Below are positions 1 to 36,164 of a stretch of DNA of 36,164 nucleotides, piece after piece; the first letter of the stretch is position 1; each line of letters starts with the position of its first letter. This stretch comes from Acidobacteriota bacterium. GTDB taxonomy: Bacteria; Acidobacteriota; Terriglobia; Terriglobales; Acidobacteriaceae. The DNA is taken from positions 1 to 36,164 of the forward strand of contig JAJZHE010000009.1 of the NCBI GenBank assembly GCA_021804655.1, written 5' to 3'. The notes under the pieces were generated by a model that worked only from the letters and a program-made list of their open reading frames with translations, did not search any database and was not told the DNA's origin. Both the position numbers and the translations under genes were made by a program.

Positions 1-24
1 CCAGCGGGAGCGGCCACTGCGCGC

Positions 25-49
25 ACGCGCGTCTGCTGCATGCAATGCC
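25..49. repeat. 25-bp dispersed repeat, copy 1
   Basis: This 25-bp sequence recurs at 3237-3261 with one mismatch (24 of 25 identical). Each copy contains the perfect 8-bp palindrome TGCATGCA followed by ATGCC. Both copies are in non-coding DNA. The rest of 1-118 holds only the nadE upstream region; I see no gene in it. Confidence 0.6.
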
Positions 50-118
50 CCGGGCCGGAAGGAGAGATTCTCCCTGCGTGCAACAGGTCCAGCAGCGGCG
101 TTCGTTTACACTACAACT

Positions 119-1804
119 GTGAAGATCGCTCTTGCCCAGACCAACCCCACTGTCGGGGACTTCGCGGCAAACTCTCTCCAGATTGAAGATGCCGTTCGCC
201 GCGCCGCAGCTCAACATGCGCGCCTCATCGTCTTCCCGGAACTGGCCATCCCCGGTTATCCTCCGGCAGACCTGCTCGACAAAGCATCCTTTCTTGCTCG
301 CTGCCAGGCTTCGGTCGTCTCGCTTCAGCAACTCACCGCCGAGCTTCCCATCGCCATCCTGCTTGGCGTCGCGCTGCCTGCCCCTGCCGGATGCGGCAAG
401 CCCGCCATCAACGTCGCCCTGCTGATTGACCAGGGGCGCACCGTCTTTCAGCAGCAGAAGATGCTGCTGCCTTTTTACGATGTCTTCGACGAGCAGCGTT
501 ACTTTGCCCCTGCCGAAGAGCAGCACATCTTCGAGTGGGCGGGCGAGCGGCTTGCCATCACCATCTGCGAAGACGCCTGGAACGACAAGGATTTCTGGCC
601 GCAGCGTCTTTATCCGGTCGACCCCATTGAGCGGCTCGCCGCCGAGCGGCCCACGCTGCTCATCAACATCTCCGCCTCGCCTTACTGGGTCGGCAAACCG
701 GCCATCCGCGCACGCATGCTCCAGGCCATCGCCGCCCGCCACAGTTTGCCCATTGTTTTCGTCAATCAGGTCGGAGGCAACGACAGCCTCGTCTTCGACG
801 GCTCCTCCTTTGCGCTCGACCATGCAGGCCAATGCGCCGCGCAGGCTGCCGCTTTCCGTGAAGACCTCGTCTTCGTCGATACCGATGCCCTGCACGGCAC
901 CGCTTTGCCCGCCCATCCCACTCCGGCAAGCCCTGCCGAAATCCCTGCCGACAGCTCCCTCGCCGAGCAGGAGTTGTTCGACGCGCTCGTTCTCGGCACA
1001 CGCGACTACATTCGCAAAACCGGCTTCCGCAAAGCGCTCGTCGGCCTCAGCGGCGGCATCGACTCCGCGCTTGTCGCCGTCCTCGCCGCCCACGCGCTCG
1101 GCGCAGAAAATCTGCTCACCGTCGGCATGCCCAGCCAGTACTCCTCCACCGGCTCCATTGAAGACAGCCGACAGCTTGCGCGCAATCTCGGCGTTCGCTT
1201 CGAGATTCTGCCCATCGAACCCGTCTTCCACGCGTTCACGCAAACGCTCCAACCGCTTTTCACCGGCTTCGCGCCCGACCTCACCGAAGAAAATCTCCAG
1301 TCACGCATCCGCGGTACGCTGCTCATGGCCTTGTCAAACAAGTCTTCCGCGCTTGTCCTCACCACCGGGAACAAGTCCGAGATGTCCGTCGGCTACTGCA
1401 CGCTTTACGGCGACATGGTCGGCGCTCTTGCCGTCATCGGCGACCTGCTCAAGACGCGTGTCTACGATCTCTGCCGCTGGATCAACCGCGAACGCGAGAT
1501 CATTCCGCAGGCCATTCTCACCAAAGCACCCTCCGCCGAGCTGCGGCCAGATCAGAAGGACAGCGACTCGCTTCCGCCCTACGAAGTGCTGGATCCCATC
1601 CTCGCCGCCTACATCGAGCGCGGTGCATCCACCGAAGAAATCATCGCTCACTCTCCGTTTTCACGCTCGCTCGTCGAGTCCGTTGTTACCCTGGTCGAAC
1701 GCAGCGAATACAAGCGCCAGCAGGCCGCGCCCGTTCTGAAAGTCACCCCCAAGTCCTTCGGCTCCGGGCGCAGATTTCCCATTGCCGCTCGCTGTCAGGT
1801 ATAA
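119..1804 (+). CDS. nadE: Glutamine-dependent NAD+ synthetase
   Basis: Makes NAD+ from deamido-NAD+ (NaAD) with ATP, using ammonia released from glutamine; this is the last step of NAD biosynthesis, in the cytoplasm. The N-terminal nitrilase-type glutaminase domain (about residues 1-265) carries the full Glu41-Lys114-Cys150 triad (VFPELAIPGYP, QQKMLLPFYD, ITICEDAWN). The C-terminal synthetase domain has the ATP-pyrophosphatase P-loop SGGIDS at 311-316, then TTGNKSEMSVGY and KAPSAELRPDQ. The length of 561 aa is usual for the two-domain bacterial type. The start is GTG with no Shine-Dalgarno sequence. A TACACT hexamer at 107-112 ends 6 bp before it, so a leaderless transcript is possible. The next gene begins 56 bp downstream. 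Confidence 0.96.
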   Translation: MKIALAQTNPTVGDFAANSLQIEDAVRRAAAQHARLIVFPELAIPGYPPADLLDKASFLARCQASVVSLQQLTAELPIAILLGVALPAPAGCGKPAINVALLIDQGRTVFQQQKMLLPFYDVFDEQRYFAPAEEQHIFEWAGERLAITICEDAWNDKDFWPQRLYPVDPIERLAAERPTLLINISASPYWVGKPAIRARMLQAIAARHSLPIVFVNQVGGNDSLVFDGSSFALDHAGQCAAQAAAFREDLVFVDTDALHGTALPAHPTPASPAEIPADSSLAEQELFDALVLGTRDYIRKTGFRKALVGLSGGIDSALVAVLAAHALGAENLLTVGMPSQYSSTGSIEDSRQLARNLGVRFEILPIEPVFHAFTQTLQPLFTGFAPDLTEENLQSRIRGTLLMALSNKSSALVLTTGNKSEMSVGYCTLYGDMVGALAVIGDLLKTRVYDLCRWINREREIIPQAILTKAPSAELRPDQKDSDSLPPYEVLDPILAAYIERGASTEEIIAHSPFSRSLVESVVTLVERSEYKRQQAAPVLKVTPKSFGSGRRFPIAARCQV

Positions 1805-1860
1805 ACCAGTAGATGCCACATTGCGCCTTGCGCGCCTCTGCAATCAAAGGAGAATCGCCA

Positions 1861-2844
1861 TTGAAGTTCGCTTTTTCGTCTCGTAACTGGCTGCTACTCG
1901 CACTTTGCGCCACTGCCCTGGTTCCCCCAATGCGCGCGCAACAGGATGTTCCGCCCGCTCCGAAACTGGCGCCAGGCTCCGTTGCCGGTCCTGTCTTCCC
2001 CAAGCCAGACCCAACAGACTTCACCGCCGCTTCACCCACCGTCGATCAGGTCAATGGTTTCCTGAAGTCCACCTGGGGCTATGACCAGAACCGGCTCTTC
2101 CAGGTGCAGCGCATCGCCAAAACGCAGGTTGATGGTGTCTCCAGCGTCGTCGTCATCGTGGGCACGCGCGGAAACGCCCAGCTCAGCGCGCTTCAGTTCT
2201 TCACCATGCCAGACGGCAAACACATCATCGCAGGCGGCGAAATTCTTCCCTTTGGCACACGTCCTTATGACGAAAACCGCGCCAGGCTGCTCAGCCAGGC
2301 AACCGGTCCCTGGGAGGGTACGCCCACGCGTGACCTGATCCTCGTCGAGTTTGCCGACTTCCAGTGCCCGCACTGCAAAGTCGCTGAGCCGACCATGGAA
2401 AAGCTCGCCACCGACTTTCCCAACGCGCACATCATCTTCCAGAACTACCCGCTCACGCATGTCCATCCTCAGGCTTTCCGTGCTGCCTCCTATGGCGTCT
2501 GCGTCGCTCAAATCGGAGGCAATCCGGCCTTCTTCAAGTTCGCCAAAGCCGTCTTTGATGGCCAGGCTGGCCTGACCACCGACGACAGCACCACCCTCAC
2601 GCTCAACAGCGCCGTCACCGCCGCCGGCCTCAGCCCGGACAAGGTGCAGGCCTGCTCCACCACTCCGGCCACGCAGGCCACCGTCCAAAGCCAGATCAAG
2701 CTGGCCGAAGACCTCGGCGTCAATCAGACCCCTTCGTTGGCCATCAACGGGCGGATCATCCCGCTCGGCGGCGTCCCCTACGACGCTCTCAAGCAGATCA
2801 TCTCCTATCAGACCCAGATGGATGGCCCGGCTCCACAACAGTAA
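1861..2844 (+). CDS. Secreted DsbA-family thiol:disulfide oxidoreductase
   Basis: Probable periplasmic thioredoxin-fold protein (DsbA/Thioredoxin_4 type) of 327 aa. I chose the TTG at 1861, not the ATG at 1813, because AAGGAG lies about 8 bp upstream and translation from there begins with a clean signal peptide (MKFAFSSRNWLLLALCATAL, cleavage near RAQQ). The active site is CPHC at about residues 169-172 within FADFQCPHCKVAEP; the cis-proline loop is NQTPSLAING (Pro about 291). About 130 residues precede the thioredoxin fold, a region I cannot assign, perhaps a dimerisation or substrate-binding part. Substrate and redox direction (oxidase or isomerase) cannot be told from sequence. It follows nadE in the same direction, but a functional link is not obvious. 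Confidence 0.9.
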   Translation: MKFAFSSRNWLLLALCATALVPPMRAQQDVPPAPKLAPGSVAGPVFPKPDPTDFTAASPTVDQVNGFLKSTWGYDQNRLFQVQRIAKTQVDGVSSVVVIVGTRGNAQLSALQFFTMPDGKHIIAGGEILPFGTRPYDENRARLLSQATGPWEGTPTRDLILVEFADFQCPHCKVAEPTMEKLATDFPNAHIIFQNYPLTHVHPQAFRAASYGVCVAQIGGNPAFFKFAKAVFDGQAGLTTDDSTTLTLNSAVTAAGLSPDKVQACSTTPATQATVQSQIKLAEDLGVNQTPSLAINGRIIPLGGVPYDALKQIISYQTQMDGPAPQQ

Positions 2845-2867
2845 ACCCCACCCATCGCACCAGAAAC

Positions 2868-2897
2868 GACGGCGGATCGCTCCAGCGATCCGCCGTC
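2868..2897 (+). terminator. Perfect 14-bp hairpin after the thioredoxin gene
   Basis: GACGGCGGATCGCT and AGCGATCCGCCGTC form a perfect 14-bp stem with a 2-nt spacer, 23 bp past the stop codon. There is no clear T tract after it, so it may be a terminator without a U run or an RNA-stabilising 3' hairpin. Confidence 0.6.
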
Positions 2898-2944
2898 CGC
2901 ATCAGCCCCTCACTGGCAAGCCTCCTTTGCGGTTCCCCTTGCCT

Positions 2945-3060
2945 TAAGGCATTTTCCGGAATACTGTGAACTTTCCGAAGTTCATGAGGGTGGATTTTTC
3001 TTGAGGAAAAATCCAATCCGCAGAATGGTTTTGGTCTACACCTTTCCGGAAAATGCTTTA
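2945..3060. repeat. Terminal-inverted-repeat element with nested hairpins
   Basis: Terminal arms TAAGGCATTTTCCGGAA (2945-2961) and TTCCGGAAAATGCTTTA (3044-3060) are inverted repeats matching at 16 of 17 positions. Inside are two perfect hairpins: GAACTT-TCCG-AAGTTC at 2968-2983 and GGATTTTTC-TTGAG-GAAAAATCC at 2992-3014. It encodes nothing. The form resembles a MITE or a large palindromic intergenic element; no target-site duplication is obvious. Confidence 0.6.
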
Positions 3061-3190
3061 GCTTTTGCCTTTACTCTTGCCTTTGTTCTTACTTTTTGCC
3101 GTTGCTTTTCTTGTTGTCATTCCCGCAGGGAATCTGCTTTTGCTTTACGTTCTTGCTGTTGTCTTCCTCTGCAACTCTCACCCCAGCGTA
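3057..3190. repeat. Pyrimidine-rich intergenic tract with short palindrome
   Basis: The plus strand is strongly C/T-rich with a loose TTTGCC/TTCTTGC hexamer rhythm. It is interrupted by the perfect palindrome ATTCCC-GCA-GGGAAT at 3119-3133. From memory, similar pyrimidine runs flanking a CATTCCC..GGGAAT palindrome are dispersed in Terriglobia genomes; I cannot verify this here. Confidence 0.5.
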
Positions 3191-3236
3191 CCCGCGACCA
3201 ACGCGAGCGCAGCGAAAGACCGCGGCGCGCCCGCAG

Positions 3237-3261
3237 ACGCGCGTCCGCTGCATGCAATGCC
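3237..3261. repeat. 25-bp dispersed repeat, copy 2
   Basis: Matches 25-49 at 24 of 25 positions, in the same orientation, and includes the palindrome TGCATGCA. It ends 10 bp from the methyltransferase stop codon. Confidence 0.6.
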
Positions 3262-3271
3262 TTTCTTGCCG

Positions 3272-4048
3272 TCACCCCCAGCGGATCATCACCACCTGCC
3301 GCACCCACATGGGCGCAACCCTGTGCCGCAGCATCTTCACTGGTCGCCCGCTGACCTTGGTCGCCCGCTCCACAATTGCCTTCATCTCCCGCGCGGTATA
3401 CGCCCTGCGGATCGACGTCTGCCCATCCGCTGCATGAATCCGCGAGAGCAGCGGAGCCACAAACGCGCGAAACAGCGCCAGCGGCACTGGATGCCGCACC
3501 AGGTCCAGCAGCACCAGCGCGTCGCAGCTTCGCGCCACATTGCAGATCATCGCCTCCAGCGCATCCGGATCCAGATGATGCGCCATCACCACGCACACGG
3601 CCACATCTGCTTGCGGCAGCGCGTCTCTCGCTGCGTCAGCGCGCACAATCGTCACCGATTCTGCGGCGCATTCCCCGCGGATATCCACGCCCACCACCGC
3701 ACAGCCCATCCGTTTGCGAATCGTCGCCAGCAGCGCACCCTGTCCGCAGCCAATGTCCAGCACTCGGCTCTGCGCTCCCACGCCCATCCCGCTCAACTCC
3801 CGCAGGACAGCTTTGCGATTCCCCAGCCACCGATGCAGTGTGTCCAGCTCGCGATACAATCCCCGCAGAGTCGCTGCATCCGGCTCCGTCGTGTCCAGAA
3901 TTTCCAGTCCATCCAGTCGCTCTGTCAGCAGAAGACGCTGCTTCCACGCGCGCAGCTCTTGCTGACGTCTGTCGGCGTCGCGGAGCAGCCAGGTCGGAAT
4001 CAAGCGACTCTCGTTCACTGCAACCCCAAGGGCTTTTGGGTGCCGCAA
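3272..4048 (-). CDS. Class I SAM-dependent methyltransferase
   Basis: Predicted cytoplasmic methyltransferase of 258 aa with the SAM-binding motif I VLDIGCGQG at residues 96-104, acidic strand ends (VVGVDIRG, IVRADAAR), then AHHLD and LLDLVRHPVP after strand 4. The last motif recalls a methyltransferase group often found beside type III polyketide synthase and FAD-dependent reductase genes; neither is nearby. The substrate is unknown. The start is uncertain: TTG at 4048 lacks a Shine-Dalgarno sequence, and a GTG 10 codons inside (VNESRLIP) is a fair alternative. It lies 107 bp downstream of the secretin gene on the same strand and may be the last gene of that operon. Confidence 0.8.
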   Translation of the reverse strand: MRHPKALGVAVNESRLIPTWLLRDADRRQQELRAWKQRLLLTERLDGLEILDTTEPDAATLRGLYRELDTLHRWLGNRKAVLRELSGMGVGAQSRVLDIGCGQGALLATIRKRMGCAVVGVDIRGECAAESVTIVRADAARDALPQADVAVCVVMAHHLDPDALEAMICNVARSCDALVLLDLVRHPVPLALFRAFVAPLLSRIHAADGQTSIRRAYTAREMKAIVERATKVSGRPVKMLRHRVAPMWVRQVVMIRWG

Positions 4049-4155
4049 AAGCAGGCAGCGGCATTCTCCGGCAGTCTATGCGCCGCAAGACTCCTTCGTA
4101 CAGCTTTTTCAGGTTGGAAGCAGAAAAAGAAATTCGTACGATCAACGGACGCGCG

Positions 4156-6198
4156 TCACTGGATCGAGTTCTTTTCCACCATCAGCATCGGGCTGTGACC
4201 CTTCGGCTGCGTCGAGCGCGCCAACGTCGGCGTCACCACAACAATCAGCCGCGCCACATTCTGGTTCAGTTGAATATCGTTGATATCCTGCATCCCGGGA
4301 ATATCCGCAAGTCCAGGCAACCCGTTCAACACGCGGCTTTCCTGTCGCGACAGATCGCTGAACAGAACCGCCGTCTCGCCTGCGCGCAGCGTCAACACCC
4401 CGTCAAACTGCGTGTTGGCCAGTACGGGAATCCCGTTCAAGCTCGATCCGGAGAGGGACTCAATCTTCAAGCTCATCGTCAGCGCCACGTCGCCGGACCG
4501 CATCATCTTGGCCCGCGTCTGCAGCGTCAAGCCCAGATCCTCATACTGAATCTGGGGAATATTCTGCGACTGCGCCAGCGCTCCATATCCAGCCGCCGTC
4601 GCCGCCGCTGAGATCGCCGGCGAAAGCTGCGCCGACGAGTACGAAGCCGTCTCAATCGGATACTTCTCGCCGTCCTTGATCGTTCCTTCTTCATCGTCAC
4701 CCAGCCGCAGGTGAACGTCGTTCAGGGTGCGCGTATCGCTGGAATTCAGGCTCAGCGTCAGAGTCGCCGGGCTGGGCGTTGCCAGGCTCTGCGTCAGTCC
4801 TTTGCCAAACGGGATAAACCCCTGATTGAACGGCGTCCCGGTCAGCGATCCCGACGCGGCCAGAATCGCCACAATCGCAATCTGATTCGCCAGAGTATTG
4901 GCATTCGGCACCAGGCCCGATGAGATAATCTGCTGGATCGCCGAAGCATTCTGCGTCAAGATCGACTGAATCTCCGAATACGCGTTGTATACCCCGGTCT
5001 GCTGCAAGAAAGTTGCTCCTGTTTCCTGCATGCTCACATGCGCAAGCTGGATGATCTTCACATTCAGGTCAATCTGGTTGTGCCCATCGATCAACTCCTG
5101 CACCGTCTCATTAAAAGCGCCCAGCGTGCGCATCGGCGCGCGCACCGTCACCGTCTCCGCGCTCGGCTGCGCAATCGCCTGCTTCACGCCAAAGACGTTG
5201 TGCGCCATATTGCTCACATCCGTCAGTTCCTTGGCCGTCAGCCCCGGCATGTACACCGTCTCCATCTCCTGCCGGTCCAGGTTCGTGTGGTTCTCCTTGG
5301 TATCCTTCGCCACCAGCACGCGATACTGGTCCAGCGGCACATAAAACGAATCCGTCACCAGTTCCAGCGCCGCTGTCGCCTGCTGGAAATCGGCATCGTC
5401 GATCGCCAACCGCGCCATCTGCTGCGCCAGGCTGGCATGCACCTCCGCCGTCACTCCATACGCGGCAAACACCTGACGGATCAGCTCTGGCGCGCTCATG
5501 CGCAGATGAAAGCTGTGCCGTCCAGTCGAGGGCATCAGCGCCACCGTCTGCGCCGCAATCTTCGCCGACGCATCCTGCGGCAGCGCAGGAGCATCCGGAG
5601 CCGCGTTGCCCGCCAGCAGCCGCAAGGTTTGAATGGTCACGTCGTTCTGCCCATCCAGCTTCAGCGCCTGCTCCACCTTCGCCATCGCCTCTGCGTGGTC
5701 GCCTTTGGCTTCCGCAGCATTCGCAGCAACATCCAGTTGCGCCACCAGGCTCTCACGCGCCAGCCCCGCTGCGCGACGATAGGTCACGCTGTCCGGATCC
5801 AGTTGCGAGGCTTCCTCCAGAATCGCCAGCCCCGCCTCAGTGTCGTGCTTCGCCAGCAGCTTTACCCCGCTCAAATACAACTTCGCCGCCTTGCGCTCGG
5901 CACGCAGCCTGTTTTCCTTCAGCGGCTTGCCCGGCTCAATTCCATCCACATTGCCCGCTGCCGTCTTCGTTGCATCCTTGTCATCCGCCGCTCCACTTTT
6001 GCTGGCCGACTTTTGCCCTGACGTTGGCGACGCTGGATTCGCCCCTGCCAGCGGAGCTGCATTCGTCGGCGTTTGCGCACCTGCAGGCGCAACCGGCTGT
6101 GTCGCCGTCTGCTGAGTTGGTTGCTGCGCCGCGCACACCTGCACCCATCCAAGCCATCCACAAAGCGCCACGCTCAGCATTCGCCGCCAAAGATTCAT
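4156..6198 (-). CDS. Secretin-family outer-membrane protein
   Basis: A 680-aa exported protein: signal peptide (MNLWRRMLSVALCGWLGW, cleavage near CAAQQ), an Ala/Pro/Thr/Gln-rich linker to about residue 90, TPR-like helices (about 100-200), an STN/N-domain (SAPELIRQVFAAYGV; PLDQYRVLVAKDTKENH), and a secretin core to the end (IDLNVKIIQLAHVS, DGVLTLRAGETAVLFSDLS, RVLNGLPGLADIPG, NVARLIVVVTPTLARS). Secretins are ring-shaped outer-membrane channels of type II/III secretion or type IV pili, but no pilus or secretion partner gene lies nearby. ATG at 6198 is preferred over the GTG at 6207: GGAG sits 8 bp upstream, and the ATGA overlap with the HAD stop suggests translational coupling. Confidence 0.88.
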   Translation of the reverse strand: MNLWRRMLSVALCGWLGWVQVCAAQQPTQQTATQPVAPAGAQTPTNAAPLAGANPASPTSGQKSASKSGAADDKDATKTAAGNVDGIEPGKPLKENRLRAERKAAKLYLSGVKLLAKHDTEAGLAILEEASQLDPDSVTYRRAAGLARESLVAQLDVAANAAEAKGDHAEAMAKVEQALKLDGQNDVTIQTLRLLAGNAAPDAPALPQDASAKIAAQTVALMPSTGRHSFHLRMSAPELIRQVFAAYGVTAEVHASLAQQMARLAIDDADFQQATAALELVTDSFYVPLDQYRVLVAKDTKENHTNLDRQEMETVYMPGLTAKELTDVSNMAHNVFGVKQAIAQPSAETVTVRAPMRTLGAFNETVQELIDGHNQIDLNVKIIQLAHVSMQETGATFLQQTGVYNAYSEIQSILTQNASAIQQIISSGLVPNANTLANQIAIVAILAASGSLTGTPFNQGFIPFGKGLTQSLATPSPATLTLSLNSSDTRTLNDVHLRLGDDEEGTIKDGEKYPIETASYSSAQLSPAISAAATAAGYGALAQSQNIPQIQYEDLGLTLQTRAKMMRSGDVALTMSLKIESLSGSSLNGIPVLANTQFDGVLTLRAGETAVLFSDLSRQESRVLNGLPGLADIPGMQDINDIQLNQNVARLIVVVTPTLARSTQPKGHSPMLMVEKNSIQ

Positions 6199-6983
6199 CG
6201 TCGCCACTCCATCAGCGCCGTCAACGACGAGCAGCAGACCTCCGGCTTCAGCCGTTCCAGTTCGTCAAACGAATAATTTCCCGTCGCCACAGCAATCACC
6301 GCCAGCTCATTCGCCCGCGCCGCTTCAATGTCGCGCGGCGTATCGCCCACCACGCACACCCTCGCCTGCGAACGGCCCAGCATTGCGCGTGCTCGTTCTG
6401 CCGCGTCTCCCACCAGTTCCTCGCGCACCGGAAAACGATCGCTGAATCCGCCCAGCGCAAACCAGCCGTGCAATCCGCACGCCTCCAGCTTTGTCCACCC
6501 AATACGTTCCAGATTTCCCGTCGCCACGCCCAGCAAAGCGCCTTTGGCTTGCAACCACTTCAAAATCTCCAGCACTCCTGGCATCCGACGAAACCGCAGC
6601 TCCGTGCGCCGCGTCTCCACAATCTCCGCCATCCGCTCCAGGATAGCCGCGCAATGTGTCTCCAGCGTACCGAAATTCACGCCGCTGCGCGCAAAAGCCT
6701 CCGCCAGAATCGCTGTGTCCGTGCCGCCATGCAGCGTCACTCCATCCAGCGAAATTGTGTCGCCCGTCACCTGCTCCACAGCTTCGGCAAAGCTGTCCAC
6801 ATGCGTACGATCCGCACTGCGCAGCAGCGTCCCATCCACGTCAAACAGATACGCATCCTGCGCATCCCACACAAAATCTGACGCCAAACCGCGCGCGCTA
6901 TCCGCGCACATCGCAACCCGATGCGGCAGGCTCGCCAAACTCTCTTCAATTGGATTCAAGGGCAGGGAACCGGTCGCTGTCAT
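6195..6983 (-). CDS. HAD-superfamily phosphatase
   Basis: Predicted 262-aa haloacid-dehalogenase-type hydrolase, phosphoglycolate-phosphatase-like. Motif I is LFDVDGTLL (nucleophile Asp48, acid/base Asp50). An alpha-helical cap follows, then motif II VATGN (Thr155), Lys165, and motif III/IV VVGDTPRDIEAA (Asp214, Asp218). All catalytic residues are present. The substrate cannot be named; phosphoglycolate or another small phosphate ester is likely. The open frame extends 58 codons further upstream, but that part overlaps the fis-like gene and is low-complexity, so I chose the ATG 17 bp after the fis-like stop. It overlaps the secretin start by 4 bp. Confidence 0.88.
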   Translation of the reverse strand: MTATGSLPLNPIEESLASLPHRVAMCADSARGLASDFVWDAQDAYLFDVDGTLLRSADRTHVDSFAEAVEQVTGDTISLDGVTLHGGTDTAILAEAFARSGVNFGTLETHCAAILERMAEIVETRRTELRFRRMPGVLEILKWLQAKGALLGVATGNLERIGWTKLEACGLHGWFALGGFSDRFPVREELVGDAAERARAMLGRSQARVCVVGDTPRDIEAARANELAVIAVATGNYSFDELERLKPEVCCSSLTALMEWRR

Positions 6984-7000
6984 CGCCCGCAAAACGCCTT

Positions 7001-7282
7001 TCAGCGGGCCTGTCTGCGCAGCTCGCTGAGTACTGGACGTTCGCTGCGCACCGGACGCTTGTAACCCGCTCGCACCTCGGCCATGCCAAGCTCCAGTTCG
7101 CTCATCTTGCGGCCCAGCGTGTTGCGGTGCATTCCCAGCTCGACGGACGCCTTGCACTGGTTCCCTCGATGCTTCACCAGCACCAGATAGATATACTGTC
7201 GTTCAAACTGTCGCACGGCTTCCTCAAAGGAAATTCCCGCCGCATGCATCCGGTTTATCAGCCCGTCAATCTCGTGCTTCAC
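7001..7282 (-). CDS. Small Fis-type DNA-binding protein
   Basis: A 93-aa protein whose centre matches the Fis-type helix-turn-helix found at the C-terminus of NtrC-like activators and in Fis itself: an amphipathic helix (EEAVRQFERQYIYLVLVKH) followed by GNQCKASVELGMHRNTLGRKM (about residues 40-60). A basic tail follows. There is no AAA+ or receiver domain, so it is a standalone Fis-like protein, perhaps nucleoid-associated or a local regulator. The start is GTG with GAGGA 6 bp upstream. It is followed 17 bp later by the HAD gene, then the secretin gene, and may belong to that transcription unit. Confidence 0.85.
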   Translation of the reverse strand: MKHEIDGLINRMHAAGISFEEAVRQFERQYIYLVLVKHRGNQCKASVELGMHRNTLGRKMSELELGMAEVRAGYKRPVRSERPVLSELRRQAR

Positions 7283-7401
7283 GTCGTGTCCTCAGTTTTC
7301 CCTCTGCCTGATGAATACTCTGGCATGGACCTGCACAGAAAGTCAGTCCATCATATCCCGTCAACACTCATCTTGAAACGCAAAAATCCACTCAACGCAG
7401 A

Positions 7402-8064
7402 TTATTGAGTGGGTGTGTCTGAGCCGCCCATGCCAGCTCCGCCACTTCCATCCGGCGCTGTAGCGCCAGCTTCCATCGCATCAATTCCCATTATGATCTT
7501 CCGATGCAACGGCTTGGCCGTCAGGTTGGCAAGCACCGCTGTCGTCCCAGCCATATACTTTGGCAGCAAGGCATCCGGCAACGTATCCGAATTCGGAAAA
7601 AATGCAGCCACCGACATCATGCAAACCGCGCCGAGCACAACACCACGCACCAGCCCCAGCAGCCCGCCCAGAATTCCATCCAGGCTACTGCCCTGCATCT
7701 TCTCGACTTCGTGTTCAACCCATGCGATTTCGTGCTGGATAGCCTGGCCCACAGTGCTGGTGGTCTTCACCTTCATCACTTCATGCTCCATCCAGCCGAT
7801 TTCGTTCTGAATCGCATGGCCCACAAATCCAAACGCCACAAGCACAATGAAAATCTGAAGGATAAACCAGGTCGCATTGGCTGCTTCCAGACTATGCACC
7901 ATCGGTGCCAGTTCTTTGGCAAACCTCTGAAAATTTCTACTGGCAAACTCGATCCCGGCAATCATTCCCACGATGGAGATCGTCGAGCGAACCGTGCCGC
8001 CTCGATATCCCGACCAGATGCTTAAACCGATCACCAGAATAATGACGAAATCAATCCAGCCCAT
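7402..8064 (-). CDS. cvpA: CvpA-family membrane protein
   Basis: A 220-aa inner-membrane protein of the CvpA family (colicin V production protein; linked to envelope homeostasis and often adjacent to purine genes). Hydrophobic helices include IDFVIILVIGLSIWSGYRGG, ISIVGMIAGIEFA, TWFILQIFIVLVAFGFVG and LDGILGGLLGLVRGVVLG, the last being the family signature. Between helices 3 and 4 is a tandem duplication of about 24 residues (VGHAIQNEIGWMEHEV / VGQAIQHEIAWVEHEV) at 81-128. The start MGWIDF is preferred because a G-rich ribosome-binding site (GGGGGTGG) precedes it; a GTG 17 codons upstream is possible. The C-terminus is Gly-rich. It lies 71 bp downstream of purC. Confidence 0.85.
   Translation of the reverse strand: MGWIDFVIILVIGLSIWSGYRGGTVRSTISIVGMIAGIEFASRNFQRFAKELAPMVHSLEAANATWFILQIFIVLVAFGFVGHAIQNEIGWMEHEVMKVKTTSTVGQAIQHEIAWVEHEVEKMQGSSLDGILGGLLGLVRGVVLGAVCMMSVAAFFPNSDTLPDALLPKYMAGTTAVLANLTAKPLHRKIIMGIDAMEAGATAPDGSGGAGMGGSDTPTQ
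7681..7824 (-). repeat. In-frame 72-bp tandem duplication inside cvpA
   Basis: Two adjacent 72-bp units (7753-7824 and 7681-7752) encode VGHAIQNEIGWMEHEV... and VGQAIQHEIAWVEHEV..., with exact 24-residue spacing. The DNA has diverged, so the duplication is not recent, while the W-x-E-H-E-V core is kept. Confidence 0.7.
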
Positions 8065-8135
8065 TTGCCCACCCCCGCCGTTGAATTCGTTTGCGCAGAC
8101 ATTACGGTCTTGCACCGCTCGTCCACGCTGTCGTG

Positions 8136-9044
8136 CTATTCGAACTGCAACTCGCGCCCGGTCAGCGCTCGAAACGCTTCCATATATTTCGCCCTGGTCC
8201 GCTCCGCCACATCCTCCGGCAAACCCGGCGCCGGAGCCTGCTTGTTCCAGCCAATCGCTTCCAGATAGTCGCGGACAAACTGCTTGTCAAAGCTTGGCTG
8301 CGCGCCGCCTGGTTTCCACTCCGCCCGGCTCCAGAATCGTGAAGAATCCGGCGTCAACGCTTCATCGGCCAGCAGGATCGGCCCATGCGGCTGGCCTACG
8401 GCCCGACCAAACTCAAACTTGGTATCGGCCAGAATCAGCCCTTTCGATTCCGCATGAGCAGCGGCCCTGGCATAAAGCGCCAGCGTCAGCCGTCGCAGTT
8501 CCGCGGCATCCGTCCCGCCCACCATCGCTTCCATCTGCTCAAACGAGATATTTTCGTCGTGCTCGCCGTCCTGGCTCTTCGTCGCCGGCGTAAAAATCGG
8601 CTCCGGAAGCCGCGATCCATCCTGCAATCCTTTCGGCAGTTGGATCCCGCAGACCGTTCCGCGCTCGCGATATTCCTTCCAGCCCGATCCCGCTAGGTAG
8701 CCGCGCGCCACACACTCCACCGGAAACATCTGTGCCCGCTTCACCAGCATCGAACGCCCGGCAAGCTGCTCGGCAAACGGAAGCAGCACCGCAGGATACG
8801 CGGCCACATCGGCGCTCAACAGATGATTCGGCACAATCTCGGCCAGAAACTCAAACCAGAAAAGAGAAATCTGCGTCAGAATTTTCCCTTTGTCTGGTAT
8901 TCCCGTACCCAGAACATGATCGAACGCCGAGATGCGATCCGTCGCCACCAGCAGCAGGTCATCGCCCACCGCATACAGATCCCGCACCTTGCCTCGTCCA
9001 ATCAGAGGCACACTTGTCACATTGCTTTCCCGCAGCGCCGTCAA
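8136..9044 (-). CDS. purC: SAICAR synthetase (PurC)
   Basis: Phosphoribosylaminoimidazole-succinocarboxamide synthase joins CAIR and aspartate with ATP in purine biosynthesis, in the cytoplasm. Family motifs are present: GRGKVRDLY near residue 18, TDRISAFDHVL, IPDKGKILTQISLFWF, ECVARGYLAGSGWKEY, LADTKFEFG and LADEALTPDSSRFW. The 302-aa length fits the longer (yeast ADE1-like) form common outside Proteobacteria. The start is TTG with GGAG 8 bp upstream. cvpA follows 71 bp later, the classic purine/cvpA association. The upstream region holds a CRP-like palindrome. Confidence 0.96.
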   Translation of the reverse strand: MTALRESNVTSVPLIGRGKVRDLYAVGDDLLLVATDRISAFDHVLGTGIPDKGKILTQISLFWFEFLAEIVPNHLLSADVAAYPAVLLPFAEQLAGRSMLVKRAQMFPVECVARGYLAGSGWKEYRERGTVCGIQLPKGLQDGSRLPEPIFTPATKSQDGEHDENISFEQMEAMVGGTDAAELRRLTLALYARAAAHAESKGLILADTKFEFGRAVGQPHGPILLADEALTPDSSRFWSRAEWKPGGAQPSFDKQFVRDYLEAIGWNKQAPAPGLPEDVAERTRAKYMEAFRALTGRELQFE

Positions 9045-9109
9045 AACCTCACTCCACCACTATCTTCCACGTTTTGCCCGTTTGTTTCAGGCATGCGTGG
9101 TAACTCTCT

Positions 9110-9124
9110 GAACGTATCACGTTC
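9110..9124. promoter_or_regulatory. 15-bp palindrome upstream of purC
   Basis: GAACGT-ATC-ACGTTC, a perfect 6-bp inverted repeat with a 3-bp centre, 66 bp upstream of the purC start. Possible operator; the binding protein is unknown. Confidence 0.35.
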
Positions 9125-9150
9125 GGGTACGCAAAAGTAATCCACACTCC

Positions 9151-9170
9151 CTTGTGACCCGCATCACAAG
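9151..9170. promoter_or_regulatory. CRP/FNR-type palindrome upstream of purC
   Basis: CTTGTGACCCGCATCACAAG is a perfect inverted repeat with the TGTGA-N6-TCACA architecture of CRP sites. It sits 107 bp upstream of the purC TTG start, and no gene other than purC is positioned to use it. The symmetry is seen directly; binding by a Crp/Fnr-family regulator is inference. Confidence 0.5.
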
Positions 9171-9377
9171 CGCACTCAATCCTTCTCGTACATACTCATC
9201 CTGTCGCGTGGTTCCGGATTCGGGTCGTGCATCCTCTGCCGCTCCGCTTGATCCTGAAACACGTAGCAAACGGCGCGAGCACAGTGGGGAAGCTGTTGCT
9301 TGTGTCGTTCACCGGTCGATTGGCGGGCGGCGGTTCACTGACCTCCATCGCTGCCTGCCGATCCCGGACACGGCTTT

Positions 9378-12300
9378 CTACGCCAGCGCCCGTTCCTGCT
9401 CCCGCCCACCCACATGCACACTCACCACGCGCGAGACGCCCGGCTCCTGCATCGTCACGCCATAGATCAGGTCCGCGGTCTGCATCATCCGCTTCGAGTG
9501 GGTCACCAGCAGAAACTGCGTATCGCCGGCCAGCCCGCGCAACAGGTCCGCCAGCCTGCCTACATTGGTCTCGTCCAGCGCCGCATCTACCTCGTCCAGC
9601 ACGCAGAACGGAGCCGGCTGGAACTGGAAGATGCCGACCAACAGGCTCAAGGCCGTCAGAGCTTTTTCTCCGCCGGAAAGCAGCAGAACATTCTGAAGTT
9701 TTTTGCCCGGTGGAGAAGCCACAATCTCCAAACCGCTTTCCACCTGATTTTCGCCGTCCACCAGCCGCAGAAATGCCTGCCCGCCGCCAAATAAGCGGCT
9801 GAAGACGACCCCGAAATTCTCGTTGATCCGTGCAAACGCCTCATCGAACTTCGTCCGCGAAATCTGGTCAATCTCACGAATCGTCTGCATCGTGTTCTCG
9901 ATCGACTCCGTCAGATCCTTGCGCTGCGCTTCCAGAAATTCATGACGCTCTGCCGTCTCCTTGTACTCTTCGAGCGCCATCATGTTCACCGGACCCATCG
10001 CCTCCAGCTTTTGCCGCAGCTCGCGACAAGCCTCTTCTTCCACCGTCAGCGCTTCGTCTTCCAGCCGCGCCAGCCCATCCTCCAGGCGCAGCGCCGCAGC
10101 CTCCACGCCAAGCTCATGCAGGCAGCCGGTCTCCACATATTCCAGATCGCTCTTCAGCTTCGCCTGTTGCGTGCCCAGCGTGCTGCGCTGCTCCCGCAGA
10201 GCCTCCATTTGCGCCCGCTCGCTCTTCAGCGTCTGTTCAATCTCTGCCAGCTTTGCACGCAGGGAGGCCATCTCCGTTGCCGCATTCTTCGCCTCTTCCA
10301 GCGCGGCTTCCTTGCGCGCCCGCAGCTCCGTCTCGCTTGCGCCCAGATGCTCGTTCTCGCGGCTGCGTTGCTCCCGCTCGGCCACCGTCGCCACCTGCTG
10401 CTGGTCCAGTTGCAGCCGACGCCGTTCGATATCCGCATAGACGCGATCGATCCGCTGAAACGTGCTCTCAGCATTCCGTCGCCTCTCTTCAAACCCAGCC
10501 AGCTCGGCGGTTACACGCGCCGCTTCCTGCTGCGTGGCATCGCGTTTCTGCCGGGCCTCGGCCATCTGCCGCGCCAACTCCTGCATCCCTGTCTCCGCCG
10601 CTTCCATCTCGCGGCGAATGCCTTCAGCCTCCTGCTGTTTCTGCGCAATCTGTGCCTGTTTCTGCGCCTGCGCCTCGCGATTCCGGCTCTTCTGCCCCTC
10701 CAGCTCGCTCAGCCTGCGCTCCAGCCGCTGCCGTTCCTGCTCGCTTTGTCGCAGCATCGCGCTGTGGTTGGCCACCTCGCGCTCGGCTGTGCGACGGCTT
10801 TCATCCAGCCGCTCCACGCCTGCATTCATCTCTTCCATGCTGCGCACTGCCGCCTGCACACCCTCCTCCGCCGTGCGCAACTGTTCTTCCATCGTCTCCA
10901 GTTGTTTTTGCCGACTGCGCAGTTCGCGCTTCTGCAGCAGCGGACCCTCCGCCGCCGGACGACCGCCGCTCACCGTGCGTCCGTGATAACACTCGCCGCC
11001 GGCAGCCAGAAAATATCCATCCGGATGCTGCTCCGCCAGGCGCTGCGCCGTGGCCCCGTCCGCGCACAGATACCCATTGCGCACCTTGGGCAGAATCGAC
11101 TCCACCGACTGCTCCAGCCCATTCTGCGCGCGCAGAATCTCTCGCAGCGGCTTCACGCCTTCCACGCGAATCTCCACACCTGTCGCATGAGGCGCGTCTC
11201 CGCCCGATGCTTCCTGCACCACAAAGGTCGCGCGGCCATCCACGCCCGTTTTCAGCAGTTGCACACCGCTTTCCGCGTCCTTCCATCCACGCACCACCAG
11301 ATAGCTCAGCTCCTCGCGCAAAAACTCGTCCACCAGCGCTTCGTGCTCGCCATCCACCTCCACAAAATCCGCCAGCGCGCCCACCGGCGTGCGTCCCTCG
11401 CCCAGCGAATTCGCCTTCAGCAGCTTGCGCACCGTCTCCGTGGAATAGCTGTGGTTGCGAATCTGAGCATCGAGCGCAGCAAGCTGCCCACTCACCACCG
11501 CCTGCTCGCGCCGCAGTTGGTTGATCTTCGCGCGCAGCTCATTCTCCGCGCGTCGTTCCGCGCTCAGCCTCTCGCGCAGCGCAGCCAGTTCCTGCTGCAC
11601 GCGCGTCAGCGTCTCGGCGGCCTCCGCGGCGCGCGTGCGCGCCTGCTCCAGTTGCGCCGTCATTTGCTCGTTTTCGCCCGCGCCGCGCCGCGCGTCTTCC
11701 TCCAGCCGTTCCGCCTCGCGCACCAGCGCCGCCAGCGACTCCTCGGCCTGCGCAACCTGCGTCCTCGTCATGCCCGCGCGCGACTCCATCTGCATCGCAT
11801 TCCGCCGACTCGTCTCCAGCCGACGTTCCAACTCCGCCACAGCCTCCGCTGCCTGCCGCGCTTCGCGCTGCTTCGATTCCGTCTCCAGGCGAAAGTTCTT
11901 CACTTCTTCGCCAATCGTCTGCTGCTGCCGAAGCTGCTGGGCGCGCTCTTCGCCAATCGCCGCGCTTTGCTCGCGCGCCTGCGCCATCTCGGCGGCAATC
12001 GTCGCCAGCCGCGTCTCCAGCTCGGCAATGCGCTCGCGATTCGCCTGCTCCCGTGTCGTCGCACGTTCCAGCTCCACCGCTGCCGCGTTGGCCTCGGTCT
12101 GCGCCGTGCGGCTGGCGCGCTCCAGTTCATATCCGCGCTCGGTCAGCGAATGCTGCTCGCCCTCATGCGCCGCCACCAGTTCGGCCGCCGCATCAATCTC
12201 CGCCGTCAGCCGCACAATCTCCGTCGTCACGCGCTCCTGCTCCGCGTCCAGCGCCACCATGCGGCTCACCATCGTCACGCGCAGCCGCGCCCGCAGGTCG

Positions 12301-13226
12301 TCGCGCACCGCCGCATAGCGCTCGGCTTTGGCCGCCTGCCGCTTCAGGCTGTTCATCTGCCGCGTTACTTCATCAAAGATGTCATCGACGCGCGCCAGGT
12401 TCTGCCGCGCCGACTCCAGGCGCAGCTCCGACAAGCGCTTCTTCGTTTTGAAGCGCGTGATTCCCGCGGCTTCCTCGATGATCGAGCGCCGGTCGTGCGG
12501 CTTCGCGCTGAGCAGTTGACCGATGCGCTCCTGTCCGATGATCGCGTAGCTCTCCGGCCCCAGCCCCGTGCCCATGAAAATATCCTGAATATCCCGCAGC
12601 CGGCAGAGCTTCCCATTCAGCAGATATTCGCTTTCGCCCGTGCGAAAGAGTCGCCGCGTAATGATGATCTCGCCCTTCTGAACACGCGCATGAAATTTTC
12701 TTCGGCGAATCTTCAGCACCACAGCGTTTCCACCGCTTGTCGCTGCTTCATTCTCGGCAGCCTCAACCGCCGGTTCCGAGCTTTCCGCTTCTTCTTCGTC
12801 GCCCATTTCGTCCGACAACGGACCGGGCTGGTTCTCCGCGGCCAGCGTTTCGGCCTCCGCAGCACGCTCCCGCTGCACCGCTTCCTCGTCCCAGTCTTCG
12901 GGCATCTCGCTGATGACCTCGACTTCAGGCACAGCCGAGATCGGCCCTTCATACGCCTCCGGATCCACGAGCGTAAGAGAAACCTCCGCCATCCCCAGCG
13001 CCTTGCGTTCGCGCGTTCCACTGAAGATGACGTCCATCATGTGCGTCCCGCGCAGAGACTTTGCACTCTGCTCGCCCAGAACCCAGGTCACGCCGTCCAG
13101 AATGTTGGACTTTCCACACCCATTCGGTCCCACCACAACTGCAATGCCGGTTCCCGGCAACTGCAGCTCCGTCTTGTCACAAAAGCTCTTGAACCCAAGA
13201 ATGTGAATCTTCTTCAGCTTCAGCAT
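9378..13226 (-). CDS. smc: Chromosome segregation ATPase SMC
   Basis: Structural maintenance of chromosomes protein, 1282 aa; with ScpA/ScpB it forms the bacterial condensin that organises and segregates DNA. The N-terminal head has LGFKSFCDKTEL and Walker A GPNGCGKSN (about residues 33-41). Two long Ala/Glu/Arg-rich coiled coils flank a hinge (KLLKANSLGEGRTPVGALAD ... LSYLVVRGWKDAE). The C-terminal head has the ABC signature LLSGGEKALTALSLL and Walker B FCVLDEVDAALDE. An acidic insertion (about residues 90-179) lies in the N-terminal head. ATG at 13226 is preferred, with GGAG 5 bp upstream; the 13 preceding codons are probably untranslated. It is somewhat longer than the roughly 1180-aa norm, largely because of the insert. 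Confidence 0.96.
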   Translation of the reverse strand: MLKLKKIHILGFKSFCDKTELQLPGTGIAVVVGPNGCGKSNILDGVTWVLGEQSAKSLRGTHMMDVIFSGTRERKALGMAEVSLTLVDPEAYEGPISAVPEVEVISEMPEDWDEEAVQRERAAEAETLAAENQPGPLSDEMGDEEEAESSEPAVEAAENEAATSGGNAVVLKIRRRKFHARVQKGEIIITRRLFRTGESEYLLNGKLCRLRDIQDIFMGTGLGPESYAIIGQERIGQLLSAKPHDRRSIIEEAAGITRFKTKKRLSELRLESARQNLARVDDIFDEVTRQMNSLKRQAAKAERYAAVRDDLRARLRVTMVSRMVALDAEQERVTTEIVRLTAEIDAAAELVAAHEGEQHSLTERGYELERASRTAQTEANAAAVELERATTREQANRERIAELETRLATIAAEMAQAREQSAAIGEERAQQLRQQQTIGEEVKNFRLETESKQREARQAAEAVAELERRLETSRRNAMQMESRAGMTRTQVAQAEESLAALVREAERLEEDARRGAGENEQMTAQLEQARTRAAEAAETLTRVQQELAALRERLSAERRAENELRAKINQLRREQAVVSGQLAALDAQIRNHSYSTETVRKLLKANSLGEGRTPVGALADFVEVDGEHEALVDEFLREELSYLVVRGWKDAESGVQLLKTGVDGRATFVVQEASGGDAPHATGVEIRVEGVKPLREILRAQNGLEQSVESILPKVRNGYLCADGATAQRLAEQHPDGYFLAAGGECYHGRTVSGGRPAAEGPLLQKRELRSRQKQLETMEEQLRTAEEGVQAAVRSMEEMNAGVERLDESRRTAEREVANHSAMLRQSEQERQRLERRLSELEGQKSRNREAQAQKQAQIAQKQQEAEGIRREMEAAETGMQELARQMAEARQKRDATQQEAARVTAELAGFEERRRNAESTFQRIDRVYADIERRRLQLDQQQVATVAEREQRSRENEHLGASETELRARKEAALEEAKNAATEMASLRAKLAEIEQTLKSERAQMEALREQRSTLGTQQAKLKSDLEYVETGCLHELGVEAAALRLEDGLARLEDEALTVEEEACRELRQKLEAMGPVNMMALEEYKETAERHEFLEAQRKDLTESIENTMQTIREIDQISRTKFDEAFARINENFGVVFSRLFGGGQAFLRLVDGENQVESGLEIVASPPGKKLQNVLLLSGGEKALTALSLLVGIFQFQPAPFCVLDEVDAALDETNVGRLADLLRGLAGDTQFLLVTHSKRMMQTADLIYGVTMQEPGVSRVVSVHVGGREQERALA
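12690..12959 (-). other. Acidic insertion in the SMC head
   Basis: Between the head strand MAEVSLTLVDP and the conserved GEIIITRRLFRTGESEYLLNG, the protein carries roughly 90 residues where most bacterial SMCs have 10-20. The insert is dominated by Glu, Asp and Ala (for example DEMGDEEEAESSEP) and then turns basic (KIRRRKFHARVQKG). It is in frame and looks like a disordered loop. Confidence 0.65.
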
Positions 13227-13327
13227 CGACACTCCAGATACGCACCTGTCCCGTAGCCTGCGCAACAGGACTACCCTTCAAACTAAGCACCCGGACGCGC
13301 ACTTTCAACCGCTCCGGCGCTGGTTTT

Positions 13328-13336
13328 TGTGGATAA
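13328..13336 (-). promoter_or_regulatory. Consensus DnaA box
   Basis: TGTGGATAA is the exact reverse complement of the consensus DnaA box TTATCCACA, about 100 bp upstream of smc. A one-mismatch box lies 58 bp further on the opposite strand. Chance occurrence is possible. Confidence 0.4.
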
Positions 13337-13394
13337 CCCGTCCCCAATTCCACTGTTTCCCTCCAGGCTCGATTCCGGGCAATTTTCTCCCTGC

Positions 13395-13403
13395 TTTTCC
13401 ACA
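13395..13403 (+). promoter_or_regulatory. Near-consensus DnaA box
   Basis: TTTTCCACA differs from TTATCCACA at one position and faces the perfect box at 13328-13336. Confidence 0.25.
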
Positions 13404-13645
13404 ACCATCGCATCCGGCAGCCGCAGGCTTCGCCGGCCACGAACCCGAACCATGGCTGCGCTCCTGATGGTCGCGCTTGGCACGATGGAGGCCACAGACA
13501 AACACGCAGAAAGAGCATGGGAAGGCAGACCGCATGGCTGCCGAAGTGGGAAAGACCAACGGGCAAATTCCTGCGCAGAAGTCGTAAATCCCGCGTGCAG
13601 CTTTAGGGTGGGGGCAGGCAGCGCGCTTGCTGCTCACTTCAGCCC

Positions 13646-14821
13646 ATGGGGAAGATCGCAGTGACTCCCGAACCTTCATCCCGTTCTGCAAGCGTTCCCG
13701 ATCCTTCACGAGCGGCGCATCTGGCTGCGTTTCAGCAGCTTCAGCAAAGCGGGCAGATGCCTGAGGCCGCCGCCCACCTGGCGCGTGCGCTTGATCTTCG
13801 CTCCTTTGTCACGCTGCCATTTCGCGGGTCGGTTCCGGTGGCGCGCGTTCTGGTGCTGCAATCGATTCTGGCCGGCAATGTGCTGATGCACCGATTCCTG
13901 AACGATCGGCTTTTTGCGGTTCACGTTTTGTTAGTGGAGTTCTGGCAGCCGGGCACGCCTTTGCCGGAGCACGATCTGGTCTTCAACGCGATTGGCGACG
14001 CCGACGTTCGTCAGGAAGCGCTGGCGCTGGCCGAGCGCATTCTGCAACACACCTCCGCGCCGCTCCTGAATCCGCCGTCCGCCGTTTTGCCGACCTCGCG
14101 GGCCAGCAATGCAGATCGGTTGCGCCTGTTGCCCGGCCTGCGCACGGCAAACACGGCGCGGGTCAACCGTTCCGACCTGGCTGCCGATTCGCTGGCAGAG
14201 GTTCTTCTGCGTCATCGGCTCAGTTTTCCCATGCTGGTGCGCGCTCCCGGCTTTCACATGGGACAGAACTGCCTGCTGGTCCATGAGGAAGCGCAGTTGC
14301 ACGACGCGCTGGAGCAGTTGCCAGGGGACGAACTGCTGCTGATGGAGTATCTGGATGCGCGCAGCCCAGACGGCTGTTGGCGCAAATATCGTGTCCTGTT
14401 TCTGGATGGACAGCTTTATCCGGTCCATCTGGCTGTCTCCCGTCACTGGAAGGTGCATTACTTTTCTGCGGAGATGGCCGGAAGCGCACCCCATCGCGAG
14501 GAAGACGCGCAGTTTCTGGCCGGGATGCAAGCAGTGCTTGGTTCAGTGGGGATCGCCACGCTCGACCGCTTGCAGCGCGCGCTGGGTCTGGACTACGGCG
14601 GCGTTGATTTCGGTCTGGGTGCAGACGGTCGCATCCTGCTCTTTGAAGCCAATGCCAACATGGCCGTCATCCGGCCACCAGGCGAGGCAATCTGGGAGTA
14701 TCGACGTCCGGCGGTCGAGCGCATCTACGAAGCGTTTCACCGGATGCTGCTGCATCGTGTATGTGCGCCCTGGCCGAGCGACTCAGCGACGGCGTCCGGG
14801 GCGGTTGCGGCGCGGTGCTGA
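13646..14821 (+). CDS. Orphan ATP-grasp protein with helical N-terminus
   Basis: A 391-aa predicted cytoplasmic protein. The N-terminus (about 20-55) is helical and TPR-like (AAFQQLQQSGQMPEAAAHLA). It is followed by a pre-ATP-grasp region (LVFNAIGDADV, LLNPPSAVLPTSR) and a RimK/glutathione-synthetase-type ATP-grasp domain: LVRAPGFHMG, LLMEYLD, WRKYRVLFLDGQLYP and the metal/ATP-binding segment DYGGVDFGLG ... LLFEANANM (Asp321, Glu334, Asn336, Asn338). Such enzymes usually join a carboxylate to an amine or thiol. I do not recognise the substrate, and no precursor-peptide gene is visible nearby. The start is uncertain: the ATG has no ribosome-binding site, and a GTG five codons later (13661) has GGGGAAG upstream. 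Its 3' end overlaps the convergent AsnC/Lrp gene by 39 bp. Confidence 0.75.
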   Translation: MGKIAVTPEPSSRSASVPDPSRAAHLAAFQQLQQSGQMPEAAAHLARALDLRSFVTLPFRGSVPVARVLVLQSILAGNVLMHRFLNDRLFAVHVLLVEFWQPGTPLPEHDLVFNAIGDADVRQEALALAERILQHTSAPLLNPPSAVLPTSRASNADRLRLLPGLRTANTARVNRSDLAADSLAEVLLRHRLSFPMLVRAPGFHMGQNCLLVHEEAQLHDALEQLPGDELLLMEYLDARSPDGCWRKYRVLFLDGQLYPVHLAVSRHWKVHYFSAEMAGSAPHREEDAQFLAGMQAVLGSVGIATLDRLQRALGLDYGGVDFGLGADGRILLFEANANMAVIRPPGEAIWEYRRPAVERIYEAFHRMLLHRVCAPWPSDSATASGAVAARC

Positions 14822-15343
14822 GGTCAGTTTCCCGGTCACGTTAAAGGGTCTGCCTTCGATGGGCGTGGAAAGCACCAGGCTGGTGACCGGATTCCCGTAG
14901 GGCAGCAACGCTTCGATCAGCGACTCCAGGTCGCCCATGGAAAGCGTGGTCACTTTCAGCAGGAATGCGTCACCGCCGGTGAGGTGATGGCACTCGCGCA
15001 CCTCTTCCAGCGTCTGGATAAACTCCAGCAGGCGATAGTAGTGCTGGCCGTCGCAGGTCATGCGAATGAAGGCGAGGACATCAAGGCCAAGCGCCTGCCG
15101 GTCGATCGTGACGGTATAAGCACGCAGGATGCCTTGCTCCTCCATCTGGCGCAGTCGCTCGGCGGTCGCCGTGGGAGACAGTCCGACACGGCGCGAGAGT
15201 TCAGCAACCGACAGGCGGCTGTTTTCCTGCAACTCTTTCAGAAGGCTGCGGCCAAAACTGTCCATCAGATAGCTGTCAAAGGGGCCGGTCGTGGCCTCGT
15301 CCACAGGGATGCTGATTCTCAGGCTTGTATCCGTGGAATCCAT
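14783..15343 (-). CDS. AsnC/Lrp-family transcriptional regulator
   Basis: A 186-aa Lrp/AsnC-type regulator. The helix-turn-helix is at about 43-72 (SRLSVAELSRRVGLSPTATA ... EEQGIL), preceded by SFGRSLLKELQEN and followed by an RAM-type effector domain (LDVLAFIRMTCDGQHYYRLL, VRECHHLTGGDAFLLKVTT). ATG at 15343 is chosen because GGAGGA lies 7 bp upstream; an in-frame upstream start would put that ribosome-binding site inside the coding region. It has an unusual 25-residue N-terminal extension and a basic C-terminal tail (PRRNRPGRRR). It is divergent from hutH with a 99-bp shared promoter region, so amino-acid-responsive control of hutH is likely. The C-terminal codons overlap the ATP-grasp gene. 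Confidence 0.9.
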   Translation of the reverse strand: MDSTDTSLRISIPVDEATTGPFDSYLMDSFGRSLLKELQENSRLSVAELSRRVGLSPTATAERLRQMEEQGILRAYTVTIDRQALGLDVLAFIRMTCDGQHYYRLLEFIQTLEEVRECHHLTGGDAFLLKVTTLSMGDLESLIEALLPYGNPVTSLVLSTPIEGRPFNVTGKLTSAPRRNRPGRRR

Positions 15344-15442
15344 TGTATCTTCCTCCATATACAGTGTAATCGTAGCGTAAATTTGATTTTCAATCATTCT
15401 AATCTCTGTACTTCAGCCTGCCAGCCACCTATCGTAAATCAA
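15344..15442. promoter_or_regulatory. Divergent lrp/hutH promoter region
   Basis: This 99-bp AT-rich spacer separates the regulator from hutH. It includes the small palindrome TTGATTTTCAA and the inverted pair TGTAT/ATACA around the regulator's ribosome-binding site, both plausible AsnC/Lrp contact points. No strong -35/-10 pair is evident. Confidence 0.4.
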
Positions 15443-16975
15443 ATGGAATCGATTGTTTTGAACGGAAATGCCCTCACGCTGGAAGAGATGCAACAGGTTG
15501 GCCGGAATTGTGCACATGTGGAGCTGGCGGAGTCGGCCCGTGGGCGCATCGCTGCAAGCAGGGCCGTGGTGGAGTCCATTCTGCGCACTGGACGCACCAT
15601 CTATGGCGTCAATACCGGCTTTGGCAAGCTGGCCGAGGTTGGAATTCCCCCGGAGCATCTGGCGCAGTTGCAGACGAATCTGGTGCGCAGCCATGCCTGC
15701 GGACTGGGCGAGCCGCTGAGCCAGACAGAGAGCCGCGCAATGATGCTGCTGCGCGCCAACGTGCTGGCCAAGGGCTTCAGCGGTGTTCGCGTGGAGTTGG
15801 TCGAGCTGCTGATAGCCATGCTGAACAGCGGCGTCCATCCGGTGATTCCGTCGCGCGGCTCCGTCGGCGCAAGTGGCGATCTGGCGCCGCTGGCGCATCT
15901 CGCGCTGGTGTTGATTGGTGAGGGGGAAGCGCAGTTCAAGGGCGAACGGATGTTCGGCGCGCAGGCGCTCGCGGCTGCCGGATTGAAGCCCATCCAACTG
16001 GCGGCAAAAGAAGGGTTGGCGTTGCTGAACGGAACGCAGGCAATGACCTCCGTAGGAGCGAATGCCGTGCTCGATGCCGAGCGGCTGACACGGCTGGCAA
16101 GCATGGCCGGAGCCATGACGCTGGAGGCTTTGAAGGGAACGCCGGTTGCTTTTGATGAGCGGATTCACGCCGCGCGTCCCCATGCCGGGCAGATAGCCGC
16201 GGCGGAGTTTCTGATGCGGCTGCTGGCAGAGAGCGAGATTCGCGATTCCCATCGCAATGGCGACCCGCGCGTGCAGGATGCCTACTGCCTGCGCTGCATG
16301 CCGCAGGTCCATGGAGCCGTGCTCGGTGTGCTCGCGCATGCGCGTCTGGTGCTGGAGACGGAGTCAGGTTCTGCGACGGACAACCCGCTGGTCTTCGGCG
16401 GCGCAGAGCCGGGGGCAGGCGATGTGATTTCCGGCGGCAATTTTCACGGCGCTCCGCTCTCCTATGTCTTCGATTACGTGAGTATCGCGCTCACTGACCT
16501 GGCCAGCATGAGCGAGCGCCGCATCGACCGTCTGGTGAATCCAGACATCAATGAAGGATTGCCGGCGTTTCTCTGTGCCGATGCGGGCCTGTCGTCCGGA
16601 TACATGATTGCGCACGTGACGGCGGCGGCGCTGCTGAATGAGTGCAAGGTGTTGGCGCATCCGTCCAGCACGGATTCGGTGCCCACCTCGGGCGGCAAGG
16701 AAGATCACGTCTCGATGGGGATGACCGGCGCCTTGAAGCTGCGCCAGATCGTGGACAATGTCGAGTGGATTCTGGCGATTGAGCTGCTTTGCGCAGCGCA
16801 GGGACTGGATTTCCGCATGCCGCTGCGCCCGTCCAGAACGTTGCAGCAGGCGCACGCGCTCATCCGCACTCGGGTTGCGCATCTGGACGAGGATCGCGAG
16901 CCGCATCCGGATATCCGCGCACTCGCTCAGCTCATCCGCACGGGAGCCTTCGATGGTCTGTTGGCCAGCGCTTGA
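15443..16975 (+). CDS. hutH: Histidine ammonia-lyase
   Basis: Converts L-histidine to trans-urocanate and ammonia, the first step of histidine degradation. The protein is 510 aa, the usual length. The Ala143-Ser144-Gly145 triad within GSVGASGDLAPLAHLA cyclises to the MIO electrophilic cofactor. Other family motifs are IYGVNTGFGKL (Tyr54), QTNLVRSHACG, ESGSATDNPLVF and GGNFHGAPLSYVFD. The open frame continues far upstream, but homology begins at MESIVLNG, so I chose ATG 15443; it has no Shine-Dalgarno sequence. No hutU, hutI or hutG lies nearby, so the pathway genes must be elsewhere if present. Phenylalanine/tyrosine lyase activity is less likely given the close HutH match. Confidence 0.95.
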   Translation: MESIVLNGNALTLEEMQQVGRNCAHVELAESARGRIAASRAVVESILRTGRTIYGVNTGFGKLAEVGIPPEHLAQLQTNLVRSHACGLGEPLSQTESRAMMLLRANVLAKGFSGVRVELVELLIAMLNSGVHPVIPSRGSVGASGDLAPLAHLALVLIGEGEAQFKGERMFGAQALAAAGLKPIQLAAKEGLALLNGTQAMTSVGANAVLDAERLTRLASMAGAMTLEALKGTPVAFDERIHAARPHAGQIAAAEFLMRLLAESEIRDSHRNGDPRVQDAYCLRCMPQVHGAVLGVLAHARLVLETESGSATDNPLVFGGAEPGAGDVISGGNFHGAPLSYVFDYVSIALTDLASMSERRIDRLVNPDINEGLPAFLCADAGLSSGYMIAHVTAAALLNECKVLAHPSSTDSVPTSGGKEDHVSMGMTGALKLRQIVDNVEWILAIELLCAAQGLDFRMPLRPSRTLQQAHALIRTRVAHLDEDREPHPDIRALAQLIRTGAFDGLLASA

Positions 16976-17009
16976 AAACCGCCGTTAAGGGAATCCTGCG
17001 CGGCGGTTT
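16976..17009 (+). terminator. hutH terminator hairpin
   Basis: AAACCGCCG (16976-16984) and CGGCGGTTT (17001-17009) form a perfect 9-bp stem starting right after the hutH stop, with an inner AGG-GAAT-CCT pairing in the loop. The tail is T-rich but weak. Confidence 0.65.
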
Positions 17010-17175
17010 CCTGTTCTGAAATTTCTGCACCACAATGGCTTCAAATTCCTCTGTCGTTGTCTCCTCACATGCTTAGGATGGGCGTAACCGACCCACCCGG
17101 TTGCGCGAAAAATCGCGCGCAACGGATCGTGCATGGACGGCATGCGATCCGGCGCGGAGGTCGCAGAGGACAACG

Positions 17176-18162
17176 ATGGCAAAGCAGAGATTGCGGGCAG
17201 TAACGGAAGCGTGGCGTCGCCGCGTGGAACGGCGCATCGACTGGAACGCATTGGCGCTGCTCGGCGAGGCGCGCGCAGCGGAATCGACCGCAGTCTGCGA
17301 GCAGCGATCGTCGAGCCGCAGCCGTGCCTCCAACTGGAGCATCTCGCGCGGCAAGCGGGTGCTGGATTGCGTGCTGGCTTCGGTCGTGCTGACCTGTGCG
17401 CTGGTGCCCATGCTGCTGATTGCGCTGCTGGTGAAGCTTTCTTCGCCGGGGCCGGTCATCTATCGGCAACTGCGCGTCGGGCGGCTTGGGCAACTGTTTA
17501 CCATCTACAAATTTCGCACCATGCGGCAGCGCAAGCAGGAGCAAGCCAATGCGCCAATTCTGAATACGCCAACTCTGATGGACGGAGCGCATCGCGTAAC
17601 CGGCATCGGAAGGTGGCTGAGGCAATCCAAGCTCGACGAGCTGCCACAGCTTTGGAACATCCTGAAGGGTGAGATGAGCTTTGTGGGACCGCGGCCCAAG
17701 CTGGCGCATCTGGAGGCCATTGTGCAGATGCCGTACCGACCTGGAATCACCGGTGCCGCGTCGCTGATTTTTCGCAATGAAGAGACCATGTTGCAGCCTG
17801 TTCCACTCGTGCATCTGGATCATTTTTACGATCGTCGCGTCAAGCCGCTGAAGGCGCGCATCGATATGCGCTATATGCGTCAGGCAACGCTGCGTTCCGA
17901 TCTGGAGATGATGCTGTTGACGGTCGTTTCGTGGATATTGCCCGCGCGGCGACCGGCATCGTTCCGTTTTGCGGATCAGCGCCTGCATCGCCCTGCAGAT
18001 CGCCCCGCAGATCATTTCGCCGATCGTTTAGCCGATCACTCAGCAGATCGGGGGCAATCGGCAGCGCAGCCCACGATGACGCCGGAGCCAATCTCAATCG
18101 CGCCGATGCAGGCAGCTACACGCATTCCAGCCATCTCCACCGACCCTTCGCTGATGGCATGA
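17176..18162 (+). CDS. Undecaprenyl-phosphate sugar-1-phosphate transferase
   Basis: Bacterial sugar transferase (PF02397, PglC/WbaP catalytic type) that moves a sugar-1-phosphate from a nucleotide sugar to undecaprenyl phosphate, starting polysaccharide or glycan assembly at the inner membrane. In the 328-aa product a basic N-terminal region (1-58) precedes the membrane helix VLDCVLASVVLTCALVPMLL. Conserved motifs follow: YKFRTM, the catalytic dyad Asp154-Glu155 in KLDELPQLWN, MSFVGPRP and PGITG. After the catalytic domain the C-terminus is a repeat tail (ADxx units, 267-294). The start MAKQRL is chosen for GAGG 6 bp upstream. No other polysaccharide genes are adjacent; two glycosyltransferases lie 10 kb away. 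Confidence 0.9.
   Translation: MAKQRLRAVTEAWRRRVERRIDWNALALLGEARAAESTAVCEQRSSSRSRASNWSISRGKRVLDCVLASVVLTCALVPMLLIALLVKLSSPGPVIYRQLRVGRLGQLFTIYKFRTMRQRKQEQANAPILNTPTLMDGAHRVTGIGRWLRQSKLDELPQLWNILKGEMSFVGPRPKLAHLEAIVQMPYRPGITGAASLIFRNEETMLQPVPLVHLDHFYDRRVKPLKARIDMRYMRQATLRSDLEMMLLTVVSWILPARRPASFRFADQRLHRPADRPADHFADRLADHSADRGQSAAQPTMTPEPISIAPMQAATRIPAISTDPSLMA
17971..18054 (+). repeat. 12-bp tandem repeat at the 3' end of the sugar transferase
   Basis: Seven consecutive 12-bp units, consensus GCNGATCNNNNN (the second unit is the most diverged), are in frame and encode ADQR-LHRP-ADRP-ADHF-ADRL-ADHS-ADRG. The repeat lies outside the catalytic domain. Confidence 0.75.
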
Positions 18163-18186
18163 TCTTCTGTCGCAGGACAGCGCGCG

Positions 18187-21100
18187 TCACACTGTCGTCT
18201 GGTGATTGCGCGTCAGCCAGTAATAGACGGCAGGCGTGACGAAGACAGACAGCGCCACCGAGATGCACAGTCCGCCAATCACCCCGATGGCAAGCGGTTG
18301 CAGCATCTGTGAGCCTGCGCCGATGGCGAAGGCCAGCGGAAGCATGCCGCAGACAGCGGCGATGGCCGTCATCAGAATCGGCCTCAGTCGGCGTTGCGCC
18401 GCTTCGACCATCGCCTGCTCGGGAGCAACGCCGAGCGCGCGGAATTTTTCATCGGCGTCGAGCAGTAGAATTCCGTTTTTCGCAACGATTCCGATCACCA
18501 TGATGACAGCCATGAAGCTGGCCACGTTGAAGGTGGTTCCCGTGATGAGCAGGGCAAAAAGCACGCCGGCAACCGAGAGCAGGGAACTGGTGAGGATGGC
18601 CGTCGGCGCGGAGAAGTTGCGAAACTCCAGCAGCAAAACGCCGAAGACCAGCACAAGCGCGAGAATGAGCACATGGAGCAGGTCGGCAAAGGATTTCTGC
18701 TGCTCCTGATAGGTGCCGCCGTACTCGACGCGGACGTTTGGCGGCAGATGAAGCGCGTTGACAGCCTGCTGCACTTTCAACATTGCGCCGCCAAGATCGG
18801 AGCCTTCCAGCCGTCCGGTCACGACAATGAGCTGTTGCAGATTTTCCCGCCGAATCTCGTTTTGCGGCGGCAATTCAGTGATCTGGGTAAGCGCGCCCAG
18901 CGTTGCCGTTTGCCCGGATGCAGCGTTGAAGACCGTGTTCTGGATGGCCTGAAGCGAGGAGCGGTTTGCGTCCGGCAGGCGGACGCGCACCGTGTATGGA
19001 CGGTCGTTGACGATCATCGCATCGTTGGCGGGAAGGCCGTCCATGATCGCCGTGGAGTCGGCGATCACCTCAGCCGGCGTAAATCCAAAGTGGCTGGCCA
19101 GAACCGGGCTGACGGCAAAGCTGGTGGCCGGACCGCTGACCGTGTTGTCGATGCCGTTTTCCGTGTCCACCACGCCGGGAATCGCAGCGATGGCCTTTTC
19201 CACTTCAGGCCCAAGCTGGTTCAGCAGGGTTTGATCGTTGCAGAAAAGCTTGATCTGAATCGGGTCCGGCGCGTTGGAAAGATCGCCGATGTTGTCCTGC
19301 AACACCTGCGTGAACTCGACATCCAGCTCCGGCTCTTCCGTACGTACGCGACGACGCACCTCGGCCATGATCTCGTCGATCGAGCGCGTTCGTTTGTTTC
19401 TGAGTTTGACCGTGAAGTCGCCGTAGTTGGCCTCCGTCACAGCGGCCAGGCCAAGCTGCAAGCCGGTGCGGCGTGAGGTGATTTCAACCTCCGGCGTCGA
19501 TTGGAGGATGCCTTCCACGTGCTCCAGCACGCGATTGGTCTCCGTCAGGGAACTGCCCGAGGGCATGATGTAGTCCAGGATGAATCCGCCTTCGTCCATG
19601 GCCGGCAGCAGATCGGAGCCAAGATGGGAGTAGCAAAGATAACCGCCAGCGACAATGGCCAGGCAGATGGCGGCAAGCATCAGCGGGCGTTTGAGCACCC
19701 AATGCAGAGCGACGGTATGGGCGGCCAGCACCCGTCGCAGCAGCGGGCCAACATGTTCGTCCCCTGCCGTCAACGGCGCAGAGTCATCGGCGGCGACGTC
19801 GTGCTCGGCGTTGGGCTGGCGTGTGCCGCGCGTGGAGCGAAGCAGGACAAGCGAAAGCGCTGGTGTCCAGGTAAGCGCCAACAGAAGCGAGGTGAGCAGT
19901 GCTGCCGTCATGGTGATGGCCAGCGCGCGAAAGAAAGTTCCAGTGACGCCCGTGACAGCGATGAGCGGAACGAAGACGACGACCGGCGTGATGGTCGATC
20001 CGATGAGAGGAATCGTGATCTCGCGGAAGGTTTTGCGAACAGCTTCAATGCGGGATTCGCCCAGATCGCGATGAACGACAATCGCCTCGACAACGACGAT
20101 GGCATCGTCGATCACCAGCCCGATGGCTGCCGCGAGACCGCCGAGGGTCATCAGGTTAAAGGATTGGCCGATAACCCACAGAAAAAGAATGGTGACAGAA
20201 ACCGTGACTGGAATGACAAGGCCGGCCACGACCGACGAACTCCAGTCGCGCAGAAACAGATAGAGAATGATGCAGGCCAGCAACAGGCCGATCAGGATAG
20301 CGTCGCGCACGCTCCCAATCGACTCGCGAACCAGTTGGGATTGATCGTAGAAGGGAACAAGATGGACACCGGGCGGAAGTTTTTTCTGCAATTCGGCGAT
20401 CTTTGCGGCGACCCCGTTGGCGACGGTGACAGTGTTGGAGTTGAGCTGTCGCGTGATGCTGAGCAGGACGGCGGGCTTCCCGTTTGCCGTGACGATGGTG
20501 TAGATCGGCATCGTCGCCTTTTCCACGCGTGCAATGTCGGCGATGTGAATCGGCGCGCCGGCGGGGGTGGTTTTCAGCACCAGACTGCCCAGCTCTGCCG
20601 CACGATGCGCCTGCGAGCCGACCAGTCCAAGGATCAGCTCGTGATGATCTTCGTAGAGTCCCGGCGAATCGATGAGATTGGAAGCATCGACGCCGTTGAC
20701 GATGTCGGAGACGGTGATGCCGGCAGCCTGAAGCGCGCCCATGTTGGGGATGATGTGGTACTCCGGAATCTGGCCGCCCTGCACCAGCACGGTGCTGACG
20801 CCTTCGACGCGATTCAGCGGTGGCTTCAGGTCGTAAGTGGCCATCTCCCACAGATCGGATTGACTCAGCGTCTTCGACGCGCCGGGATCGGTGACGAGCG
20901 CATAACCAAGAATGGGAAAGGTGGCAAAGGTGAGGCGATTCGTGGTGATGCGCACGGTGGAGGGAAGCGACTGCTGCACGCTGGAGATGGCGGCGTTGAC
21001 CAGCTCCAGCGTGAGCCACATGTCGGAGTTCCAGTCGAAAAAGAGGCTGACCTCCGCAGAGCCGCGGCTGGTGGTGCTGCGCACAAGCTGCAGTCCGGGC

Positions 21101-21363
21101 ACGCTGTTCACCGCGTCTTCGATGGGTCGCGTGATCGTAACCTGCATCTGCTCCACAGGCATCACGCCGTTGTCGATGGCGATGAGGATGCGTGGAAAAT
21201 CCGTAGTGGGAAAGACCGAGATCGGCACCTGAAACGCGGCATAAACGCCGATCAGTGTGAGCGCAATCAGAAAGAAAAAAATTGGCATCTTCAGGCGATC
21301 GAGCCAGAAGACATCCGTAGATTCCGAAGAGGCTCCGGCAGTGGAGCGGCCTGGCTCGGTCAC
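18187..21363 (-). CDS. RND efflux pump inner-membrane transporter
   Basis: A 1058-aa AcrB-like resistance-nodulation-division permease that exports compounds by proton exchange in a tripartite complex. The first membrane helix is IFFFLIALTLIGVYAAF. The proton-relay aspartates are Asp419-Asp420 in GLVIDDAIVVVE, and the matching lysine is Lys962 in IVAKNGILLLD. The double-Asp motif favours the hydrophobe/amphiphile (HAE) class over the heavy-metal class, but the substrate cannot be named. The start is GTG, overlapping the adaptor stop by 4 bp (GTGA). It is the last gene of an outer-membrane channel, adaptor and pump operon, converging 24 bp from the sugar transferase gene. Confidence 0.93.
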   Translation of the reverse strand: MTEPGRSTAGASSESTDVFWLDRLKMPIFFFLIALTLIGVYAAFQVPISVFPTTDFPRILIAIDNGVMPVEQMQVTITRPIEDAVNSVPGLQLVRSTTSRGSAEVSLFFDWNSDMWLTLELVNAAISSVQQSLPSTVRITTNRLTFATFPILGYALVTDPGASKTLSQSDLWEMATYDLKPPLNRVEGVSTVLVQGGQIPEYHIIPNMGALQAAGITVSDIVNGVDASNLIDSPGLYEDHHELILGLVGSQAHRAAELGSLVLKTTPAGAPIHIADIARVEKATMPIYTIVTANGKPAVLLSITRQLNSNTVTVANGVAAKIAELQKKLPPGVHLVPFYDQSQLVRESIGSVRDAILIGLLLACIILYLFLRDWSSSVVAGLVIPVTVSVTILFLWVIGQSFNLMTLGGLAAAIGLVIDDAIVVVEAIVVHRDLGESRIEAVRKTFREITIPLIGSTITPVVVFVPLIAVTGVTGTFFRALAITMTAALLTSLLLALTWTPALSLVLLRSTRGTRQPNAEHDVAADDSAPLTAGDEHVGPLLRRVLAAHTVALHWVLKRPLMLAAICLAIVAGGYLCYSHLGSDLLPAMDEGGFILDYIMPSGSSLTETNRVLEHVEGILQSTPEVEITSRRTGLQLGLAAVTEANYGDFTVKLRNKRTRSIDEIMAEVRRRVRTEEPELDVEFTQVLQDNIGDLSNAPDPIQIKLFCNDQTLLNQLGPEVEKAIAAIPGVVDTENGIDNTVSGPATSFAVSPVLASHFGFTPAEVIADSTAIMDGLPANDAMIVNDRPYTVRVRLPDANRSSLQAIQNTVFNAASGQTATLGALTQITELPPQNEIRRENLQQLIVVTGRLEGSDLGGAMLKVQQAVNALHLPPNVRVEYGGTYQEQQKSFADLLHVLILALVLVFGVLLLEFRNFSAPTAILTSSLLSVAGVLFALLITGTTFNVASFMAVIMVIGIVAKNGILLLDADEKFRALGVAPEQAMVEAAQRRLRPILMTAIAAVCGMLPLAFAIGAGSQMLQPLAIGVIGGLCISVALSVFVTPAVYYWLTRNHQTTV

Positions 21364-22646
21364 TGTTTGTCTCCGTCAGGTGAGGCATCGCCGGATGAGG
21401 CGTCCGCAGATGAAACCGTAACCGGAGTCTCGGGGTCCAGAGCATAACTGCCGACGGAGATCACTTTGGAATCCGACGGAAGTCCGGAGAGAATCTGCGC
21501 CTGCTTTGCCGTCAGAATTCCGACGGTCACAGGACGTCGTACGGCGGTGTTTTTCGCACTGACCAGCATCACAAAATGCGAACCATCCTCCGCTGTTTGC
21601 AGCGCTTCCGCGGGAATGATGGTGGCTTTGTCCACGGTTTTCCCTGTGATGGAGACGTGCACCGGGGTGCCAGCCTTCAGCGTCTGGTGCGGATTTTCCG
21701 CGCGCACCCAGATTTCGAGGGTGGAGCTGCCGGCATCCAGGGCAGGACTGATCAGGACAACCTTGGCTGGATACGGATCGCTGAGTCCGGGAACGGAGAA
21801 CGTCGCATCCGAGCCAAGCGAGATGGACGCCGCTTCCACCTGTGCCAGATGCACTTTGGCGATGAGCGCGTGCGTATCCATCACGGTGATGACAGGTGTT
21901 CCAGCCTGCGCGGTTTCGCCATCGAAGAGCGGTCGGTCGGTAACGTAGCCGTCGATGGGGCTGCGAATCTCGGTGTAGCTCAGCATGGCTTTGGCATTGA
22001 GCAGCCTGCCGTTGGCCGACTGAAGCTCACCGCGTGCGGCCTGAATGGCCGCTTCCCGGGTCGCCGTTTGCAGTGCCGTGTAGTGCGCCTGTGCCAGATC
22101 GAGCGTTGCTTTGGATTGCAGCAAAGCATTACGCGCAAGATCGAGATCGCGCCCCGGGATCGCGCCCTGCTGGAAGAGTTTTTCACGAGCCTGAGCGATG
22201 CTGCGATTCAGGTCGTAGTCAGCCTGCGCCTGTTTCAGGTCAAAACCGGCGCGAGCGAAATCCTCTGGCAAAGTGGACTTCATCGACGTTTCAAACGTGG
22301 CCTGGGCCGCTTTGTATGCGCCTTCGTTGTCCTGCGCGGCGGCGGCGAGATCCTTGTTCTCCAGCGTGAGCAGAAGCTGGCCAGCATGCACGTGGTCTCC
22401 GCGTTGCACCAGAAAATGCTGCACCGGGGAAGTGACTTTGGGCTGGATCGCAGCCATGGCAAGCGGCGTCAACACGGCATCCGCCTCAATCGTTTGCGAG
22501 ATGCTGCCGATGGTGACGGGCGCAAGCTGGACGGAGACCTGGGGCGTGACGGCAGCTTCTTTGGATTTACATCCTGCAATCAGAAACGCGCCCACACAGG
22601 CGACTGTCGCCGTGCGCAGCATGAGGCTGGATTGGGTTTTACGCAT
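21360..22646 (-). CDS. RND periplasmic adaptor lipoprotein (AcrA/HlyD family)
   Basis: A 428-aa membrane-fusion protein bridging the pump and the outer-membrane channel. The N-terminus is a lipoprotein signal with lipobox LIAGC (Cys26). The biotinyl-lipoyl-like halves are present (IQPKVTSPVQHFLVQRGDHV and AMLSYTEIRSPIDGYVTDRP) around an alpha-helical hairpin rich in Ala and Gln (about 110-210). Beta-barrel and membrane-proximal domains follow (LVSAKNTAVRRPVTVGI). The gene starts 3 bp after the outer-membrane channel stop and overlaps the pump start, so the three are co-transcribed. Confidence 0.93.
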   Translation of the reverse strand: MRKTQSSLMLRTATVACVGAFLIAGCKSKEAAVTPQVSVQLAPVTIGSISQTIEADAVLTPLAMAAIQPKVTSPVQHFLVQRGDHVHAGQLLLTLENKDLAAAAQDNEGAYKAAQATFETSMKSTLPEDFARAGFDLKQAQADYDLNRSIAQAREKLFQQGAIPGRDLDLARNALLQSKATLDLAQAHYTALQTATREAAIQAARGELQSANGRLLNAKAMLSYTEIRSPIDGYVTDRPLFDGETAQAGTPVITVMDTHALIAKVHLAQVEAASISLGSDATFSVPGLSDPYPAKVVLISPALDAGSSTLEIWVRAENPHQTLKAGTPVHVSITGKTVDKATIIPAEALQTAEDGSHFVMLVSAKNTAVRRPVTVGILTAKQAQILSGLPSDSKVISVGSYALDPETPVTVSSADASSGDASPDGDKQ

Positions 22647-22649
22647 GGC

Positions 22650-24080
22650 TCACAGTTTCCCCGTAAGGATTTGTAGATTCGCAACCGCAGACTGGTAACG
22701 CATCCTGCCGTCTTCCTTTGCATTCTGGGCAAGAAGGAACGAGGTCTGCGCATCGACAACTTCAAGCACCGTTGCTTCCCCCGCCGTGTAACGCATGCGC
22801 GTCAGGCGCAGGCTCTCCTGCGCAGTAGCGACGCTGGCGTCCAGCGAGTGGAGTTGTTCCTGAGCGACCCGGGCCTCTGACCACGCCTCATCGGTATCTG
22901 CAATGAGCCGTCGCTGCGTTGCCGTCAACGCAACTTTGGCAGCGTTGCGAATGCTGGTCTTCTGCTGAATGCGGTGATGCGTTGCAAACCAGTCCCAGAC
23001 CGGAATATCCAGCGTGGCAACTGCGGCGTAACCAAGATTCTTTGTTCCATGCGGGCCGTTCATTGCAAACTGCGGCGCATCGATGCCGTAAAAGTAATTC
23101 AGCGTCAGGTCGGGAAGATAGCTGGCGCGTGTGCCCGCAAGATCGAACTGAGCGGCACGCAACGACGACGCAGCTTCGATCAGCAAAGGATTCTGATCAT
23201 TGGCATCCGCGGCGAATGCGCTGTGGGGCTGAAGCGGAGGCAGATCGGCAGGCTTCTGCAGAAGATAAGCCGTATGCGGATCAGGAAAAAGCAGCACACC
23301 CAGTTCAAGCCTGGCTTTTTCCGCGGCAAGCTGCGCATCGGAGAGATCGCGCTCGCGCTGCTGCACTTCAAGCTCGGCTTTGATGACGTCGGCGTGCGCG
23401 GCTTCTCGCGCGGTTTCCCTTTGCTGCGTCAGAGTGAGAAAGCTGGATGCTTCCTGAAGCGCCTGTCGCGCGATGGAAACTTTGTTTTCCGTGGCCGTGA
23501 TGTTGTAGTAGAGCGCGACGACGGCGGCCACAAGTCCACGACGAGCAATCTCAAGCTGCGCCGCAGCAGCCTGTGCAATGGCTGAGGTCTGCGCAACCGT
23601 TGCCGCCTGCTGCAAGCTGAGCGTCTCCGTGATCGCTGCCTGGCTCACATATTCGTGGGTCGCGTTGTTTGCAATGAAACGCGGCGTCTGGTTCGCAGCG
23701 GAAAGCAATGTGCCGGGGAGCAGCACCTGGGGCTGCGTATAAATGTACTGGTTGTGATAGACAACGCCCGGCAGCAGCGCGGAGACGGCGATGGAGTGGT
23801 CCAGCCGCGCCACCTGATTCGACGCAACCGCAGCGGCAAAGTTCGGCTCGTTCTTCTTGGCGCGCGCAATGGCATCTGCCAGCGTGATGACGGGCGCGGG
23901 TGAGGATGGAACTGCGGCCGTCGATTGCGGCGAAGCAGAGGCTGTCAGTTGCACCTGGCCCATCGTCGTCTGGGCCAGTGTCGCCGCTGTGCAGACTGCA
24001 AAGAGGCACGCGCAGCAAACACATGCTCGAATGCGAGAGGAAATCCATCGATGCTGTGACCTGAGGGAAGAAGTTTTCAT
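22650..24080 (-). CDS. TolC-family outer-membrane efflux channel
   Basis: A 476-aa outer-membrane factor forming the exit duct of the tripartite pump. The signal peptide is at about residues 1-37 (hydrophobic ACVCCACLFAVCTAATLAQ). Two OEP-type repeats, long Ala/Gln-rich helices, follow (ITLADAIARAKKNEPNFAAA for the first; QNPLLIEAASSLRAAQFDLA for the second), ending in the conserved YTAGEATVLEVVDAQTSFLLAQ. The start MKTSSLR is preferred over an upstream ATG at 24143 because only this one gives a normal signal peptide. It is the first gene of the pump operon, 97 bp after the kinase stop, with a direct-repeat operator in between. Confidence 0.92.
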   Translation of the reverse strand: MKTSSLRSQHRWISSRIRACVCCACLFAVCTAATLAQTTMGQVQLTASASPQSTAAVPSSPAPVITLADAIARAKKNEPNFAAAVASNQVARLDHSIAVSALLPGVVYHNQYIYTQPQVLLPGTLLSAANQTPRFIANNATHEYVSQAAITETLSLQQAATVAQTSAIAQAAAAQLEIARRGLVAAVVALYYNITATENKVSIARQALQEASSFLTLTQQRETAREAAHADVIKAELEVQQRERDLSDAQLAAEKARLELGVLLFPDPHTAYLLQKPADLPPLQPHSAFAADANDQNPLLIEAASSLRAAQFDLAGTRASYLPDLTLNYFYGIDAPQFAMNGPHGTKNLGYAAVATLDIPVWDWFATHHRIQQKTSIRNAAKVALTATQRRLIADTDEAWSEARVAQEQLHSLDASVATAQESLRLTRMRYTAGEATVLEVVDAQTSFLLAQNAKEDGRMRYQSAVANLQILTGKL

Positions 24081-24164
24081 GGACTCGCTACAGTTTCGAT
24101 CTCTGCGCCTGAAGCCGACAAATCGCACAAGCAAAACCGGCATCGTTTTATGGTGCCATACGGA

Positions 24165-24182
24165 GCTTAACGTTGGCTTAAG
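24165..24182 (-). promoter_or_regulatory. Direct-repeat operator before the efflux operon
   Basis: Read on the minus strand, CTTAAGC-CAAC-GTTAAGC is a 7-4-7 direct repeat (TTAAG-N6-TTAAG), the layout bound by OmpR/PhoB-family dimers. It overlaps the kinase stop codon and lies 84 bp upstream of the TolC-type start. A CATAAA hexamer 12 bp downstream could be the -10. It matches the element at 26350-26367 at all positions of the CTTMAGCC-N4-TTMAGC consensus. Confidence 0.6.
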
Positions 24183-25629
24183 ATGACGGAATGTTCAAAG
24201 TTTCCGCATGATCGCGAGATGCCGACTTGGTCGCGAGCGGAAGGCGCATTTCCACGGTTGTACCCAGGTTCAGTTGGCTGTGGACGGTGATCTCTCCGTG
24301 CGCCTTCTCGACAATGGCTTTCACAATGGCCAGACCCAGTCCGTAACCGCCGGTCAGGCGACTGCGAGAAGGATCGCCGCGCCAGAAGCGATCGAAAATA
24401 TGCTCCCTGTCTTCCGGCGAAATCCCTTGACCATCGTCCCGAACGGTCACATAGACATGCTCGTCCCGCGGATGAATCGCAACGTAAACTTTGCCGTCAG
24501 GACGAGAGTATTGAATGGCATTGCAGAGCAGGTTTTCCATCATGGTGATCGCCTGCGCCGTATCCACGGGAATACGCGCTTCATCGCCGGCGAGGACCAG
24601 ACTTACCTGGCGAAGAGTGGCCATCGGAGTCAGCCGCGCCACAACCGCCTGCGCCGCCTGCATCAGATCAGTCACGCTGTCCTCGGAAGAATCCGCAGGG
24701 CTGTTTTGGCTTTCTGCGTGAGCCAGCGTGAGCATCTGCCGCACCAGTTCTTCCAGCCGTTGAATATCCTCCTGGCATCTCTCCAACCCAGACTTGTACT
24801 CGGCTGGAGTGCGAGTGCGAAGTGTGACAAGCTGCAACGAGGATTTGACAACGGCAACTGCGGTTTTCAGTTCATGCGCTGCGTCGCCCACAAATTGCTG
24901 CTGCTTGCGAAAAGCCGATTCAATCCCTGCCAGCGAACGCTCGATCGCAGCCACAAGTGGTTGCAACTCAGTGGTCTGGCGCGCTTGCTCCGGAACAACC
25001 AACGCCCAGGCTCCCGCTGAAACATTGGCCGCGCCCAACGCAAGTCCATCCAGCGGTTGCAAGGCGCGGCGCAGCGTCCACAACAGCCCAAGCGCGGTTG
25101 CCGCCATCACAAGCAGGCTGCTGAAAGCATAAAACAAAACCGTATGCAGAATCAGATGCCAGACGCGCCGGACCGGAGCCGCATACAGAATGCGCACGTA
25201 ACGCGTGACGCCTCCGCCTGGCTCGTCTGCGTCAATTTTGCGGCTGCCATCCAGCACCAGAACGCGGTACAAACGGTGATGCAGTCGAGTCATGAAGATG
25301 GTTCCGCTGGGCGCGCTGGCGGGTGCTGAAAGTTGATCCGCCAGAGGAGTGGAGCCGAGCAGTCGGCCGCTGGAATCCTGGACGCGATATTGATCCATCC
25401 GCGGAGAGTGAACATCGGCAAGGTCGAGAATGACGTTGTCCCCGGCGTCTTCGGCATCCTGCACCGCGCCCAGAATGGAATCTGTTCTGCCGCGAAGCAT
25501 GATGTCAAAGGCATGAAAAACCGTCTCGCGCTCGTGCAGAAAAACCACACCGGTCAATACCAGTGCAGAGAGGAACTCGATCAGCAAAACAGCGCCAATC
25601 AGCCGACGTTGAATCGAGCGCATCTTCAT
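24178..25629 (-). CDS. Sensor histidine kinase
   Basis: A 483-aa two-component sensor. Helix 1 (AVLLIEFLSALVLTGVVFL) and helix 2 (about 157-185) enclose a periplasmic sensing region of about 125 residues. A HAMP-like linker (ALQPLDGLALGAANVSAG) leads to the HisKA domain with phospho-acceptor His252 (GDAAHELKTAVAVVKSS) and the HATPase domain (N-box MENLLCNAIQYS, G1 RDDGQGIS, F-box IFDRFWRG, G2 GYGLGLAIVK). The H-box AHELKTAVA is a slight variant of the usual HELRTPL. It overlaps the response regulator stop by 4 bp (ATGA), so the two are translationally coupled. Overall layout resembles QseC/CusS-type sensors; the ligand is unknown. Confidence 0.93.
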   Translation of the reverse strand: MKMRSIQRRLIGAVLLIEFLSALVLTGVVFLHERETVFHAFDIMLRGRTDSILGAVQDAEDAGDNVILDLADVHSPRMDQYRVQDSSGRLLGSTPLADQLSAPASAPSGTIFMTRLHHRLYRVLVLDGSRKIDADEPGGGVTRYVRILYAAPVRRVWHLILHTVLFYAFSSLLVMAATALGLLWTLRRALQPLDGLALGAANVSAGAWALVVPEQARQTTELQPLVAAIERSLAGIESAFRKQQQFVGDAAHELKTAVAVVKSSLQLVTLRTRTPAEYKSGLERCQEDIQRLEELVRQMLTLAHAESQNSPADSSEDSVTDLMQAAQAVVARLTPMATLRQVSLVLAGDEARIPVDTAQAITMMENLLCNAIQYSRPDGKVYVAIHPRDEHVYVTVRDDGQGISPEDREHIFDRFWRGDPSRSRLTGGYGLGLAIVKAIVEKAHGEITVHSQLNLGTTVEMRLPLATKSASRDHAETLNIPSS

Positions 25630-26327
25630 GGCTTGCTCGCCAATTGGGTATGGCCGGGAGGATGCAGTCGGTAACCTCTGCCGCGCAGTGTTTCCAGTCG
25701 AATGGAATTTTCAGACTCGGTCAATTTTTTTCGCAGATTCGAGATGTGGACTTCGATCACGTTGGAGTGATGTTCCCAATTGAAGTCGTAGAGATGCTCC
25801 AGCAGTTTCTGCTTGGAGATGACGACGCGCGGGCGATGCATGAAGTACTCCAGAATGCGGAACTCGGTCGGCGAAAGCTGCACAACAATCTCCGCCTGCG
25901 TGACCGACTGCTCCAGCGTATTGAGTTCGACGTCGCCAATGCGCAACACGGGATGCGCCACGCCTTTGCCGCGCCGCACCAGCGCCTTGGCGCGTGCAAT
26001 CAACTCGCCAAGATCGAACGGCTTGGCCAGGTAATCATCCGCCCCATCGTTCAGCAACCCGATGACGGAGGAGACGTCGCCAATGGCGGTGAGAATGAGC
26101 ACAGGTGTATGGTCCCCGCGACCGCGGATGCCTCGTAAAACATGGATGCCGCTCAGGCCGGGCAACATCAGGTCCAGAACGATCAGGTCGTAACTGGCTC
26201 GCTCGGCAAACTCCGCTCCGGTATCGCCGGCGTGTGCAACATCGACGGCGAACCCCGCCGCTTCCCGAAAAGCTGCGGCCAGGTTTTCCGCCAGTCGAAC
26301 CTCGTCTTCAATCAGCAGTATGCGCAC
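25626..26327 (-). CDS. OmpR-family response regulator
   Basis: A 233-aa two-component regulator, partner of the adjacent kinase. The receiver domain has the acidic pair Glu7-Asp8, phospho-acceptor Asp52 (VLDLMLPG), Thr80 and Lys102. The C-terminal winged helix of OmpR/PhoB type contains LSPTEFRILEYFMHRP, VIEVHISNLRKKL and LRGRGYRL. An open frame continues 115 codons upstream but has no homology; translation from GTG 26327 (VRILLIEDE) gives the standard length. There is no Shine-Dalgarno sequence; a GATAAT -10 ends 6 bp upstream, suggesting a leaderless mRNA. A direct-repeat operator lies 22-40 bp upstream, consistent with autoregulation. Confidence 0.94.
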   Translation of the reverse strand: MRILLIEDEVRLAENLAAAFREAAGFAVDVAHAGDTGAEFAERASYDLIVLDLMLPGLSGIHVLRGIRGRGDHTPVLILTAIGDVSSVIGLLNDGADDYLAKPFDLGELIARAKALVRRGKGVAHPVLRIGDVELNTLEQSVTQAEIVVQLSPTEFRILEYFMHRPRVVISKQKLLEHLYDFNWEHHSNVIEVHISNLRKKLTESENSIRLETLRGRGYRLHPPGHTQLASKP

Positions 26328-26333
26328 ACAAGG

Positions 26334-26339
26334 ATTATC
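26334..26339 (-). promoter_or_regulatory. Candidate -10 element of the response regulator
   Basis: GATAAT (5 of 6 to TATAAT) on the minus strand, 6 bp before the GTG start. Transcription would begin at or next to the start codon. Confidence 0.45.
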
Positions 26340-26349
26340 GAACGAGAAA

Positions 26350-26367
26350 GCTGAAGACAGGCTGAAG
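26350..26367 (-). promoter_or_regulatory. Direct-repeat operator before the response regulator
   Basis: On the minus strand CTTCAGC-CTGT-CTTCAGC is an exact 7-bp direct repeat with a 4-bp spacer (11-bp period), 10 bp upstream of GATAAT. It shares spacing and consensus with the pump operator at 24165-24182. Confidence 0.6.
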
Positions 26368-26580
26368 AAAAGTTGTCCGATCCAGCGGAATATGGCTCCT
26401 GCGCTCAAGAAAATTGAGGTTTGCCCGGCGCGGGAAAGAACTTTGAGACAGGATGCAAGCTCAATGCCTGCTTGCGATTCGTGGCATTGCGCGAGAGCTG
26501 CTGAGGAAGTCCCGAGCCTGGCGGCAGGCGCGTGGCCAACGTATATCGTGCAACGGGTGTGGATTTTGACTACGCTGATT

Positions 26581-26616
26581 GCGGCGTTCTGCCCGGGAAA
26601 AAATCGGGAGCGCCGC
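26581..26616 (+). promoter_or_regulatory. 5'-UTR hairpin of the beta-propeller gene
   Basis: GCGGCG (26581-26586) pairs with CGCCGC (26611-26616), and inside it CCCG (26592-26595) pairs with CGGG (26605-26608) around an A-rich loop. It ends 4 bp before the GAGGAG ribosome-binding site, so it could affect translation or mRNA stability. Confidence 0.35.
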
Positions 26617-26628
26617 AAGAGGAGAAAA

Positions 26629-27681
26629 ATGTTGAAGACTGGATTTTCGCGAGCAATGCTGTTGACCGCCACCTGCCTGATGTTGACCCCTTTGACGACG
26701 ACGGCTCAGGACTCGGGCAAGTCGGACGGCTATCGCGTCTTGAACAAATGGAAGATTGGCGGTGAAGGAGGCTGGGATTACATCTCCGTCGATCCGGCGA
26801 CGCGCGAGCTGTATATCACGCGCGGACCGCACGTTCTGGTTCTGAATACCAGCACCGGCAAAGTGATCGCAGAGATTACAGGATTCAAGGGAACGCACGG
26901 AGTGGTCTTTGACAGCGCAGCCAGGCTGGGTTACATCTCCGACGGCGCTTCCAATCAAGTCGCTGTCTTCGACCGGAAGACGCATGCGGTTCTGGCAAAG
27001 GTGAACACAGGAGTCAATCCGGACGGTCTGCTGTATGAGCCTTTCACGAAAACGGTTTGGGCCTTCAACGGGCGCAGCCACAGCGCTACAGTCATCGACA
27101 CAAGCAAGAACAAAGTGCTTGCGACGATCGATCTGCCGGGCAAGCCGGAGTTTCCCGCTTCGGACGGCAAAGGCTCGGTCTTTGTGAATATCGAAGACAA
27201 GAGCCTTCTGCAACACATCGACGCGAAGAGCATGAAAGCGCTGGAGGCGTGGCCGCTGGCGCCGTGCGAGTCGCCCAGCGGACTTGCAATCGATGCCCTG
27301 CATGAGAAGCTGTTTTCCGTCTGTGATGGCAAGGTGATGACGGTGACGGACGGGACAAGCGGCCAGGTGGTCACAACGGCGCCGATCGGCGATGGACCCG
27401 ATGCTGCGGCCTTCGATCCCATGCGCAAGCTGGTCTTCAGTTCCAACGGAGAGGGTAATCTTACGGTCGTGCATCAGGATTCACCGACGAAGTATTCCGT
27501 GCTCGCCACTGTGTCCACACAGCGCAGCGCGCGCACCATGGCGCTCGACGAAAAGACAGGCAAAGCATATCTGGTTGCGGCTGAGTTTGGGCCTCGTCCG
27601 CAGCCGACCGCTGCCAATCCACATCCCTGGCCGACGATTGTTCCAGGCAGTTTTGTAGTGCTGGTGGTGGGCAAGGAATAG
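26629..27681 (+). CDS. Secreted YncE-like beta-propeller protein
   Basis: A 350-aa exported protein. The signal peptide (SRAMLLTATCLMLTPLTTTA, then QDSG) is followed by repeated blades of YVTN/YncE type, each with a D-x-A-x-x-x-x-Y-(I/V) core: ISVDPATRELYITRG, VFDSAARLGYISDGASNQ, VWAFNGRSHSATVIDTSKNK, FDPMRKLVFSSNGEGNLTVV, MALDEKTGKAYLVAAEFGPR. Such proteins act in the periplasm or outside the cell as binding scaffolds; no catalytic motif is visible and the role is unknown. ATG 26629 is chosen for the strong GAGGAG ribosome-binding site; the upstream frame lacks homology. It is divergent from the two-component genes, so it may also respond to them. Confidence 0.88.
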   Translation: MLKTGFSRAMLLTATCLMLTPLTTTAQDSGKSDGYRVLNKWKIGGEGGWDYISVDPATRELYITRGPHVLVLNTSTGKVIAEITGFKGTHGVVFDSAARLGYISDGASNQVAVFDRKTHAVLAKVNTGVNPDGLLYEPFTKTVWAFNGRSHSATVIDTSKNKVLATIDLPGKPEFPASDGKGSVFVNIEDKSLLQHIDAKSMKALEAWPLAPCESPSGLAIDALHEKLFSVCDGKVMTVTDGTSGQVVTTAPIGDGPDAAAFDPMRKLVFSSNGEGNLTVVHQDSPTKYSVLATVSTQRSARTMALDEKTGKAYLVAAEFGPRPQPTAANPHPWPTIVPGSFVVLVVGKE

Positions 27682-27706
27682 TGGTTCGGTTGCAATGAAT
27701 TTCCAG

Positions 27707-27735
27707 GCGGGAGGCGCAATGCGCTTCCCGCTTTT
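27707..27735 (+). terminator. Rho-independent terminator after the beta-propeller gene
   Basis: GCGGGAGGCGC-AAT-GCGCTTCCCGC forms an 11-bp stem (one G-U pair) with a 3-nt loop, directly followed by TTTT. It lies 25 bp past the stop codon. Confidence 0.88.
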
Positions 27736-27755
27736 CTGTGCAATAGTCTAGGTGC

Positions 27756-28892
27756 ATGCGAATTGTGTATTGCATCAGCACGCTGGCCATTGGCGGCGCA
27801 GAAAAGCAGGCCCTGCTGATCGCCGACCAGATGCGACGGCGCGGCCACGTTGTGCTGGTTCTTGTGCTCTTCAGCAGCGCTTCTGTCGAACTGGAAACAA
27901 AGCTGCCCACGCTCCGGCTGAACCAGCAGCGCAGCCTTGCAGGGTTCGTGCGCGGACTCCGGCTGGCCCGTTCCTTTCTGGATGTCTTCGGCGCGGATAT
28001 TCTCCACAGTCACACCTACCCGGCCAACCTCTTCGTGCGGCTGCTCAAGCTGAGCGGCAGTTCCGGCAAGGTACTGAACACGTTTCACAATGTCTTTGAA
28101 GGCGGACTGTTGCGCAGACTCCTCTATCGTGCAACGCGCGGCGTCATGACCTCAGCGACGGCGGTGAGCGAAGCGGTGCGCGCGCAGGTCATGCGCAGAA
28201 GGATTGCAAAAGCAAGCCGGATGCGCGTGATTCCCAATGGAATTTCCATGGATGCGTATAGCAAAAATCCAAAGCGCCGCGCGGAGATACGCCGAGAACT
28301 CCGTGTTGAGGGACAATTCGTCTGGATCGCTGTAGGGCGCGTCGCGCGTGCCAAGGATTATCCCAATCTTCTATACGCCTTTGACCGGCTTCGCGAGCAG
28401 GAACACCACTGCCAGTTGTGGATCGTAGGCGGCGTGGGACAGGATCGACACGAGGCGGAGAATCTTCACATGGCGAAGCAGATGGAAGAGGCTGCGGCCG
28501 TGCGCTGGATGGGCGCGCAGACCGATGTGGAGTCACTCCTCGATGCTGCGGATGGATTTGTCCTGTCTTCTGCGTGGGAGGGCGCGCCACTTGTGGTTGC
28601 CGAGGCAATGGCGATGGAGCTTCCTGTGGTCGCGACGTGTGTAGGCGGAGTCGCTGAGATTCTAGGTGAGTCTGGCGAACTGGTTGCCGCAGGGGACAGC
28701 ACAGCTTTGGCGCTGGCGATGCAGCGCGTGATGCACAGCTCGCAGGAGGAGATTGTGCGCAAAACCGCGGCAGGACGCGCGCACGTCCTGAGCCGCTTCG
28801 CCATCCAGAAAATTGCTTCGCAGTGGGAAGAGTTGTATCGCGAACTCTTGGAGCAGGAAGCAGGAAGGCTGGGCGACAAGCATGAAGAATGA
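27756..28892 (+). CDS. GT4-family glycosyltransferase
   Basis: A 378-aa GT-B fold glycosyltransferase (family 4). The N-terminal half starts with the typical IVYCISTLAIGGAEKQALLI and has a HSHTYPAN acceptor-site loop. The C-terminal nucleotide-sugar half has IAVGRVARAKDYPNLLYAF and the E-x7-E signature in SSAWEGAPLVVAEAMAMELP. It probably transfers a hexose from a nucleotide sugar to a lipid-linked glycan or glycolipid on the cytoplasmic face. Donor and acceptor are unknown. The ATG has only a weak AGGTG upstream. The next gene overlaps its end by 11 bp, so the pair forms an operon. Confidence 0.9.
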   Translation: MRIVYCISTLAIGGAEKQALLIADQMRRRGHVVLVLVLFSSASVELETKLPTLRLNQQRSLAGFVRGLRLARSFLDVFGADILHSHTYPANLFVRLLKLSGSSGKVLNTFHNVFEGGLLRRLLYRATRGVMTSATAVSEAVRAQVMRRRIAKASRMRVIPNGISMDAYSKNPKRRAEIRRELRVEGQFVWIAVGRVARAKDYPNLLYAFDRLREQEHHCQLWIVGGVGQDRHEAENLHMAKQMEEAAAVRWMGAQTDVESLLDAADGFVLSSAWEGAPLVVAEAMAMELPVVATCVGGVAEILGESGELVAAGDSTALALAMQRVMHSSQEEIVRKTAAGRAHVLSRFAIQKIASQWEELYRELLEQEAGRLGDKHEE

Positions 28893-30222
28893 TGTGTGCG
28901 CAACTGAGCGGATCATCCGTTGGAGTCACCTGGCCTGGCCCGTTGCTGCCGCCGCCGGAATCCGTCTGCTGCTGCTGTTGATTGCCCTCCATGCGACGGG
29001 TCTGGCGGCGATCACGGCAGGCGACAGCATCAGTTATCTGCGGCCCGGCGCGGAGCTGATGCGCCACGCCTGTTTCTGTTCCAGCGGCTTGCCAGAGATC
29101 GATCGCACACCCGGTTACCCGCTTTTTGCCATGTTGACCGGCAGCCTGTGGGGCGCTCTGTTCCTCACGGTGATGGCGCAGATTCTGCTCAGCGCGCTCA
29201 ACGTCGTTCTGGCGCATCGGATCACCATGGAAATTTTTCCGGATGCGGGCGCAGCGCAGGCGGCAGCCTGGCTGATGGCGCTGGAGCCGCTTGCAGTGGA
29301 GTACTCGATTCGCCTGCTTTCAGAGACGTTGTTTGTGTTTCTGCTGCTGCTGTTTCTGTGGCGGTTGGTGCAATACATGCAGCAGCCGAATATGCACAAC
29401 GTGGCACAGGCGGCTGTGCTGCTGGCCGCAATGGCTTACGTTCGTCCGGTTGCTTACTGGCTGGCTCTGCCCATTGCGCTCGTGTTCCCGCGAAGACGCT
29501 GGACGCATGCCGTGGTTTTTGTTGCGCTGTTTTCCATGCTGGTCGCTCCATGGCAGATGCGCAATGCCCACCAGGCGCGTTCCACGGAATTTTCCTCGAT
29601 TGCCGATAAGAATCTTTACTTTTATGTGGCCGGCGCGGTGCTGGCGCAGCGGAGTCATGTATCCCTGGAAACCTGGCAGGCAGACGCAGGCAAGGAGGAC
29701 GCAGTCCTTTGGGCAAAGCTGCATCCGGAGCAGCAATCGTGGACCGAAGCGCAGCGCAATGCCTGGCTGCGCAGTGAGGGATTGCAGGTGCTGCGCGCGC
29801 ATCCCTGGAGCTTTCTGCGAAGCTACATTTCCGGTGAGGTCAGACTCCTGTCTTCGCCCGGTGCGTCGGAGTTTTTTCGACTGACGGGATGGTCGGCGCG
29901 ACCGCCGGGCATGGATAGGCCATTGAGCCGACGATGGAGTGGATTGCAATGGATTGTGACCGGAAGCATGGAGGCGTATCTGCTGCTGCTCTGGATATTC
30001 GCCGCCTTCGCGCTCTTTGCATGGAGACGACGTGGCAAGGCAGACCGAAAGCTTTGGCTGCTGGCCGCGGTTGCGCTCTATTTTCTGGCCGTCTCCGGCG
30101 GCGGACAGGCAGTGAGCCGGCTTCGTCTGCCGGTGATGCCAATCCTGTGCATCTTTGCCGGGGGTGGAATGGCGCTGGCGGGCAAGTACACGAAGAGAGA
30201 TGGTGACCCCGGCAGGATTTGA
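28882..30222 (+). CDS. Polytopic GT-C-type glycosyltransferase
   Basis: A 446-aa membrane protein with about nine or more hydrophobic helices (for example GIRLLLLLIALHATGLAAI, LFVFLLLLFLWRLV, AVVFVALFSMLVAPW, LLAAVALYFLAV). The first extracytoplasmic loop holds AGDSISYLRPGAEL, the acidic GDxxxY-type site of PMT/ArnT-like (GT39/GT83) enzymes, which take sugars from polyprenyl phosphate in the periplasm. The match is architectural, so the exact family is uncertain. Start MKNDVC is inside the end of the GT4 gene. The last codons (GDPGRI) read antisense through the 3' end of tRNA-Arg, so the final residues are set by the tRNA gene. Confidence 0.82.
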   Translation: MKNDVCATERIIRWSHLAWPVAAAAGIRLLLLLIALHATGLAAITAGDSISYLRPGAELMRHACFCSSGLPEIDRTPGYPLFAMLTGSLWGALFLTVMAQILLSALNVVLAHRITMEIFPDAGAAQAAAWLMALEPLAVEYSIRLLSETLFVFLLLLFLWRLVQYMQQPNMHNVAQAAVLLAAMAYVRPVAYWLALPIALVFPRRRWTHAVVFVALFSMLVAPWQMRNAHQARSTEFSSIADKNLYFYVAGAVLAQRSHVSLETWQADAGKEDAVLWAKLHPEQQSWTEAQRNAWLRSEGLQVLRAHPWSFLRSYISGEVRLLSSPGASEFFRLTGWSARPPGMDRPLSRRWSGLQWIVTGSMEAYLLLLWIFAAFALFAWRRRGKADRKLWLLAAVALYFLAVSGGGQAVSRLRLPVMPILCIFAGGGMALAGKYTKRDGDPGRI

Positions 30223-30277
30223 ACCTGCGACCTCCGGTTTAGGAAACCGCTGCTCTATCCAACTGAGCTACGGGGCC
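30201..30277 (-). tRNA. tRNA-Arg (anticodon CCU)
   Basis: On the minus strand a full cloverleaf reads from GGCCCCG (30277) to CGGGGTC-A-CCA (30201), with D-arm GCTC/GAGC, anticodon loop TTCCTAA and T-arm GCAGG-TTCGAAT-CCTGC. Anticodon CCT (plus-strand AGG at 30241-30243) decodes AGG. CCA is encoded. There is one G-G mismatch at the top of the anticodon stem (27-43) and one G-U in the acceptor stem. The 3' end overlaps the last 22 bp of the convergent glycosyltransferase gene. Confidence 0.95.
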
Positions 30278-30298
30278 ACAAGCGCCACTCACACTCGG

Positions 30299-30304
30299 AT
30301 TGTA
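30299..30304 (-). promoter_or_regulatory. Possible -10 of tRNA-Arg
   Basis: TACAAT (5 of 6 to consensus) on the minus strand, 21 bp before the mature 5' end. There is no convincing -35, and read-through from the upstream gene is also possible. Confidence 0.3.
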
Positions 30305-30324
30305 TCGCAGATAGGAAACCACCC

Positions 30325-31110
30325 CTAGTGTCCAAAACAGTAGGTGATCTCTGCCAGTCCATTGTCGATGCCGGGGTTGTTGCTTGCCGTGTCGTGGTTC
30401 GAGATGTGGTGATAGCGATAGTCCAGCCGCAGCGAACGCTTGCTGTTGCGGAAGATTTCGATACCCGCGCCAAAGTCGAAAGCAAAGTTGAAGTGCCCGG
30501 CATCCTGGACAGGGATGGCGTGCGAAGAGTACATGTATCCGCCGTGGCCGACGAGAAACGGTTGGATGCGGTGACGCGGGAGAAAGTTCCACTGGAAGCC
30601 GACGGGCATCATGCCTTCGCCGATCGTCCAGCGACGCGAACAGGTGGTGGTGATGGATTGCATATAAATCGCGCCGGAAAACGTGAATGTACTTTGAAAC
30701 GTGCCGGGAGTGCAGTTTCCGTAGGGTTCGTAGGCATCCATGTATTGGTTGTGGATATGATTCGGGCCGGAGATGGTTACCAGATCATTTTCTACCGGAT
30801 CGCTTTCCAGTGCCACCGGCATAATCTCGCCGTGGTATTGCCAGTTGACGACTTTGCCGGCCCATATGCGACGGCCGTAAGTAGCACCGACGTTCAACAG
30901 TTTTCTCCCCTGAACAGATCCCATCAAAATGTGGCTGGAGTCGTTGGAGTAGGCGAAGAAGATGCCGAAGGTGTTGGTGCGGATGAAGGCATCATCTGCA
31001 TGGGTTGCATGGGCCAGCACCTGGGCTTGAAGGCGTCGTTGGCTCGGTATGAAAAAGCACAGCAGACAAATGAGGGTGAGGGCAGGGAATCGGATGAGCA
31101 ATGTGAGCAA
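30325..31110 (-). CDS. PagL-like lipid A 3-O-deacylase / acyloxyacyl hydrolase
   Basis: A 261-aa outer-membrane beta-barrel with a signal peptide (LLIRFPALTLICLLCFFIPS, cleavage near LQAQ). It matches the acyloxyacyl hydrolase family (PF09411), which removes an ester-linked acyl chain from lipid A. The C-terminal signature is LDYRYHHISNHDT ... NPGIDNG: the catalytic His-x-Ser is probably His235-Ile-Ser237, next to Asn238. The acidic partner, Glu in Pseudomonas PagL, is not clearly conserved; Asp249 or Glu254 could serve. The start is TTG with GAGG 9 bp upstream. It is divergent from ispG. The tRNA-Arg gene follows on the same strand. Confidence 0.82.
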   Translation of the reverse strand: MLTLLIRFPALTLICLLCFFIPSQRRLQAQVLAHATHADDAFIRTNTFGIFFAYSNDSSHILMGSVQGRKLLNVGATYGRRIWAGKVVNWQYHGEIMPVALESDPVENDLVTISGPNHIHNQYMDAYEPYGNCTPGTFQSTFTFSGAIYMQSITTTCSRRWTIGEGMMPVGFQWNFLPRHRIQPFLVGHGGYMYSSHAIPVQDAGHFNFAFDFGAGIEIFRNSKRSLRLDYRYHHISNHDTASNNPGIDNGLAEITYCFGH

Positions 31111-31209
31111 GGATTCAGACCTCGATTCAATCCCGGGTTCCGGCTTTGCGCCATGCTATCAGAAGCTCTGCCCATGACACAGCGGGAAGCAAACGGATAA
31201 ACTGAAATC

Positions 31210-32436
<1,227 letters not shown>

Positions 32437-32461
32437 TCTGTCACAACGTTCATGGTTGCCA

Positions 32462-32818
32462 TCAGCGCTGGAGCAGCATCTTGACGCCAAGCCCGATGAG
32501 CACGAGGGCAAAGATGCGGCGCAGCATCACGTCGGGAATATATTGCGCGCCCCATCCGCCTAGCCATCCGCCCAGCGTGAATCCAAGCGCCAGCAGCAAG
32601 CCGACCTTCAGATCGGCGTTGCCTTCGCGATAATAAGCCCAGAAGGCCAGAATGCCCACCGGCAGCAGCAGCGCTGCCAGTGACGTTCCCTGCGCCTTGC
32701 GCTGGTCCATGTGAAAGAGCCACACCAGTGCCGGCACCAGAAAAATGCCGCCGCCGATGCCGATGATGCCGGAGATGATGCCAACTGCGAAGCCAAGCAG
32801 CAAGGTGAACCAGATCAC
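32462..32818 (-). CDS. Half-size TauE/SafE-family membrane protein
   Basis: A 118-aa membrane protein with about four helices (LLLGFAVGIISGIIGIGGGI, SLAALLLPVGILAFWAYY, VGLLLALGFTLGGWLGGWGA, IFALVLIGLGVKMLL). It equals one of the two repeats of a TauE/SafE transporter (PF01925, organosulfur or anion export); the glycine-rich SGIIGIGGGIFLVPAL motif and the later LGGWLGGWGA are clear. It would need to dimerise to form a full transporter. The GTG start follows GGAGG by 4 bp; a longer frame upstream is Ser/Pro-rich and lacks homology. The substrate is unknown. It is divergent from phoB across a 221-bp spacer in which I see no gene. Confidence 0.87.
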   Translation of the reverse strand: MIWFTLLLGFAVGIISGIIGIGGGIFLVPALVWLFHMDQRKAQGTSLAALLLPVGILAFWAYYREGNADLKVGLLLALGFTLGGWLGGWGAQYIPDVMLRRIFALVLIGLGVKMLLQR

Positions 32819-33039
32819 ATATCCTCCAGAATAGGGCGCAGAATAGGACGCAGATGAGGGCGGATCAACCCTGCTTGCAGAATACGCGAGCAAATCCGCC
32901 GATGTCGCGGCTGGATTGTTACAAATTCATCGTAGATTCGCATTTCAGGATTTGTTCTGGTCTAGGCTGGAGATAGCGATTCGGATGGATGCATGGTGTG
33001 GTTCACCCGGATTGCAACTCTGCAATCAGGAAAGAAAAC

Positions 33040-33738
33040 TTGAACCAGGTCATTTTTGTTCTTGAGGACGATACGGACATCTCGCGACTGGTGCAGCATC
33101 ATCTTGAAGCGGCAGGATATACGCCGCGCGTTTTCGCTTCCACGGCACACCTGATTCCAGAGGCGGAGCGCCAGATGCCCGCGCTCTTTCTCCTCGATAT
33201 CATGGTCCCCGGCGGAGATGGTCTGGATGTCTGCCGCAGGCTGCGCAACCACAGCATGCTGGCCTCGATTCCGATCATCTTTGTCACCGCGCGCGCGGCG
33301 GAAAACGACCGCATTCTGGGGCTGGAGCTGGGTGCCGACGACTACATCACCAAACCGTTTTCCACGCGCGAGCTGCTGGCGCGCGTCAAGGCTGTCCTGC
33401 GCCGGTTTGAGCGACCGGCCAACGTCTCCGTGCTCCGTTTCGATGAGATTGAAGTGGACGCCAACGCCATGCAACTGCATGTCCGCGGCGAGCTGACCAC
33501 AACCACCGCGACCGAGTTTCGCCTGCTCGATTATCTTGCGCGGCATCCGGGACGCGTCTTCAGCCGCGACCATCTGCTGGATGCTGTGTGGGGCGATGCG
33601 CGCTTTGTCACGCCGCGATCGGTCGATGTCTACGTACGTCGAATTCGTGAGAAGATCGAGCTGGATGCGGAGAATCCGCGCTATCTGAAGACAGTGCGCG
33701 GGGCTGGATATCGTTTCGAAATCGCAAAGAACGGGTAA
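33040..33738 (+). CDS. phoB: Phosphate regulon response regulator PhoB
   Basis: A 232-aa OmpR/PhoB-type response regulator. Receiver residues are Asp10-Asp11, phospho-acceptor Asp53 (LLDIMVPGGDG), Thr83 and Lys105 (DYITKPFSTREL). The winged helix ends in TATEFRLLDYLARHPGRVFS, RSVDVYVRRIREKI and KTVRGAGYRFE, close to PhoB. TTG at 33040 is chosen because AGGAAAG precedes it and it gives the normal length; an in-frame ATG at 32989 has no such site. Its stop overlaps the phoR start by 1 bp (TAATG), and pstS follows phoR, supporting the PhoB assignment. Confidence 0.92.
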   Translation: MNQVIFVLEDDTDISRLVQHHLEAAGYTPRVFASTAHLIPEAERQMPALFLLDIMVPGGDGLDVCRRLRNHSMLASIPIIFVTARAAENDRILGLELGADDYITKPFSTRELLARVKAVLRRFERPANVSVLRFDEIEVDANAMQLHVRGELTTTTATEFRLLDYLARHPGRVFSRDHLLDAVWGDARFVTPRSVDVYVRRIREKIELDAENPRYLKTVRGAGYRFEIAKNG

Positions 33739-35207
33739 TGTCACCTGCGCACAGTGTGAATTTTGGAAAGAGCGAGTTCAAGTTGAAACGCAAGGTATTT
33801 TCCAAACTGCTTGGGCTGTTTGCGCTGCTGCTTGTCTTTCACGCAGTGGTCATTGAGATTCTCTTTCATCGCATCGTACAGAACGCGGCATCGCGTCCGG
33901 AGCATGTGGTTGGCCAGGAGGCGGTGCTTTCCGGCCTGGCCGCTCTGGTGCTGGCCATGCTGCTGGCCGCGTGGTTCTCCCACAGCATCTCGCTGCGGAT
34001 CAAACGTATGGTGGACTTTGCGCTGCGCATTGCGGAGGGCCATCTGGATGCGCGCCTGGAAGAGCGCGAAGAAGATGAATTGACCGTGATGGCCAAGGCG
34101 CTCAACGTAACGGCCACACAACTGGAGACCAGCTTCTCCGAACTCGACAATCGGCGACGCGAACTGGCGGCCTTGCTCGATTCCATGCAGGAGGCCGTCG
34201 TCGCCATCAGCGCAGAGCGGCGTGTGAGCTGGAGCAACGCCGTGATGCAGCGCATGGCCGGAACCCAGATTCGCCAGGGAGCAAGTCTGGCCTATGCGAT
34301 TCGCGACCCTGAGGTTCTGCATTGTGTGGAGGGTGCGTTGCAGCAGCGGGAAGTGCGCACAGGGCGCGCGATTGCCTTCGTTCCTGGGCGCGTGCTGGAG
34401 ATCAATGCAGCCCCAACTCCTGGAGGCGGCGCCGTGGTCGTTCTGCACGATGTCACCGCAGTCGAGTCGGCGGAGAAATCGCGACGCGATTTCATCGCAA
34501 ACGTCAGTCATGAGCTGCGCACGCCGCTCACCTCCATCTCCGGCTATGTGGAAACGCTGATGGAAGAGAATGCGCCCAATCCGCAGACTACGCGTGAATT
34601 CCTCGCCATCATTCTGAAGAATGCGCAGCGCATGAACCGGCTGACGGAGGATCTGCTGGAGCTGGCCAGCATCGAAAGCAAGGATTATCTGCTCAATCTG
34701 CGCCCCGTCAAGGCGGGCCGGTTGCTGGAGGATGCGGTGGATTCGCTGGCCGGAATGGTGGTCGAGACCGGGGTGCAACTGGAAATCAGTGAGGCAACCG
34801 ATGCGCTGGTCCTGGTAGATGAAGACGCCCTGACGCAAGTCTTCGGGAACCTCATCGAAAACGCCATGAAATATGGCCGCTCCGATGGCAGAATCATCCT
34901 TTCCGCCCTGGAACGTGAGGGCGAGGTTGAGTTTTCCGTGCAGGACTTCGGTCCGGGAATTGCCTCGGCACATCTGGAGCGCATCTTTGAACGCTTCTAT
35001 CGTGTGGACAAGGCGCGCTCCCGTGAATCCGGTGGAACCGGACTGGGGCTGGCCATTGTCAAGCATCTTGTTCAGGCGCATGGAGGTCGCATCTGGGCGG
35101 AGAGTGAGCTTGGTTCCGGGACGACATTCCATTTCACGATTCCAGTCGCGACCACTCCTGCATCGCATCCGCTCATCGCCGAAACCCATGAACATCCTAC
35201 AAAATAA
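33738..35207 (+). CDS. phoR: Phosphate regulon sensor kinase PhoR
   Basis: A 489-aa histidine kinase. Two helices close together (LLGLFALLLVFHAVVIEILF and SGLAALVLAMLLAAWF) leave only a short periplasmic loop, as in PhoR, which senses phosphate through PstSCAB/PhoU. HAMP (about 80-132), PAS (about 142-240), HisKA with His258 (NVSHELRTPLTSISGYVETL) and HATPase (VFGNLIENAMKYG, QDFGPGIA, IFERFYRVDKARS, GTGLGLAIVKHLVQAHGG) follow in order. Translation is coupled to phoB by TAATG. A TTG at 33783 is an alternative start that begins right before the first helix. Confidence 0.93.
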   Translation: MSPAHSVNFGKSEFKLKRKVFSKLLGLFALLLVFHAVVIEILFHRIVQNAASRPEHVVGQEAVLSGLAALVLAMLLAAWFSHSISLRIKRMVDFALRIAEGHLDARLEEREEDELTVMAKALNVTATQLETSFSELDNRRRELAALLDSMQEAVVAISAERRVSWSNAVMQRMAGTQIRQGASLAYAIRDPEVLHCVEGALQQREVRTGRAIAFVPGRVLEINAAPTPGGGAVVVLHDVTAVESAEKSRRDFIANVSHELRTPLTSISGYVETLMEENAPNPQTTREFLAIILKNAQRMNRLTEDLLELASIESKDYLLNLRPVKAGRLLEDAVDSLAGMVVETGVQLEISEATDALVLVDEDALTQVFGNLIENAMKYGRSDGRIILSALEREGEVEFSVQDFGPGIASAHLERIFERFYRVDKARSRESGGTGLGLAIVKHLVQAHGGRIWAESELGSGTTFHFTIPVATTPASHPLIAETHEHPTK

Positions 35208-35290
35208 TGCTGAAGACCAGGGTGAATTCAAACGTCCTTAACAAAGCTGTTGAACAATGAATCAGGCATAATTTGCCCTGAGGAGCACGT
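35208..35290 (+). promoter_or_regulatory. pstS promoter region
   Basis: This AT-rich 83-bp spacer has CATAAT (5 of 6 to the -10 consensus) at 35267-35272, no -35 at the right distance, and AGGAG at 35281-35285. A missing -35 is typical of PhoB-activated promoters. TTCAAAC-GTCC-TTAACAA upstream could be a degenerate Pho-box-like pair, but it does not match CTGTCAT well. Confidence 0.4.
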
Positions 35291-36164
35291 GTGAACAAGA
35301 GTAAGCGTATTTCAACCTGTCTGATGGCAGCCGTGATGGTAGCGGTGAGCGCGCAATGTGCAATGGCGCAGAAGCTGACCGGTGCCGGATCCACCTTCGA
35401 CTATCCGATCTTCGCCAAGTGGTTCAGCGAATACAGCCAGGCGCATCCCGGCGTTGAGATCAACTATCAGTCCATTGGATCGGGCGGCGGCATTCAGCAG
35501 GTCTCGAATGGACTGGTGGACTTCGGCGCCAGCGATGGCCCCATGACAGATGCGCAGCTTGCCCAGTCCAAGGTCAAGCTGGTTCACATTCCGGTCGTGC
35601 TCGGCGCAGACGTTCCGGCCTTTAACGTTCCCGGCGTCACCAATCTGCGCTTTTCTGGCGAAACGTTGGCAAATATCTATCTTGGAAAGATCAAGACGTG
35701 GAATGATCCACGCATCGCTCAGGACAACCCGAATGTGAAGCTGCCCGCGATGGCCATCACCGTCGTTCATCGTGCAGATGGAAGCGGAACAACGTACATC
35801 TTTGTGGACTATTTGAGTAAGGTGAGTCCGGAGTGGAAGTCGGGGCCAGGCGTAGGCACGTCGATCAATTGGCCTGTGGGGATTGGCGGAAAGGGAAATG
35901 AGGGCGTCACCGGGCTGCTTCGTCAGATCCCTGGGTCCATCGGATACATTGAGCTGACCTATGCGCTGCAAAATCACATCAGCTTCGGCACCATCAAGAA
36001 TGCGGCAGGGAACTGGGTGAGTGCTTCGATTGCTGGCGTGACGGAAGCCGCTTCCAGCGTGAAGAATATGCCGTCGGATTTTCGCGTCTCGATCACAAAT
36101 GCACCTGGAGCAACGGCGTATCCCATCTCCAGCTTCTCCTGGATGCTGGTGCCGGTGAAGGCGC
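35291..36164 (+). CDS. pstS: Phosphate-binding protein PstS (truncated by the window edge)
   Basis: Periplasmic substrate-binding subunit of the PstSCAB phosphate ABC importer. The GTG start has AGGAG 5 bp upstream; a signal peptide (STCLMAAVMVAVSAQCAMAQ) precedes KLTGAGSTFDYPIFAKWF. Phosphate-loop motifs are present: GAGST, SIGSGGGI, DFGASDGPM and RADGSGTT. 291 codons are visible without a stop; the C-terminus lies outside the window. It follows phoB-phoR in the same direction, and pstC, pstA and pstB are expected next. Confidence 0.95.
   Translation, partial: MNKSKRISTCLMAAVMVAVSAQCAMAQKLTGAGSTFDYPIFAKWFSEYSQAHPGVEINYQSIGSGGGIQQVSNGLVDFGASDGPMTDAQLAQSKVKLVHIPVVLGADVPAFNVPGVTNLRFSGETLANIYLGKIKTWNDPRIAQDNPNVKLPAMAITVVHRADGSGTTYIFVDYLSKVSPEWKSGPGVGTSINWPVGIGGKGNEGVTGLLRQIPGSIGYIELTYALQNHISFGTIKNAAGNWVSASIAGVTEAASSVKNMPSDFRVSITNAPGATAYPISSFSWMLVPVKA

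Follow-up and report, generated by a model that had tools for sequence, protein, structure and literature searches.

Short palindromic MITEs are known in bacteria; their movers, and the constraints under which they live, mostly are not. Rhizobia carry the RIME1 repeats, which have TAGAGC-like ends. In the sections of a review of bacterial repeats that describe them, ERIC (also IRU or RU-1; 127 bp), found in enterobacteria, is a short palindromic MITE with TA ends, TA duplication, a strongly folding transcript and no known IS that has its ends, and RUP (107 bp) of Streptococcus pneumoniae is a non-coding repeat present in many copies at TA targets, with ends resembling those of IS630-Spn1, by which it is proposed to be moved (PMC2229807). 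The same sections describe Correia or NEMIS elements (~107-155 bp) of Neisseria as TA-ended inverted-repeat MITEs, the longer form of which has an IHF site, and CIR (~110 bp) of Caulobacter and Brucella as an intergenic repeat with TA ends that consists of two arms and a linker, has GANTC sites and lacks an end-to-end stem (PMC2229807).

The window analysed here, the whole of a 36,164-nt stretch of DNA, comes from an acidobacterial draft genome (G000; 2.86 Mb, 245 contigs, 87% complete) and contains at positions 2945-3060 (no strand assigned) a 116-nt inverted-repeat element with TA at both ends. Judged by form and duplication against the published descriptions, it would group with ERIC, RUP and Correia among the palindromic MITEs that end in TA (PMC2229807). 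It resembles ERIC in the features listed above and differs from it in length, in host group and in the terminal repeats, listed as 7 bp for ERIC and 17 nt (16 matching) here (PMC2229807); the paired change of the outer arms between genomes and the presence of copies in stop codons set it further apart. With RUP it shares a size of about 100 nt, the TA target, the many copies and the non-coding character, but the searches made here brought up no resident IS whose ends match. From Correia it is separated by its host, and from CIR, which it matches in length, TA ends and intergenic position, by ends that pair mutually. Two IS5-family, IS427-like IS of related genomes are also alike in their TA duplicated at CTAG and their TA-RG ends; they differ in carrying a transposase, and their ends do not match the arms of the element. 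Neither this element in Acidobacteria nor MITEs that use stop codons were found described in the literature covered, which was limited, so that this is weak evidence of absence. The interpretation favoured here, to which we assign a probability of roughly four in five, is that the element is a non-autonomous, TA-duplicating MITE of ~116 nt that is moved in trans and survives in stop codons.

The window copy and its relatives

The outer arms of the window copy, TAAGGCATTTTCCGGAA (2945-2961, plus strand) and TTCCGGAAAATGCTTTA (3044-3060, plus strand), are 17 nt long and 94% complementary, with 16 positions matching. The element's ends read TA-AGGCATTTTCCGGAA. The first two bases of the left arm and the last two of the right are probably the duplicated TA, and the mobile unit would then be 114 nt plus the duplicated TA. 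The central hairpin, TGGATTTTTC-TTGAG-GAAAAATCCA (2991-3015, no strand assigned), has a perfect 10-bp stem and a 5-nt loop, and it is the most conserved part of the element. The first-pass annotation of this DNA, made from the sequence alone, gave the same boundaries and arms, saw no encoded protein, in agreement with the absence of coding capacity found here, and described two perfect hairpins. Both hairpins are indeed perfect in the window copy; the smaller, GAACTT-TCCG-AAGTTC (2968-2983, no strand assigned), was rejected as a conserved part, being perfect in only 7 of the 23 copies in the same genome and absent from the minimum-energy fold of the window copy. Three parts of the element are conserved: its outer arms, its central hairpin and the terminal TA. 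The predicted RNA fold has an energy of -48.9 kcal/mol, against -25.84 (sd 3.65) in shuffled sequences (z -6.32), and not one of 200 shuffles was as stable, so the palindrome in the window is more than chance. Over the element, Rfam gave no match above threshold, the best scoring 19.6 bits against a threshold of 105 (E 0.058).

The window copy lies between two genes that run towards it, a DsbA-like thioredoxin gene on the left (1813-2844, plus strand) and a methyltransferase gene on the right (3272-4048, minus strand). The pair is convergent, and the window copy does not coincide with a stop codon. A perfect 14-bp inverted repeat of terminator-like appearance (2868-2897, no strand assigned) follows the 3' end of the left gene, outside the element. 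The right flank (window 3061-3150), which carries TTGTTGTCATTCCCGCAGGGAATCTGC, is a member of another repeat family that is very abundant in related genomes, with many matches in G014 and G007 and an array of ~50-nt spacing in contig C101 of G007. The sole above-threshold Rfam match in the window is a tRNA gene at 30204-30277 on the minus strand.

Further copies, which the first-pass annotation had proposed to look for, are present in the same genome and in related ones. Its own genome contains 23 matches, 91-100% alike over the aligned part, three of which are identical and stand each at a different site. A DNA search of 61 genomes, including this one, gave matches in 12 at 71-100% identity, in some cases covering the element only partly. 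In a public collection of 84,980 species, 57 stretches contain the exact 23-base central hairpin, all in records titled Acidobacteria, Acidobacteriaceae, Acidicapsa or Granulicella, and a model of the whole element matches all 57, two of them cut by a record end. A covariance model built from 28 elements, with at most 14 candidates scored per genome, found matches in 79 of 250 sampled genomes of the same family and in 23 of 79 genera; the length is ~113-119 nt among the covariance-model matches listed. When 297 genomes were sampled across the phylum, at least 31 of them from the family of the own genome, 14 had matches, and all 14 belong to that family. A plasmid collection searched with the window element and with L231 gave no match. 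Single-copy occurrence with no conservation, the outcome named in the first-pass annotation as speaking against its reading, was tested for and did not occur. The element is thus one member of a superfamily spread through its genome's bacterial family, which, to go by the named records of its relatives, is probably Acidobacteriaceae.

Some relatives matched solely in the central hairpin in the DNA search. Around such hairpins stand elements of similar length with other ends, for example GCAGAATCCGCATA replacing GCATTTTCCGGAA, and each variant end pairs with the opposite end of its own element. Through the flanks of another copy a further kind was reached, which has GCGTTTTCGCTCA ends. In 28 aligned elements, changes on both sides were found in 11 of 15 outer pairs, and over the whole structure there were 80 cells of both-side change, where shuffles gave 25.0 and slid controls no more than 25; the central stem showed double change in just 1 of 10 pairs, in an alignment in which five G007-type rows are shifted at that stem. 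In a second set of 31 elements, the two arms of one element were 94% alike and arms of different elements 54%, with the own-arm figure equalled in 0 of 10,000 permutations. An uninterrupted central stem of at least 8 bp is present in 27 of the 31. Among these stems 20 distinct strings occur, or 14 if the innermost 8 bases are compared; as each stem was taken as the longest perfect run, presence and diversity are what count. A consensus fold with no structure given recovered the outer stem, with compensatory change in 11 of 13 pairs, and missed the central hairpin, which the alignment splits. It is shown by these comparisons that the arms stay complementary while their sequence shifts between genomes. 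The compensatory changes in the outer stem fit a structured RNA, the other option of the first-pass annotation, which may hold in addition to mobility; selection on paired DNA ends can also give them.

Target site and candidate movers

The flanks suggest that the element inserts at TA within YTAR. Over 61 places in the named records (from 125 rows, with one strand taken per place and three places cut by record ends dropped), G or A stands just outside the TA at 104 of 121 ends; most left flanks close with C or T, and most right flanks open with G or A. Target duplications, a second check proposed in the first-pass annotation, are seen around a related element. One copy in the own genome (L261, equal to the copy in L061) is split by a TA-ended element at AATAC-TA-TCAACTT, with TA on both sides, and this sequence is intact in other copies. 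The nested element (L261:2192-2421) has the ends TAGAGCGTGTTTCAT and ATGAAACACGCTCTA and a different core, and it looks like another TA-ended family of the same genome. The nested insertion is a clean case of TA duplication, seen for a related element whose ends share the TA-RAGC type. TA duplication is thus shown directly for the nested relative and through the flanks for the element of the window. Another copy (L008:1502-1617, equal to the copy in L047) lies inside a G007-type element, with a spacing that fits one TA by eye. Queries made of joined flanks gave one clean empty site, in G014, which reads GGC-TGA-GATG against the expected GGC-TA-GATG and is one base longer; a second aligned site was too diverged to place the junction. 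The TGA is probably stop-codon drift, although the match is imperfect. TA is absent at one end in 5 of the 23 own copies. Insertion sites are polymorphic: the element is missing from 23 of 30 homologous gene ends compared across three relatives (see below). The first-pass suggestion of a non-autonomous mobile element is therefore well supported by the dispersed near-identical copies, the TA duplication, the empty sites in relatives and the lack of coding capacity.

We infer that a DDE transposase acting in trans, IS5/IS427-like or IS630/Tc1-mariner-like, would recognize the paired outer arms and insert the element at TA inside YTAR. The first-pass annotation had also pointed to a transposase with matching ends, and none was found among the IS630-type loci, the IS427-type loci and the end-pattern searches. 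The 12 PF13340 (DUF4096) loci, in 5 of 8 genomes, have ends that differ from the arms. Two IS427-like elements were delimited in relatives (L314 and L315); both duplicate TA at CTAG, which makes such enzymes candidate movers, and their ends, TA-AGAACC and TA-GGGCG, are of the same type as TA-RRGC ends, yet do not match the arms. One end of the L314 element follows 312 open codons with an in-frame TAA, and IS427-like IS of the L314/L315 type may use gene ends too.

Within the MITE interpretation, an IS630/Tc1-mariner-like mover in place of an IS5/IS427-like one is conceivable, at somewhat less than even odds. TA duplication and a CTAG-like target are IS630 hallmarks, and three DDE_3 matches are present in the own genome; a precedent is RUP with its proposed mover IS630-Spn1 (PMC2229807). 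Against it, none of 30 PF13358 (DDE_3) loci, which come from 8 of 13 genomes and include many fragments, had matching ends in a scan that looked for the end motif as well as for inverted repeats ending in TA at a distance of 700-2200, and TA at CTAG together with TA-RRGC-type ends is found in the two IS427-like elements, even though the arms are unmatched there as well.

No autonomous relative with matching ends was present in the assemblies and patterns searched. All end-pattern matches in the own genome belong to its 23 copies, and in G012, G014 and two single-contig relatives the patterns returned only the short element itself, copies of it that are decayed, gapped or interrupted, and chance matches. 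Larger elements with the same ends were sought in the two single-contig relatives with a narrow pattern, and the 8 matches consisted of five of the short element and three unpaired ones. Seven unpaired or variant end matches in G012 comprise one copy next to a gap in the assembly, one that runs off its contig, decayed or divergent copies, one cut by another IS, and a match with no element. Near position 168 of L255, a G012 copy is cut within its central hairpin by GAGCCTGTCCAGAAACT, which is like the IS427-type ends in relatives. Y1_Tnp gave three matches at two places in the own genome: an IS200-like Y1 transposase gene (L038:1121-1606) broken across two frames, and a fragment close to the end of a contig.

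Several of the DDE_3 and DUF4096 matches in the own genome are partial or near contig ends, and as drafts can lose multi-copy IS, the partner IS may be missing from this assembly. A match of ends to an autonomous partner is known, among the bacterial repeats covered in the review, only for RUP (PMC2229807), so that an absent partner does not exclude membership of the MITEs.

Insertion into stop codons and gene ends

In 17 of the 23 own copies an end of the element coincides with the stop codon of a flanking gene. As a test of this, flanks were joined with one TA and genes were called without the letters of the element; the reconstructed junction is the gene's TAG or TAA in 16 of the 23, or in 17 with the corrected right boundary of L261, where a 496-codon open frame ends in TAG at the junction. 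Other named places have a junction stop codon in 16 of 32 cases, or 13 of 29 when three sites shared with the own genome, all positive, are left out; 6 of the 61 places were skipped for short flanks. In FK5.bin103, whose elements have mostly TAC/TAT ends (16 of 24 places with TAC and TAT ends, two with one TAG end and six with other non-stop ends), a junction stop codon is found in 1 of 23 places; compared with this, the shares in the own genome and in the other named records are higher (Fisher 7e-6 and 3e-4), the contrast coming from one genome and hence one lineage. Non-coding YTAR sites in these records are stop codons in ~18% (66 of 362, elements unmasked), and the share in the own genome (16/23) exceeds this null (binomial 1e-7).

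Of 34 gene ends at these junctions, 33 are faced by an element end that spells a stop triplet. With the copies whose two ends both spell a stop set aside, this is true of 12 of 13, and the far end in several of these copies is GAA, TCA, CAA or GGA, as expected if selection acts on the gene-facing end only. Since TA together with the next base of the element (A or G) rebuilds TAA or TAG, the protein is unchanged. Homologues of 15 genes that end in the element were sought in three relatives; those at L006, L007 and L274 gave no homologue row, and the other 12 gave 30 homologous gene ends, of which 23 (10 genes) have no element, six have the element and one carries a member of another family. In all 30 the stop falls after the same residue, and the 23 element-free ones close with TAA, TAG or TGA. 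Ten of the genes ending in the element were scanned against Pfam, and eight matched, several to their last domains; a MutS2 with Smr domain, a glutamyl/glutaminyl-type tRNA synthetase and a GGDEF protein are complete in this way. The element enters stop codons and rebuilds them, and no truncation is seen in the genes compared.

The placement between genes is also biased. With a codon model trained on the same sequence, 16 of the own copies lie between convergent genes, seven between tandem genes and none between divergent ones, against a background of 38 convergent among 250 gene pairs away from the element in the named records (Fisher 6e-8); in the window alone, 4 of 25 gene pairs are convergent and 4 divergent. 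The named records, with nine of the 61 places set aside because no gene was called on one side, give 22 convergent and five divergent places among 52 (Fisher 4e-5 for convergence). All gene calls come from a home-made codon model, and 18 of 20 flanking proteins checked match Pfam. In the favoured MITE interpretation, selection against insertions in genes and promoters, rather than aiming, would account for the enrichment of copies in stop codons and in the 3'-3' spaces of convergent pairs.

The opposite possibility, that the transposition machinery prefers gene ends, that the fold provides a portable 3' end for two convergent genes and that the family is becoming a domesticated 3'-UTR module, is unlikely but deserves mention. 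In G012 (L302), an element of another family with the same architecture and the ends TAATGCAGTTTCACAG and CTGTGAAACTGCTCTA occupies the stop codon of the homologue of the gene at L003. Two families in the stop codon of one gene, in two genomes, fit an aimed insertion; chance re-use of a safe site fits them too.

It is improbable that the element is foremost a functional structured RNA, or a bidirectional 3'-end element of convergent genes such as an mRNA stabilizer, RNase site or terminator, with its spread incidental. The very stable fold, the compensatory change in the outer stem of the unguided consensus fold, the central stem kept across diverse elements and the bias to 3' ends and convergent pairs would all suit such a role, but the sites are not conserved, most homologous gene ends being free of the element, the window copy has no T-run directly 3' of its central stem, the best Rfam score is far below threshold, and the same covariation is expected from paired ends bound by a transposase. 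For a MITE, the central hairpin might persist because a palindrome is required for transposition or for being tolerated at message 3' ends; of the steps proposed here this is the least certain. Y1 enzymes are not known to make TA target duplications, and a REP/REPIN-type repeat moved on single-stranded hairpins by a Y1 (RAYT or IS200-like) transposase, to which the hairpins and the Y1_Tnp matches could point, is very improbable and was rejected on the TA seen on both sides of the nested insertion, while the better Y1 match is split between frames and the other a contig-end fragment, none of the 23 copies lies on the two Y1-bearing contigs, and the unit is a single 116-nt palindrome instead of paired short REPs.

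As a MITE, the element offers a superfamily that combines many genomes, a near-fixed length, paired changes at the ends and a conserved core, and the co-evolution of ends and transposase is thereby open to study. Gene callers should also take into account that a number of genes in these genomes end in a stop codon that is part of a mobile element. The stop-codon result suggests a way of multiplying harmlessly in a gene-dense genome, in which TAA/TAG ends make stop codons safe sites, and the lineage with mostly TAC/TAT ends hardly uses them.
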